From: a virus
Reading direction: 5' to 3' (one strand)
Virus record (IMG/VR): IMGVR_UViG_3300024520_000090
Span: 1 to 55,865 of that record
Length of the DNA: 55,865 nt
The position numbers and the translations under genes are program-made. The notes beneath the pieces were generated by a model. It saw nothing but the letters and a program-made list of their open reading frames with translations. It had not been told where the DNA came from and made no database searches. Below are positions 1 through 55,865 of the stretch, in pieces (the first letter of the stretch is position 1; every line of letters starts with the position of its first letter).

Positions 1-126
1 CTAAGCTCGCACCACGTTTTATCGCCTGGCCCATATAGCCTAGCGCCACCTTCGAGCGAGAAAAGCCTTGCGCAGAAGCGTAGGCTCCCTGAGCCAACCG
101 ACCGGAGTATTTATTTATCTTCGCCT
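1..126. repeat. Direct terminal repeat, left copy
   Basis: These 126 bases are identical to 55722-55847. The match starts at the first base of the window and ends where the two copies diverge (left continues with ttgcc, right with gggcc). Such an end overlap indicates a circularly permuted or terminally redundant genome assembled as one contig. It lies inside a gene that becomes a single open frame when the copies are merged. Confidence 0.95.
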
Positions 127-547
127 TTGCCTTCTGATCTTGCCCGTAGGTCCAAGGCCTCTTGCCCAGAGCACGATTAGTCTGGTCCGAGATTAGGGGG
201 CCCTGGTGCCGCTTCTTACGCCAGTCTTCTAGTAACTTAGCATCACGACCTGCCTGCATCTTACCCCTGTTTGCGGCAAGGGTGGCCGTGTTGACTACGT
301 CCGTAACCTTTGTGACAGCGTCTTTTCCCGCAGTGTAGGCCCCGTGCGCCCTAGCCCCGCCTTCGATAGCCGCAGCCTCAGGCCATAAAGATATAAGAGG
401 TTGCAGGGCCTCTTTGAGGGAGCGGGAGGCACGTTGGCCAGGGCTAAAGAACTCACCCAAAGCCTCTTCTTGAGAAGGTGACTCTGGCACCAGCTTCTTA
501 GCTACGGCGTCTCGCATTAACTTAAACTCGTCTCGATCTTGGTCCAT
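1..547 (-). CDS. Junction-spanning virion-region protein, N-terminal part
   Basis: The ATG at 547 overlaps the terminase stop codon by one base (TAATG), which suggests translational coupling. The frame stays open to base 1. Joined to base 55721 (the base before the right repeat copy) it continues in frame to the stop at 55297, giving 972 bp and a 323-residue protein. The N-terminal half is charged and alanine-rich, with no recognised domain. Its place between the large terminase and a polyvalent protein just before the portal suggests a virion or packaging role, but that is inference only. A partial gene at each contig end is an artefact of linearisation. Confidence 0.75.
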   Translation of the reverse strand, partial: MDQDRDEFKLMRDAVAKKLVPESPSQEEALGEFFSPGQRASRSLKEALQPLISLWPEAAAIEGGARAHGAYTAGKDAVTKVTDVVNTATLAANRGKMQAGRDAKLLEDWRKKRHQGPLISDQTNRALGKRPWTYGQDQKAKAKINKYSGRLAQGAYASAQGFSRSKVALGYMGQAIKRGASL

Positions 548-2298
548 TATCGCCTCCTCCGGTATCGAGCGCGTCTGCGGCTCTTGTCTTTTCCCTTTCG
601 CTGAGTCTCTTCCTTCCGATATTTCTCAACCTGGTTCCAGGTCATATCTCGGAACAGGACCACGTTCTCTTCTATACTATCTTCCGAACCTTTTTTCAAT
701 CGCTGGGGGGCTCGACGGGCAGCCACGATGGCCATCTGTAGGGCAGAAATCTTATCCCAGTGGTGACGACTTCGGCGCCTCTTGCCAGGGCCTTTGCCAT
801 ACAAGATCTCGTTTGAGGCCGCTCTCTCTACGCGTTTATCGTGCTTGTAGCTAGTTAACTGGTCTACAGTGTCTGCGTCATGGAGCACGAGTTCATCTTT
901 TAGTGCTTCCTGTAGCCAGCTTAGCATCTGGTCTACGGACTTCGATGTGGCTGTGATCCCCGGTCTGTAGGCCTTCTCGTAGTAGACGTTCTTGCACTCC
1001 ATCTCTTCGAGCAGGGCTAAGACTGCCGCTCCGACCCCGTTTGACTCTACGGCCACGGTCGCGTTGTTATATCTGCAAGCTACCTCCATGATCTTTCGGG
1101 TAAATGGTAGGGGCTCGGTGTGCGTGGCGAAGCAGGCTACCTGCGTCCACTCCCCTTCGTAGACCTTAAGTACCTGAAAAGCAGCATGGTCCCTAGAAGC
1201 ATAACCAGCAGGGTCGACCCCGATGACATAGAGGGCTCCTGGTTCTGGTTTCTCATATTCCATGTAGGGGTCAATCCAGGGTGTGAGGATCTTTTCCCGA
1301 TGGCGGGTGAGTAGGCTTGGGTGGATCACAGCATTGCTCGCTGCAAGCCAGCAGGTGATGTCATCGAACGGATAGTAGACCCCGAATAGGTCCGGGTTCC
1401 TGCGGATCTCCGGGTCAATATCTAGCATCAACCTGCGGAAAGCCAGGTTCTCCTTCTCCAAACCCAGATGCCCGTAGCGGTCGAGCAGCTTAAGCTCGTC
1501 GATCTCTAACCGCGCCCCTTCGGGCCACGCTCGACGGTTGAGTTTAGAATCCCAGAAGGGGAAGAAAGCATAAACATGGCGGCTTACCCCCTGCTTTGCG
1601 TCACGGCACTGGTCGTGCCACCATTCGGCGGACGGAGCGTCCATCGGGGCTGGTGTTGCCTCCAACATCATCAGGGAATGATCCCGGTTAATCATCGAAG
1701 GGTAGATAAGCGTGAACTGCTCGGCAGCACTGGCCCAATAAGGAAGCTCGGAGCCGTGAAAGCTATCGGGGGACTGACCGATACCAACTGCACCCGACTC
1801 ACCGGACAAAACACGCATTTTGCCCCCTGCATTCTCGGCAAAGGTCAACTGCCGCACCTCTCGGTTGGGTACAGTCGGAGATCGGATGGCTTCTGGCCAT
1901 CTTGCATGGCAAAAGTGAACCCGTTGGTGCAAGTACTCTGCACGAGCCTTCGTATCTGCTATGCAAATGTGGTCCCAACCAGGCGTATAGGCGGTCTTAG
2001 TATAGGCGCATAGCTCAGCGACAAGGGACTTACCCCCTTGACGATACCCCAGTAGTGTCAGCCACTTTGTCTGCCCGTGCTCTGTCTTAGGTGGGTTTGA
2101 GACGTAGGAAAGTAGCGTAGACTGGAGTGTTTTGGTTATCTTGAACGGGTCATAGGCCACCTCACGCCCACTAGCCTGGTCATGTACCTTACCGTAAGCC
2201 CGCAGGCTAAGTGCGGGGTCAGATAGCGCCGCTAGCGCCTCGGCTGCTGAGTTATTCTCCGTTGACAAGGATCTTCTCTGGGACCTCGGCATCGACAA
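547..2298 (-). CDS. terL: Terminase large subunit (DNA packaging ATPase/nuclease)
   Basis: This is the motor that translocates DNA into the procapsid and cuts the concatemer. In the 583-residue frame a Walker A-like GYRQGGKS lies at 84-91, an SE pair in FHGSELPYW at 183-184 (the usual motif II position), and an ATP coupling motif in LEATPAP near 213. The C-terminal nuclease shows GVDPAG near 355, VESNG near 425 and HWDKI near 533, the three acidic positions of the RNase H-like fold. The frame opens at TTG 2298; ATG 2292 (581 aa) is a better start. It overlaps the upstream small gene by 41-47 bp. The C-terminus is very basic. Confidence 0.92.
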   Translation of the reverse strand: MSMPRSQRRSLSTENNSAAEALAALSDPALSLRAYGKVHDQASGREVAYDPFKITKTLQSTLLSYVSNPPKTEHGQTKWLTLLGYRQGGKSLVAELCAYTKTAYTPGWDHICIADTKARAEYLHQRVHFCHARWPEAIRSPTVPNREVRQLTFAENAGGKMRVLSGESGAVGIGQSPDSFHGSELPYWASAAEQFTLIYPSMINRDHSLMMLEATPAPMDAPSAEWWHDQCRDAKQGVSRHVYAFFPFWDSKLNRRAWPEGARLEIDELKLLDRYGHLGLEKENLAFRRLMLDIDPEIRRNPDLFGVYYPFDDITCWLAASNAVIHPSLLTRHREKILTPWIDPYMEYEKPEPGALYVIGVDPAGYASRDHAAFQVLKVYEGEWTQVACFATHTEPLPFTRKIMEVACRYNNATVAVESNGVGAAVLALLEEMECKNVYYEKAYRPGITATSKSVDQMLSWLQEALKDELVLHDADTVDQLTSYKHDKRVERAASNEILYGKGPGKRRRSRHHWDKISALQMAIVAARRAPQRLKKGSEDSIEENVVLFRDMTWNQVEKYRKEETQRKGKDKSRRRARYRRRR

Positions 2299-2668
2299 CC
2301 GTATAGGATGCTTCCAGCTTAGGTGCTTCCCTACGCACTGCGACCAAGGCGGTGATCACGTCGCTATAGGCAGCGTCAGGTGTCCCCAAGGCTGTATTCT
2401 CTGTGGCAATAACAGTGAAGATAAGCTCGGTCCAATGCCTAGCTTCCCGAGAGACCGCTGGGGTTAAGTTCCCTTCGACTAGCTCGGCTAGCATCATCTG
2501 GGATAGCCCAATGACGCCCTTGTAGTCCGTGACAGGGTTCTCCTTAATCAGTTTAGCGACAACACTGCGCTTCTCCTCGGGGACTAGCGTCAGCCAACTC
2601 CGGTAATCCGAGCCCTCGCTCGTTTGGCCTCCGCCCTTAGCGTAAGTTGTCTTCTTTTTCTCAGCCAT
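2252..2668 (-). CDS. Putative terminase small subunit
   Basis: This 138-residue protein sits immediately upstream of, and overlapping, the large terminase, the usual place for the small subunit that recognises phage DNA. Start ATG 2668 has AGGAG seven bases upstream. The sequence is mostly helical in character, with a lysine-rich N-terminus and an acidic C-terminus, but I see no unmistakable helix-turn-helix. The assignment rests on position and size. The neighbouring 287-residue protein, which has a more HTH-like segment, is the alternative candidate. Confidence 0.5.
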   Translation of the reverse strand: MAEKKKTTYAKGGGQTSEGSDYRSWLTLVPEEKRSVVAKLIKENPVTDYKGVIGLSQMMLAELVEGNLTPAVSREARHWTELIFTVIATENTALGTPDAAYSDVITALVAVRREAPKLEASYTVVDAEVPEKILVNGE

Positions 2669-3524
2669 TCCGTGCTCCTAAAAAGTGGGGGGCCCCTACT
2701 CGGCCCCAGTGTAATCCCTTCCGTAGCTTGTTTTTCCTGGTCTTAAATACATTTTGTTTTACCAGTTTCCAGAATAAAGGGGAGTCTGTGAGCTTGAGTA
2801 GTTCAGGTTTTGTCATGTAGTGAGGGGCTGTGATCAGTTTATGCCTAAACTTCAGTCTCTCCAAAATACCACCATCGAGTTGAGGTGGCCACGCTGTTGT
2901 TTCCCAGTCGATATTTAGGGCCCATAATTGGAACCGAGGGTCGTCTGCTAGCATCTCGGTTCCCTCGCGCAAAGCATTGATTACCCAAGGTCGAGGGTCT
3001 CCCGTCATCTTCGAGAGGTAGGAGATTGAGACACCCCAAGAAAAGGTGCGTAATAATTGTACGCTTGGATGGCACCAGATACTCATCGGAATGGTGCCTC
3101 GCTTCATTGAGGCCACTTCGTAGGGGTGAGGGACTGGGAGCTTCCCCCACGACCGGAGCACCTCGTTCGGCCAGGACTTCGGGGCTACCATGGAGTTAGG
3201 TTCGTAGAACCACTCCTTGACGGCAGGGGTGCCATCGAGCCACTCCTTGATCCCAGCGTAGCCCTTGCGAACATAGCGCCTGTTGTACTTAGCCCAGCGG
3301 TAGGGGTACCCCCGGCATTCCTCCCCGTACTGGAGTAGGTGGGGGGGCACTGGACCCCATGGATAGTGGACTGCGGCGATACTGCTCTCGGCCCGTAATG
3401 CCGTAAAGAACAGGGGGCACTTGACATATGCGCTAGGTGGGTGGATCTTCCCCGTCTTGAGTAGGTACTTTTTCTCCGGTTCTTCCGAATTTAGTGCACC
3501 CCCTTGTTCCGCTTCAGCTTTCAT
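2661..3524 (-). CDS. Hypothetical protein with possible HTH segment
   Basis: This 287-residue protein is rich in Trp, Tyr and Pro and has a basic C-terminus. A stretch around residues 155-185 (WGVSISYLSKMTGDPRPWV) has helix-turn-helix spacing and could bind DNA. The gene overlaps the primase-helicase gene by 11 bp at its start and the putative small terminase by 8 bp at its end, so it belongs to the same operon. It could be a replication accessory protein or the true small terminase. I do not recognise the family. Confidence 0.6.
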   Translation of the reverse strand: MKAEAEQGGALNSEEPEKKYLLKTGKIHPPSAYVKCPLFFTALRAESSIAAVHYPWGPVPPHLLQYGEECRGYPYRWAKYNRRYVRKGYAGIKEWLDGTPAVKEWFYEPNSMVAPKSWPNEVLRSWGKLPVPHPYEVASMKRGTIPMSIWCHPSVQLLRTFSWGVSISYLSKMTGDPRPWVINALREGTEMLADDPRFQLWALNIDWETTAWPPQLDGGILERLKFRHKLITAPHYMTKPELLKLTDSPLFWKLVKQNVFKTRKNKLRKGLHWGRVGAPHFLGARNG

Positions 3525-5985
3525 TCCACTTCTCGACAGTGATTAGGTTGCCGAGATCTCTTGGGCTGATGGGCGTGTCTCCTCGTAGCTTGATACCCAA
3601 CCAAGGGCGGTATGTCGTGGCTGAACCCTTCTTCGAGGGCTTGCCCTGACGGAAACTGCGCTCCCGCATGAGCATAGCGAAGAAGCGGGGGTTCATCGCA
3701 CGCTCATGGCTCTCTTCGCACCAGTCGATGTAGGCGTTGTAGAGATTCTTCGGGTTAATCGAGTGCTCCGAGTCCAGTTCGCAGCGGTCCAGGAAAAAGG
3801 GCTTCATCGGGTCAAGCTCTTCGCGGTATTCTTGGGTGGCGTAGATGACTGACTCGGGAGGATTGAGCCCATTGCGCTGCCAATCGAGGCAGCCAGCGAC
3901 TAATCGGTTCAAGATGCCGGGTAACTCCCCTATTAACTTGTTATCAAGCTCCTTATCCTGTTTCTCCTCTGGAATACTGATCTCAAAGGGGACTAAGAGG
4001 ACTCGTCGCCAGATACCTTCGTCATTGCCCTTGATTATCGGCTTATGGTTGGCAGCAAGCCATAATTTGTGGGTAGGGAGGAACTCGAAGAAGTCTTGCT
4101 TCATATATCGGGCCTTGATGGGGTCACCCCCTGTCATTTGCTTGATTGAGGCCTCTGCAAGGGACTTCCCTCGGTCGATCTCCGCGCTAACGACCAAACG
4201 GGCCCCCATTAGGTCGGCTACTTCGGTCGGATGGCGCCCGCTCTTGCTCGCTACGAGTAATTCAGGGGCAGCTTGCTTAGCGTAGGTGCCCATCAGGCGC
4301 TGAATGGTGTTGAGGAAGGTAGACTTACCGTTCGCCCCAGTACCGTAGAGGAAGATGAGCTTCTGCTCTCGGACTGAGCCGGTGAGGGAGTAGCCGAGGT
4401 AGCGGTAGATGAATGAGATGAGGTCGAGGCGCCCCTCGAATATCTCGTGCATGAAGTTATCCCAGATGGGCGATTCTGCGTTGGTGTCATACTCTACCGG
4501 GCAGATCTTTGTTATCAGGTCAGACTTCTTGAAGGCCATTAACTGACCCGTTGTCAGGTCAATCGTGCCATTGGAGGTGTTGAGCTTCCAGGCATCTGCG
4601 TCAAACTTGCGGATAGGGACAGTCATACCAGGCTCGTTAGCTGCTAGCCCGACCATCGCGTGGAGCGAACCTGCGGATTCTGACTTCACGGCGTGCTTGT
4701 AGAACTTGCGGCTGCGCTCAGCGTCGTTCTCAGCGGCTGCTTCCCCGAAGATGTCGGCTACAGCCTCTTCTGCGAGACGCATTATGCGCCCAGTCTCGTC
4801 TAATTCCCACCGCTTGCCCGTGTAGCTTAGCCATTTGGACCAACTGGGAACGTACTTGACGTCCTCTCCGAATCTCTGCACCAGGCGCTTGGCATTACCG
4901 AGGTCGGTAAGCCCTGGAGAAGCAGCGGACGACCCAATAACTTGCGAAGGGGTCCCATCCCCGTCCCCGCTCGCTGTATTGAGCCGCCCGAACTTATCCT
5001 GAAAGGCTCGCCACCCTTTCCTGCCACTCCCAACGCAGCCCTTGTGTAAGCACCCCGCATACACTTCCCCGCTATGGGTCTGCACGATATAGGCGCTTCG
5101 GTCACGGTGATCCTCGTCAAATGGACATTGATCGAGAACCCACTTCCGTCCCTTGTCCCCCCACGGAATGGGAGCGCCTGCGGCAGAGAGATGCGCCGAG
5201 ACCCACAGGTCCAGGCGACGAGCCTTCGCAGAATTCATGGCACCCCGGTTCTCGGGGGCCCGCTTCGCGAATTGTTCTACGAGTTTCTTAGAAACCCGGT
5301 TGAAATCTTCTGGTATCTTGAGGACCTTGGCCAATCGCCAGGGCCTATCCTCGACATCTGCACCTTTGCGCACGGCAGTGCCATATAGCTTCCAGATCCT
5401 GGCTGGATTGAAGACCTTTTGGTCGATTGTTACCCCTTCTGTGTCGAAAAACAGACTCAGAGCGGAGTAAAAGCGCCGAATGATGGGGTCTTTTGGCTTT
5501 AGCGCGACTTTGTAGATGAGGTGCATCCCATTACCCGAGTCTCCGACGATGGGATTGGGCCACCCTTCGGCGTCGAGGCTGAGATAGATCGATCTTAGCA
5601 CTTGAGCGGCGAGTTTCTTCTCGCTATTGGCGGCGCTGACGTGGCTGGGGCGCACTGGGTCGATGTCGATGAGCAGGTAGGTGTGCTCCTGGACGTCATC
5701 GTCGCTTGTGGCGGGCAGCCCTTGCGTGATGCGGTTAGGACTACGGGCAAACAGCGCTGGGTTGATCTGGTTCATGGTGATGTAGACACCAGTGGCCCCA
5801 TCATCAGAACAGGCTGCGGCTGTTGTTGCCAACAGTTCTAGGTCGTTGAAATAACCCGACTTTGCCCGGGTCTTGCCGCCGTAATCGCTCTTGGAAAGCA
5901 CACGAAGCTCGACAACTTGGTCATCAGTAAACAGACTGCGGAGGGTCGCCAGGATCTCTGGGCGATTAGCTGCGGGGGGGTGCAT
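3514..5985 (-). CDS. Primase-helicase (AEP primase plus SF3 helicase)
   Basis: This fused enzyme of 823 residues primes and unwinds DNA at the replication fork. The N-terminal archaeo-eukaryotic primase domain shows the metal-binding DID at 107-109 and SGNGMH at 150-155. A Cys/His cluster at about 284-320 looks like a zinc site. The C-terminal helicase has Walker A GTGANGKST near 547-555, a B-motif acidic stretch VVSAEIDRG and the sensor AANHKP, typical of the phage/plasmid D5/P4-type helicase. Start ATG 5985 has GAGGA nine bases upstream. It is the second gene after the minus promoter and lies next to the candidate origin, which fits origin-proximal initiation. Confidence 0.9.
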   Translation of the reverse strand: MHPPAANRPEILATLRSLFTDDQVVELRVLSKSDYGGKTRAKSGYFNDLELLATTAAACSDDGATGVYITMNQINPALFARSPNRITQGLPATSDDDVQEHTYLLIDIDPVRPSHVSAANSEKKLAAQVLRSIYLSLDAEGWPNPIVGDSGNGMHLIYKVALKPKDPIIRRFYSALSLFFDTEGVTIDQKVFNPARIWKLYGTAVRKGADVEDRPWRLAKVLKIPEDFNRVSKKLVEQFAKRAPENRGAMNSAKARRLDLWVSAHLSAAGAPIPWGDKGRKWVLDQCPFDEDHRDRSAYIVQTHSGEVYAGCLHKGCVGSGRKGWRAFQDKFGRLNTASGDGDGTPSQVIGSSAASPGLTDLGNAKRLVQRFGEDVKYVPSWSKWLSYTGKRWELDETGRIMRLAEEAVADIFGEAAAENDAERSRKFYKHAVKSESAGSLHAMVGLAANEPGMTVPIRKFDADAWKLNTSNGTIDLTTGQLMAFKKSDLITKICPVEYDTNAESPIWDNFMHEIFEGRLDLISFIYRYLGYSLTGSVREQKLIFLYGTGANGKSTFLNTIQRLMGTYAKQAAPELLVASKSGRHPTEVADLMGARLVVSAEIDRGKSLAEASIKQMTGGDPIKARYMKQDFFEFLPTHKLWLAANHKPIIKGNDEGIWRRVLLVPFEISIPEEKQDKELDNKLIGELPGILNRLVAGCLDWQRNGLNPPESVIYATQEYREELDPMKPFFLDRCELDSEHSINPKNLYNAYIDWCEESHERAMNPRFFAMLMRERSFRQGKPSKKGSATTYRPWLGIKLRGDTPISPRDLGNLITVEKWNES

Positions 5986-6003
5986 AGCATGGTCCTCAAG
6001 GGG

Positions 6004-6333
6004 TTATTCGTCGAATAGGGATAGGACATCTTCGTCGACATAGGGGCTCGTGTCAACCGGGTAGATGACATCGGAGGGAGTGGCGATTGAGGCGGGAGGA
6101 GTAGGCCTCTCGGGCCACGCGAACTCAGGTAGGGCATCGAAAGCCTGCTTAGTATTCTCTTCGAGGTAGGTGACGAGGTCGCTCTTGTTGACGCGCCATT
6201 GCACGCCCATCTTCACGGCAGGAAGCTTGCGAGCCCGTACTAGGTTGCGAACAGTGTTGACGTGGACACTGAGCTTGCGAGCTATCTCCTCTAGACTGTA
6301 GTAGGCCGCCGTTTTGCTTATTTTTGTTGCCAT
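6004..6333 (-). CDS. Excisionase/MerR-type helix-turn-helix protein
   Basis: This 109-residue protein has residues 11-60 with the pattern of the HTH_17 (excisionase-like) fold: YSLEEIARKLSVHVNTVRNL followed by a wing ending in WRVNKSDLVTYL. Such proteins bind short DNA sites as regulators, excisionases or origin-binding factors. No integrase was found, so a regulatory or origin role is more likely. Start ATG 6333 has TAAGGAG six bases upstream and is the first gene after the sigma70-like promoter at 6358-6386. The acidic C-terminal third has no recognised domain. Confidence 0.82.
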   Translation of the reverse strand: MATKISKTAAYYSLEEIARKLSVHVNTVRNLVRARKLPAVKMGVQWRVNKSDLVTYLEENTKQAFDALPEFAWPERPTPPASIATPSDVIYPVDTSPYVDEDVLSLFDE

Positions 6334-6357
6334 TGTTACTCCTTAGGTCGTATGGGG

Positions 6358-6386
6358 AGACTAAGTCATTGAGAAGGCTATGTCAA
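6358..6386 (-). promoter_or_regulatory. Sigma70-like promoter of the minus-strand unit
   Basis: Read on the minus strand, a perfect -35 TTGACA (6381-6386) is followed after 17 bp by TAGTCT (6358-6363), which matches the -10 consensus at four of six positions. The ATG of the HTH gene lies about 25 bp downstream. This probably drives the HTH gene, the primase-helicase and at least part of the packaging and structural genes. Confidence 0.7.
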
Positions 6387-6599
6387 GCAACTTTCCACCT
6401 TTCTTACAGCCCCTCATAAGCGTTGCTGCTTAGACACTAAGCGGAACAGGCTACCTCTCGAAGTTACTTTAGGGTTTACATGGAATTGACGGCCTGTAAC
6501 CTACTGTAACCTACTTTGTAACCTCTGACTATGGCAGCTTACCCCTAGCTTATCGGAAGATGACTAGGGTGAATTACACAGGTTACAGAAAATCCCGCT

Positions 6600-6660
6600 T
6601 CCTATATATGTATAATGTGTGTATAACATGTGCGTTGATATGAATAATAAAAAAGAGTCT
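6600..6660. other. AT-rich stretch, possible DNA unwinding element
   Basis: This segment is mostly A and T (tatatatgtataatgtgtg and a run of aataataaaaaa) in a genome that is otherwise moderately GC-rich. It sits between the two halves of the repeat array. It contains a TATAAT at 6611-6616, but no -35 at the right distance, so I favour a melting region over a promoter. Confidence 0.5.
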
Positions 6661-6663
6661 TAA

Positions 6664-6677
6664 CCACAGAACTGTGG
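6664..6677. repeat. Perfect 6-bp inverted repeat CCACAG-AA-CTGTGG
   Basis: A short palindrome with two central bases lies inside the candidate origin region. Its geometry suits a dimeric regulator binding site. It is distinct from the GTTACA repeats. Confidence 0.4.
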
Positions 6678-6821
6678 AAAATGGTATATGGGATTCTTTG
6701 TAACTTGTAACTTTTAACTAAGCTATTCCCTATCTAACTAACTTATTTGAGGTTACAGAGAGGTTACAGAGGGTTACAACCAGTAAAGTATATGTCAAGT
6801 CCAGTATGGAGGCTTATTATC

Positions 6822-7019
6822 TTAATGGGAACAGAGGATATGCGAAAAACCGCTGTTGGTTTCTGGGACTCCTATGGCAAATGGCAAATGGCATGGCCCG
6901 AAAGGGGGGATGGGTCCCCGTGTTCCGATTTCGGCACCTGGGTATGGCGTGTCGTTTGGGTCGTCTCGCGTGGGGTGGAGAGAGTGCGTCTCTTCCCTGT
7001 ACACGTATTGTGCGCTCAA
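6822..7019 (-). CDS. Possible small minus-strand protein, unrecognised
   Basis: A 65-residue frame opens with TTG at 7019; a GTG a few codons in is an alternative start. Composition (charged N-terminus, then Pro/Gly-rich with PNDTPYPGAEIG) is more protein-like than the opposite frames. No clear ribosome binding site or family is seen. It lies in a 1.2-kb stretch where no long frame is convincing on either strand, so it may be a real small gene or a remnant. Confidence 0.25.
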   Translation of the reverse strand: MSAQYVYREETHSLHPTRDDPNDTPYPGAEIGTRGPIPPFGPCHLPFAIGVPETNSGFSHILCSH

Positions 7020-7043
7020 ATGGGAACACTGTCCAGGACTTTC

Positions 7044-7214
7044 TCAATTAATTGATAACGTAGTTTCGCCCGTACCTCCAACCAGGCTACACGTTATACA
7101 TATATACGCGGAATGTAAACACTGTTCACTTGAAGCTCCAGCGGCATTAGCGGAAGCTTTACAATCCTCTGCCCATTGTATACGTTCCGAATACACCAGA
7201 AAGTGGTCCCGCAT
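7044..7214 (-). CDS. Possible 56-residue minus-strand protein
   Basis: The ATG at 7214 has AAGGG five bases upstream and the frame runs 56 codons to TGA at 7044-7046. The product has a plausible amphipathic helix (IQWAEDCKASANAAG) and four cysteines. It overlaps a 221-codon open frame on the plus strand, which looks like an antisense shadow (Ser/Pro/Arg-rich). Function unknown. Confidence 0.3.
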   Translation of the reverse strand: MRDHFLVYSERIQWAEDCKASANAAGASSEQCLHSAYICITCSLVGGTGETTLSIN

Positions 7215-7376
7215 AAATGCCCTTGCCGATGCCTTCTATGCGTATCTGGTATCCCTTGTTCGTTATCGGTCTCTCCATTCACTGGATTCAGGCCCTTCGT
7301 CGAGGTGCTCACCAGGGTGCAAGCTGGGGTCTGTCGTGCCCCCCATGGCTGGTCGGTTCCCAATTATCTCACCATT

Positions 7377-8061
7377 CTATTCGGTAGCGGCAAAGCCTTT
7401 CTGCATATTCGGAACAAATAACGCTACCCCTGGAGCCTCGGTGAATATAGGATGGGGTGTCTCCAGAAATTCTCCGGCGGCACGCTCTCTGAAATTCTCC
7501 GAAGTTTTCCCCGCTACCTAGCGTAGGCCAGTCCATTGCTTTCATTGCATACACGGACGCTACCTGACCAGCGGGGTCTACATACTCGGAGAAACGGTGT
7601 CCAATCGGCACGCAAGCTCGCCAGTCTTCACGGACTGGGTTACCATCGGGGATAACTCCCCTGCTTCTAATCGGAGTTAATGGCAGCCGGCACTCGTTGA
7701 ACGGGCACACCTCACACGGTAGGAAGAGACGACTATATGTCGCCGCGTGTGGGCTTCTAATCGATGATTCAGTATCCATTGGAAGAGAAAGAACCGACGG
7801 GGCTCCCTTTGCCTCCCCGTTGAAATTGCGCAGGATAGGTGCGCTTAGCCCGGGGGTCATACAGATCCCAGTCGACACGAATATGTCTCCGAATTCTGGG
7901 GAGACTAGTGAGTCCGAGTATAAACGGACGGGGATCGGCGGTAATACCTGGCGAGTGCTGAAAACAAGGCTTAGATGCCTTGCGAATACAGTTCTCAACG
8001 CGACAAACGGGAACACCCGGGGTTGACACCCCCGGGCTTCCAATTGAGCAGCACGGCCCAA
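7377..8061 (-). pseudogene. Possible frameshifted minus-strand gene, unrecognised
   Basis: A minus frame opening at TTG 8061 reads as a plausible protein through a Cys cluster (CEVCPFNEC) until about 7512, where it becomes unlikely. Shifting by one base at the run GGGGAAAA (plus-strand TTTTCCCC, 7505-7512) continues into another plausible stretch (GKTSENFRERAAGEFLETP) ending at TAG 7377. Removing one G would fuse the two into a protein of about 228 residues. This could be a pseudogene, a sequencing indel, a programmed frameshift, or chance. The start is uncertain and no strong ribosome binding site precedes it. No family is recognised. Confidence 0.3.
8016..8036 (+). promoter_or_regulatory. 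GC hairpin CCCGGGG-ttgacac-CCCCGGG
   Basis: A perfect 7-bp GC stem with a 7-base loop lies just upstream of a second hairpin. No U-run follows on either strand, so a simple intrinsic terminator is unlikely. The loop contains TTGACA, but no -10 box lies at the expected distance. It may be part of a structured 5' leader of the plus-strand operon. Confidence 0.45.
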
Positions 8062-8082
8062 TGGTCCTGCTGCTCTATTGGA
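8039..8082 (+). promoter_or_regulatory. Leader hairpin overlapping the first plus-strand ribosome binding site
   Basis: Bases 8039-8053 pair with 8068-8082 at 14 of 15 positions (one T-T mismatch), enclosing a 14-base loop. The 3' arm ends in GGA, which is part of the GGAGG at 8080-8084 serving the ATG at 8093. Folding would partly hide the Shine-Dalgarno sequence, so this is a candidate translational switch for the first plus-strand gene. The length of the stem makes chance unlikely. Confidence 0.6.
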
Positions 8083-8092
8083 GGTTAGTCAC

Positions 8093-8341
8093 ATGAACGA
8101 ACAAGAGCAGGCGCTATTACGGCGCCTTTTATCCGTGCATCCTTGCACCGGTGCCGAGTGCACCGTTACCAAGCACGGCTTCATCGATGGCGACGACGGC
8201 CGGTTTTATCCGGGCTGGCTGGTAGTTGATACCGGTCGTATCACCGCTAACAAATATTTTCTAATGGGTGCCACCGATGGCATCGAGTATCGTTTCATTA
8301 TTGACGGCCGCTACAAGCGAGCCCATGTACAGGCTGTATAG
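8093..8341 (+). CDS. Hypothetical early protein (82 aa)
   Basis: First gene of the plus-strand cluster. The ATG at 8093 is chosen because GGAGG lies eight bases upstream; the in-frame TTG at 8078 falls before it. The product is a compact alpha/beta-type sequence with a cysteine pair near residue 19 (HPCTGAEC) and no recognised domain. Its translation may be controlled by the hairpin at 8039-8082. As the first early gene it may act on the host, but that is inference. Confidence 0.65.
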   Translation: MNEQEQALLRRLLSVHPCTGAECTVTKHGFIDGDDGRFYPGWLVVDTGRITANKYFLMGATDGIEYRFIIDGRYKRAHVQAV

Positions 8342-8354
8342 CCGGGGAGTCAGC

Positions 8355-8576
8355 ATGAGAAAGATAGTAGCCGGAGTGAGGCGGTACGTCCGCATCGAGA
8401 CGAGCCACGACAGGCTCAAGACAAAACCGACACGGAATATCCGGCCAGCCGGGCGCACTAAGCGCAAAACTGAACCCGTCGTTATGATTGGCGAGGAAGC
8501 CAAGTCAATGAGCGCCGCTGAATGGGGCGCCAAGATCACCAACAATTTCACGAGACCACTCGTGATCGCACCCTAA
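8355..8576 (+). CDS. Hypothetical basic early protein (73 aa)
   Basis: The ATG at 8355 follows GGGGAG. The product is strongly basic in its first 45 residues (many Arg and Lys), which suggests nucleic-acid binding, then ends in a less charged segment. An upstream in-frame ATG at 8268 would overlap the previous gene by 74 bp and lacks a ribosome binding site. No family recognised. Confidence 0.6.
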   Translation: MRKIVAGVRRYVRIETSHDRLKTKPTRNIRPAGRTKRKTEPVVMIGEEAKSMSAAEWGAKITNNFTRPLVIAP

Positions 8577-8584
8577 GGAGCACC

Positions 8585-8944
8585 ATGCTAGTATTGTACA
8601 ATGTGACCATCGAGTATCTACAAGATGCCCTCGACTTCCACGACTATCCAAACCAGACCCTAGTCAAGGGGCGGCCGATCGCTCTCGGGATCTCCCCCTT
8701 ATTCGATGAACGGATACAACGGGCACAGGATATGATCCGACGCTTACAGGCTACACTCCAGCCCGACGTGGCGCCGGAGCTTTGCCAACAACTGGACGCG
8801 CTCTACCGCTTCCTGATTGACCAGTTAACAATAGCGCTGGACACAGGTGAAACCGCACCCATTGACTCCGTGCTCAATATCCTCACGGACTTGCGCTCGG
8901 CGTGGCGCCATGCGGTGCACGAAGTGGAGGAAGAATGTCAGTAA
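8585..8944 (+). CDS. FliS-like (flagellin export chaperone-like) protein
   Basis: This 119-residue, almost wholly helical protein follows the FliS pattern. Residues 1-16 (LYNVTIEYLQDA) resemble the first FliS helix (LYDGAIRFLxxA). Residues 44-58 (IQRAQDMIRRLQATL) match the helix that in FliS reads kAQdIIxeLxxsL. Residues 70-83 match LdaLYxfmxxqL, and 96-108 (VLNILTDLRSAWR) the final helix. FliS binds the flagellin C-terminus in the cytoplasm and delivers it for export. Here the protein starts at the LYDG helix, so the N-terminal segment that caps the flagellin groove in FliS is absent. Start ATG 8585 has AAGGAG nearby; the frame upstream is not FliS-like. Confidence 0.6.
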   Translation: MLVLYNVTIEYLQDALDFHDYPNQTLVKGRPIALGISPLFDERIQRAQDMIRRLQATLQPDVAPELCQQLDALYRFLIDQLTIALDTGETAPIDSVLNILTDLRSAWRHAVHEVEEECQ

Positions 8945-9198
8945 TAACACTTGACCCGATAGGGCTCGCCTTGGAAGATGCGGCACGCCAGCTTGCCCTG
9001 CTACGAGCAGCGCAGCACTGCCCCCACTGGGCAGATGACATGGGGCTCATAGCCCATGTGGCACCTACGAGTACAATCCTCATAGCAGCGGGACGCGACC
9101 ACAGCAACGACGGGTACGGCCAACGCTACGAGTTCACTTATCACATCCCCTACATGGGGCGACTTCACGAGATCGACATCGGGTTGATCATTGACTAA
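8935..9198 (+). CDS. Hypothetical early protein (87 aa)
   Basis: The ATG at 8935 overlaps the end of the FliS-like gene by 10 bp and has GGAGGAAG just upstream, so the two are probably co-translated. The sequence has an N-terminal helix rich in Ala and Leu and a C-terminal beta-type half. No domain is recognised. Tight coupling makes a joint role with the FliS-like protein possible but unproven. Confidence 0.6.
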   Translation: MSVITLDPIGLALEDAARQLALLRAAQHCPHWADDMGLIAHVAPTSTILIAAGRDHSNDGYGQRYEFTYHIPYMGRLHEIDIGLIID

Positions 9199-9212
9199 CC
9201 ACAGGAGAGAAC

Positions 9213-9416
9213 ATGGCAAGCAAGACAGGGCCACTGGCCCAACTACTAGACAGCATGGCACCTAAGGGCGGCATGCCCAGGAGCCAAGCACTAGCACAGC
9301 AACGCTGCGCACAGTGCTCGGGCCCTGCAATAAAGTTCCGGGATGACATATCCCGAAAGGAGTTCACACTCACGGCATGGTGTCAGCCCTGCCAAGATAA
9401 GTTCTTCGGCGCCTAA
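9213..9416 (+). CDS. Small zinc-ribbon-like protein (67 aa)
   Basis: Start ATG 9213 follows ACAGGAGAGAAC. Two CxxC knuckles (CAQC near 32-35 and CQPC near 57-60), about 21 residues apart, form a plausible single zinc ribbon. Such small proteins often bind nucleic acid or RNA polymerase. No specific family is assigned. Confidence 0.65.
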   Translation: MASKTGPLAQLLDSMAPKGGMPRSQALAQQRCAQCSGPAIKFRDDISRKEFTLTAWCQPCQDKFFGA

Positions 9417-9439
9417 TCACACTAACCACAGGAGACATC

Positions 9440-9712
9440 ATGGCAGCAGCACGGATAACACAAGCAGGGGTGGCTACGATCAAGGTCGTAGCTGGCCCGA
9501 CCCTAGAGAAAACGAGCGGGGACGGGTACTTCCAAACAGTAGACATCTCGATTCGCGATAAGGATGGGCGCTCTCTCCTGGAGATCGTCGCCTACTGTAA
9601 AGATGACATGCCCACCCAGGTAGAGCTTGCTCTACACGGCGCTCGAAGTGGGTGCAAGATACCAGCAGCTAACCCAGCAACCCCGGACAAGGAGGACGAA
9701 TGCGCTAGCTAA
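9440..9712 (+). CDS. Hypothetical early protein (90 aa)
   Basis: Start ATG 9440 follows ACAGGAGACATC, nearly the same leader as the preceding gene. The product looks beta-rich (KVVAGPTLEKT, DISIRDKDGRSLLEIVAY), which could form an OB-like or sandwich fold, with a hydrophilic tail. Family not recognised. Confidence 0.65.
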   Translation: MAAARITQAGVATIKVVAGPTLEKTSGDGYFQTVDISIRDKDGRSLLEIVAYCKDDMPTQVELALHGARSGCKIPAANPATPDKEDECAS

Positions 9713-9745
9713 CACAGGGGCGCTCACCCCACATAGGAGCCGCAA

Positions 9746-9826
9746 GCACTGGTCAGATGTGGCCAGTGCCCGAAGCAATAACACAACCCCCTCTGGGTTG
9801 AGCATCCGAGCAGGTGTAAGGCCTGC
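9746..9826 (+). promoter_or_regulatory. Three-hairpin intergenic RNA element
   Basis: The 142-bp gap before the next gene holds three successive hairpins. Stem 1 is GCACTGG/CCAGTGC (9746-9752 with 9763-9769), stem 2 CAACCC/GGGTTG (9784-9789 with 9795-9800), and stem 3 GCAGG/CCTGC (9810-9814 with 9822-9826), followed by ctttat. The last could act as a weak terminator or attenuator. The set could also be an RNase processing site or leader control for the gene at 9855. No known riboswitch class is recognised. Confidence 0.4.
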
Positions 9827-9854
9827 CTTTATAGCAACTTTATCAGGAGGACGA

Positions 9855-10670
9855 ATGCTAAGAGGATTTGCGGCATACCACCGCGACAAAATGAAACAGC
9901 TACGGACCCGTGCTCGGCGGATGTTTCGAGGCAGGTTTGGCGATGTCTCCAACGGGGTCATCCTGTACGAGGGCCCGAGCCAACTAGACCCGAGCCAGGA
10001 CATCGTCGTCATCGCAACGGGGCTTAACCGCCCGAGCAAGAACGACAAGACGGATGACATGATCCAGGTTTGGATCCTACTGCAAGACGTGGCACCCACT
10101 AAGGCTAACCAGCAAGGGTTAGACGTGGCTGTATGCGGCGACTGTAAGCATAGGCAGTGGCAACGGCAGGATGACGGCAGCATGGCCAAGGTGGGCTCAT
10201 GCTACGTGGTACTCCACAATGCCCCTCTCTCGGTATACAAAGCATACAAGCGAGGGAACTACCCGTGGCTCGACCCCGAGTCAGCACGAGAGCTACTCCG
10301 CGACACCTGGGTACGCTTCGGCGCCTATGGCGATCCGAGTGCGGTGCCTGTTCACATCTGGGAACCGATTCGGGATGTGGTCAGGAAGTACACCGGGTAT
10401 ACACACCAATGGCGCAACCTTGGCCCCGAGTGGCACTGGCTTATGGCAAGCGTAGACACCCCAGCCGAGAGGCTTGAGGCCATGCGCATGGGCTGGCGCT
10501 ACTTCCGAGTGAAGGGTGAGGACGACGAACTATTCGATAACGAGCAGGTATGCGCCTCCGAGGCACGAGGTACATCCTGCGCAGCGTGCGGCTTGTGCGC
10601 TGGGATGTCAACAGCCAAAGCAAAGAGCCAAGTCATCACGGTGCACGGCGTGTTTGCTGGGAACTTCTAG
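9855..10670 (+). CDS. Conserved phage Cys-rich protein (DUF7227-like)
   Basis: Start ATG 9855 has AGGAGG six bases upstream; the longer open frame back to 9627 overlaps the previous gene and is rejected. The 271-residue product carries CGDCKHR near residue 93 with a later GSCYV, and a C-terminal CAACGLC cluster (about 239-245), suggesting one or two metal sites. The pattern of a CGDCxHR box followed by CYV and an aromatic segment recurs in a family common in phages and plasmids that I associate with DUF7227. Function is unknown there too. The family name is from memory and needs a profile search. Confidence 0.6.
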   Translation: MLRGFAAYHRDKMKQLRTRARRMFRGRFGDVSNGVILYEGPSQLDPSQDIVVIATGLNRPSKNDKTDDMIQVWILLQDVAPTKANQQGLDVAVCGDCKHRQWQRQDDGSMAKVGSCYVVLHNAPLSVYKAYKRGNYPWLDPESARELLRDTWVRFGAYGDPSAVPVHIWEPIRDVVRKYTGYTHQWRNLGPEWHWLMASVDTPAERLEAMRMGWRYFRVKGEDDELFDNEQVCASEARGTSCAACGLCAGMSTAKAKSQVITVHGVFAGNF

Positions 10671-10692
10671 CGACTATCAACAGGGGGGAAAC

Positions 10693-10890
10693 ATGAGTGT
10701 ATGGCTACTGACGCTGGAGGTGCCCGAGGGCAGCCAAGGAATATGGGTGTTCGCTGGTGACGCAGCGGGCAAGGCGGCAGCCGAGGGCACCATCGCAGCA
10801 TGGAAGCGCGATGCAGGGAACATGGGCGACAGCTACTTCATCTTGAAGTGGGTCATAGTTCGCACCGAAGTATACAACGATGTCTACTAG
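10693..10890 (+). CDS. Hypothetical protein (65 aa)
   Basis: Start ATG 10693 follows AGGGGGGAAAC. The small product has alternating beta and alpha character (VWLLTLEVPEGSQGIWVFAG then an Ala-rich helix). The larger open frame starting at 10516 reads through the preceding gene and is discarded. No family recognised. Confidence 0.55.
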   Translation: MSVWLLTLEVPEGSQGIWVFAGDAAGKAAAEGTIAAWKRDAGNMGDSYFILKWVIVRTEVYNDVY

Positions 10891-10900
10891 GAGGATGACG

Positions 10901-11095
10901 ATGGTCATAGTCACGGCCAAGCCCGGCGCCTCACAGCGCACTCGCAACCGACTGCGCGAGCATCCGGGTACCTTCGAGTTGAAACAAACCAGCAACCCAG
11001 TTTGCTTCGACCGTGAGGCCCACCTGCTTGAACACCCCGATGGGTGGACAGGGTGGCTGCCTGCCGACGAGGTGGACATCAAAGCAACCGACTAA
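10901..11095 (+). CDS. Hypothetical protein (64 aa)
   Basis: Three in-frame ATGs exist (10880, 10895, 10901). Only 10901 lies six bases after the AGGAGG at 10889-10894, so it is chosen. The basic N-terminal half (QRTRNRLREH) is followed by a more acidic C-terminus. Unknown function. Confidence 0.55.
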   Translation: MVIVTAKPGASQRTRNRLREHPGTFELKQTSNPVCFDREAHLLEHPDGWTGWLPADEVDIKATD

Positions 11096-11111
11096 CAACA
11101 CAGGAGAGAGC

Positions 11112-11219
11112 ATGCGTGAGAGAGAGAACCTACTTAGAGCCATCAGGAAATACTGGGGGATCACCCTCGGCCAAGCCGAGCTTATGCTTAGAGACATCGA
11201 GGAGAGACAAAGCAGATGA
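11112..11219 (+). CDS. Small helical protein (35 aa)
   Basis: ATG 11112 follows CAGGAGAGAGC. The product is a single charged helical segment (RAIRKYWGITLGQAELMLRD), resembling a minimal HTH-like helix pair. Its stop overlaps the next ATG (ATGAG), so it is likely translated as part of the operon. Confidence 0.5.
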   Translation: MRERENLLRAIRKYWGITLGQAELMLRDIEERQSR

Positions 11220-11491
11220 GACTACATATACTACAGGAGTTCCTACGGCATCAGTACACACATTACACGGAGTTCCTACGCATCGACGCCAAACCGCATG
11301 GTGACCGTCGAGGGGGCACCGTTGGTCCTGACTGTACCGTCATTATCACAATGCAACACCCCAGCGAACCAACCATGGTGCGGATAGACTACTGGGAGGC
11401 AAAGGCCACGACCGTAAGCTACCACTGGGAGTGCACCGAATCCCTCACGGCTACCCGCCACGTCTGGGCATTCGATCAGGAGGCATCATGA
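11216..11491 (+). CDS. Hypothetical protein (91 aa)
   Basis: Starts at an ATGA overlap with the preceding gene and ends in an ATGA overlap with the next, so all three are translationally coupled. The His/Tyr-rich N-terminus (HQYTHYTEFLR) precedes a beta-type region. No domain recognised. Confidence 0.55.
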   Translation: MRLHILQEFLRHQYTHYTEFLRIDAKPHGDRRGGTVGPDCTVIITMQHPSEPTMVRIDYWEAKATTVSYHWECTESLTATRHVWAFDQEAS

Positions 11492-11934
11492 CCGATGACG
11501 AGCTAGATGCAGCGTACCTGAAGACCCCGAGCGGGCTCCGCTACTTGGCTACTTGTGTCGCCGTTATGAACGGGGGCAAGCCTAGCAAGGAGTATATGCC
11601 GGAATACTGGGCAAGCCCCGAAGCCTACTGGGACACCTTTCGAGGCTGGCCCGATGATGCTGCGGAGGAGGTGGACGTCCTCGCCAGTCTACTGGCAGGG
11701 ATGACTGATATTCTTCGCCACCGTAGCGAGGACAAGCCCTGGACACACACCTTTGGCGGGGCCTACTGGGCTCTGTACTGGAGCAACGCCCAGATACACG
11801 ACTGGATTCGTCTGGCCGTGTATCAAATACAAGAACGAATGTACCCAATACGGTTCGGGCACCAAGTCATCTGCAAACCCTACGAGCGCCGATCGCTAGC
11901 CGAACTACAAGACTTAGGTCTGGAGCCTAGATAA
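11488..11934 (+). CDS. Hypothetical protein (148 aa)
   Basis: ATG 11488 has AGGAGG five bases upstream within the end of the previous gene. The product is acidic in its first half and rich in Trp and Tyr, with a helical middle segment. No family is recognised. Tight spacing to its neighbours marks it as part of the early cluster. Confidence 0.6.
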   Translation: MTDDELDAAYLKTPSGLRYLATCVAVMNGGKPSKEYMPEYWASPEAYWDTFRGWPDDAAEEVDVLASLLAGMTDILRHRSEDKPWTHTFGGAYWALYWSNAQIHDWIRLAVYQIQERMYPIRFGHQVICKPYERRSLAELQDLGLEPR

Positions 11935-11966
11935 CACACCGAGCACAACCTACTGGAGTACTGCGA

Positions 11967-12374
11967 ATGATCTATGTAACTAGAAACCCCGAAGTGTACC
12001 GGGCTTACCTACCCAACTGCTGCCGGTACCAAGACGTGGTGGCGCTTGTCGATCGCTTCATCGAGTGGGCCCTCTACATCCACGATGTCGAGGAGTTCAC
12101 CATCGTAGACTTTCCCTTCAAGCAAGATCACCCCTGGACTAACCCAGGCAACGAAGCCTGGTTCACCTGCCTCTTCAACCCACTACAGAAAGAGGTAGAT
12201 GAGGATGCCGAGTACAAAGCTGAAAGCGTAGCTAGCACCTTGACCTTCCAGATAGAGCAGCTATCCCACGATTTGAGGGACGGCATGAGGCAAGCCATCT
12301 CCGTTCGCTCGGGGGTACCACGGGTACCTGACTGCCGCGACGACGAGGCCATGCCGTGGCCTGGAGAAGAATAA
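11967..12374 (+). CDS. Hypothetical protein (135 aa)
   Basis: ATG 11967 follows a weak CTGGAG. The sequence contains CC near residue 18 and a helical central region with an acidic C-terminus (DDEAMPWPGEE). It is the last gene before an internal promoter, so it may end a transcription unit. Unknown function. Confidence 0.6.
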   Translation: MIYVTRNPEVYRAYLPNCCRYQDVVALVDRFIEWALYIHDVEEFTIVDFPFKQDHPWTNPGNEAWFTCLFNPLQKEVDEDAEYKAESVASTLTFQIEQLSHDLRDGMRQAISVRSGVPRVPDCRDDEAMPWPGEE

Positions 12375-12377
12375 AGA

Positions 12378-12405
12378 TTGACAAACCAAACCAATGCTAT
12401 ACAAT
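12378..12405 (+). promoter_or_regulatory. Sigma70-like promoter within the early cluster
   Basis: Perfect TTGACA at 12378-12383, 16 bp spacer, TACAAT at 12400-12405 (five of six matches). It lies in one of the few real gaps on the plus strand and 40 bp upstream of the acidic-protein gene at 12445. It should drive the two acidic proteins and probably the genes beyond. Confidence 0.75.
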
Positions 12406-12444
12406 AGCGTATAACTAATCACAAACCACATAGGAGCAAGCATC

Positions 12445-12885
12445 ATGGCCTGCATAGCTGTATACGTCAGCGAATGCGTCACTGTTGACGTTGACGAAAC
12501 CATTGACATAAACCTGGACCTGTCGGACTACGGCATCACGTCCAAGATCACGATCGAAGACGGGGATGTCTCCGGCTCAGTCCGAGCCGAGTACCAAGTT
12601 GACACGACAGTTGACTGGGACATCGACGAAGACATGGAGGTAGACATCGATGATGACCAAATCATCGAGTGCCTGGAGCAGGAGGCGGGGGACCTCGACT
12701 TCCTGTATGCGTGGATGCAAGACGAGGAGCTACGCAACGACTTCATCGACTACCTGGTCAAGAACGAACTGTCCGCAGAGGATACCGACACCCTGATCGT
12801 CAAGCTCACCCGCTACAAGCAGGAGCTTGAGTTCAAGAAAGCACAGGAAGAACTAGCAGGAGGCGACGATGCCACCCAAGCATAA
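12445..12885 (+). CDS. Highly acidic early protein (146 aa)
   Basis: By my count it holds 42 Asp/Glu against 9 Lys/Arg, a net charge near -33. Runs such as DWDIDEDMEVDIDDDQ fall in an alternating pattern that suggests beta strands carrying acidic faces. ATG 12445 follows TAGGAGCAAGCATC and the strong promoter at 12378-12405. Such composition occurs in DNA-mimic proteins that block host DNA-binding proteins, but also in calcium-binding or simply disordered proteins. No family recognised. Confidence 0.65.
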   Translation: MACIAVYVSECVTVDVDETIDINLDLSDYGITSKITIEDGDVSGSVRAEYQVDTTVDWDIDEDMEVDIDDDQIIECLEQEAGDLDFLYAWMQDEELRNDFIDYLVKNELSAEDTDTLIVKLTRYKQELEFKKAQEELAGGDDATQA

Positions 12886-13276
12886 GACCCAGGTAGAGTG
12901 GGCCCTGATAGAGTTGGCAGAGCAGCTACTGGAGCCAGTCAACGATAGCGACCCGTGCCCTGACCCCTACGTGATCGAGGACATCCTCGTCTACATGGGC
13001 TCCCCTTATGTAGGACCCAACGAGGCCGACAACAACGCGATGCGCAAGATGTACTGCGGAGGATATATCTCGGACGAAGACCGCGAGGGTGACTTCGAGT
13101 ACAACCTCACCAAGCTGAGCCGCTGGCCCGACGAGGATGTTAGTGATACGTTGCTCGCATTTAGAGCCACCTACCGAGTGACCTACCAACCTGGTGAGCA
13201 CGAGGAGGAGGAGCTAAGGTATCTTGAACAAGAATACTGGGAGGCTAACGACCTCCGTAAAGATTGGGATTTCTAG
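12869..13276 (+). CDS. Acidic early protein (135 aa)
   Basis: Overlaps the preceding acidic gene by 17 bp, with AGGAGG just upstream of ATG 12869. I count 32 acidic against 12 basic residues. An EEEEL segment near the C-terminus is followed by a helical acidic tail. Its pairing with the preceding very acidic protein suggests a joint role. No recognised domain. Confidence 0.62.
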   Translation: MPPKHKTQVEWALIELAEQLLEPVNDSDPCPDPYVIEDILVYMGSPYVGPNEADNNAMRKMYCGGYISDEDREGDFEYNLTKLSRWPDEDVSDTLLAFRATYRVTYQPGEHEEEELRYLEQEYWEANDLRKDWDF

Positions 13277-13477
13277 ATGATAAAGCCAGTAACCACAAAG
13301 ATGATCGCCCGTGTGTTAGACGAGCAGCCCCCGACAGCCACTGTCATGGTGCTGCGCCCTGCACAAGGAGGAGTACACCAACAACTCATGGAGGCGCAAG
13401 CCTCCACGTACAAACCCTGGCCTGGCGATCTCGTCACGGTCAATCAACAGCGGTATCGAATCGTTACCGATCTATAG
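13277..13477 (+). CDS. Hypothetical protein (66 aa)
   Basis: ATG 13277 follows directly on the TAG stop of the preceding gene, so translation likely depends on coupling. The product appears beta-rich and may be a small SH3- or OB-like barrel (WPGDLVTVNQQRYRIV near the C-terminus). A longer frame from 13264 in another phase overlaps the next gene and is rejected as a start. Confidence 0.5.
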   Translation: MIKPVTTKMIARVLDEQPPTATVMVLRPAQGGVHQQLMEAQASTYKPWPGDLVTVNQQRYRIVTDL

Positions 13478-13488
13478 GAGAACAAAGC

Positions 13489-14664
13489 ATGTCACTAATC
13501 GCATCACAACCCACTAACCTAACCTTCGATAGCAATGCCACCGGCACCACGTTAGAGACTGGTTGGCGCAGTAGTCGTAGCAGCCTACAGGTACGCCACC
13601 TGGAGGATGTCCGGGACAACTTGAGGCGACTCAAGCAGCGCCAACAGCCGCAGGACTTCATGCGGAACGCAAGTCACTTCATCGTCCAGTGGAACGGGAC
13701 TACCCCCGAGGGATTCTTCATCCACCAGGATGGAGTGCGCAGCGCCCCGATGAAGCTAGACAGACACGCCCTACGGCAAATGGCCGCCTTCCTACTCCCC
13801 GCTCGGGGGCTAGGTTTCATCGACAGCCTAACCAAGAAGTCGACCATAGGTGGGGACAAGGTGGCTTCTATGGCCTGGGATCTCCACCGCCAGGCCTACA
13901 ACAACGGCGAAGGCAAGGACCACACCTTCCGCACGATACTCGGAACGGATAACCTGCCAATGGTACGAGCGGTACTGTCTGGGGGCTACCCCAGATATGA
14001 TAACCTGGACCTCATCGAGGACGCCATGGTGGGACTGCGGGAGCGGATCGACGAGTGGGCTGTGGTGGACTACAGTGTCCGCAACTCGAAGATGCGAGTG
14101 CGACTGCTCCACCAGAACGAGGTGCACAGGGCCATGGCGGTGAACAAGCCTATCCCCGGCATCAGCCTACGTGACAGTGAGGTCGGTACCAGTCGGGTGT
14201 ACATCCTACCGGAGACGTTCACACCCTGGTGCAGCAATGGCTGTGGCCACTGGGCGCCGCTACTCAAGCAGGGCTACTCTCGGCCACACTCGGGGGTAAC
14301 CTCCGACCAGATACGTGGGGAGGTAGCAGACAAGATGGAGTCCACCCTCACCGAGGCCTACGGTATCCGCAAGGCTTACAACCAAGCTATGCACGTCAAG
14401 ATTGATGACGCCTTTGCCTGGTTCCAAGCCCAGGTGGGAACCGACATCACCCAGTATCAGCAGGAGCAGGTTGAGACTGCGATGGCATCCGAGCCCACAG
14501 TGCGAGGGACTAACCTCCTCGGTACAGTGGTGGATGCAGTGACCTGGGTAGCCCATGAGCAGATGGACCTGGACACCCAGCATCGCATGGAACGCCTCGG
14601 TGGGCAGCTACTGCACGCTGGCCTTGAGCAACAAGTGGACCGACGCATCCTCATCGACGCCTAA
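13489..14664 (+). CDS. DUF932-like phage protein
   Basis: Start ATG 13489 has TAGGAG eight bases upstream. The 391-residue product contains a central segment (GTDNLPMVRAVLSGGYPRYD) that follows the DUF932/phage-plasmid-like protein pattern of an RAVLS box followed by a DN or YD and a helical segment. Cysteines in WCSNGCGHW near residue 246 may bind metal. DUF932 proteins occur on many phages and plasmids and their activity is not established. The largest early gene in this cluster. Confidence 0.6.
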   Translation: MSLIASQPTNLTFDSNATGTTLETGWRSSRSSLQVRHLEDVRDNLRRLKQRQQPQDFMRNASHFIVQWNGTTPEGFFIHQDGVRSAPMKLDRHALRQMAAFLLPARGLGFIDSLTKKSTIGGDKVASMAWDLHRQAYNNGEGKDHTFRTILGTDNLPMVRAVLSGGYPRYDNLDLIEDAMVGLRERIDEWAVVDYSVRNSKMRVRLLHQNEVHRAMAVNKPIPGISLRDSEVGTSRVYILPETFTPWCSNGCGHWAPLLKQGYSRPHSGVTSDQIRGEVADKMESTLTEAYGIRKAYNQAMHVKIDDAFAWFQAQVGTDITQYQQEQVETAMASEPTVRGTNLLGTVVDAVTWVAHEQMDLDTQHRMERLGGQLLHAGLEQQVDRRILIDA

Positions 14665-14673
14665 ACCCTAACC

Positions 14674-14691
14674 GCCCCCCGCAAGGGGGGC
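14674..14691 (+). terminator. GC hairpin with GCAA loop after the DUF932-like gene
   Basis: A perfect 7-bp stem GCCCCCC/GGGGGGC closes a GCAA (GNRA) tetraloop. No U-run follows, so it may be a partial terminator, a processing site or an mRNA-stabilising 3' end. It sits 10 bases after the stop codon of the upstream gene and 15 bases before the next ATG. Confidence 0.45.
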
Positions 14692-14706
14692 CCACGGAGA
14701 GTCACG

Positions 14707-14931
14707 ATGCCTAGCATCCACCTAACTAACGAGGAGGTACGCCTCCTAGAGACGGCAGCCACCGCCACTATCCGCCACCTATACAAGTCCGAGGAAGAGA
14801 TCGCTCCAGTCCTCGACGCGTTAGGGGTTAATCCTGGTGCGGCTCATGTTGACAAGCTATTCACTAACATCGAGCGTGTCCAGGCAAAGCTAAGGGCACT
14901 GCTATATCACGCCTCCTTTACGGGGAGCTAG
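14707..14931 (+). CDS. Hypothetical helical protein (74 aa)
   Basis: ATG 14707 follows CGGAGAGTCACG. The product is predicted helical throughout (LTNEEVRLLETAATATIRHL, then IERVQAKLRALL) and slightly acidic. Could be a small DNA-binding or protein-interaction module. No family recognised. Confidence 0.6.
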   Translation: MPSIHLTNEEVRLLETAATATIRHLYKSEEEIAPVLDALGVNPGAAHVDKLFTNIERVQAKLRALLYHASFTGS

Positions 14932-14953
14932 GTAATGGACTACACTACAGGAG

Positions 14954-15205
14954 ATGACTGACACCATGGAATCACAAATCGTAATTGACCTACAGACAGG
15001 GCGCGTGATGAGCGTGCCTTTACAACAAACCTTGACAGGACAAACCGACTTGCTCCCAGAGGGGGCGCTGAAACGAGAACTAGAGAACAAAGACACAGAA
15101 GAATTCTGCGTTGTCGAACTACCGAACAAAGACTGTATCTGGGTAGAACCTATCTTCCACGACTTACCTAGTCGAGTGAGCGGGAACACCCTAGGGGAAT
15201 GCTAA
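14954..15205 (+). CDS. Hypothetical protein (83 aa)
   Basis: ATG 14954 stands one base after AGGAG, whereas the in-frame ATG at 14966 lies 13 bases after it, so the true start is uncertain (83 or 79 residues). Product is hydrophilic and mildly acidic with a DCIWVEP segment. Its end overlaps the next gene in a TAATG. Confidence 0.55.
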   Translation: MTDTMESQIVIDLQTGRVMSVPLQQTLTGQTDLLPEGALKRELENKDTEEFCVVELPNKDCIWVEPIFHDLPSRVSGNTLGEC

Positions 15206-15567
15206 TGGGACTACTTGAACAAATCTACCGAAGCCGAGTAGGCCGACGAGGGGAATGGCACGACGCCCCCCAGCGAGAGCTAACAGTGGTATTCAAAAAC
15301 CTGCTCTTAGAGCTACTGCTTTACGGCGGTGACTCAACTGAGGAGGCCGGGGCTGTCGCCTACCTGACGACAATATTCCAGGTCACTTTGAAGCGCCTAC
15401 AACTGGCTGAGACGATTAAACTTGAGGACCCAGAGGCAACACTAACAGGTGTGCTCGACTCCATTGAGCTTGATAAAGAATCAATCCTAGACATCATCAA
15501 CGACTACTACGAGACAACTGACAATGCGATACCGACTACCGAATGCAAACCTAGCAGCACTGGCTAA
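15205..15567 (+). CDS. Hypothetical helical protein (120 aa)
   Basis: The ATG at 15205 is fused to the preceding stop (TAATG) and lies about seven bases after AGGGGA; an earlier in-frame ATG at 15199 is less well placed. The product is helical and acidic in its C-terminal half. Its last 44 bp overlap the helicase gene in another frame, so it is probably co-regulated with it. Confidence 0.6.
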   Translation: MGLLEQIYRSRVGRRGEWHDAPQRELTVVFKNLLLELLLYGGDSTEEAGAVAYLTTIFQVTLKRLQLAETIKLEDPEATLTGVLDSIELDKESILDIINDYYETTDNAIPTTECKPSSTG

Positions 15568-17125
15568 GGTCCCCGGTGCGGTCCCTTCACGGGGCACGTC
15601 ACCGGGACCACCCAGGAACTGTCGGGCACTGCTAGGGCTACCCCCTATCGAGGAGGGGGAGCCTTGGCTGACCCCGCCTCCCGAGCTAGAGGACTGGGTG
15701 CCCGAGTGGCTCACACCCTACCAGAAGCGGGGCTGGGCCTTCCTAGTAGCTAGGCGAGGCGGCCTCCTCTACCACCCCCCGGGGGCAGGCAAGACAGCCG
15801 CAGGCCTATGTGCTGCGCTTAGCTGTGCCCAAGGGGGCAAGAAGATTATCGTCATCACACGAGCTACGACGCGACGGCAATGGGACAGAGAGGTCCAACG
15901 TCTCTCTAGCCTACGCCCAAAGATCGTGCGGGGCAGAACCCCGACTCCGATTGAGCGGGACGTGCGCTGCATCATCCTCGGATGGGAGACACTCACCGAC
16001 TGGGTGGGGGCGCTCATCGCATGGGGAGGGCGAGACTTCGTAGTCATCCTCGATGAGATACACAAGGCCAAGTCTAGTCGCCGCCACGAGAAGTACGTAA
16101 AGGCTGCAGGGGTCATCGGATGGCGCACGGCCAAGAACATCACAGCGAGCACGGCTAAGCTATCGAAGGCAGCAGGGTACCGCATTGGGTTATCCGCTAC
16201 ACCTGCCCCGAACGAGCTATCAGACCTATGGTCTGTGCTCGACATCCTAGAGCCTGGTTGCTGGGGGAGGTCCCTAGACTGGGCACGCCGATACTGCGGC
16301 GCCTTCCAGAACCAATGGGGAGGATGGGACACAGGGGGACGGAGCAACATTCCCGAGCTTAAGGCCCGAGTGGCCGAGATTATGCACAAGGTCAACCGAG
16401 CGGAGGTCTTCGAGAACATGCCACCTAAGCGGCGTGAGCTATGCTACCTCTCAAAGGAAGACCAGTCGAGACCGGTGGGCTTCAAGAAGGACCTCCAAGA
16501 GGCAGCACGCCAGGGTAAGAACGCTCTGTTCGAGATGCGTCTGATGGAGGCAGCCGCTCGCAAGCGCAAGTGGGTCATCGACACTGCCCTGGACTGTATC
16601 ATAGAGTACAACCAGAAGGTGGTGATCCTCACAGGGAGGAAGAAAGACTGCGAGGCTATCGCTTCCAGCCTGGAGAAGAAGCTGGCCAAGGTCGAAGACG
16701 CCGAGATGTGGTGGGGCCATGGTGGAGTAAGCACCCACGCACGGGATAAGATGGTCCAGGCTTATTCGGAACGGCCTAGTCGTGCTGCCTTCGTCGGTAC
16801 CACGGATGCCTTCGGGGAAGCCATCGACGGGCTACAGCACACTGACCTGGCTATCTGTTGCCTGCTCCCCTGGAACGGTGGGCGCGTAGAGCAGATGGAG
16901 GGACGCTTCCACCGGAAGTCATCGACCCGACCCGTTCGTATTATGTACGTCATTGCCGAGGGTACAGTCGATGAACACGTCTCTGACCTTGTCTTAAGAA
17001 AACTAAACAACATCGAGAAAGCACTAGACCACCAGGAAGCCAGGGATATAGCTGACACATTAGCAGGACTAGACGACGAGGATGCGATCATCACAAGCAT
17101 CATCAATAAGATGGGAGGCATGTAA
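15524..17125 (+). CDS. SNF2/DEAD-type helicase
   Basis: This 533-residue superfamily 2 translocase has Walker A PPGAGKTA near 85-92, motif II DEIH near 177, motif III SATPAPN near 223, a C-terminal RecA domain with VGTTDAFGEAIDGLQ, and motif VI QMEGRFHR near 457. This is the layout of SNF2-like phage helicases that remodel DNA-protein complexes or drive fork reversal and recombination (compare T4 UvsW by role). ATG 15524 lies inside the end of the preceding gene. It opens the DNA-metabolism block. Confidence 0.88.
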   Translation: MRYRLPNANLAALAKVPGAVPSRGTSPGPPRNCRALLGLPPIEEGEPWLTPPPELEDWVPEWLTPYQKRGWAFLVARRGGLLYHPPGAGKTAAGLCAALSCAQGGKKIIVITRATTRRQWDREVQRLSSLRPKIVRGRTPTPIERDVRCIILGWETLTDWVGALIAWGGRDFVVILDEIHKAKSSRRHEKYVKAAGVIGWRTAKNITASTAKLSKAAGYRIGLSATPAPNELSDLWSVLDILEPGCWGRSLDWARRYCGAFQNQWGGWDTGGRSNIPELKARVAEIMHKVNRAEVFENMPPKRRELCYLSKEDQSRPVGFKKDLQEAARQGKNALFEMRLMEAAARKRKWVIDTALDCIIEYNQKVVILTGRKKDCEAIASSLEKKLAKVEDAEMWWGHGGVSTHARDKMVQAYSERPSRAAFVGTTDAFGEAIDGLQHTDLAICCLLPWNGGRVEQMEGRFHRKSSTRPVRIMYVIAEGTVDEHVSDLVLRKLNNIEKALDHQEARDIADTLAGLDDEDAIITSIINKMGGM

Positions 17126-17201
17126 GATCGAAAGAAAAGAACCACTATATTCGTTAGATTTTAATTAGCATAGGTTTTAACTGACCTACCCAGGAGATAG
17201 C

Positions 17202-17468
17202 ATGAGCAATTATAAAGGATCTCAGACTACACTCTGGAAGTTCTTGTCTGGGATACCCAAACAGGAAGTTGTCGTAGGTATGGACCTAGCTGAGATGGAT
17301 AAGCAATGGGGTGGGTGCCTCGTTAACCCAGAGAACCTGATGTATTCGGAGCGGGTACTACACCCAGCTACATGGGAAAAGTATTACAGATATGGGTGGA
17401 TTACTAGGGCACGCACTCTATCTAAAAAAGGTTTGAGAACGTACCTCAACTTAAAGGAACAATCATGA
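17202..17468 (+). CDS. Hypothetical protein (88 aa)
   Basis: ATG 17202 follows CAGGAGATAGC. The 76-bp gap before it is AT-rich without a clear promoter. The C-terminal half (YRYGWITRARTLSKKGLRTY) is basic and may form a small winged or HTH unit. Its end overlaps the nuclease gene by 4 bp (ATGA), so it belongs to the recombination operon. Confidence 0.55.
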   Translation: MSNYKGSQTTLWKFLSGIPKQEVVVGMDLAEMDKQWGGCLVNPENLMYSERVLHPATWEKYYRYGWITRARTLSKKGLRTYLNLKEQS

Positions 17469-18295
17469 AGAAACTACTTAACCCAGGGCCATCCGAAGCA
17501 GGATGGCATAGACTACAGAACGTGCTGCAATGCCCGCGTAAGTATGCACTGGACGCTGCTCAAGAGTGGGAGTGGAGTCCTCCCCTCATCAAAGGATCTC
17601 TGGTCCACCTCGGCTTGGCGCACCACTACGCACTCAAGCAGAACCCCGAGGCCGACTTGGCTACTCCAGTGGAGGCGGTGGGGCGCTTGGCCCTGGCCCA
17701 GGCCGGAGAACTAAACGATCCGAGATGGCTAGAGTATGCCGAGTTGGTCAATCAGACTATATCGGAGTACATCGATCATTGGAGAGGAGAACAATGGAGG
17801 GTCCTTCAGGTGGAGGAGGAGCTTAGGGCTCAGGTTCAGGATGATGTCCGGGGCGAGAAGTACCTCTACACCCAGCGCCCTGACTTAATCGTTGAGGACA
17901 AGTGGGGCAAGGTTTGGATCGTAGATCACAAAACTACCTACAGGATTAGCCCCAGCACAATTCGGCGGTACACTTTGTCGGGTCAGTTCCTCGGCTATCG
18001 CATACTGGGCAAAGGTTTTTTCAAAGATCGGTTTGCAGGGATTGTACTCAACATGATACAACTACCGAAGGACGCGACAGGCGGTGCTTCTTTCAAGCGA
18101 CCCAACCTGGAGCCTGCTCCTGTTGCTGACGCAGACCATAAACAAACACTCATCTACGCTGAACGACTAATCAGAGACCACCAACATCTAACCGATCCGA
18201 TGGACTGGCCCGCTGTCCATCACGAAACCGCATGTACGACTCCGTATGGACCGTGCCCTTTTCATCACATCTGCCAATGGGGAAATCACCAATGA
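17465..18295 (+). CDS. RecB/Cas4-like PD-(D/E)XK nuclease with Fe-S cluster
   Basis: This 276-residue nuclease shows GSLVHLGL near 44 (histidine motif), RPDLIVED near 139 and IVDHKTT near 153-159, the D...DxK core of the PD-(D/E)XK fold. A lone Cys in LQCPRKY (23) plus three C-terminal cysteines (257, 264, 270, in the pattern C-x6-C-x5-C) match the four-Cys iron-sulfur arrangement of Cas4/AddB-type nucleases. It likely resects DNA ends for the neighbouring Sak4-like ATPase and SSB. It overlaps both neighbours by 4 bp. Confidence 0.85.
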   Translation: MKKLLNPGPSEAGWHRLQNVLQCPRKYALDAAQEWEWSPPLIKGSLVHLGLAHHYALKQNPEADLATPVEAVGRLALAQAGELNDPRWLEYAELVNQTISEYIDHWRGEQWRVLQVEEELRAQVQDDVRGEKYLYTQRPDLIVEDKWGKVWIVDHKTTYRISPSTIRRYTLSGQFLGYRILGKGFFKDRFAGIVLNMIQLPKDATGGASFKRPNLEPAPVADADHKQTLIYAERLIRDHQHLTDPMDWPAVHHETACTTPYGPCPFHHICQWGNHQ

Positions 18296-19194
18296 AACTA
18301 TACATCTTCGGAATAACCTACGGACCCTCTGGAAGTGGTAAGACCCTTGCTCTTATCCGTGCCTTCCCTAAGGGGCTATTCATTGCGCCAGAAGGCGCTC
18401 TACTCTGTGGCCAGCACCTAGCCTGGACGCCTGAAGGTAGGCTGTTCACGACCCTACAGGACGTGACAGATACTATTCGCAGGGAGCATACGAACTACCC
18501 AGCCATCATCGTTGATGACCTGTCGCTAACGCTGGACACAGAACTGACAGAGATACGCAAGAAGTTCCCTGGGTGGTCAGCCAACAGTGAACTGAACCGG
18601 CGTATCACCGTGTTACGAGATGCCGCTCGCTCGGCCCAGTGTCATGTGTTCTTCACCATGCACGAGAAGGCCCCACGCGAAGTCAAGCAGGATGGCAACA
18701 CCCGCTACATCCCTGGGCACCCGATGGTCCCTGGCTGGGAGATGGCAGAGAAGCTACCCGCCATGTGTGACTTCGTTGCTCGTGTTGTCTATGACGAGAC
18801 CGTACCATGGCCGTGGCCCTACCAATATCAGACTGGGCCTGACCAGAACTACGTCACTAAGGACCGCCTGGGGATCTCCCCGCACAAGTTCCCTATGAAC
18901 ATACGGGCTCTCCTCAAAGCCTCTGGTGCCGAACTGCCGAGGCCCAAAGAACTTCAGTGGATGGACACTGTCGTCTCGCAACTAGCCCCGAAGCTAGTAC
19001 CACTCCTTGATGACGTGGACGAGATGAAAGCCCTCTTCAACAAAGTTGCCTCGAAACTCTCGAAGCATAAACCCGAGCACGTCATCTGGTGTCTTAGTGA
19101 CGCCATCGACGAAGCCCAGTTACTACAACACGAATCGACAAAGGTCGAATCATTCATCAACAACCTAACATTAGGAGATACCCATGTCATCTGA
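18292..19194 (+). CDS. Sak4-like RecA-fold ATPase (recombination)
   Basis: ATG 18292 is in an ATGA overlap with the nuclease stop; the longer frame from 18232 lies within the nuclease gene. The 300-residue product opens with Walker A GPSGSGKT at 11-18 and has a Walker B AIIVDDLS at 71-78, the single-RecA-core layout of phage Sak4/AAA_24 ATPases. These promote single-strand annealing together with an SSB. The C-terminal third is helical and charged. Position between an end-resecting nuclease and an SSB-like gene supports a recombination role. Confidence 0.78.
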   Translation: MKLYIFGITYGPSGSGKTLALIRAFPKGLFIAPEGALLCGQHLAWTPEGRLFTTLQDVTDTIRREHTNYPAIIVDDLSLTLDTELTEIRKKFPGWSANSELNRRITVLRDAARSAQCHVFFTMHEKAPREVKQDGNTRYIPGHPMVPGWEMAEKLPAMCDFVARVVYDETVPWPWPYQYQTGPDQNYVTKDRLGISPHKFPMNIRALLKASGAELPRPKELQWMDTVVSQLAPKLVPLLDDVDEMKALFNKVASKLSKHKPEHVIWCLSDAIDEAQLLQHESTKVESFINNLTLGDTHVI

Positions 19195-19762
19195 CTGGAG
19201 TTTTACCGCCGACTTTACCAACGTAACCGCCGCAGGAATGGGGGGAGCCCCGACTGAGGAGTGCTACTGCAAGGTGAAGCTATACGCTTCCGAGATCCGA
19301 GAGACTGCCAAGGGAGCCCAACGAGTTGTATTTCGTTGCATGGTGACCGAGGGCAAGCACGCCAGCGCAGTCATCACCGATGGGCAGAACTTCCCTACAC
19401 CCGAGAATCAGATCTGCCTCCGCTACTGGAAGGCACTCCTTACTTCGATTGGCGTGACCGCAAAGGCGCTCGCTAAGAAAGAGGTCAAGATCAACGGGAC
19501 GTCCCTGATGGGACGAGAAGGGTTTGTTCACTTCATCCCTGCACCCGAGGGTGGCTACAGCCAAGTGCGCTGGCTCAGTGCTCAGCAGTTCAAGACTCTG
19601 TCCGCTAAGCAGGTCGTAGAAGAGCCCGAGGCTGCACCAGCCAAGAAGGCCAAGAAGGCCAAGAAGGTTGCACCCATCGAAGTGGATGCTGCTCCTGAGG
19701 AGGAGCCTGAAGTTGTCCCTGTCGCTGCTGATTCGGATGACCCCTTGGACTTCTTGATCTAA
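19184..19762 (+). CDS. ssb: Single-strand DNA-binding-like protein
   Basis: This 192-residue protein has an N-terminal beta-type core of about 140 residues, a lysine-rich linker (AKKAKKAKKV) and a long acidic tail ending in DSDDPLDFLI. The tail resembles the acidic, hydrophobic-tipped C-terminus with which SSB proteins recruit partners. It overlaps the Sak4-like gene by 11 bp, matching the known Sak4-SSB pairing. No canonical OB-fold motif could be confirmed by eye, so the call rests on tail and context. Confidence 0.7.
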   Translation: MSSDWSFTADFTNVTAAGMGGAPTEECYCKVKLYASEIRETAKGAQRVVFRCMVTEGKHASAVITDGQNFPTPENQICLRYWKALLTSIGVTAKALAKKEVKINGTSLMGREGFVHFIPAPEGGYSQVRWLSAQQFKTLSAKQVVEEPEAAPAKKAKKAKKVAPIEVDAAPEEEPEVVPVAADSDDPLDFLI

Positions 19763-19846
19763 CATCTAACCGGAGGGGGTCCTGTGTAACTTGGGTAACT
19801 AGGTTGCTGCCAAGCAGGGTCCTCTCCTTTCCCTTTAGGAGAACGT

Positions 19847-20221
19847 ATGGAACCCAAGAATTATTATGTTTATGAAATGCCACCTATTGACTTGTGGCAC
19901 GGTACAGTTGACCTAGACGGACTGCCCCTTGAGTTTCGAGAACGAGCCACGAGCTTGGGCATGATCTTCTCTACCCTACACTCGGAGGATAAGTGGAGAA
20001 ACCCCCCCAGGTTTGGTTTCGCGTATGAACTAGGCAACTGCGAGTTGCAGTTGTGGGCGTTCAGGAAGCTAGAGCACGCTGGGGCCACCGTAATAGCGAG
20101 CCCCACTCCGCCTAACTTTGCTGCACATGGCGAGGAACCGGTCGTAGACCATGGTATACGGTTACTTGGCTGGGAGGACTCCCCCCCGTTTGCCCCACCT
20201 GTACTGAACGCCTGTCTCTAG
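19847..20221 (+). CDS. Hypothetical protein (124 aa)
   Basis: ATG 19847 follows CTTTAGGAGAACGT. The leader CTTTAGGAGAAC recurs before the polymerase gene and both proteins begin MEP, so the start region appears duplicated. The product is beta-rich, Pro-rich at its C-terminus and acidic. No family recognised. It lies between the SSB-like and polymerase genes. Confidence 0.55.
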   Translation: MEPKNYYVYEMPPIDLWHGTVDLDGLPLEFRERATSLGMIFSTLHSEDKWRNPPRFGFAYELGNCELQLWAFRKLEHAGATVIASPTPPNFAAHGEEPVVDHGIRLLGWEDSPPFAPPVLNACL

Positions 20222-20259
20222 GAGACGGACTTAAGCAACCCCTGTCTTTAGGAGAACCT

Positions 20260-22716
20260 ATGGAACCTCTATGCGAGGAATGCCCTTTGTGCGCCCACTG
20301 GATGGAGCGCCAAAAGTGGTCACCTGTGCCCAGTGAGATCAACCCTGGAACCGACATTATTCTGGTGGGTGAAGCTCCTCGCATGGATGATACCACTGTC
20401 CAACGGCCCTTCATGGACGCGCACGGGGTTGAGGTGGTCGAGGCTCTTCAGGCTATCGGTGAGTCCCGGAAGTCTGTCTCATGGGCTAACGTCTGTGCCT
20501 GTCGATTCCCCCACGACAAACCGGATAACTTCCTGGCTGCGCTACGGAAGACGAACCGCACCCGAGTGCGCGCAGGAAAGGAGCCCGTCCCTTCTCCGAT
20601 GGACTGTTGCCGTCCGCGACTTCAGGCCGAGCTAGATGCCCATACCAATATCATAACAGTGGGATCACTAGCGGCGAAGGCGGTCTTACCTGGCAACCCG
20701 AGCCTGGGGGCCATCCGAGGTGGGCCTACCCGTGTAGGCACAACCAAGGTGCTTCCTGCTCATGCCCCTTACTTCATCCGACATAAGCCCCAATGGCGCT
20801 CTGTCTTCCGTGGCGACATCGCCAAAGCCTTCCGCTACTTCAAGGGCAAGCTACGTTGGGAAAACCCAGCAGTCTTTATGGAACCCAGTGCAGCCGACCT
20901 GCGCGCCTTCCTAGAGAAGTGCAAGGCGTCACGTACCCCTGTGTCCTATGATGTGGAGACCGATGGCATTGAGTCCATGACATGCGAGCTACGCTGCATA
21001 GGCATCGGCACCAAGGACACCGTCTATATTGTCCCCCTGCTCACAATAGGGGGCGAGCCTGCCTTCTACCTCGGGGACCTCCGAGAAGAGATGCAAGAGG
21101 TTCTCCGCTGGTTCTTTGTTGATAGTGACCTAATCAAGATAGGCCACAACGCAGGCTACTACGACCGCATCGTTATCGAGCAGCACCTTGGGGTCACCCC
21201 TCTCCCGCTTATCGATACCATCCTCCTACATAAGCTTGCTCGAAGCGAGTACCCGCATGGGCTGGCCCACATCGGGTCAGTGGAAACCGACGTACCCGCA
21301 TGGAAGTCTGAGCACACGGCGACCACGGCTCAATCTGACATCGAGCTTTGGCGCTACTGCGCGACAGACGTAGCAGTAACCGCCCGCATAGCTCCTATTG
21401 TCTATGAGCAGGTGAAGCAACGGGACCAGCTTTCTCTCTACTCGCTGGACCTGAAGCTCCAGGAGATGTGCGTGGGGATGCACCGGCTAGGTGTACGCAT
21501 CGATGAGGAACGACGTAAGACCCACGAGCGCACGTTGCTGATGGACCAGAACATCCAGCTTACTCTCATCCAAGAACAGGTGGGGGGCACGTTCAACCCG
21601 AATAGCCACGACCAAGTCAGGCGTCTCTTGTTTGACAAGTGGTCGCTACCAGCCCACAGCTACACGGGGACAGGGGAACCTAGCACCAATGCTGCCACCT
21701 TGCGCTGGCTGGTGGCTAACCCGCTCCTCGATGAGCAACAACGGATTACCGTAAACTCCCTACGCAAGTACCGAAAGGTGACTAAGCTACTCGACACCTA
21801 CGTCCGTAAGCTCTCACCCGATGGGGGCTGGGTGGATAGCGATGGGTATGTCTACCCCGACTACAACGTACACGGTACGGTCAGTGGGCGCTTCTCTAGC
21901 TCTAACCCTAACTTCCAGAATATCCCCTACCAGCTACGGAACATCTTTGTCCCTGCGCCGGGCATGGTTTACGTAGGCGCCGATTTCGACCAGCTTGAAC
22001 TGCGCTTAGCCTCGGCACTTTCAGGTGCTACCCACTACCTGGACGCTTTCGGGAAGAGGGAGATAGACCCGCATAACCTGACAGGCGAGATGATGTTCGG
22101 GGATGAGTTCTGGTCAGTCGACGGAGCACCTGACACAAAGCTGGGTAAAGGCTCCGGTCAGTTCAAGTCCTTGCGGGACCTAGCTAAGACCATCTGCTTT
22201 GCCTCTCTCTATGGGGCAGCCCCTCCTAAGGTACATGAGCTTCTCATGCAGGCCGAGGACAAGGCTGGCAACTTACTTTATGCCCACTACTCCATCAGGG
22301 AGGTTAGGGCACTACATCGGCGGTGGCTTCGAGCAGCACCTCAATTCGAGGCATGGTGGGAACAACAGCTAGAATACTGGCGAATCAATGGCTATGTCGA
22401 AGAGCCTGTTTTGCGCCGCCGCCGATACTTTCATCAAGAAGACTTCAACGCTATTGTTAACTTCCCCGTGCAAGCGGGGGGGTTCAGTATTGTCGCGCAA
22501 GGTATGCTCGACTTAATCAAGGAGGTCCCGTTTATCCCTAAGGAGAGGCGGGGGCTTGTTAACCAGTTGCATGACGCGGTGCTATTACAGGTACCGGAGG
22601 CCCATGCAGACACGGTCAAAAGGATAGTTACTGACTGCTTAACCCGGAGGGTAGACGGACTCCCCGTCACCTTTACGGCTGATGCACACGTAGGCTACTC
22701 TTGGGACCAAGTATAG
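20260..22716 (+). CDS. polA: DNA polymerase A fused to a uracil-DNA-glycosylase domain
   Basis: The first 190 residues follow the Fe-S uracil-DNA glycosylase (UDG-like) fold: cysteines at 5, 8 and 11, GEAPR at 37-41, and further cysteines at 79, 81, 116 and 117 that could complete the cluster. A 3'-5' exonuclease follows, with DVETDG near 231. The polymerase domain has motif A DFDQLELR near 576, motif B RDLAKTICFASLYG near 640 and motif C LHDAVLL near 770. At 818 residues it is longer than a stand-alone phage PolA of about 600-650 by roughly the UDG part. It replicates phage DNA; the fused domain may read uracil or merely tether. Confidence 0.9.
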   Translation: MEPLCEECPLCAHWMERQKWSPVPSEINPGTDIILVGEAPRMDDTTVQRPFMDAHGVEVVEALQAIGESRKSVSWANVCACRFPHDKPDNFLAALRKTNRTRVRAGKEPVPSPMDCCRPRLQAELDAHTNIITVGSLAAKAVLPGNPSLGAIRGGPTRVGTTKVLPAHAPYFIRHKPQWRSVFRGDIAKAFRYFKGKLRWENPAVFMEPSAADLRAFLEKCKASRTPVSYDVETDGIESMTCELRCIGIGTKDTVYIVPLLTIGGEPAFYLGDLREEMQEVLRWFFVDSDLIKIGHNAGYYDRIVIEQHLGVTPLPLIDTILLHKLARSEYPHGLAHIGSVETDVPAWKSEHTATTAQSDIELWRYCATDVAVTARIAPIVYEQVKQRDQLSLYSLDLKLQEMCVGMHRLGVRIDEERRKTHERTLLMDQNIQLTLIQEQVGGTFNPNSHDQVRRLLFDKWSLPAHSYTGTGEPSTNAATLRWLVANPLLDEQQRITVNSLRKYRKVTKLLDTYVRKLSPDGGWVDSDGYVYPDYNVHGTVSGRFSSSNPNFQNIPYQLRNIFVPAPGMVYVGADFDQLELRLASALSGATHYLDAFGKREIDPHNLTGEMMFGDEFWSVDGAPDTKLGKGSGQFKSLRDLAKTICFASLYGAAPPKVHELLMQAEDKAGNLLYAHYSIREVRALHRRWLRAAPQFEAWWEQQLEYWRINGYVEEPVLRRRRYFHQEDFNAIVNFPVQAGGFSIVAQGMLDLIKEVPFIPKERRGLVNQLHDAVLLQVPEAHADTVKRIVTDCLTRRVDGLPVTFTADAHVGYSWDQV

Positions 22717-22724
22717 GAGATCGA

Positions 22725-24023
22725 ATGTCCATTCCACATATCACAGGGATACACACTAATATCAAGTTTCCCTCATCTATCGTAATCAACAACCTAAGCC
22801 CGCATGTGCTGGTCACAGGCGCGAACGGATCGGGGAAGACCGCTCTCATCAACGCCCTTGAGCTAGCTCTAACAGGGGAAGCCCGCGACATTGGTGGCCG
22901 CTCCTCCTCTCGGACAGGCTCGATCTTGTCCAACCTGATCCCCCCAGGAGAGGCGAGCCTCTTCAGCTATGTCACCTTTAGTGACGGCACCGAGGCTAGC
23001 TGGGTACTAGAACGGGGCAAACGAGCGAAGCACTCACCCCCACCTCATACGACAGTGCTCCTGATGAAGGAGATCTTGAATGCCTTAGGTGGGAGTAAAC
23101 TCTCTATTGCCCGCTTCCTTATCCGATACTTCACCATGACAACTAAGTACATGTCCCAGGGTGAGGGGTTCCTGAATGCCATCGAGTTCCTCGCTGCCGA
23201 GGAGAGAGCGCGCAAGACGCTTAACTCCTGGAAAGCCGAGTATAAAGCCCTGGCTACGGCGCTAGAAGTCCTTGGCGCCCACGCAGAAGGGGCCTCGGCC
23301 CACACCGCCAAGGTAACCAACCTCCTCGCGATGCAACGCCTGCTTCGACTCCAGCTTGATAATAACCTTACGGGGTGTGGAGTCTGTGGCAAGACCGGCG
23401 CTATGGAGACCTTCGGGGCTCGTCTCGCCAAAGTGGAAGGGGCTATAGCAAAGCTTGGGGGAGCCCAAGTCCCCGAGCGGGTAGAGGCTCTCCAGCACGC
23501 GCTCGCAGAGACCCAGGTCCACATCGACCAAGCGACTGAAGCACTCGCGTTCATCCATGCTCAAATCTATGAGAAGGTAGAGTTTGTGGCCATACCCATC
23601 TTCCAACGGCTCGTCTCGGAAAGGATGGCGGAAGCGGTTGGGGTGACTACCACGAAGCAGCATTACTTCATCGGGTTCCTCGTTGAAGACCCGGATAACG
23701 AGCGTCAGGTGTGCCCTCACATCAGTGGGGCTGAGCTAGTACGCATGGCGTGCGCCATTGCCCGTGCCATTATCGATACGATGGACCAGCAACCTGAGCC
23801 CTTCTTCCCTGTTATGATCACCCCAGACCGAGGGATCGACCCGAAGACGCTGAAAACCCTGATGTTGACTTTAAGGGAGGTTCCTGCTACAACTATCTTG
23901 CAGAATCCCACGCAACCCCGAGGCCGTCCGACTACCGGCTGGACTCGGATTATTCTTGGCTCAGACCAGATAGAGGTTATCCGCGATGGCATCGACGCCA
24001 AAGAACAAAGCAGTGTCGGATAA
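22725..24023 (+). CDS. Short Rad50/SbcC-like ATPase
   Basis: ATG 22725 lies after TAGGAGATCGA; an upstream in-frame start at 22701 overlaps the polymerase gene. Of 432 residues, Walker A GANGSGKT is at 32-39. A CGVC pair at 218-221 sits between two helical arms, as in a Rad50 zinc hook. The ABC signature HISGAELVRMACAIARA lies near 332, followed by a Walker B-like PFFPVMITPDRGID. The arms are far shorter than in cellular Rad50/SbcC (about 1000-1300 residues). These ATPases open and tether DNA ends for a partner nuclease; no SbcD/Mre11 homologue is visible here. Confidence 0.8.
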   Translation: MSIPHITGIHTNIKFPSSIVINNLSPHVLVTGANGSGKTALINALELALTGEARDIGGRSSSRTGSILSNLIPPGEASLFSYVTFSDGTEASWVLERGKRAKHSPPPHTTVLLMKEILNALGGSKLSIARFLIRYFTMTTKYMSQGEGFLNAIEFLAAEERARKTLNSWKAEYKALATALEVLGAHAEGASAHTAKVTNLLAMQRLLRLQLDNNLTGCGVCGKTGAMETFGARLAKVEGAIAKLGGAQVPERVEALQHALAETQVHIDQATEALAFIHAQIYEKVEFVAIPIFQRLVSERMAEAVGVTTTKQHYFIGFLVEDPDNERQVCPHISGAELVRMACAIARAIIDTMDQQPEPFFPVMITPDRGIDPKTLKTLMLTLREVPATTILQNPTQPRGRPTTGWTRIILGSDQIEVIRDGIDAKEQSSVG

Positions 24024-24141
24024 AGTGTCTAAGCTAGCGGGGGAAGGCTACAAGCAAAAGCAAGCTGTAGCCATTGCCTTGAACATGAAACGAGAAGGTA
24101 AGCTAGGCCCCAAAGGTGGCTACAAGAAGGAGAAGTCGTAA
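23986..24141 (+). CDS. Small basic protein (51 aa)
   Basis: ATG 23986 lies inside the end of the Rad50-like gene in another frame, and the TAA overlaps the next ATG (TAATG). The product has a GEGYKQKQAVAIALNMKREG segment and a basic tail. This type of short Lys/Ala protein with a QAVAIAL core recurs in many phages (DUF6496-like by recollection). It probably binds DNA or is packaged. Confidence 0.65.
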   Translation: MASTPKNKAVSDKVSKLAGEGYKQKQAVAIALNMKREGKLGPKGGYKKEKS

Positions 24142-24404
24142 TGGAAAAGGACACGGAAGAAGATAAGTATGATGTATCTAAGCTCAGTCTAGAGACTCTG
24201 AAGAACCCTAAGATGCTCATCGCAGGGGCTATTGCAGCCCTGGGTGGGGTCATGTACGCGGGCGACGGGTTTACCTTCGAGTTCTCTACTTGTGTAGTAG
24301 AGGAAGACGAGACTGCCTTAGAGGTTATTGAACTGGAAGCTCCTGAGGAGCCGCAGGAAGATCCCGAGGAAGCTCCTGAGGAGCCTGAAGCTGCGTCGGG
24401 ATAG
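24141..24404 (+). CDS. Small membrane-associated protein with acidic Pro/Glu tail (87 aa)
   Basis: The last plus-strand gene. Residues 24-42 (MLIAGAIAALGGVMYAG) form a short hydrophobic segment that may cross the inner membrane. The C-terminal third is made of Pro/Glu repeats (APEEPQEDPEEAPEEPEA). It starts in a TAATG overlap. The last 80 bp overlap the convergent lysis-region gene on the other strand and contain the 13-bp palindrome twice. Function unknown. Confidence 0.6.
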   Translation: MEKDTEEDKYDVSKLSLETLKNPKMLIAGAIAALGGVMYAGDGFTFEFSTCVVEEDETALEVIELEAPEEPQEDPEEAPEEPEAASG

Positions 24405-24771
24405 GCGTGCCAATCAAAGCGGCCACCTGCTGTATGTCCGCCATCCGAGTTCCGAATAAAGATAAGGTGATAGCGATCACGATCACGATAGTCTGAGGGT
24501 TGACGAGACTCTTGAGCCATTGCCTATGTGCGATTTGTGCCTTGGTCTCTAGCTCTTCCCTACGAATACGGTACTCGCGTGCGTCCTTCTCCCGTTCCTC
24601 AAGCAGGTCCATCATACGGATCTGTTGGGTGGATAGGATCCCATGCCGCTCTTCCGCCCGGTCTCCCATGACATCTATCTGGATACCGATCTTAGACACG
24701 TCGAGCTTCAACGTATTGACATCGGTCTCTAGTAGGGAAATCCGTCGACCATGTTGATCTAGCTCGCTCAT
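24325..24771 (-). CDS. Putative holin/XhlA-like membrane protein
   Basis: This 148-residue protein has an N-terminal coiled-coil region (heptads over about 10-85), one clear transmembrane helix near 90-108 (PQTIVIVIAITLSLFGT) and a Pro/Gln-rich tail. The layout resembles XhlA-type holin or holin-associated proteins. It directly follows the endolysin gene with a 4-bp overlap (ATGA), the usual lysis-cassette arrangement. A spanin or signal-arrest partner is possible. The tail overlaps the convergent plus-strand gene. Confidence 0.6.
   Translation of the reverse strand: MSELDQHGRRISLLETDVNTLKLDVSKIGIQIDVMGDRAEERHGILSTQQIRMMDLLEEREKDAREYRIRREELETKAQIAHRQWLKSLVNPQTIVIVIAITLSLFGTRMADIQQVAALIGTPIPTQLQAPQELPRDLPAAPQELPVQ
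24339..24384. repeat. Two copies of palindrome GCTCCTGAGGAGC at the convergence point
   Basis: Identical 13-bp palindromes (5-bp arms, TGA centre) lie at 24339-24351 and 24372-24384, inside the overlap of the two convergent genes. Each can fold on either RNA strand, so the pair may act as a bidirectional terminator or RNase site. They also encode the Pro/Glu repeat on one strand and Pro-rich residues on the other. Confidence 0.5.
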
Positions 24772-25352
24772 AGTTCACTGCCCTCAAGAAGAGTATAGGT
24801 GAAATGATCCCCATAACGCGAGCAAGACCTCCTGACAATAGCCAGTAGTTCCGCATAGTCATGCGGGTTCGCGAGCACTTGGCATCCGGCTGACCACCGG
24901 TCTACATTCTGAGAAGTAGAGTTAGCGTTAGCCCGGTGGATATTGATACCGTAGACACCCGAAGAAGTGTTCCCCTCCCAATCAAGGATCTCGTCCTTGT
25001 TGTTGTCGCGCCAGACAGAGATAGGCTTAGCCTGGACAATAGCGTTGTAGCCCTTGTGTAGCCCTAGTGTATAGGCCCCTCGGTACTGTCCAGGTACTAC
25101 GATGGCGCTCCCACGCACGTTGAGAGGGTTCTCGCGGTAGTATACACCTGGGTCTGTAGTGCAGGGCCAACGGCGGAAGGTCCAGTGCCCCCACTCATCG
25201 CACCATGTACAAGTCATCCAGTCATTAAACCCGTTAGAGAGAGGGTCGGGATGTCGGATACCCACGAGGTTGATCGACTCGGGACGGCAGAACCAAGCAT
25301 AGCTCTTGCGTACCATGGCCTCTTGTACGTTATCTAGTGTAGGTAGATTCAT
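24768..25352 (-). CDS. Putative endolysin / peptidoglycan-active enzyme
   Basis: This 194-residue protein contains GINIHRANANSTSQNV followed by RWSAGCQVL (about 135-160). The spacing of a His followed by S/AGC resembles the catalytic H...SxGC arrangement of the L,D-transpeptidase (YkuD) fold, also found in phage peptidoglycan hydrolases. It sits between the putative holin and a small basic gene, so an endolysin role fits. Catalytic type is uncertain; no lysozyme, amidase or M15 signature is visible. No signal peptide. Confidence 0.6.
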   Translation of the reverse strand: MNLPTLDNVQEAMVRKSYAWFCRPESINLVGIRHPDPLSNGFNDWMTCTWCDEWGHWTFRRWPCTTDPGVYYRENPLNVRGSAIVVPGQYRGAYTLGLHKGYNAIVQAKPISVWRDNNKDEILDWEGNTSSGVYGINIHRANANSTSQNVDRWSAGCQVLANPHDYAELLAIVRRSCSRYGDHFTYTLLEGSEL

Positions 25353-25573
25353 TTTCTCGCTCGGTTCTTGCTCTGGGCCTCAAACCCCGAGATCTTACCC
25401 CCCTTATGGGAAGCGTCTAGTTTGTCGCCGTTGCCATGCGTGCCCTTGTCCCTGTTGTACTGCTGGAGGTCTTTCCGGTAGTCTTTCCGGGACTCGGAAG
25501 CGTTGTCCCGTAGGTACTCCTTCCGGTAGTTTCTCCGTACCGCTTTTGTCTTGGCTTCTTGAAGCCCCATCAC
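25349..25573 (-). CDS. Small basic protein, lysis region (74 aa)
   Basis: Strongly basic, Lys/Arg-rich, with a conserved-looking C-terminus (NGDKLDASHKGG then QSKNRARK). Short proteins ending in a DxSH...SKNRxR pattern occur beside lysis or structural genes in many podoviruses; they may be head-associated or bind DNA. It overlaps both neighbours by 4 bp. Function unknown. Confidence 0.6.
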   Translation of the reverse strand: MMGLQEAKTKAVRRNYRKEYLRDNASESRKDYRKDLQQYNRDKGTHGNGDKLDASHKGGKISGFEAQSKNRARK

Positions 25574-25953
25574 CCCTCCAGCTTACCGGCCTCTTCTAGT
25601 TTATCATACACCTGCTGGACGAGTGGCTCTAGCGTACTACGTGCAATAGCCTGGAGCAGTATCCCATCTAGAGCTTCAAAGGGGAGACTCAACCAAGGGG
25701 GTAGACCGTTCCACTTCAGGAAGGTGTCCGCTTGAACTGCCATCTCTTCGATGACCTCTTCCATCTTCCCCCACCCTGGGAGGGCGTCTGCTGCAACTTC
25801 TAGGATTAGCTCTTCTGCTAAGGACTCAAGCACGTCTAGCTTGATCCCCAGGAACGGACCGCGCTCTTCCTTACGCTCTTCCCTACGCTCTGCTCGGAGA
25901 GCTTGACGCGCTTCTCTAGCTAGGGTCTGGCGCTCTTCCTTAGTGAGTAACAT
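25570..25953 (-). CDS. Hypothetical helical protein (127 aa)
   Basis: The N-terminus is a charged Arg/Glu-rich coiled coil (ERREERKEERG); the rest is helical and hydrophobic in places (WLSLPFEALDGILLQAIA). It follows the tail fibre by 2 bp and overlaps the next gene by 4 bp. Might be a fibre chaperone or lysis accessory, without direct evidence. Confidence 0.55.
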   Translation of the reverse strand: MLLTKEERQTLAREARQALRAERREERKEERGPFLGIKLDVLESLAEELILEVAADALPGWGKMEEVIEEMAVQADTFLKWNGLPPWLSLPFEALDGILLQAIARSTLEPLVQQVYDKLEEAGKLEG

Positions 25954-25955
25954 CG

Positions 25956-28322
25956 TTAGATCACCTTACCGTATGTGAAGGCAACGCCTTCGATTTGCAG
26001 CGACCAAATATCAATGTCGTGATTCGTTACCATATGAAGCTTTAGAATGAACAGATCGCCTTCATATAAGTCTGCTATCTCGAAATCGTATGAAGTCACG
26101 GCCGGTTTGTTGATTGTCGTACTAACCGTATTGGTCGTGTTTACCGCTGCGACAGTATCATAGGCTGGTGTGTCGCCTACTGTTCGAGGGATTGGTGTCG
26201 GTAGGCCAGTAGAATCTGCAATCAGGACACCGGCAACTGGCTGTCTGATTAAACAACAGGCCAGATCGATACCCGCCTGATTCGCATCATGGCTGAAGGT
26301 TACATTAAAACGAATCGGGAAAGCAGTACACAGACCGCCCGGCACATTGAACTGAAAGTTGATAAAGTCATCCTGCGTGTCCAACCGGCCCTTCTTTACC
26401 TTATGGTTCCACCCGGTTAGTGACGCTGCGGCTATTCCAGTCCCGACCCCCACTGTGTAATCCTTGGCCCCCGCACCCTCTCCCCACATATTCCCAGCAC
26501 CAAACAAAGTCTGACGCCATTTGGCTAACCCATCGGCTAGTTGCTGGCCCTGCCTGTTAAAAGCGGTGTTGGAGGTGCCTAGCCGGAAACGTTCAAATGT
26601 CGGCGCGGTGCCCAGTGTCGTGGCTATGCGCACTCGACACCACCGACCCGTGACCCCATTGACGCTCTCCTCGGACCAGGCGGTATCCGAGTCAATTCCG
26701 AAGTAGACCTTCTCGCTGGAGTTTCCTCTCAGGAATACGTTGTTAGCGTAACGATACGAATCAACTTCGCTCACTGCCAGTACTGAAATCTCTGTCCAGA
26801 CCGCAGCCGCTGTCTTGATCTCGAAGATAAAACTACCCCCACCTAAGCTCGCCCCCGCCTGTAGCACCGAGAGGGAGTAATGCCTCAAACCTGCTAGGCT
26901 GCTGTCCTTCCGTAGCGTCGTCCAGGCAATAGAGTTCCCGGTTGCTCCACCAATTTTATCCTGAAAAGCTACTAGAGAACCTGACTTGCTAGCAGCGTCA
27001 GCAGATACATCGATGAAGTTTCCCCCATCGTTTGTACCATCGGCAGTGTCATCAGTGGTCAGGACGTACATTCCGGTCGAATATGAGCCGCCTTCTCCCG
27101 TTGCGAAGCTTGAGCCTCTTTCGGGAAAACCATACTCAATGTTAGTCCCGAGGGTTCGCTGAAGGCTGTCGGTCGTGTCGTTGGCCTCCTGGAAAAACGA
27201 CATACCAAAGTCAGCCCCGGCTGCAACGGCTGGAGGATAAGAATAATCAGGCTGGTGACTAGCTGTAATTCTAACGACACTCCCAGCACCTGTGAGGCCA
27301 GAATCAACGAGCACCGAATATACTCGTTGGTCCATCTTGCCGCCCAGGACTTCGAGAGCTACCCCATCAGCGGTAATATTAATTGAATTTTCAACGTTGA
27401 ACGTATTGATACCAAAGATAATAGCCGTTCCGCCATCCATGCGAATCGCATCAGTCACGCCTCCAGTACCTAGCGGAGATCCCCCGTTGCCGACATTCAT
27501 ATCAACTAGCTGAAACCTTCCACCATCACAGAGCGCGACGGCATTAATTACTGAGGCTGTCCCGTCAGGAGGAACATGCAATGATTCAAGTGCTATGACG
27601 CTAGGTACACCTGGGATCCCAGACCCTTTGACTCGTAGGACACTATTCAGGCCTCCTTTGTCGCATCGAATCTCTGCGCCGATGATCTTTCCTGCTCCCT
27701 CTTTTACTAGGCCATCCCCAGCAGAGGCGCCTGCTCCCTGGTCTCCGAAGAAGTTGCAGTTGTATATACTGAAAGTAGGCGCTGCAACACCGGTATATCT
27801 TACCGCTGCAAGGTTAATTGTCGACGGAACAAGAAAAGTAAACCCATCAACCTGAGACTGGTCAGAAACCGTGAGAATATCTACTACGGCAGCGTGGAAT
27901 CCAATGGTAGTCTCTAGCCAACCACCTTGACTGATAAGTGTAACACCTGTGGGAAGCGTCAAACCACTCTCAGGATATGTGCCAGGCCTCACGATGATAG
28001 CCTCACCGCTGCCAGCAACAGCTAGAGCGGCACCTATTGTAAGATAGGGCAGGTCTTGTCTACCGCTCGCAGCCGTTCCATCGTTTCCGTTAACCGCGTC
28101 GACCCAGACTGTACTACCTGTATCAATAGCACCACCAGCAGCCCCGCTGGCTGCTGCGGTCAGCCGACCTTTGGTGTCAACTGTAATGTCTGCCGCAGTG
28201 TAACTACCCGCCGCTACGGCAGTGGTTACAAGCGCAGGGGCAGGGTATGTCCCGGTTAAGTCTCCGCCAGCAGCCCCACTCGGGGGGCCACCTGTCGGAA
28301 GGGGGGGCCAAGTCTGTGCCAT
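25956..28322 (-). CDS. Tail fibre/tailspike with beta-helix region
   Basis: This 788-residue protein begins [12 protein letters not shown], then a Gly/Ala/Pro linker, then a region of short repeated strands (about 65-340) typical of a right-handed parallel beta-helix: [20 protein letters not shown] with [10 protein letters not shown] is the classic pectate-lyase-type opening. The C-terminal half is beta-rich and may hold a receptor-binding or jelly-roll domain. Such proteins bind or cut surface polysaccharide. No catalytic residues can be assigned by eye. The N-terminus is shared with the neighbouring 163-residue gene. Confidence 0.82.
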
Positions 28323-28333
28323 AAAAGTATCCT

Positions 28334-28825
28334 CTAAGCTATCACAACGTCATCAATCCAAACAGCATCGGTGGGAGTGCTCGCAGAGCCATCCTTAGCA
28401 TATCGCCATTCAAAAGTATTCAACCCAGCAGCACAGTTCAGAATGTAGGGCGTCCATGGCGTTGAGCCGGACCACTGGGTAATAAAAACCCCGTTATGAA
28501 ACAACTGCAAGAAATCAAAGCCCGTTTCCGTTTCCGTCTTGAGCTTAAAAGATAACGCCTCAATAGCAGTCAACCCGTTGTTTATATAAAACAAGCTACT
28601 CGTCTGGCCATCGCCAATATCGCCACTCTCCGCCGCGTTAGGGGCTGATCTGAAAGTGGTATTCTCTACAAACCAGTTCGCATCTCCTGAGGTAGTAAAC
28701 CCCGCAGGTAGGCTTAGCGCTCCGTCGAAGTTCTCAACGATCGCGTCACTGCTGCCACCACCCGTAGCTGGGGGCGGCGGCCATGCCTGTGCGCCTCCGG
28801 TTGGTGGTAGCCAAGTCTGTGCCAT
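28334..28825 (-). CDS. Short fibre-like protein with shared MAQTW N-terminus (163 aa)
   Basis: Starts [19 protein letters not shown], closely matching the tail fibre's first residues, then a beta-rich body with aromatic-rich strands ([26 protein letters not shown]) suggestive of a carbohydrate-binding jelly roll. The shared anchor implies both proteins attach to the same part of the particle. Alternative: a fibre assembly partner. Confidence 0.68.
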
Positions 28826-28834
28826 GAGGCTCTC

Positions 28835-29290
28835 CTAAAGCTGTACTTCAGCCCAAACGTCAACGAGGATAGTGTGGCTACCTCCGGCCACTGTATCAAG
28901 CATAATGCCTGCGGCTAGATTACTATCTATACCGATCTCTGCCGGGGCAATTGGGGCCACCTCGTACATAGCGCCCCCACTCGCAGCAGGGTTATCAGCG
29001 ATGGAAGCAGCAGTAGCAGACGCGGTTAGCGCCGCCCCAGTGTTTGCATAGAAGACGTCCTCGTCCTTAGGCGTACTTGCCATCGGAGAGAGGGACTTGT
29101 CTGCCACATAGAGGTTAATGGTGCTCCCCGCAGGTCCCCCGGCTTCTAGCCGACACTTCACATGACGGATCTCCCCACGGATGCTGAGATCAAACAGGGG
29201 GAGTGGCGTCAGCCATTGCACACCGGCCACAGCGTCGATCACAAAAACTACCTGCTGGTGCCTCTTTACTGCACGTAGATACTGTGCCAT
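28835..29290 (-). CDS. Virion-associated beta-rich protein (151 aa)
   Basis: A Thr/Ala/Gly-rich beta protein beginning MAQYL, located in the appendage cluster. Composition (AALTASATAASIADNPAASG) suits a structural decoration or collar protein. It lies 9 bp from the neighbours on each side, in one operon. No recognised domain. Confidence 0.6.
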   Translation of the reverse strand: MAQYLRAVKRHQQVVFVIDAVAGVQWLTPLPLFDLSIRGEIRHVKCRLEAGGPAGSTINLYVADKSLSPMASTPKDEDVFYANTGAALTASATAASIADNPAASGGAMYEVAPIAPAEIGIDSNLAAGIMLDTVAGGSHTILVDVWAEVQL

Positions 29291-29299
29291 AAGGCTCTC

Positions 29300-29809
29300 C
29301 TAGAGTGGTGTTGTAAGCGATACGAGTAGAGCACCGTCAGCTACACCAGGGGCTGAAGTTATTTTAATTGTCTTAGCCATTGGACGCACGATGGCAGTAA
29401 CGTCTGCAATAATCGCTGCCGCTTCAGGAGCAGTTACCGAAGCGTCATAGAGCTTCCCTGCGTCACCGCCGACACCCGCAGCGCCCACGATCCAGAGATC
29501 CCCGAAGCCACCTTGTGCCCCACTGTCCACAGTAGCCACGTCGACCCCCTCTACAATCTTCCAGGGCAATGCTACACCGTAAGATTCGGGTGGGATAACA
29601 TGCTTAGCAATAAGCAACCGACCATCCGCAGTCCTAGGACTGCTGGCGTCAGCCAGGGCTACGGTGCCCATGCCCCCGGTAACCCCACTAATATAGAGGA
29701 TGTCATTTGTGTCGATGGTCACCGTGGTCGATGGGTTGTATACCTTCACCGCTTCTGTGTAGTTAAAACTTCCGCCAGGCTTAACCCATTTATTTTTCAA
29801 GTTACCCAC
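29300..29809 (-). CDS. Appendage/decoration-type protein (169 aa), paralogue of the 263-aa neighbour
   Basis: Beta-rich and Gly/Ala/Asp-rich, with SYGVALPWKIVEG in the middle. The 263-residue protein nearby has EYVVILPWKIVQV in a similar context, so the two look like diverged paralogues. Position with the fibre genes suggests a virion surface role. No enzymatic motif. Confidence 0.62.
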   Translation of the reverse strand: MGNLKNKWVKPGGSFNYTEAVKVYNPSTTVTIDTNDILYISGVTGGMGTVALADASSPRTADGRLLIAKHVIPPESYGVALPWKIVEGVDVATVDSGAQGGFGDLWIVGAAGVGGDAGKLYDASVTAPEAAAIIADVTAIVRPMAKTIKITSAPGVADGALLVSLTTPL

Positions 29810-29811
29810 AA

Positions 29812-30084
29812 CTATTCTCCTTCAAGATAAAGGGTTAAGCAGCCGCTTTCCCCAACTGCGCTAGTGCGATTAGCATTTGCTGTTTCATACTCAACTACGA
29901 ACTGGACATCCTTCTCGGGAGGTCCTGTCTTTAGCCACTTTTTCATGGCTGAAATTGTCTTCACGATATTGTCTAGGTCCAAAGCTTCCACAGGGTTATC
30001 CGCAGGAGCAGGGCCTGTTGCTACAGGCAGATCACCGAATGAATATTTCCAACGGCCTTGAGCATCTTTAGTTTTCTTCAGCAT
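29812..30084 (-). CDS. Small virion-region protein (90 aa)
   Basis: ATG 30084 is chosen (GGGGG five bases upstream); the longer frame to 30201 overlaps the preceding gene. The product starts basic (LKKTKDAQGRWKYSFG) and is otherwise acidic with a helical middle. It is one of a run of closely spaced small genes between the ejection proteins and the fibre. Unknown function. Confidence 0.55.
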   Translation of the reverse strand: MLKKTKDAQGRWKYSFGDLPVATGPAPADNPVEALDLDNIVKTISAMKKWLKTGPPEKDVQFVVEYETANANRTSAVGESGCLTLYLEGE

Positions 30085-30092
30085 AAGGCCCC

Positions 30093-30884
30093 CTAAATCA
30101 TCGGGTAAAAGCATTGTACGGTAAGCCGGGCATCCCCAGCCGTACCTGCGGCTTCCCATCGCAGTTGAACTGTGTCGAATACACCTAGCGCGGAAGGCCA
30201 TAGTGTGGCACTGAGAAGAGCGCCAATAGAACTCCCCGTATCGTCTCGTACGACCGAGGCCACGATAAAGAAGTTACCGACGATTGCGGCCTTGGCCTCG
30301 GCAGATACACCGGTCATGGGCCAAGCTAAAGAAGTCACTCCCGCAGGCAATGTGACGGATTTCTCAAAAAGCTGCTGTCCCGTACCATTAAGTTTACCCG
30401 CAGGGTTCGCCTGGAGAGTCACAATACGTTCTGCTGGAGGAAGCGTAGCATCCCCTTGGTCGATAACACCCCCAACGACTAAGACGAGGGGGTGACCTCC
30501 TGCGTAGTAGTCGTAGATAAGGTCTAGGTCGCTGGTGTAAAGATTAGTATTGGGGTCCAAGAAGACGTGGCTAAGCGGGACCGCCCCTGGGATCTTGGCT
30601 GAAGGGTCAAGGCTCTCTCGGGTCACCTGAACTATTTTCCAGGGAAGGATAACAACGTACTCGCCTGCTGAGGCGCTGTGTCGTGCGACATAGAGGTTGT
30701 TGAACCCAGGGATGGAGCCACCCGACATTTGGATCGCAGGAACTACCTCTAGGTGAGCACCGAATTGACTATTCACCCCCACGATCATATCAGCACTGAT
30801 GTCAGCACCGGCATGGGCGAGGATACCCTGGGCTAAAGGCTCGTTCACAACAGGGTTAAGCGCGTTTTGCTTAATATTTGGCAC
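30093..30884 (-). CDS. Appendage-type beta-rich protein (263 aa)
   Basis: Gly/Ala/Val-rich beta protein with VILPWKIVQ at about 80, shared with the 169-residue gene, plus a C-terminal segment that looks like a second domain (FDTVQLRWEAAG). First gene of the appendage group after a 95-bp gap. Likely a tail or collar component. No catalytic motif visible. Confidence 0.62.
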   Translation of the reverse strand: MPNIKQNALNPVVNEPLAQGILAHAGADISADMIVGVNSQFGAHLEVVPAIQMSGGSIPGFNNLYVARHSASAGEYVVILPWKIVQVTRESLDPSAKIPGAVPLSHVFLDPNTNLYTSDLDLIYDYYAGGHPLVLVVGGVIDQGDATLPPAERIVTLQANPAGKLNGTGQQLFEKSVTLPAGVTSLAWPMTGVSAEAKAAIVGNFFIVASVVRDDTGSSIGALLSATLWPSALGVFDTVQLRWEAAGTAGDARLTVQCFYPMI

Positions 30885-30922
30885 TATCTTTCTCCAAGAA
30901 CCGACACCCTATCTTCAGGGAG

Positions 30923-30950
30923 GGTTACTTACCTCTTCGGTAAGCTAGCC
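30923..30950 (-). promoter_or_regulatory. Bulged hairpin in the 95-bp gap before the appendage genes
   Basis: An 11-bp stem (GGTTACTTACC paired with GGTAAG-CTAGCC, one bulged base and one G-T pair) with a 5-base loop. No U-run follows on the minus strand, so it may mark an mRNA processing or partial termination point between the ejection proteins and the appendage genes. No clear -10/-35 pair was found. Confidence 0.4.
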
Positions 30951-30979
30951 TTATGTCGGGATAAGTGTAACATAAAAAA

Positions 30980-33900
30980 CTACTTGAAGGGCTCCGGTTC
31001 GTAAACTTTTAGCCCAGAAGCGGGACCGCCCTCTGATTCTGCTTGCTTCTGGTAGGCTTGTCTCCGAGCCTCGGCTTCCCTCGCGATCCTATTCGCTATG
31101 TAATCCCGGCTACGCTCTGGATCGCTCACATATATCCGAGCGGCCCCCGAGAGATCGCCTAGCATGTAGGCAATACCCTTCTGCATACTCTCTTCCCACC
31201 CAGGGTTTGCCCCATAGTAGAGGCGCATAAGGTTGGGGATCTCGTTACCAAGTATAGGCGTAGCCAAGAGCATTTCCCGTGCAGTCGGATTTAAGTAATA
31301 GCCCCGCTCATCTGCGACCACCAGTTCCTGGAGGAAAGGTAGTTTATTAGCCAACCGGGCCATCTCACGTAAGTTCGCAGGAGCGCGGCGACCTCCTGAA
31401 GGGTGCTTGTAGGTAAAGCCGCCCCCTTCGGTATGTTTCTCGTACAGCGCCCCCGTGAAGGCCCTGTACCAAGGGTTAAGGTGGTCCAGGAGCAACTCAT
31501 CGAATATCTCCTCACGAGCATCTCCGGTCAGCTTAAGGTGCTCGGAGCCTAATGCTGTCGCCGCAGTCCCCACCACTCCGTGCATCAGGGTGAGGTACAT
31601 GTTGATGGTATCGGGAGTACCAAAAGAAGGACCCACACGAAACATAGTAGTCACGTCTTCGCCCGTTTCCGCTAAATGCCTACGCTGGAACTCGGCGCCC
31701 ACGGTGTTCGCTATCACAGGGCGCCCACCCGACCACCAGGGTTTATCTTTTAGGTTGGTGTACTGAACAGCCTCTGCGAAATCAAGTTCCTGGTCGCCCT
31801 CTTCCCAAGCGATCCATTCGGGGAAACCGTAGACGGTCTGTCCCATCTTTCTGGCCCGGTTGAGTCTCGACGTGCCTAGAATCGCTTTCTTCGTGGCCTC
31901 ACCCGCAGAGAAAGTCAGGGGCTCAATCAGAGCGTTCCCCATTTGTCCCATTGCCAGCCTGGTCCAAGGGTAAAACCCGGCAAACTGGGCGAGGGTGTCC
32001 ATCTCCCATTTGGTGATCCCGTGCCGCCAATCATATAGAGCCTCGGCTACCGCCTTTCGTGAGACCTCTTCCGTAGACTGCCGACGTAGCCGGTGCTCCA
32101 GGTAAAGCGCTGCCCGCTGGTGGTTCTGGGTTTGAGCAACTAGCTCGGTCATGGTCCTTTGCCATTGTTGCCACGCTTTCTTAGGGGTGCTAAAATAAGC
32201 CCCCCACTTACTGGGCTGACTTTCCTTTGCCCATCTGCCAGCTTGCTCGCGGAGGTCCTTACTGAACATGATGTCGAAGACGTTATTCTCCTGCATCTCT
32301 GCTATAAGTCGCGCACCACTTTTGGGACCATCGACAGTTTCCCATAGCTCGTCCATGTGCCGCCCACTCAAGATCCGCTGGACGGGAGGGTTTAGCATGG
32401 CATTCAGTGGGGTAGTTAAGCTCGGAACGCCCGCTTTTGCCGCAGCCTCACCCATCCCTTCAATCGCAGCCGCAACTCTAGGGCCGATCCCAGGAATGTA
32501 GGTGAAGGCGTTATGAAAAGTCATCGGGAGGGCCCCAGACAAGTAGATAGCCCCTTTGTCCGCTCCCCCCTTTTTCCGCCGAATACTTAAGAGGCCTTCC
32601 GGCATCAGCATCTGGGCAACGTCGCCTACGCCTTGGTTCATAAAATAGCCGGGCCGGGGGTAGATAAGCCCTCTTGTCACCGAGGTCCTCCACAGACGTA
32701 ACCACTTACCCAAGTGGTCTTTATTTATATCGTCAAAGCCTCCGGTTCGCGGGGAGGCGGAAAGGGCCTTGATAGCATCATCGAGTTCTCCCTCTAGCTG
32801 CCGCTTAAGTGGGTGCGGGACGTAAACAGCGGCCCCTGTCATCTGGTCTTCGCCTAACCGAATAAGATCCTTGTTTAAGTTATTCGCACTTTTAAGTCGA
32901 TCCACCACATAGGGCATGATGTCCTTATCGAAGGTCATCCCCCATTTCTCAATGGCAGAGATAGCGTCCGAGGCGTCAAAACCAAGTCCCCCCGAGGTCA
33001 GTAGTACCTCAAAAGTGTCTCTCCCTGACTCGGATGTGGCTTGGGAGAGGATAAAGTTTGCCTTTAATGCTGCCCCCTGTGTCATGGCTGGTCCGAGGGC
33101 CCGGACAAGGTTGTCATTTGTAATCTTGAAGTTCTGGCCCGCTAAGACTGCGCGGGCGAGCATCGAGCGTGCGATATAGTCTGGGTAGAGCACTTCCTTC
33201 TCGCCATCGGCTAGTATCCTATAGATGGGTTTGCCACTAGGCCCAGCTAGCGTCTCTCGACTTATCTTACCCTTAAATGCTGCAAGGGTACTTTTAACCA
33301 CTCCTGTAACGAGGTCCTCCCAGGACTGGGAGCGGAGCACTTTGTCATAAACAAGGGCGTAAATCGTACCGGCCTCTGCCGCCTGGGTGTGCATATTATT
33401 GGGCAAGTAAGATAAAGCAGCGGCACGGAACACTGGGTCCTTACTAAGGACCTCTTGCGCCTCTTTTCTTGTCATGCCCGAAGTGATACCTATGACATAG
33501 GACTTAAAGTTCTGAAACGGGGTGCTACCATTTGTTTTATTGAAGCTTGCAACTCGGGGACCTACCTTTAGGTTCTCCGTTGTGTCCATCGCCAGTGCGA
33601 TCTTAGTCCCAAAAAGCGCAGGGTCATCTGCCCCCGACCTGATTAGATATTCGGATAGCTCGTAGTCCCAGTCGGGACCCCGTATTGCGTGTCTGCCCGC
33701 CTCTATCTGCAAATGGTCTTGCCATGGACCAAGGCGGCTGCGAGCAGCGTCAAACTTACTACCAAAGTCGGCCACCCTTTTTGCTATATAGGCCAATATC
33801 TCCTCGGGACGAGCCCTACTCAGGCGCCTTAATGACAGGTTGTCCTGCCAGGCGCGTAGTAACCCTCGGGCTAAGTCGAGGGGAGCATCGACCTCCTTGT

Positions 33901-36745
33901 AGGCACGTTGGGCCAGCCTGCGGCTAATATCTTTGAGTAGGTCAAATTCGGCTTCGGAGATGTCCATCTGGTCTTTTGCAAGCCGCTTGCGGAAGTTCCG
34001 AGTCGCTGGGTTAATCATCAGTTCTTGGAGCAATTCATCTACGTGATCGGACCCAAACCTCCCTCTGACCTCATCCAACCATTTCTTCGTGGCAAACTGT
34101 ATTGTCTTACGATCGCCCGTGACCTTGTAAAAGGGGTTTAAGTCCACTTGGCGTAGCTTAGCTGCGTCTTCTAGCTCTTCCACTGTCTTCGATAAATGCT
34201 TCGCTAGGTGCCCGTAGGCGTCTCGAACTGTCTCGACCTGGCCTATCATCGAGTCAATCACTTTAGGGCTCGTGTGTTGCACAATCCGTTCGCGAGACAC
34301 GATCTCTTGGGCACCCTCCTTAATGGATGCGGTGACTTTCTTCGACTTTGGGAGACCTTTGACGGCCTCTCTAGCGGAGAGTAGAGTGGCTTGGGTCGCC
34401 TTTAACTCTTTTCCTGCTGCGAGTACCCCCGCCTCCATCCAGGCTGACTTCACTTGGGGCCGCAGTCGATCTGTACGTCTGTTCAGGGCCGCTAGCTCTT
34501 TAGCTAAGATCTTCTTATCCTTAGCTTTTGTTGCTTTTGCTAGCTTATCAGCTACTTTTGGCTTCTTACGAAGAGCGCCGTAATACTCCTTAAACTTAGC
34601 GAAGTTCGCTTCGGCTTTCTTCATCAGGGAAGCCGCAGTTGCATGTATGCTTTTGCCCGATGTCGCTCCGATGGCTTCTGCCGCCTTTATCCAGTTGACC
34701 TGGGCCTCGGCCTCTTTTAGCTCTGCCGCAAGCAAGTTCGTTAACAAGTCGATGGCGTCTTTTTCTTGCTGGGCGCTCTTAAACGTCAGTTTATTTGCTT
34801 TTATCGCGTTACGAACTACCCTTTGCTCGGTGAGTGCCTTCGTCCCTGCGACTTTATCCGCTTCCCCTACAAGGGCCTGCAAGGGACCAGCGATACTAAA
34901 GGAGCTACCTGCACCTACACCCCTGGCGGCTGACTCCAGGGCCTGGATGACTTTGGCTTCCTCAATATAACCTTGCTCTGCTAGCTTGTGTATCTCCTCG
35001 AAGATCGTTTCTACCGTAAGCGTATCTGCTTTTTGAGCCTCCCTAAGTTTCTCTACGAGAGCAGTTGTTGCGTCTTCAGCCCTCTTTGTGCGGAGGCCAG
35101 CGGCACTGATCTCGGCCACTCCCGCAGCCTTAGCGGCTGCTCTAGCAGAAGCCTTCACGGGGGCCAGGGCAAGCTTAGGGGCAATAAACATCGCAGTGAA
35201 AAGGTCTGGTTCGATCAATGTTAGTAGGAGAGCTGCGGCAAAACCGGCGTTTGCCTTGGCTGTTTGACTACTTTCCTCAAAACCGAAGAAGTCGGCGGTC
35301 GCCTCTCCAAGAGCCTCGGCGTCATGGAAGACGTTATAGTTCTTCCCCTGCCTCATGAGATGCTCAATGCTACCCCACTCCACATCAGCCCTGGGGTCTA
35401 AGGCCCATGAGAAGAACGGCTGCCAAGGCCCGAAGTTAAAAAACCAATCAAGGTTACCCGTACCCAGTTGCTCGGCTGTCCTGGCATAGTGGAGCGCACC
35501 ATTCCCCATCCCCTCGATAGTTTGGGGGTAGAGGACTCGGGCAATAGGGGCCCTGAACTGGGCAATAGAATCGTAGCCCTCTTCATCAATCGCTCCTGTG
35601 GCTTTCAGCATCTTACCCAGGGTAAGTAGCGCCGAAGACCAAGCCAGGGGGTCCTCCCCTTTTCTGAGTGCCTTAGAGAACTTTCTCGCGTCCTTCAGGA
35701 AGAGCACCGTGTTCAAGCTTTGGTGTTGTACTTGGGCAACCTCGTCCGAGGCCCTTTTTTTAGCCTCCTCCACGATGCGCCGCTTCTCTTCGGGCGTTCC
35801 CTTTTGGTTTAGAGCGATTATAGACGAGTAGCCTGCCCTCTGGGCCAACTCAGAGCGAATCCCGTAGTCGTAAAAGTGCTCCATCGCGTCAAGATCAATC
35901 GTTGGTAGGCCATTTGAGTGGAGAGTCTGTGGGATTATTAGCTGCTTACCCGCTACAGACTCGCCCCGACGTAGCTTCTGGGCGGCTCTCGCTTTATACA
36001 ACCTACGGTACAAAGGCCGGTCTTCCGGGTCAATCTCCGACACTGGGGTCTGTTCCCAGGCTTGAAGGTACTTATCATAGTTGGGGTCATGAGCAAGGCC
36101 TGCCACATTGCCAACCGCAGTTCCTGTATAGAGGCCACTTAGGTTCTTCTTCAGTGCATCGGCTGCCTTAGACTTCTTCCACCCAGGAACCTCGTCACCA
36201 AGTTCCCCCGTCTCTACGACAAAGGGTATCCGAGTGTACTCTGGAGCCCCCAACGTACCTACGTCTCGTGTGACTTGCTGGTCGAATTGTTCTAATTGCC
36301 TAGATCTTGTCCTACCCTGCCTGTGACCTGCCCTTAGCTGTCGGTGTAACTCGACTAAAGTTGGCTCCTTAGCGGGCTTCTGCTTAGTCCCGTAGCGGTT
36401 AACCGCCTCGTACTTGTAGATGTCCTTTACTTCTTCCCGGAACGCAGGGGCAGCAAATGTCCCCTCCGTGACCTCTTTTACCAACCAATCAGCAAACCTT
36501 TCATGATCTTCTTCGTCCTGAGTGTGGAAACCATATTTAGGCCCCTCCTCCACAAGGAGCTTCTGTAGAGCAGAATCCCGTGAGGCCTTCAGGCGAGGGG
36601 CTATCGCAGTGACATAGTCCGCTCGGTCTTTTTCTGTCGCGATTAGCTGCCCTAAGCCCTCAGGGCTGGTGTCAACTGGCTCAGGAGGAGGCGCCCCGCT
36701 GATGCGCTCGCGTATCGCCGCTGTCTGTTTTTCGCTAAGGGGCAT
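30980..36745 (-). CDS. Giant internal virion/ejection protein (1921 aa)
   Basis: The largest gene, in the position occupied by internal core (ejection) proteins in podoviruses, after the adaptor, nozzle and smaller core genes. Mostly helical with long coiled-coil and Ala/Lys-rich stretches (about 590-900), a hydrophobic segment near 500 (GFAAALLLTLIEPDLFTAMF) that could enter a membrane, and a folded-looking C-terminal third. It overlaps the preceding 699-residue gene by 11 bp. Ejection proteins form a tunnel across the cell envelope and may carry enzyme domains; I could not identify one. The role is inferred. Confidence 0.7.
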   Translation of the reverse strand: MPLSEKQTAAIRERISGAPPPEPVDTSPEGLGQLIATEKDRADYVTAIAPRLKASRDSALQKLLVEEGPKYGFHTQDEEDHERFADWLVKEVTEGTFAAPAFREEVKDIYKYEAVNRYGTKQKPAKEPTLVELHRQLRAGHRQGRTRSRQLEQFDQQVTRDVGTLGAPEYTRIPFVVETGELGDEVPGWKKSKAADALKKNLSGLYTGTAVGNVAGLAHDPNYDKYLQAWEQTPVSEIDPEDRPLYRRLYKARAAQKLRRGESVAGKQLIIPQTLHSNGLPTIDLDAMEHFYDYGIRSELAQRAGYSSIIALNQKGTPEEKRRIVEEAKKRASDEVAQVQHQSLNTVLFLKDARKFSKALRKGEDPLAWSSALLTLGKMLKATGAIDEEGYDSIAQFRAPIARVLYPQTIEGMGNGALHYARTAEQLGTGNLDWFFNFGPWQPFFSWALDPRADVEWGSIEHLMRQGKNYNVFHDAEALGEATADFFGFEESSQTAKANAGFAAALLLTLIEPDLFTAMFIAPKLALAPVKASARAAAKAAGVAEISAAGLRTKRAEDATTALVEKLREAQKADTLTVETIFEEIHKLAEQGYIEEAKVIQALESAARGVGAGSSFSIAGPLQALVGEADKVAGTKALTEQRVVRNAIKANKLTFKSAQQEKDAIDLLTNLLAAELKEAEAQVNWIKAAEAIGATSGKSIHATAASLMKKAEANFAKFKEYYGALRKKPKVADKLAKATKAKDKKILAKELAALNRRTDRLRPQVKSAWMEAGVLAAGKELKATQATLLSAREAVKGLPKSKKVTASIKEGAQEIVSRERIVQHTSPKVIDSMIGQVETVRDAYGHLAKHLSKTVEELEDAAKLRQVDLNPFYKVTGDRKTIQFATKKWLDEVRGRFGSDHVDELLQELMINPATRNFRKRLAKDQMDISEAEFDLLKDISRRLAQRAYKEVDAPLDLARGLLRAWQDNLSLRRLSRARPEEILAYIAKRVADFGSKFDAARSRLGPWQDHLQIEAGRHAIRGPDWDYELSEYLIRSGADDPALFGTKIALAMDTTENLKVGPRVASFNKTNGSTPFQNFKSYVIGITSGMTRKEAQEVLSKDPVFRAAALSYLPNNMHTQAAEAGTIYALVYDKVLRSQSWEDLVTGVVKSTLAAFKGKISRETLAGPSGKPIYRILADGEKEVLYPDYIARSMLARAVLAGQNFKITNDNLVRALGPAMTQGAALKANFILSQATSESGRDTFEVLLTSGGLGFDASDAISAIEKWGMTFDKDIMPYVVDRLKSANNLNKDLIRLGEDQMTGAAVYVPHPLKRQLEGELDDAIKALSASPRTGGFDDINKDHLGKWLRLWRTSVTRGLIYPRPGYFMNQGVGDVAQMLMPEGLLSIRRKKGGADKGAIYLSGALPMTFHNAFTYIPGIGPRVAAAIEGMGEAAAKAGVPSLTTPLNAMLNPPVQRILSGRHMDELWETVDGPKSGARLIAEMQENNVFDIMFSKDLREQAGRWAKESQPSKWGAYFSTPKKAWQQWQRTMTELVAQTQNHQRAALYLEHRLRRQSTEEVSRKAVAEALYDWRHGITKWEMDTLAQFAGFYPWTRLAMGQMGNALIEPLTFSAGEATKKAILGTSRLNRARKMGQTVYGFPEWIAWEEGDQELDFAEAVQYTNLKDKPWWSGGRPVIANTVGAEFQRRHLAETGEDVTTMFRVGPSFGTPDTINMYLTLMHGVVGTAATALGSEHLKLTGDAREEIFDELLLDHLNPWYRAFTGALYEKHTEGGGFTYKHPSGGRRAPANLREMARLANKLPFLQELVVADERGYYLNPTAREMLLATPILGNEIPNLMRLYYGANPGWEESMQKGIAYMLGDLSGAARIYVSDPERSRDYIANRIAREAEARRQAYQKQAESEGGPASGLKVYEPEPFK

Positions 36746-38834
36746 TGTTGTTAAACCTCGTTGTTACGGCTTTCCCCCTATCTTTAGCGAAGATCCCTCT
36801 TGATAGCTGTCCTGTAGACCGACCTCGCGTGCTCCCCATCAGTGCTTCTTCCGACTCTTCCTCAGTAGGCACTTCCGGTAGCAGCTTTGCTTCGTCCGCC
36901 ACAGTTTGGGGAGACCCCCCTGTAGGTAAGGCTGCCTCTTCTCGATCCGACCGCGCTTGCGCCAACACATTTGATACTGCTTCTTCTGCCGCAGCGGGCT
37001 GCTTAGGCGTGGCTTGGTTTCGTCGCTTCAACTCTTCATAACGTAGGACTTCATCTGGGTTTATGGCGTCTTTCCCGTAACGCTCGCGAGTCGATTCCAT
37101 CGCAGCCAGATCACCCTGTTCCCCTTCTAGAAGGGGCGCTTCGCCCATGTGCTCTACAGGCAGGATGTCTTCAAGGCCCTCGCCTAGCGGGTCATCGAAG
37201 AAGACCTGATCGACCTCCTTTAGCCCAATGTCCGCCTCATCTTGCTTATACCTGCGGGCGACTGCCGCTTTAATCCTCTTGTTCACCTCTTCACGAGGAG
37301 TCATCGGGGTAGCAGGGGCCTCAGGAGATGGCGCCTCGGGAGCCGCTTCGTGGCTAATGTCAGCTACGTCCAAACCTAGCATCTGGGCTTTATCTTCGGG
37401 AAAAGGGGCCCCCCTTGTTTTAAATAGACCTCCTTTTAGGCTAGCTTTAAACTTCTTCATCCCAGCTTGGGGGTAATCCACCCATTCCGTGTCACCCACC
37501 CTTCGGGTAGTCACTTCGTCTCCGTCCAGTCGGTACTCCCAGTCATCGTCGCCATCGACTGTGATAATAGTGCCGGGGGCCTCGGGGGCAACTGCTGCCG
37601 CCTCCTCGGGGGCCTCGGTCACAGGAGTCTCTGTCTCCACCGCAGCGGCAGGTTGAGCCGCTTGCGCGGAGGCAGCCACTTGCTCCCCGCGCCGAGCACC
37701 CTGGGCTAGTTGTCGCCCGGTCTGCTTTTCCTGCCGCCGGGCTTTCCTCCGCTCAATCTGGGCCACACGTAGAGCAGACCTCTTTTCCACGTCTGAAAAG
37801 GGCCTATCCTGTGCTGTACGCCCGTACAGTTTTTCCATGTGAGCGACAAACTCGGGGGTCTCGTAAATGTCTTCTCGTGTTTCCTTAATTGGTCTAGGGT
37901 GTCGTCCAATAGGACCACGCCCCATGACCTCATCAATCAGAGACTGTTGATCAGCGGTTAGGCCGGATGCGCCTGCACCTTGTGGCCCCCCCGATAGGGC
38001 TGCGCTCATCGCTTGTAGCTCGGCTTCACTGGCGCCTTTAAATGGGTCTGCCACCCCCACCGGGATCCCGCGTCTCTTCTGCTGGGCATCCTCAGCGGCC
38101 TTATCCAAGTCATACTTCTCGGCGTATTCTTCGTGAGCAGCCTTCTTTTGGTTGTATAACGAAAGGGCTTCCACTAAAGGTGTTTTGTCGTCATAACTCC
38201 CGGCATCCGTAGCCCTATGCTCTAGCTCCTGGAGAAACTCCTCCGGTGACATTCCCGATGCCTCTGCATATTTTTCCATGTACCCAAGTGCCTCTGCGGG
38301 CACCAACGTCCGCATCTGGGCAGCAAACGGACCTATCTGGGCGTCTACCCAAGGGGCGTCAGCCGTGGCCCCAAGTTGTGTCTGCAAGGCGGGGGAGAGG
38401 TTCGGGTACTTTAGCGTGACATGCTCCTCATGGAGATCCCTTACCCGCTGCTCCTCACCTGCGATGGCCTCGTACTCGGGACCCACTCTCGCCTCGGCGA
38501 TCTTGTAATCACCCTGTAGGGCGATCTCTGCCATCTTATCCCGTTGGGACTGTGCTGCGGCTAGCCTCTTTGAATCCCCTGACTGTTGGGCCTTTCTGAC
38601 AGCAAGTTCAGCCGAAAGTAACTCGTTGAGGCTGGTAATATCTGCGTCAATCTCAGAACGAGAACGGTGGTAGGGTGAGGTCGTTTTAGAATACTCCTTG
38701 GCCGCTCGGGGGTCTATGCCCCCCATTATGTCACCGAAGATGCCGAACCTGCGGCGCACTTCGCCCAAGGTGTAGTCCTTCTTCAGGCGCTGGAAGTCGT
38801 CTACCGAATCGGATAATGTTGGGTCTAATACCAT
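36735..38834 (-). CDS. Probable internal virion protein (699 aa)
   Basis: Helical, highly charged coiled-coil protein with a Pro/Ala/Glu-rich middle (AAAVETETPVTEAPEEAAAV). It directly precedes the 1921-residue ejection protein with an 11-bp overlap. The layout of a mid-size helical protein followed by a giant one resembles the core-protein set of podoviruses. No catalytic motif is recognised. Confidence 0.62.
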   Translation of the reverse strand: MVLDPTLSDSVDDFQRLKKDYTLGEVRRRFGIFGDIMGGIDPRAAKEYSKTTSPYHRSRSEIDADITSLNELLSAELAVRKAQQSGDSKRLAAAQSQRDKMAEIALQGDYKIAEARVGPEYEAIAGEEQRVRDLHEEHVTLKYPNLSPALQTQLGATADAPWVDAQIGPFAAQMRTLVPAEALGYMEKYAEASGMSPEEFLQELEHRATDAGSYDDKTPLVEALSLYNQKKAAHEEYAEKYDLDKAAEDAQQKRRGIPVGVADPFKGASEAELQAMSAALSGGPQGAGASGLTADQQSLIDEVMGRGPIGRHPRPIKETREDIYETPEFVAHMEKLYGRTAQDRPFSDVEKRSALRVAQIERRKARRQEKQTGRQLAQGARRGEQVAASAQAAQPAAAVETETPVTEAPEEAAAVAPEAPGTIITVDGDDDWEYRLDGDEVTTRRVGDTEWVDYPQAGMKKFKASLKGGLFKTRGAPFPEDKAQMLGLDVADISHEAAPEAPSPEAPATPMTPREEVNKRIKAAVARRYKQDEADIGLKEVDQVFFDDPLGEGLEDILPVEHMGEAPLLEGEQGDLAAMESTRERYGKDAINPDEVLRYEELKRRNQATPKQPAAAEEAVSNVLAQARSDREEAALPTGGSPQTVADEAKLLPEVPTEEESEEALMGSTRGRSTGQLSRGIFAKDRGKAVTTRFNNNAP

Positions 38835-38847
38835 TTGTCTCTCCCTC

Positions 38848-39195
38848 TCACCCGGTTAAGGCGCCTAGTCCTGCGGAAATGGGGCTCCCTTCTTTCGCTG
38901 TCGCTAGTGCAACCCCTGCATCGGCTACTTTGCCCCAATCTGCTCGTCGCCTGCCTACCTGCTTCTCCAACATGCCCAGGGCAGCCTGCCCTTGAGCCTG
39001 TTTAAGTTGGTGACTTAAGCCATAGGCGTCCTTTGGGTCTACCCCAGAGGCAATTTGTTGGTCAAGCTCCCCCTGTGTCAGCCCTGCATTCGCGGGGTCT
39101 GCGGCTGTCTGCGCTGCGCGTAGGGTTATATCTTTCATCCGAGCACCCGAGCGCATTCCGCCCAGTGCCCCTCGCTTATAATCTCCTAATGCCAT
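38848..39195 (-). CDS. Small virion-associated protein (115 aa)
   Basis: Gly/Ala/Gln-rich helical protein with a basic N-terminus (DYKRGALGGMRSGARMKD). It lies between two virion genes in the core-protein cluster, 12-13 bp from each. Composition suits a packaged internal protein. No family recognised. Confidence 0.6.
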   Translation of the reverse strand: MALGDYKRGALGGMRSGARMKDITLRAAQTAADPANAGLTQGELDQQIASGVDPKDAYGLSHQLKQAQGQAALGMLEKQVGRRRADWGKVADAGVALATAKEGSPISAGLGALTG

Positions 39196-39207
39196 GTTAT
39201 CTCCTAT

Positions 39208-40011
39208 CTACCGAAGACCCATCCCCGGTTCGCGTCCAGCTTCCGCTTGGGCGCTTTGTTCTAATTTAACTAGCTCGGCTTGGAGTAGCTCGATCTGACT
39301 TTTTATCTCTTCTGCTCGCGCCATATCTGCTTGAATGGCTTGGCGCTCCGGGGCTATGGCTGTGGCTCTTCGGGCTGCGTCTAAGATAGCCTCCTGGCCA
39401 CTGAACTCCCCATAGGGGGGAAACTTACCCAAGTCTGCCGTTTCCTCGTGGTACCGCACGCCCTGCCGAGAACCATGTGGGTCTATATTCTGGTAACCTA
39501 CTTCCGAGGGTAACGAGATGGGTTTGCCTTCTGCCCTCTGAGTAATCATGGCATCAACCGTATCCATCGAATACTTGTGGGGGCTTAGCTCAGTTATCGG
39601 TAGGCCAGTTAGCTGGCTGAAAAGGATAAGCTTAGGTAGGGCATTACTCAGTTCGTCGCTATCCACAAGCCCGTACCGCTCTCTTAGTTGGTTTGCCTCT
39701 ACCACCTGTTTCTCCGAAACGTCGGTTTGCCCCTGACCCAGAAGTGGCTGCGTCATACCAGGGGGCCGCCCTTCGACTGGGGCGTAGATCGCCGCTACGT
39801 CTTCGTAGGACAGAGCCTGCTCTGGGGTAAAGCCGTACCTCTCGTTAAGAGACTGCTCCAGTACATTCCGTGCTACACCTAAGCGTCCCTCCTGGGAGAG
39901 GATGTCATCTCCGGGGGGTAGCGGTGGTGGTACCTGCGATGCCCTGGGCGTATTCACCGGGGCTGGTATAGGCGCCGCTCCCACATCCTCCTCCTGACTC
40001 CATGATGCCAT
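39208..40011 (-). CDS. Virion-associated protein with SQEGRL motif (267 aa)
   Basis: After a Pro-rich N-terminus, residues 33-45 read PGDDILSQEGRLG. The 807-residue polyvalent protein has GDSIMSQEGRLK at about 65-76. A motif common to two otherwise unrelated virion-region proteins suggests a shared docking or processing signal. The rest is helical, with a C-terminal coiled coil. It lies in the ejection-protein cluster and shares one base with the next gene. Confidence 0.62.
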   Translation of the reverse strand: MASWSQEEDVGAAPIPAPVNTPRASQVPPPLPPGDDILSQEGRLGVARNVLEQSLNERYGFTPEQALSYEDVAAIYAPVEGRPPGMTQPLLGQGQTDVSEKQVVEANQLRERYGLVDSDELSNALPKLILFSQLTGLPITELSPHKYSMDTVDAMITQRAEGKPISLPSEVGYQNIDPHGSRQGVRYHEETADLGKFPPYGEFSGQEAILDAARRATAIAPERQAIQADMARAEEIKSQIELLQAELVKLEQSAQAEAGREPGMGLR

Positions 40012-40877
40012 TATTCACCTCCCCCTTTTCTAAATGCAGCATAACGTAGTGAGCGTGCCCACACACGTGCTTGTCTCTGGGCGCGGTATGTAAATGCCCC
40101 ATCGGTTGAATTAACCGGGGCTTCCTGTGGTTTTTGTTGATCTGTTATCCCATCGAACCCGCTTCCGAGTAGACGCAAACTAGCGGAGTGCCATCCGGGA
40201 GACATTGTTGCCGTGTGATGGCCATGCCAATACCGGTTCTTAACCATCCCGACATGACACTCATCATTGAGGTCCCAGGGCGTGTTACTTGTTGTATCGG
40301 CTGGATCCCAAGTTGCTCCCAGTCCTTCCTTTATCAAGGCATAAATAGACCGACTAGCTTGACGAAGCTGCCCCTCAACGAAGCCGTCATCGAGGAAAAA
40401 GGCGAGGACCGTGTCGGAGCCCGGTTGGGTCCGACTATCCCCTCCACTAGACCTATTTCCGACCCGTGAGTCATTTCCCCAGAGTACGGTCCAGGTAAAG
40501 ACCACGAGAGAGGTCTCGGGCAAATAGAAGGTAGTGGCGCCTCCTGGTATTGGTTTGAAGTCAGCCAGGTAGTCCCTTGGATCGGCCCACACGCCCCCAT
40601 AATTCGTACTCAAACCAATACTCTTAAACCAGTAGTCGAAATAGTCTAAGTTCGCTGTACCTGCCGAGTGACCTGTTGTCTGAAAGGTGTTCTCCTGGAC
40701 TTGGTCGTAAGTTACCTGGGTGAAAGAGGCGTCTGCGTTGTCCTTATCTAGCCACCCGTTTATCCCCTCAAGTGACACGGGCACAGCCGCAGGGAGGTAG
40801 AAGACCTCACTGATCTCAGTACCTGTGGGGGTATCTCCATTAACGAATGGCGTATTGATGAGGTTGATGGTAGGCAT
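40011..40877 (-). CDS. Virion/tail protein (288 aa)
   Basis: Beta-rich with many Trp, Tyr and Gly residues; a His-rich stretch (RYWHGHHTATMSPGWHSA) near 215 could bind metal or mark a fold turn. It follows directly on its neighbour with 1-base overlap. Likely part of the tail or an appendage. No recognised family. Confidence 0.58.
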   Translation of the reverse strand: MPTINLINTPFVNGDTPTGTEISEVFYLPAAVPVSLEGINGWLDKDNADASFTQVTYDQVQENTFQTTGHSAGTANLDYFDYWFKSIGLSTNYGGVWADPRDYLADFKPIPGGATTFYLPETSLVVFTWTVLWGNDSRVGNRSSGGDSRTQPGSDTVLAFFLDDGFVEGQLRQASRSIYALIKEGLGATWDPADTTSNTPWDLNDECHVGMVKNRYWHGHHTATMSPGWHSASLRLLGSGFDGITDQQKPQEAPVNSTDGAFTYRAQRQARVWARSLRYAAFRKGGGE

Positions 40878-41773
40878 TAGGGATTGATCTCAACATGGAA
40901 TGGGATGACGCTTAAGTTGGCTTCTCGATAGTAGCCAGCCCCTTCACCAGGAGTCAGATTGGGGTTCCCCCCGGTACCATAGCCGTCAGGAAACTGGTCG
41001 TTACCCAAGTCTACCACACCCCCAACAACCCTAAAACCCCCAACGTCGGACTTGGCAAAGTTATTCTCGTCGAGCCACAACCGCAAGGGGATGTCCTGGA
41101 AGGTATAAACATCCTGTTCGAGGTAATTACCTTCAGTGCCGCCTGCGGCATCTCGGGTTCGGTCAAAAGGCCCATCTCCTAGAGGTGTCCCCGCAGGGAA
41201 CACAGGGCCAGCCGCTCCTCCGGGGGGGGGCTCGGTCACAGAAATAATGCGCTCATTTGAGAACCGCTCGGATAAGGAGATTGCATTCCAAATGCCCGTG
41301 CTGTCGTCCAGGTACTGGACCTGAATCATAAACCCTAGCGGGCCCTCCTTGAGTCTAAAAGAAAGCGAAGCCCGCATAAAGTGGACATTTGCTAGGATCA
41401 AGACCCCACCAACTTTTTGGGCTCCTGCCATCCCTGCCCCAAAGTTAATTGGGCTATTAAACATGATCTCCAGGTCCTGGACGCCATCGCTTAGGACTGT
41501 TTGGTTATTATTCCCCTGCCCCACGTACACGTCATCCGTTACTTGGTCTGTCGTGGGGTTAATCTTAACCGTAAATCCAGAGGTAAACTCTTCCCCGGCA
41601 ATGATGCCCGTTGCTGGGAGATGCACTTCTTGGAAAGCCCCTCGTTTTGCTGCATAGGGCATTATTGCGTTAATACCAAACCCAGGCGCTCCCGTAGCAC
41701 CGAACCGACTATTAAGCGCGAATGCGTCAAACACGGTGCCTTCAACAAGATAGGGGTAGACTAAATCAGGCAT
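40877..41773 (-). CDS. Virion/tail protein (298 aa)
   Basis: Beta-rich sequence with Gly/Pro-rich linkers. It overlaps the next gene by 1 base and is 2 bp from the preceding 264-residue gene, in one operon with nozzle and adaptor. A tail or neck structural role is most likely. No domain recognised. Confidence 0.58.
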   Translation of the reverse strand: MPDLVYPYLVEGTVFDAFALNSRFGATGAPGFGINAIMPYAAKRGAFQEVHLPATGIIAGEEFTSGFTVKINPTTDQVTDDVYVGQGNNNQTVLSDGVQDLEIMFNSPINFGAGMAGAQKVGGVLILANVHFMRASLSFRLKEGPLGFMIQVQYLDDSTGIWNAISLSERFSNERIISVTEPPPGGAAGPVFPAGTPLGDGPFDRTRDAAGGTEGNYLEQDVYTFQDIPLRLWLDENNFAKSDVGGFRVVGGVVDLGNDQFPDGYGTGGNPNLTPGEGAGYYREANLSVIPFHVEINP

Positions 41774-41774
41774 C

Positions 41775-42569
41775 TTATCTCCTTAACTCCAGGATAATAA
41801 CTTGACGCGTATTCACCAGTTTTCTCCACCAAGCCACGGTGACAGCAGGATTAGGGGCGACTGGTTTTGGTCGGCTTGGTTGAGGGGTTGCCACTACAAT
41901 CTCAATCGTATGCTGACCAGGAGACACAGGGACAATCGCCTCAACCACAATCCCTGCATGGAGAGCAGCCGGTGCGGGGCTATTAAACGAAAGGATGCCG
42001 CACCCAGGGGGGGTAGCTCGATAGGTCGTAGTGGTCATTTTATCATTCGTTAGATCGCCTGATCCCACCAAGGATTGCTCCAAGACCTGGCCATTGAGCC
42101 TCACAGCAAACATAGCTCCGAATGCTGTATATTCAGATCGATTAAACTGGGTGGCAGCCGCTGTACCGGGGCTTTGAATATCGTCTCGGTACCAGGGTAG
42201 CCGAGTTGCCATTGAGGCTAAGATCCATAGAGTACCTCCCGTGCTATCTACTGTAAGGGTGAGGTCGTCAATCGGTTGCCACGTTTTAGTCTCCTCAATC
42301 ACGAAAGCACCGGGTGCGATCACATCTCCTCTCGGCTCGGGGTCAGTGCTGGCTACCCCAGGATAAACTAGCATTTCGTTACGCCAGGCCCGCATACCGA
42401 CGTCATCGGCTAAATCTGTTAGCCTATTCGACCAAGACCCCGCTGCCCAGTTGTGCTCGTTCAGTTCGCCACTAGCTTCCTCAACAACACCACGGAAGTT
42501 CTCATTGACATCATCAATTTCAATCACACCGACATTTGATACACGGTGCCTCGGATACTTCCAAGCCAT
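41775..42569 (-). CDS. Tail/collar protein (264 aa)
   Basis: Begins with an acidic, helical N-terminus (IEIDDVNENFRGVVEEASGE) reminiscent of tail attachment segments, then a beta-type body with ligand-binding-like features (VSPGQHTIEIVVATPQP). It follows the nozzle gene by 8 bp. A tail-associated role is inferred from position. Confidence 0.58.
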   Translation of the reverse strand: MAWKYPRHRVSNVGVIEIDDVNENFRGVVEEASGELNEHNWAAGSWSNRLTDLADDVGMRAWRNEMLVYPGVASTDPEPRGDVIAPGAFVIEETKTWQPIDDLTLTVDSTGGTLWILASMATRLPWYRDDIQSPGTAAATQFNRSEYTAFGAMFAVRLNGQVLEQSLVGSGDLTNDKMTTTTYRATPPGCGILSFNSPAPAALHAGIVVEAIVPVSPGQHTIEIVVATPQPSRPKPVAPNPAVTVAWWRKLVNTRQVIILELRR

Positions 42570-42577
42570 GTGGCCCC

Positions 42578-45013
42578 CTATGGTGGTATTCTAGCGCCAC
42601 CAGCACCTCGAAGCGACTCGGCTATCTGGACCCCAACGAATTCCCACTTTCCTACGCCGCGAATGCGGAACTTAAAGACTTCGGCAGAAGGCACGTAGAC
42701 AGCGGCTCGTGTCCAATAAGGGCGCTTTTTCTGCCACAGATCATCCGAGCCTAGAGCGGTCTCTGACCAGAAGTCTGGGACGTCGTCCCCTGCATACCGA
42801 GTCGCTGTAGTCGTCTCGATAACTGTATTACGCCAGTCCCGCATGACCTCAATAGTCAGCGTGAGATTAGCCGTTTCTCGCAACCACAGATAGAGAACCT
42901 GCCCCGTCTTGCGCTCTTTTGACGTTGCGGCAGTAAGCCACGCTGTCTCGACGACCGCTTCTCTTGAAGCGATTGCTACTGGTCCATACGTGACTGCCTC
43001 GTGGTCAAGTACCCAAACACCGTTGGTGTTACCCACCTTACCAGAAGCCACCATATAGTCACGGTGGTCCCGCGTAACGCACACATCAGTGGCTCCCACG
43101 TCCGTGCGAGTGCGCCACCCAACGCCATCGTAGATAAAACAGCGGTTATTAGAAATACCGCCGTCAAATGAAACCCAGCACCTATACTCACCTGTTTTGT
43201 TGTCTACCGCAGCGCAGGCCTGACGTCTTCTACTTTGAGTCACTCGATCGACAAACGTGTCCACATCCGTAGAGATGAGAGTGACCCCTCTACTATAGTC
43301 ATCCACCCCGCTGAAGGCATAAAAGCCATCTGTACCTAACCAGACGACCACGCCGGTTTTTAACGTTCGTACTGAATTGGGTGCGGTGCAGCCTACTTCA
43401 GAACTAATGGTAACAGAAGTAAAGCCCGTGCCATCCGTGTTCGGAGTAACAAGGTATGTGGACCCCTCAGTGAAGACAAGTAGACCCTGCGGAATATGCC
43501 ATAGACCTGTAATCTCAGCCCCTCTGGGATCAGGGTACATCTCCTGGCCGCGCAAAAAGGTGCCCCAGAGACCTGGGACTGATGGATGCAGTAGTCCAGG
43601 CGCATCTTTGGTGTTGGCAGCCCAGAGGCGCCCAAATGCCACACGACAGAGCTTGAACACAGGTACTGGGGCTACATCGGGGGCTTCTTGCGTAAGCCAG
43701 GGATCAGGGATGTTATCCGGGTACGTGTCTACGACATTATCCGGGAGTGTAATCGGGGGTGCCTGGGCTCCCATGGCGCTTAGTGGCAGCGCAAAGTACT
43801 TGGCCGTGCCAGAGTGCTTGAGGTCCTGTGTTCGGTAAAGAATACGCCCTATGGTGCGTCTTGGTCCCCGGTCCAAACCAGACCAGGCAATCTGTTTCCG
43901 AGCCCTGTCCGCTTGAGCCACATAGGACTGGCCCTTGAATGAATAAGGAGGGGCTGCACCAGGAGGGAACAAACCGGTCCCTAATTTATCCGTTATGACG
44001 AAGTCCGTAGCATACTGCTGCTCAAACGTGACTTCATTGCTCTCACCAGAGAGCGGGGAGAGGTTACCCCACTGATCGACAAACTGAGCCCGACAACGCC
44101 ATGCACCAGGCTCTAACCAACCACCAACAGTAAAGGCCCCTGCTGCCACTGGGTCAATAGGTCTGCGTGAGTCGTTATACCGGACTGGGCCCTCAGGCGT
44201 AGGGTCCCCTCCTCTCCCTCCTGGTATGTCAACCGGGTTGACGATTGTGCCTGCACCGGCAAAGTTGGTTGGGTTCCTAGTGAGGCCTAACCGGCCATGG
44301 CCAAACGAGGCGACCATACCTGTCGGGCGCCCTTGTAAAGCGTCCCGAGCATAATCGGCGTCATTTGTGCCTGACTTGCGTCGAAAAGTAGGTTTACCCG
44401 AAGTTGTCTCATCTGCGCTAGGGATCACATCGGTCACCCCAGCATAGTCAGGGATGTCTAAGGAGTTGCTAGGCCCATGTCCCACAGGCGCACCAGGAGC
44501 CTCAGTATAACCCAGAGGAGCAATAGTCGTACCATCATAGAAGTAGGCTCGGGCGTTCTGGGGGACAATAACAATACCATTCTGAGTTGCCTCGAACTGG
44601 GTGGGAAAGTCGGGACGCTTTGAATTGAGGATCTCCGCAGTCTCCGTTGCCGCTGAGAACCCAATTAGCTTGCTCCAACGCCTGTTCCAGCCTTCAAACT
44701 CCCATATCTCTGCCCCCGTGTGTACGAGCAGAATGTCCCGTGGGCCGCCTTGGCCCAAGGTTGCATGAAAAACCCCATGCGTGTCCCCGTACTGGGGCAC
44801 AGTGACATCGGCCTCGGTTGCACTCGCAGGTGCTCCTCCCGTGGCATAATCCGGCAGTAAAGGTAGGGGCCCTTCGACAGAGCGTAGGGTCCCCTCCTCT
44901 GTAGGACACAAGTTACTAACTCGTGCCCCCATGTCGTCGGGTAAGAATAAGTTACCGCTCGCGATCCGAATCGCAAGGGGACCTACTTCCACCCTGGTTC
45001 GGTCGTCTGCCAC
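42578..45013 (-). CDS. Tail nozzle protein (gp12/P22 gp10-type beta-propeller)
   Basis: This 811-residue protein is made of repeated beta-blade units, for example GLLVFTEGSTYLVT, TDGFYAFSG and NNRCFIYDGVG. These lengths and patterns match podovirus tail-tube nozzle or DNA-stabilisation proteins. It follows the head-tail adaptor by one small gene, the usual order. It closes the tail until ejection and may contact the receptor apparatus. It is somewhat longer than T7 gp12 (about 790). Confidence 0.75.
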   Translation of the reverse strand: MADDRTRVEVGPLAIRIASGNLFLPDDMGARVSNLCPTEEGTLRSVEGPLPLLPDYATGGAPASATEADVTVPQYGDTHGVFHATLGQGGPRDILLVHTGAEIWEFEGWNRRWSKLIGFSAATETAEILNSKRPDFPTQFEATQNGIVIVPQNARAYFYDGTTIAPLGYTEAPGAPVGHGPSNSLDIPDYAGVTDVIPSADETTSGKPTFRRKSGTNDADYARDALQGRPTGMVASFGHGRLGLTRNPTNFAGAGTIVNPVDIPGGRGGDPTPEGPVRYNDSRRPIDPVAAGAFTVGGWLEPGAWRCRAQFVDQWGNLSPLSGESNEVTFEQQYATDFVITDKLGTGLFPPGAAPPYSFKGQSYVAQADRARKQIAWSGLDRGPRRTIGRILYRTQDLKHSGTAKYFALPLSAMGAQAPPITLPDNVVDTYPDNIPDPWLTQEAPDVAPVPVFKLCRVAFGRLWAANTKDAPGLLHPSVPGLWGTFLRGQEMYPDPRGAEITGLWHIPQGLLVFTEGSTYLVTPNTDGTGFTSVTISSEVGCTAPNSVRTLKTGVVVWLGTDGFYAFSGVDDYSRGVTLISTDVDTFVDRVTQSRRRQACAAVDNKTGEYRCWVSFDGGISNNRCFIYDGVGWRTRTDVGATDVCVTRDHRDYMVASGKVGNTNGVWVLDHEAVTYGPVAIASREAVVETAWLTAATSKERKTGQVLYLWLRETANLTLTIEVMRDWRNTVIETTTATRYAGDDVPDFWSETALGSDDLWQKKRPYWTRAAVYVPSAEVFKFRIRGVGKWEFVGVQIAESLRGAGGARIPP

Positions 45014-45246
45014 TAGCTCGCCTTACGTCGCCGGATCTTTGTAGTCTGGAAAGTGGGAGTAGCTATCAGGGTATACTGGTCAAGGTCCTCCGTCCCCTCA
45101 GTCACTCGTTCTGTCGCGTAACCGTACAGTTCTAGCTTCCCTTGCTTAGATCCGTTTGTCTGGACAACGACGCTAGTACACAGTGCCTGGTACTCTCGTC
45201 CATTTAGTTCTTTGTGGTAAACACCACCGCAAATTAACTCAGTCAT
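45013..45246 (-). CDS. Small tail-region protein (77 aa)
   Basis: The ATG at 45246 follows GGAGAAGAGAAG; an upstream in-frame codon at 45282 lies within the adaptor gene and is rejected. The product is beta-type and basic at its C-terminus (TTKIRRRKAS). It overlaps the nozzle gene by 1 base, so it is co-translated. Function unknown. Confidence 0.6.
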   Translation of the reverse strand: MTELICGGVYHKELNGREYQALCTSVVVQTNGSKQGKLELYGYATERVTEGTEDLDQYTLIATPTFQTTKIRRRKAS

Positions 45247-45260
45247 CTTCTCTTCTCCTG

Positions 45261-47057
45261 TTAAGTCTTCACTGTCCACCATCGACGTAACTGCCCCCGC
45301 TGATCCCAGCCAGAGCGCGCTCGTGAAAAGCGCCTCAATGTCGGGACCGCAGGTGGTCGTAGATCGCCATACCGCTTTGACAGTGTAAATAAATTCTCTT
45401 GATAGCGCGAACGCGATAGTTCAGCCATCTGAGGGTTACCCATGTTCTCGTAGAGAAACATCAGGGCCCTATGAATAATGAGGTCTACAGCCTCCGCATG
45501 GACTAACGGGGCATCCTGATCATCGACGAGCTTAGGGGGGCGCCGCACGCAGCGTACATCCACTTCATAACGATCATCAGGATAAGGATAAAACTGAATA
45601 GCTTGGTAACCATGGATTTCACGTAGGCGTCGGTGGTAATCTGGGAGTATACGCCCATTATCGATAAAGATACCCGAATTAAATTCATCAATACGGTACT
45701 CGGCCAATAGGAAGAATGCCTTGGGGAGGTCCAGCTTTACTAAGCCAGCTACCGCAGCACCCCCATCTTGGGTCCCTACCCCTGTTGGGCCAATCGAGGT
45801 GGCTAAGGCAGCGTAGTTATTAAAGTCCTCCGCTACACGGCGCCGATAAATACGCACCCACCAGCCACTCTCGCGCCAATTCTTCCTACGCCAGAGAGTA
45901 GCTGCCGGGCCACCACCATCATCAAACCGTTGAGCACCAAGAGCTTGAAACCCCTGCATGTACTCAATATTCGGAAGAGTAAGTCTGATCGCAGGAGAAG
46001 GAGTAAAGACCGGCCCTTCCCCTTCAATCGCGTTTAATGTGGTTACCTGGGCCGATACAGGGGATGGAGACGACTCCCATAGAGGCTCTCTGAAACGACT
46101 TTGGGAGGCATCGATAGGCTGAGCAGGGTCTGTAAAAAACCCTGGGAACCCACCCTCAGGTTGTACATTCTCCCACTGATCTGCGTAACCCAAGTGGTAA
46201 CCCATCGTGGGGTTACGGAGCATAATATCCCGCTTACCCCAGCAATAAGTAATCACATATTCAAACGTACCTGCGGGCTCAGGTCCCAGCCACTTATGCC
46301 CTGGCTCCAATGCGGGATAACCTGCATCTGGGGGGACTGCCGGTCCAGGTAACTGGAAGTGCTCTCGCCTAAAGATGGTTCGGGGTAACCCATGCGCTGC
46401 TACTCTGGGGGTGTCAGCAAACGAGTACGTTTCGGCATCTTCCTGTCCTATCACATCTAGAGGCCAGTTCCTGTTCTGGTGCCACAGCCGCATTGAGCGC
46501 ACTTGCACAACGTCATCAGGAAGGTAATACTTCGCGGTGTAGATTCGATATTTAAACGGCCCCGTACCAAACTTATGGTAAGGCCAAGGAGTAACTACCG
46601 TTAGGCGATAAACTTCGAGTTCACCTACCCCTAGTGAGTTCTTATACACGGCACGTATTATATTCCGATACGTCGTTATCTTTCCTGTAGACGGGTCAGG
46701 GACATCAATCTCAAGCGTCCGACCGTCCCAGGACCGATCTACCTGCCATACCAAAGCATCTGGAGTGCCAATAGGGAGGTCACGCTGAAACACCCAGGGG
46801 TTCTGTTCATTAGGAACCATCGGGGCCGTTTCATCAAAGACTGTCAGAGAGATCGTGTCATTGTCCAACGTAGGGACAGCATCAGGCTGGGTGGCAAACT
46901 TAACCCGGGACTCGAAAAACATAAAAGGGGCTTCAAGACAAACGTCGTTGTAAGCCCGGTTAATGAAGCCATCAAGGCGCGCAACTGCCTCAGCCGACTG
47001 AGTAGGTGCCCAGTCGGTCTGAGAGAAGAGTGCATTGCGTATATCTTTTAGATTCAC
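45261..47057 (-). CDS. Head-tail adaptor (tail tubular protein A-like), enlarged
   Basis: The N-terminus (LARLDGFINRAYNDV type helix, residues 25-45) and the C-terminus (HAEAVDLIIHRALMFLYENMGNPQ region, then a helix) match the ends of tail tubular protein A adaptors that join the portal to the tail. Those proteins are usually near 200 residues; this is 598. The extra 350-400 residues form a central beta-rich insertion that may decorate the neck. It follows the capsid group and precedes the nozzle, the expected order. Confidence 0.72.
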   Translation of the reverse strand: MNLKDIRNALFSQTDWAPTQSAEAVARLDGFINRAYNDVCLEAPFMFFESRVKFATQPDAVPTLDNDTISLTVFDETAPMVPNEQNPWVFQRDLPIGTPDALVWQVDRSWDGRTLEIDVPDPSTGKITTYRNIIRAVYKNSLGVGELEVYRLTVVTPWPYHKFGTGPFKYRIYTAKYYLPDDVVQVRSMRLWHQNRNWPLDVIGQEDAETYSFADTPRVAAHGLPRTIFRREHFQLPGPAVPPDAGYPALEPGHKWLGPEPAGTFEYVITYCWGKRDIMLRNPTMGYHLGYADQWENVQPEGGFPGFFTDPAQPIDASQSRFREPLWESSPSPVSAQVTTLNAIEGEGPVFTPSPAIRLTLPNIEYMQGFQALGAQRFDDGGGPAATLWRRKNWRESGWWVRIYRRRVAEDFNNYAALATSIGPTGVGTQDGGAAVAGLVKLDLPKAFFLLAEYRIDEFNSGIFIDNGRILPDYHRRLREIHGYQAIQFYPYPDDRYEVDVRCVRRPPKLVDDQDAPLVHAEAVDLIIHRALMFLYENMGNPQMAELSRSRYQENLFTLSKRYGDLRPPAVPTLRRFSRARSGWDQRGQLRRWWTVKT

Positions 47058-47094
47058 AGAACCCTCCCGTTAGGGTGATCCTACACCCAAAAGA

Positions 47095-47580
47095 CTATAC
47101 CAACGCGATACGCGCCTGTCCAATTGCACCGGCGTCGAGGACGCCCATGGTAAAACCACACGCTGGCTGGGTGGCAGTAGCGATAAGAGCCGCTCCACCT
47201 GCGCCACAGAGAAAAGGCTCTCCAGAGGCAATACCAGGACCTGGAACTCCCGTTGCCCCTTCTAAGATAAGACCTACCCCATTCTTGAGGATAAATCCCC
47301 ACGAGCCCTGCGCGATGGCATGTTGTGCCACGCCAATAATCAGGACGGGGTTTTGCGCGAGAGGTGTCGTCTGCACGACGTCGAACCCGGCTAAGGAAAC
47401 GAACTCTCCTATCGCAAGGGGGGCCCCAGCCGCAGGATCTACTCGGACGTAGACCCATTGTTGCTCGCCTGTCCCACCAGTTACACTAGCAGGTACAGTA
47501 TGAATAAATCCGAGAGGTGCTTGTTGATCCGTCGTTACCGTAGTAACGCTGATCCCCATTGCTGTTCCTGGTCCAGACAT
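47095..47580 (-). CDS. Putative capsid decoration protein (161 aa)
   Basis: Immediately downstream of the major capsid gene. Gly/Ala/Val-rich beta protein, size and composition close to small head decoration proteins (gpD-like). The PGIASGEPFLCGAGG segment is a loop between strands. Likely stabilises the capsid shell. No conclusive motif. Confidence 0.6.
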   Translation of the reverse strand: MSGPGTAMGISVTTVTTDQQAPLGFIHTVPASVTGGTGEQQWVYVRVDPAAGAPLAIGEFVSLAGFDVVQTTPLAQNPVLIIGVAQHAIAQGSWGFILKNGVGLILEGATGVPGPGIASGEPFLCGAGGAALIATATQPACGFTMGVLDAGAIGQARIALV

Positions 47581-47602
47581 GATAAATCTCCTTAAACCTT
47601 AA

Positions 47603-48673
47603 TTAGGGTGTTCCGCCGCCGACAACGACACCGTTGCAACGTAGCTGATTAGTGTTCATACCCATATTCAGGACGATCTCGTAACGGAAAACATCTTGCT
47701 CTGGGATACGGAAAGGACCACGAACGGCGAAGTCGCCTTTCGTCTCTTTCGATGCGTCATGACCCAGTGTGTATGTGTACCAAGAAGCGGACTTCATCAT
47801 GTAGATGACACCGCGACGGGCATTCGGGTCAGTAAAAGCGGCAGCCGTTGTATCAAGGGCATCTTCCAAGAAGAAGTCTGCATCGAGGAACTTGACGCCC
47901 TGGCGAATTTGAGCAGGAGCCTTGTCACCCTCAATCTTAACAACGCGCACTTGGTCGTCCAAGTCCTCGATATAGTTGAGGTAAGAGTTCTCGTCCCCGA
48001 GGAGTAGGTCAACCGGACCCATCGTCTTGCCCTGACGGGAAGCCGCATAGTAGACACGACGCATCTCGCTACGACCGTTAGTCGCAAACGAAGTGATATT
48101 ACCGAACTGGTTTGCCCAGCCAGCGGTACCAGGCTTAGGTAGGTTGAAGACCGTGTTAGTCTGTGCCGCAGGAGCCGCAAACTCAAGTGCTCCGGCTCGG
48201 GCTGTACCGTTCGGGTTATAGGTTGTGTCACCGTTAAGGGTGAGAAAACCGCCTACATCCAAACCATCGCCTACTGCGATCTGACGTGCGATGCGCTCGT
48301 GGAAGTCACCGAGAGCCAACTCGGGGTAATGCTGGATAATCCGAGCAAGGTCCATAGCACCATTCGCTTCCGCGAGGTCTTTACCAGGAACATCGAATGC
48401 ATAAATCAAGCGAGGAGCGAAGGTATTACCTCGCACCGCGTTCTGATTACGCCCACCGGCAATAACCTCTGACCCGGTAAGGATCTGGGTTACGGTACCG
48501 GGACCGTCTGTGACAACCGCGAACTCTCGAAAGGGTCCGGTGAGTACGTCACGATCAATGTTCCCTTTTGTTACGATCTTCTCCAGAATTGGATGCCATC
48601 GAGTAAAAAGTTCGGAATAACCTGGCATTAACTCCTGAAGAGCAGATGCGAGTACGTCAGGGCTAATAGCCAT
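47603..48673 (-). CDS. Major capsid protein
   Basis: The 356-residue product has the features of the HK97 fold: an N-terminal arm, an acidic helix (spine-like, DLARIIQHYPELALGDFHER), a central beta domain with LLLGDENSYLN, and a C-terminal beta stretch. A strong AGGAGG lies eight bases before ATG 48673, fitting the most abundant protein. It lies directly downstream of the scaffold and upstream of the decoration and adaptor genes. Confidence 0.85.
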   Translation of the reverse strand: MAISPDVLASALQELMPGYSELFTRWHPILEKIVTKGNIDRDVLTGPFREFAVVTDGPGTVTQILTGSEVIAGGRNQNAVRGNTFAPRLIYAFDVPGKDLAEANGAMDLARIIQHYPELALGDFHERIARQIAVGDGLDVGGFLTLNGDTTYNPNGTARAGALEFAAPAAQTNTVFNLPKPGTAGWANQFGNITSFATNGRSEMRRVYYAASRQGKTMGPVDLLLGDENSYLNYIEDLDDQVRVVKIEGDKAPAQIRQGVKFLDADFFLEDALDTTAAAFTDPNARRGVIYMMKSASWYTYTLGHDASKETKGDFAVRGPFRIPEQDVFRYEIVLNMGMNTNQLRCNGVVVGGGTP

Positions 48674-48678
48674 TTGAG

Positions 48679-49560
48679 TTACCTCCTACCACCGGAGTGG
48701 CGTTTGAATGCATTTTGGGCCGCATTAAGCCGCATATCGTCAAGGGTTTTTACTTGGTTCTTATCGCTCTGCTTTAACTGGTGAGGGACAGCCGGGGCTG
48801 AAGTTGCGCCAGAAGTAATCTTTGCTGCGGGTCGTGGCGACGGGACTGGTTTTGACGGAGCAGCTTGTTGAGCTAACTGTATAGCATATTTAGCCGGAAC
48901 GCCATCTTTTAGTGCTTTAGTCGCTGCCGCAATAATCTCGTCGGGTAGCCCTACGAGAGAAGGGACATAGTCAATTTCCCAGCCTTCTTTCAGGAGAGTA
49001 TCCATTTTCTCGACTGCCGCTGGTTCCTGAAACAAATGTCCGTGTGTCCGCTCAAACCAATCCGCGTACCGATTTGCTTCTTCTTCAATGGCTACGTTAA
49101 TCTCCTCTTTAAAGGCGGCATATTCAGTCTGCGCCGTTGTGGAGGACGTGGTTAACTCGTCGAATTTCTTTTGAAGAGACTCATGTTTAGTATTTAATTC
49201 CCCGTAGCGTGGATCGTCATGTCCATCGAGCAGGGCATTGTATATTTCTTTTACACGGTCAGCTTCAGCGGTGCTCTCCGAGACCTTGCTATCCACCCAG
49301 CTTTGGCGTTGGTCGTAGACCTTTTGCGCCCACGGTTGGACCATCTCTGGTAAATTCGAGACCTCTCCAGCCCAATTATCCCAACCGAAATCATCATAAG
49401 AGGGAAAAGTAGGAGTTTCAGGCGCATCCGCCACCTCCGAGGGGGAGGAAGAAGAGGCAGCACCGTCGTCTGCAACAGGAGAATCAGAGATGGAAGAAGC
49501 CTCAGAGGCCGAACTCTCGGCCTCGGCTGCTGCCCCCCCTTCCAAAGTTTCACCGTCCAT
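48679..49560 (-). CDS. Scaffolding protein
   Basis: The ATG at 49560 is five bases after GGGAGG; an ATG at 49563 is too close to it. The 293-residue product has a Ser/Ala/Glu-rich N-terminus, a helical coiled-coil centre and a basic C-terminus ending FKRHSGGRR, the layout of scaffolds that template the procapsid and bind the capsid through a basic tail. It overlaps the preceding 116-residue gene, whose C-terminus carries the same motif, and is directly upstream of the major capsid gene. Confidence 0.8.
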   Translation of the reverse strand: MDGETLEGGAAAEAESSASEASSISDSPVADDGAASSSSPSEVADAPETPTFPSYDDFGWDNWAGEVSNLPEMVQPWAQKVYDQRQSWVDSKVSESTAEADRVKEIYNALLDGHDDPRYGELNTKHESLQKKFDELTTSSTTAQTEYAAFKEEINVAIEEEANRYADWFERTHGHLFQEPAAVEKMDTLLKEGWEIDYVPSLVGLPDEIIAAATKALKDGVPAKYAIQLAQQAAPSKPVPSPRPAAKITSGATSAPAVPHQLKQSDKNQVKTLDDMRLNAAQNAFKRHSGGRR

Positions 49561-49900
49561 CATGTCCTCCCTTGTGCTTGTCTAAGGCCTTCTTTGAGGC
49601 ATCGACCCGAAGGGCCACAATATCAAGCTTTGGGGGTTTATGTTTAGGCACCATCTCGGGCATCGGTGGAAGCTCGATCTCGACTTCCCCTTCCTCACCC
49701 ATCTCCGGCCCCCTATCTTCGGGCATTTCCATTTCCTCAGCGGCCTCCTCGCAAGGGGACTCGGTGGGAGCCTCGGAGGAGGCTAACTCGAAACCGTGTG
49801 AGGCGAGCATCTGTAAAAGCTCGGCTCCGCTTCCGGCTTCATTGGCGATATAATCAGCCATTTCCTCGGTAGTATACGACTCTTTATCTTCGTAGGGCAT
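49550..49900 (-). CDS. Scaffold-like accessory protein (116 aa)
   Basis: Acidic middle (EEAAEEMEMPEDRG) and a basic C-terminus whose last segment, LRVDASKKALDKHKGG, aligns with MRLNAAQNAFKRHSGG at the end of the scaffold. It overlaps the scaffold gene by 11 bp. This may be a minor scaffold or capsid-assembly cofactor using the same capsid-binding tail. No other family link. Confidence 0.55.
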   Translation of the reverse strand: MPYEDKESYTTEEMADYIANEAGSGAELLQMLASHGFELASSEAPTESPCEEAAEEMEMPEDRGPEMGEEGEVEIELPPMPEMVPKHKPPKLDIVALRVDASKKALDKHKGGHDGR

Positions 49901-49917
49901 ACGAGGTCTCCAATATT

Positions 49918-49946
49918 CATTTACTAAAAAATAAACGCAACGTCAA
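49918..49946 (-). promoter_or_regulatory. Weak promoter candidate before the capsid genes
   Basis: In the 42-bp gap a TTGACG (5 of 6 for -35, 49941-49946) is followed after 17 bp by TAAATG (3 of 6 for -10). An AT-rich spacer separates them. The -10 match is poor, so the call is tentative, but a promoter here would raise capsid and scaffold expression. Confidence 0.25.
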
Positions 49947-50311
49947 GGTGTTAGGGCATTTTTCATGTGGTCAGCATCTCTGAAGCCCTGACCTTTTGCT
50001 TTCTTATTCAGTTTTTCTCGTGCTTGATCCTTATGTTTTCGCCAAGCCCCACTGGATGCGCTTAAAATCTCAACGTCAGGGTTCTCTTTCTGGTAGGTAC
50101 GCCACTCCCGCTCACTGTGAAAGGTGCGTCCGATCTGTTTTACTTCAAGGGGCTTAGAAAAAGTGGGTCCTATCGTCCTAACTGGGCTAATAACCCTGAC
50201 TACCGGCTTGGAGCACTCCGAGCAAAGCATCTCGTCGGCGTCAGCGAGTAAGGCAAACACATCCTCGAAATAGCCACACCCCGCAGTACATCTGACATCG
50301 TAAATAGGCAC
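49943..50311 (-). CDS. FmdB-like zinc-ribbon protein (122 aa)
   Basis: Residues 1-45 follow the FmdB-type short zinc ribbon: MPIYDVRC, then TAGCGYFEDV and a second pair MLCSECSKP. A basic helical C-terminus follows. Such proteins are frequent in phage head gene clusters with unknown function; metal binding is likely. It lies between two head-region genes, sharing one base with the previous stop. Confidence 0.75.
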   Translation of the reverse strand: MPIYDVRCTAGCGYFEDVFALLADADEMLCSECSKPVVRVISPVRTIGPTFSKPLEVKQIGRTFHSEREWRTYQKENPDVEILSASSGAWRKHKDQAREKLNKKAKGQGFRDADHMKNALTP

Positions 50312-51042
50312 TAGGGCTGTGCCTCTTCTTCGGCAAGAAGCCGCTTGGCTAGCTCGTATAGCTTCGACAGACCTCCCGATACATCCCCAGACTGCTCCCT
50401 ACCTATAGCGGCTTCTTCGCGCTCGGCCTGTCGTCCAGCTTCTTCCTCTTGTCGAGCAGCATCCTCATCCACCAATGTCTGCTCTGCATCTAGTTCGCTC
50501 TGCTCAGCTAAAGCTTCTTGGGGGAGGCTCTCTTCAAAACCCTCACGTAGTTGCCCAAGGTGCTCTTCGTCAGCGATATAGGTAGGCATTGTGCCCTCTA
50601 ACGATGCCATGGCAGCGTCAGGCTCCTCGATCTCGGGGGTAGGCATCTCGATCTCAGGCGCTGCCTCGGGCATTTCGACTTCAGGTGCAGGTGAGCTAAG
50701 TCGCTCCATTTCTGCTGCATCTTCTGGCGTAGGTTCTGCGGAAGCTTCTGCGCCGAGCAAAGCGTCTTTGATCGCCCCGTGCATCTTACCCTCGGTGAGC
50801 ACCGTACCCACACCAGAGGGACCCCCGATAATTTGAATTGAACCATCGTCATACACCCGGTATGAGTACGGGTCGCCATCAGGGTTCATGTAGTTTGTGC
50901 CTGGGCCCTTCCCGTAATATTGGGCCATCTCGGGGGGCTCGTCCGTAGTAACCGTTTCTTTTTCCTCAACAACCTCTTCTTTCGGTTCGGTCTTAAAGGC
51001 ATTCTCAGCGACACTATCTCTCATTTCTTTTGCGGTAGCCAT
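50311..51042 (-). CDS. Acidic head-region protein (243 aa)
   Basis: Glu/Pro/Ala-rich, disordered-looking middle with repeats of PEIEMP type, between a short N-terminal segment and a helical C-terminus (EEAGRQAEREEAAIGREQSG). It sits between portal and zinc-ribbon genes. It may be a scaffold-like or portal-associated factor. No recognised domain. Confidence 0.6.
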   Translation of the reverse strand: MATAKEMRDSVAENAFKTEPKEEVVEEKETVTTDEPPEMAQYYGKGPGTNYMNPDGDPYSYRVYDDGSIQIIGGPSGVGTVLTEGKMHGAIKDALLGAEASAEPTPEDAAEMERLSSPAPEVEMPEAAPEIEMPTPEIEEPDAAMASLEGTMPTYIADEEHLGQLREGFEESLPQEALAEQSELDAEQTLVDEDAARQEEEAGRQAEREEAAIGREQSGDVSGGLSKLYELAKRLLAEEEAQP

Positions 51043-51057
51043 CGGGACTTCTCCAGC

Positions 51058-52869
51058 CTATTGGTTGCGGGCCATGATCTGTTGTAACATACTTTGTGGT
51101 GACGCGGGTGCCGTAGATCCGGCTCCTCCTGCGGGTAACGGTACCTGCGGGGGCTCCTCAACCCCTGGCGGGAGGCCTCCTGCGACGAGGTTATCCTGCC
51201 CCTGAGGTGCGGGCATCGGCATACCCTCCATCCCGGGCATCGGCATCCCGGGCATCTCTGGTTGTGGTGGGTTGTCCTGCATGATGCCGTTTAGCTCCAG
51301 TAGTTCGAGTAACTTCAAGATCAGTTTTTCTTTATCCACCTGGGGTGATTCAAGTAGCAGGGGCATGTATTGCTGTATCTTTTGGAGTTGGATCAAGGAG
51401 TGGTTCTCTGTTGGAGAATAGGGAACAGCAGAATAGTCGTAGTCCATTGGGCCCTCGTTGGGATCGCGTTCATCCCGGACACGCAGAGCCTCGCGAGTCA
51501 CCTCTAAAATCTCACGGCTACCAGTCAAACGCAAGGGAAGAATTGTATCTTCAGGAAGAAACTCCTCGTAGAGCCCGATTACATTGTTGCCCAGCAGTGT
51601 AACAAGGTCCTCAACCGCCTTGATCCTACGTCCGTTCCGAGTACGAGTGGCCGTATCAGCCAGGGCTACCTCGGTGGCAACATCAGCTACGCCCACTACA
51701 CCGCGACTGTACTGGGGGATACCCAAGATAAACTCAATAACCTGGGTGCAGCGTTCCCGCATCTGGCTAAACGACGGCTGAAACTGGGGTGTCGGGGTTT
51801 GTCCAATGAGATCCCGCAGGGGTGCATCGGCTTTACCCATGACAGCGACCATAGATCCGGGCTCACTTGCATCCCGGAGTGCTGTCGTAATGGTCTCCGG
51901 GTTATCCACGAGCCCTGTATTGACAAGCAGAACCGGGGTAGACGCATGGGCGTGCCATAGCTCTAGCGTATCGATCTCGTTCAGACGCTCTTGTAGCGAG
52001 CTAATTAGCTTAATATCAGACATGCCACCAAGATCCGACATGTTGTCGTTGAACTGGAGCATGGCAAATGGGTTACGGACATAACGATAAGGAAGCTCTC
52101 CCTCGAAGAGGGGCTCCTCGACATTGTCCAGCATATGGTAATACTTGCCTTCGCCCTGGAAGTCGTAGACCTCGTAGACGGTAACCCAGTTGTAGACCTC
52201 AACGCTCGCCTGATTGATGGCATCCTTGTTACGGACACTGTCTTTAAGCCATACGGGATAGCCCCCGAACTGAGCTTTCTCTGCGACCTTCGGTCGATAC
52301 ATGGCGCCTTTTCCGCCCTTGCGCTTTGCTCGTTGCTTGAACTCTTCCTTCGTAAGCACGCTAACTTCGATAAGGTAGCGCAGGTCCTCCCAGCGGGGGG
52401 CTGACATATCGAAGAAGACGAAGCGAGGGTCTATGCTAAAGAACTCGGTCATCTGCTTATTGAAGTTCCAGACGGCTTTCAGGAACCCGCGCCCACATAT
52501 CGAGGTGTGAGTGGCTGTCTTCCACAGTAGCGTATGGGTGTTATTCCGACTAAGCACATCGTTAATCAAGGCTTCCCGGAACTTAGCTACCTCACGTAGC
52601 TCTTCGCGCTTCGCTGCGACTGTGACCTGGGGGTTTGTCGGGCAGACATTTGCGATCATCGTGTCGATGTAGGCATAGGGGTAGTTGGTCTCGAAGTTAA
52701 TCTCCTCCTCACCGAGGATGGGACCCGAGCCCTGGGGCTGCTCGCTAGAAGCACGCCAGTATTCCGCGAGGTACCAGCTACGCCAGCGGTCCCATGAGGT
52801 GCGCTCTGTCCGTGTTTTCGTCTTGTGGGTCTCTATGATCCCACGGATCTGCTTTGGTGTCAGTGCCAT
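51058..52869 (-). CDS. Portal protein
   Basis: This 603-residue protein has the sequence character of podovirus portals: an N-terminal YLAEYW segment, helical stretches with conserved aromatic residues (FFSIDPRFVFFD), and a Pro/Gln/Met-rich C-terminal tail. Twelve copies form the DNA channel at one vertex and bind terminase and adaptor. Its ATG follows directly on the TAG of the polyvalent protein gene. Order (portal, scaffold, capsid) supports the call. Confidence 0.85.
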   Translation of the reverse strand: MALTPKQIRGIIETHKTKTRTERTSWDRWRSWYLAEYWRASSEQPQGSGPILGEEEINFETNYPYAYIDTMIANVCPTNPQVTVAAKREELREVAKFREALINDVLSRNNTHTLLWKTATHTSICGRGFLKAVWNFNKQMTEFFSIDPRFVFFDMSAPRWEDLRYLIEVSVLTKEEFKQRAKRKGGKGAMYRPKVAEKAQFGGYPVWLKDSVRNKDAINQASVEVYNWVTVYEVYDFQGEGKYYHMLDNVEEPLFEGELPYRYVRNPFAMLQFNDNMSDLGGMSDIKLISSLQERLNEIDTLELWHAHASTPVLLVNTGLVDNPETITTALRDASEPGSMVAVMGKADAPLRDLIGQTPTPQFQPSFSQMRERCTQVIEFILGIPQYSRGVVGVADVATEVALADTATRTRNGRRIKAVEDLVTLLGNNVIGLYEEFLPEDTILPLRLTGSREILEVTREALRVRDERDPNEGPMDYDYSAVPYSPTENHSLIQLQKIQQYMPLLLESPQVDKEKLILKLLELLELNGIMQDNPPQPEMPGMPMPGMEGMPMPAPQGQDNLVAGGLPPGVEEPPQVPLPAGGAGSTAPASPQSMLQQIMARNQ

Positions 52870-55293
52870 CTACTGTTCCTCTTCGCCTTTGCGATCTTGT
52901 AATGCCTTAGCTCCTGCTGCGCCTGCTGCGCCTGCTGCTAATACGGCTGCGAACTTATCATAAGGGAGCATCGCTCTACCTTTAACTGCATCGGTTAACC
53001 AGACAACAGGGAACTCCTCTGAAGTAACCTCGCCTGGAGCCTGGGGGATTTTTATTATAGTCTTCTCTATCGGGACTTTAGAGACACCTTTGGGTGCCGC
53101 TATCTTCGCTGCCACACTGGGGACGATTGTGTCATAGTAATACGCTCCCTCGGGCTTCATCCGACTATATTTCATGGCATCTTTGCCCCGCGTAAACGCA
53201 ACGCCCTGATAGCCTTCTTCTGCTGCTTTACGCATGATCCTCTTTATCGCAAGTCCTGTCCACTCTTTAGTCCCTTTGAACATACCCTCGGGAACAGGGC
53301 CCATGTCCGCCCGCCGAAGTCGATTCCTCACTATGTCGGCCTTCTTGTGGATGGTGGCGTATAGGGCGAGGGCGCGCTGTTCCCGGCGAAGCCGAATCGT
53401 CTTCGCGATGGGGGACACTTCGCGCTGTGCCATGAGGCTCCAACCCTTTGCCTCATTTTTGGCTTGGCGCAGGGCGTCAGCCAGTTTCTTATTCTCCAGC
53501 AATAATTTCGTATGTATAGCCGCGTTCTCTTCGGGGGAATAGCCGCGTAGCCTCCCCTGCTGGTGCCAGTCGGACTGAATCTCATCCACAAACAAAATCC
53601 TACGTCCCTGCTCGTCAACCCTATCTGTATGCCGGAAGTGGACTACCGCGTTCTCTTCGCCCTTTTTGGTCCAGTGTGCTGCCATATAGGGTTCATCTTT
53701 TAGTGCTTTAGTCTCAAGATGAAGAGTTGTCTCTCCATAGTTCTCTCCCCCTGGGGCATGTGCTCCCATGTGTTCCCACTTTGTTGGTCTGTTGAGGGTG
53801 CTCTTTGCCTCTTTGAGGCGCTTATTGGCGTCTACATACTTTTGCCAAGCGGGTGCGCCCCTAATCTCGTCTAAAATCTTACTGTGCGCTAAGAGCTTCG
53901 CCTTATACGCGGGCCAATCCGCATAATACCCAAGTACTTGGTCTGCATCTTTTAGGTCATCAACAATCGCAGCAGTATCGAGCCCTTTCTCCGGGATAAG
54001 TGTGGTACGGTCAACCGTATTCTGTGCCGCTTCTCGATACTTCCTAAGGCCTTCTAGGGCCTTATCCACGTAGCCCGTTACCTGAATCACGTCCTGTTCG
54101 AGCACATCCTGTCCCGGCCAGAGAGTTTTGGCGGGATCCGGGTGCCTGAGACCGCTCTCGAAGCGGCCACGGCTACGACCCACCATAGCGGTCAGTTCAT
54201 CGCCTGCTTCCGCTAATTCGCGGGAACCGCTCGGGTAGCCTCCGTAGGCTTTGTCTAGCCTATTTAACGCCTCAAGGGCCGGGCGCTTCCTCGTGTCGCT
54301 TTCTATCAAATCTAGGGTAGGGTGTTGCATCTCAGGGTACCACTTCTCCCAGCCTTCCGGCCAGATTCGGGCCAGTTTCTCAGGGGATTCCTTAATCTGA
54401 TTCCAATCGAGGTTTTCGGCCGTGTACCCAGGGCCGCCTCGGCCGGCATACTTTAAAGATCCGGTTGGGACGTCAGGGGTAGGTATGCTCAGTTTGTCGA
54501 GTAGCTCATCGGCGCCCCCGTGCCAGGCATAACCCACCTCATCTGCAAGGGCTTTCACTTCGGGGGTCTCAGGGAGGCGCCCTCTCGCAATCTCGGTAAT
54601 GCCGACAGGAGTCTCCTCGATGTGCTCAAGGATCTCCTCTTTTGAGATGCTCTTCTGCCCACGCTCTTCTGCTGCCTTGACCAAGCTGTCTAGCTGAGTG
54701 GCGTTCATCTCGGCCTTTCTTACTCCCCGCTTCGTCAGTTCATCCCTTAAGCCTTGGGTGGCTATTTTCTGCCCTGGTTTCAGCGAAGCCACCGCTTCTG
54801 CGAGCTTTGACTTAAGAAGTGGGCCTGTCCCTGTGGGGATGAGGAGACCTAGCCCTGCCATGTCGAGACCCAACATCCCCGTACCAAGGGCGCCTTGGGC
54901 TGCCCCGACGGCTACTTTTTTAGGTGAGCCCTCTTCTACACCCGATACAACATTTTTCCCGCCCTCATAGGCCATCTCCGCACTACCCCAGGGCGAGGCC
55001 TCTTTCAGGAAAGCCCTCTGTGCTGCTGCTCTGCGTGCCGCAGGAACCATCCCGGTAGCCCCCACTTCCTTGAGGCGCCCCTCTTGGGACATAATTGAGT
55101 CACCTTTACGTGGCTCTGGTGGCGCTGCCGCAAGCTCTTGCTCAACCTGCTGTCCGATAGGCCGCTCTGGTAAGGGGACCTTGGCCCCGCTTGCTCGCGC
55201 AGTCATCTTGGCCAGCGTCTCTGGGCTCTCAAACTCTTTCCCAGCCATGGCTCTCATTGCAGCTATCTTACGGGCGTCTGCTATGGATGACAT
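52870..55293 (-). CDS. Polyvalent protein with LPD-type domain (807 aa)
   Basis: The C-terminal third contains a segment conserved in phage and conjugative-element polyvalent proteins: VDEIQSDWHQQGR near 568-580, GYQGVAFTRGKDA near 690, and YDTIVPSVAAKIAAP near 718. Such domains accompany DNA injected into the host and are thought to counter host defence or modify targets; their biochemistry is unresolved. SQEGRL near 70 is shared with the 267-residue virion protein. A hydrophobic glycine-rich segment (LGTGMLGLDMAGLGLLIPTG) near 135-155 may contact a membrane. Its position next to the portal makes it probably a packaged, injected protein. Confidence 0.72.
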   Translation of the reverse strand: MSSIADARKIAAMRAMAGKEFESPETLAKMTARASGAKVPLPERPIGQQVEQELAAAPPEPRKGDSIMSQEGRLKEVGATGMVPAARRAAAQRAFLKEASPWGSAEMAYEGGKNVVSGVEEGSPKKVAVGAAQGALGTGMLGLDMAGLGLLIPTGTGPLLKSKLAEAVASLKPGQKIATQGLRDELTKRGVRKAEMNATQLDSLVKAAEERGQKSISKEEILEHIEETPVGITEIARGRLPETPEVKALADEVGYAWHGGADELLDKLSIPTPDVPTGSLKYAGRGGPGYTAENLDWNQIKESPEKLARIWPEGWEKWYPEMQHPTLDLIESDTRKRPALEALNRLDKAYGGYPSGSRELAEAGDELTAMVGRSRGRFESGLRHPDPAKTLWPGQDVLEQDVIQVTGYVDKALEGLRKYREAAQNTVDRTTLIPEKGLDTAAIVDDLKDADQVLGYYADWPAYKAKLLAHSKILDEIRGAPAWQKYVDANKRLKEAKSTLNRPTKWEHMGAHAPGGENYGETTLHLETKALKDEPYMAAHWTKKGEENAVVHFRHTDRVDEQGRRILFVDEIQSDWHQQGRLRGYSPEENAAIHTKLLLENKKLADALRQAKNEAKGWSLMAQREVSPIAKTIRLRREQRALALYATIHKKADIVRNRLRRADMGPVPEGMFKGTKEWTGLAIKRIMRKAAEEGYQGVAFTRGKDAMKYSRMKPEGAYYYDTIVPSVAAKIAAPKGVSKVPIEKTIIKIPQAPGEVTSEEFPVVWLTDAVKGRAMLPYDKFAAVLAAGAAGAAGAKALQDRKGEEEQ

Positions 55294-55296
55294 TTA

Positions 55297-55865
55297 TTAC
55301 CTCTTTAGGCGTGCCGGTTGGAGGGATTCGATCTGTTCTTCCGTAATAGCTGCGTCATCGTCATCGTCATCGTCTTCAGCAAGGTCTCCCAACAAATCGT
55401 CCACCTCAAGACTTAGTCTGCCCTCCCACGCGCCGCCACTAGCTATGGCATCACGGTAGAGATCCTCGGATAAGATCCCATCCGAGTAGAGCTTTTGGGC
55501 GCGATCCGGGTTGTCCCGAAGGTATGTTACCAGCATGGCTGGTCTAGCGAAATCTTCCGCGACAAGCGGGGAAGGTTTCTCGTTCACCTTTGACTTTGAA
55601 TCTGCCATCAAAGTCAAATGCTCAACCGGGTCTGCCGCCTTGTTTGCCTGTTGGAGGGCCAGGATAGGGGCGTAGAATGCAGCTTGAACTGGCATGGTGC
55701 CCAGGATCCCGAGCGTGTCTACTAAGCTCGCACCACGTTTTATCGCCTGGCCCATATAGCCTAGCGCCACCTTCGAGCGAGAAAAGCCTTGCGCAGAAGC
55801 GTAGGCTCCCTGAGCCAACCGACCGGAGTATTTATTTATCTTCGCCTGGGCCAACCGAGCCTGCC
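55297..55865 (-). CDS. Junction-spanning virion-region protein, C-terminal part
   Basis: C-terminal part of the gene described at 1-547. Residues read from the right end of the window match the left copy until the sequences diverge: here QARLAQ precedes AKINKY, whereas the left copy has QDQKAK. The merged gene is 323 residues. The C-terminus holds a run of seven Asp (EDDDDDDDAA). It ends three bases before the polyvalent protein gene. The apparent TTG start at 55854 is an artefact of truncation at the contig end. Confidence 0.75.
   Translation of the reverse strand, partial: QARLAQAKINKYSGRLAQGAYASAQGFSRSKVALGYMGQAIKRGASLVDTLGILGTMPVQAAFYAPILALQQANKAADPVEHLTLMADSKSKVNEKPSPLVAEDFARPAMLVTYLRDNPDRAQKLYSDGILSEDLYRDAIASGGAWEGRLSLEVDDLLGDLAEDDDDDDDAAITEEQIESLQPARLKR
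55722..55847. repeat. Direct terminal repeat, right copy
   Basis: Identical to bases 1-126. After it, 18 further bases (55848-55865) align in frame to 127-144 with 11 of 18 identical, so they look like an allelic variant of the same gene and not unrelated sequence. Confidence 0.95.

Follow-up and report, generated by a model that had tools for sequence, protein, structure and literature searches.

The stretch of DNA analysed here (the window, 55,865 nucleotides) is the entire IMG/VR record of a phage, and it carries a FliS-like gene at 8585..8944 on the plus strand. A terminase (550-2268), a D5-type primase (3517-5985) and, within a leftward structural cluster, a portal (51061-52869) are encoded on the minus strand, and a rightward early and replication cluster with a helicase, an exonuclease, a Sak4-like protein and a DNA polymerase begins at 8093. 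The FliS-like gene sits in this early cluster, distant from the structural genes. Between the leftward primase and HTH genes and the rightward early cluster, about 1.7 kb (6334-8077) is without a convincing gene and is possibly an origin or regulatory region; the interval 7604-8106 is shared at 79% identity with a sister phage described below.

The FliS-like gene starts at ATG 8585, just 3' of a Shine-Dalgarno sequence (AAGGAG, 8575..8580, plus strand), and encodes 119 residues, the stop codon lying within the coordinates and the product beginning at FliS helix 1 (MLVLYN...). Its codon-position GC (0.66/0.34/0.66) is similar to that of the neighbouring genes. A longer reading frame from ATG 8522 was rejected: its 21 additional residues, MGRQDHQQFHETTRDRTLRST, come from an out-of-frame reading of the upstream 73-aa gene and bear no resemblance to a FliS N-terminus. 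The neighbours, all on the plus strand and of unassigned function, are an 82-aa gene (8093..8341) that opens the early operon, the 73-aa gene (8355..8576) and an 87-aa gene (8935..9198), which starts inside the 3' end of the FliS-like gene and, given this overlap, is probably co-translated with it. The open reading frame of 119 residues proposed in the preliminary description was thus borne out by the Shine-Dalgarno sequence, the codon-position GC and the adjoining frame at 8935.

A second copy was found in the sister phage (IMGVR_UViG_3300009136_000026, here L054), the portal and primase of which are 96% and 92% identical to those of the window phage. This FliS of 99 aa (L054:1418-1717, minus strand) is the first gene after the leader of the early operon, the slot held in the window phage by the 82-aa gene, and FliS is the third early-operon gene in the window phage. 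The gene order reads leader-82aa-73aa-FliS in the window phage, leader-FliS-73aa in the sister and leader-73aa in a further phage of the group (L053), where no FliS was recognised; the 73-aa gene therefore lies 5' of FliS in the window phage and 3' of it in the sister. The two FliS proteins are 38% identical over 106 aa, compared with 75% for the flanking 73-aa protein and 97% for the flanking 271-aa protein. In both, FliS is flanked by phage genes, none of them flagellar. No FliS was detected when the entire records of the other relatives, among them contigs of 42-50 kb that are possibly incomplete, were searched by profile, and because of this lack of a match FliS looks to be an accessory gene of the phage group, with a variable position in the early operon. 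That the gene is among the first of the early cluster was confirmed, for the rightward genes, by this gene order, from which early expression of the FliS-like gene is also inferred.

The assignment to FliS, already made in the preliminary description, was upheld by profile, sequence and structure comparisons. A Pfam search with the window protein matched PF02561 (FliS) with E=4.9e-15 and a score of 56.2 bits, the cut-off being 26.7, covering residues 41-110, and no other Pfam family. When the PDB was searched by sequence, Aquifex FliS (1orj) ranked first with E=1.3e-7, and since the alignment spans residues 2-114 of the window protein, helix 1 is included. The sister FliS scored 38.6 bits against PF02561. 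A structural model built from the two phage sequences had a poor pLDDT of 56.7, yet its best eight PDB fold matches were all FliS. The addition of 65 cellular FliS rows raised the pLDDT to 92.7, and the best 16 PDB matches were then all FliS (r.m.s.d. 1.7-3.0 Å); this model leans on a mostly cellular FliS alignment and so speaks for compatibility with the fold rather than as independent proof of it. The modelled protein is a four-helix bundle of the FliS fold, in which the loop between helices 1 and 2 is longer by 13 residues. Thus the window protein is a genuine FliS homologue on the evidence of Pfam, PDB sequence and fold matches. Against the NCBIfam equivalog TIGR00208, which describes the working export chaperone, it scored 41.4 bits, below the cut-off of 53.75, and a PHROGs search returned a match at chance level only.

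Both phage copies begin at helix 1 and are without the N-terminal segment that precedes it in cellular FliS; the earlier observation that the protein starts at the LYDG helix was confirmed in the window phage and extended to its sister. For comparison, 80 cellular FliS sequences from many phyla were fetched by the DNA pattern MLYDG...LREAW, of which 78 were readable. In 77 of these the frame before MLYDG encodes a segment with an upstream aromatic residue, mostly tyrosine, and a turn before helix 1, a proportion to be read as a descriptive count, the motif pattern having been widened after inspection of these same sequences. The single exception, from a Thermoanaerobacteraceae MAG (L078), has nine residues before MLYDG and represents either a cellular form without the segment or an assembly frameshift. 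In the structure of Aquifex FliS, the residues before the LYDG helix cap the flagellin-binding groove. The preliminary description had considered the segment solely as such a cap, which is incomplete, since in B. subtilis it also docks FliS on FlhA, through Tyr7 and Tyr10, both of which lie outside the flagellin interface; either removal of codons 2-18 or the change Y7A,Y10A in B. subtilis fliS phenocopies the deletion (PMC6070490). As the B. subtilis segment contacts FlhA and not flagellin, the main predicted effect of its loss, by analogy, would be an absence of export docking with flagellin binding retained, to which an open groove may add.

The residues of the putative flagellin clamp were compared with the twelve FliS residues listed as touching flagellin in the H. 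pylori structure (PMC7248283), which were placed on the phage proteins by hand, via alignments. Five of the twelve are identical in the window protein (Tyr28, Arg56, Leu64, Tyr84 and Asn108) and seven differ, Arg33, Gly73 and Gln87 among them. The sister FliS retains Arg33, Arg56, Tyr84 and Asn108 and has His in place of Tyr28, and in both phage proteins the LYDG and A-N motifs and several surface positions are changed. As judged from these alignments, the gate-docking half is lost, and the part of the clamp that is conserved in the family is largely retained in the window protein. Given the seven altered contacts, the altered LYDG and A-N motifs and the His of the sister, the client of phage FliS could have changed.

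The best cellular matches of the window protein belong to the phylum of L125. Since sampling of the phylum of L132 (Myxococcales bacterium 68-20) yields the same genomes again, we take the donor phylum to be Myxococcota. Three genomes of one order stood at the top, with 61-63 bits and, across the final three helices, 45-47% identity, followed by 52 bits for the next best in the same phylum and by up to 42 bits in the one other phylum sampled. The sister FliS independently placed three genomes of the same order on top. In a maximum-likelihood tree the two phage proteins formed one clade (97/96) inside the FliS clade of that order (100/98), their branches being long enough that long-branch attraction between the two is possible. 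The simplest reading of these sequence relationships is that the gene was captured once, from a lineage of this phylum that has flagella, and lost its N-terminal segment before the two phages diverged; the donor group is probably also the host group. A search for the phage portal in donor-order genomes, which had no positive control, came back empty.

The pair appears to stand apart among phages, as far as pattern-based scans, which miss diverged copies, can show within these searches. With the window protein as query, no other phage FliS was found in IMG/VR or INPHARED; a two-row phage profile retrieved the sister only from IMG/VR and nothing from genome_contigs; and neither the canonical FliS DNA pattern nor the nearest cellular FliS had a match in IMG/VR. 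No match to the model was found among the BFVD viral structures at E<=0.001, and 25 records of distant phages sharing the DNA polymerase contained no FliS. Cellular FliS queries matched six INPHARED records. The three that were examined (MT836129, MT836588 and OR846792) were rejected as phage FliS: flgK and fliD adjoin fliS in these records, which are bacterial flagellar gene clusters under phage names, with flagellin also present in MT836129 and MT836588 and pyruvate formate-lyase in MT836129. The other three are Listeria-labelled records. The open-access literature yielded no paper describing a phage FliS, and the earlier statement that none had been described accordingly stood, with none genuine beyond this pair in INPHARED, PHROGs, BFVD, IMG/VR or open-access papers.

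Selection on the gene was assessed over a 33-codon core (PELC...DSV), picked as the best-conserved stretch between the two phages and therefore informative on the core, not on the whole protein. Here 23 of the 33 residues are identical, and matches at first, second and third codon positions number 26, 24 and 12, the third being nearly randomised; 12 of the 23 identical residues use different codons. With core residues kept while third positions differ, the core is under purifying selection, and the gene is kept for its protein. This bears directly on whether FliS could be decaying cargo, acquired from a host and serving no function in the phage. The shortened N-terminus, the fast evolution, the failure to find the gene in other relatives and its differing position in the two phages would all suit such a gene. 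However, the frame is intact and has a ribosome-binding site in each of the two phages, core amino acids are retained against near-random third positions, and the gene occupies the first early-operon slot in the sister, all of which makes decay very improbable. Still less credible is a working export helper that raises flagellin export and the motility of the infected cell; such a role would fit the fold and origin of the protein, which nevertheless lacks the segment required for FlhA docking and export and falls below the equivalog cut-off.

The reading that we consider likeliest is a dominant-negative flagellin trap, because the missing segment is the one that docks on FlhA, outside the flagellin interface. 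Phage FliS would be made early in infection and, like cellular FliS, would bind host flagellin at its C-terminal D0 region. Without the tyrosine-bearing N-terminal helix, the FliS-flagellin complex would not dock on the export gate protein FlhA, so that flagellin would be retained in the cytoplasm, host FliS would face a competitor and filament growth would halt. Such a decoy would amount to a two-sided adaptor minus one half. The phage might thereby be spared the expense of making and exporting flagellin, keep the infected cell from moving, or exclude superinfecting phages that depend on the flagellum. We give roughly an even chance to the proposal that FliS was captured from a Myxococcota-like flagellated order and remodelled by the phage into an early flagellin trap that has no FlhA docking and stops filament growth. 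An alternative, rather unlikely in our estimation, is that the FliS bundle was retargeted to serve a phage protein or another host protein, with flagellin no longer its client. The changes to LYDG, A-N and several surface positions in both phages, the extended loop that joins helix 1 to helix 2 in the window protein and the rapid divergence speak for retargeting. Set against them are the central contacts that persist: Arg56, Tyr84 and Asn108 in both phages, and in the window protein Tyr28 and Leu64 as well. No flagellin-C-like protein was found encoded in the phage, and a long distance separates the FliS-like gene, in the early cluster, from the structural genes. FliS has further partners, for example FliW and FlgM. 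A regulatory decoy that binds flagellin or such partners, and shifts flagellar gene control rather than export, gains some credit from the ties between FliS, flagellin and FliW in the flagellin homeostasis of B. subtilis (PMC6070490), but is improbable, as the missing segment points most directly to FlhA docking.

The nearest known counterparts resemble phage FliS in some respects and differ from it in others. Cellular FliS of the donor order (represented by G277, G295, G300 and G327; L182-L184 and L187) shares with the phage proteins the four-helix bundle, an APELC-type loop before helix 3 and the core motifs. In contrast to them it carries the docking segment at its N-terminus; in L183 it is full length and encoded directly downstream of flagellin. 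Phage FliS, by comparison, is without the segment, has altered LYDG and A-N motifs and lies in a phage early operon. The B. subtilis mutants without codons 2-18 or with Y7A,Y10A are engineered analogues, their FlhA-docking residues being likewise gone; they are, however, laboratory-made and phenocopy a deletion, and that report was not found to describe any dominant-negative effect in the presence of wild-type FliS (PMC6070490). Small phage proteins that halt host motility, as proposed for phage FliS, include PfsE, which binds PilC of the type IV pilus and mediates superinfection exclusion (PMC8764522), and PIT4, the product of an early phage gene, which binds histidine kinases (PMC10714779). 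Their targets are the type IV pilus and two-component kinases, and neither is described as an altered copy of a host flagellar chaperone. That a phage has turned its host's flagellin chaperone, by loss of the export-docking helix, into a dominant-negative inhibitor dedicated to blocking flagellum assembly, making this the first FliS of a virus and an example of a truncated host adaptor used to shut off the host, is a claim we advance tentatively and put at a little under even. If this is true, the chaperone step would be the point at which phages attack flagellum assembly, using a protein copied from the host itself, and phage FliS would provide a small genetically encoded tool for freezing flagellin export, a host clue for a phage group known here from metagenomes only, and a test, supplied by nature, of the model in which FliS has two sides, a flagellin clamp and an FlhA dock.

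The early operon has other features that merit description. A leader hairpin at 8038..8083 (plus strand) before the first early gene is kept in three phages of the group, being conserved at 1714-1773 of L054 and 7355-7416 of L053 (both minus strand), with z-scores of -4.8, -5.2 and -4.1 in the window, L054 and L053, respectively. Its 3' arm extends into the Shine-Dalgarno sequence, at least one compensatory pair change is present, and it precedes three different first genes, the 82-aa gene, FliS and the 73-aa gene in the same order of phages; it may thus control translation of whichever gene stands first. The hairpin had no Rfam match, and a sigma-70 promoter scan near the leader gave matches no better than chance. 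PADLOC matched none of seven early genes. Further into the cluster, an early protein of 271 aa (9855-10670), which has no Pfam match, is 97% identical in the sister phage while the surrounding genes are far more diverged, a pattern that suggests recent exchange or strong constraint.
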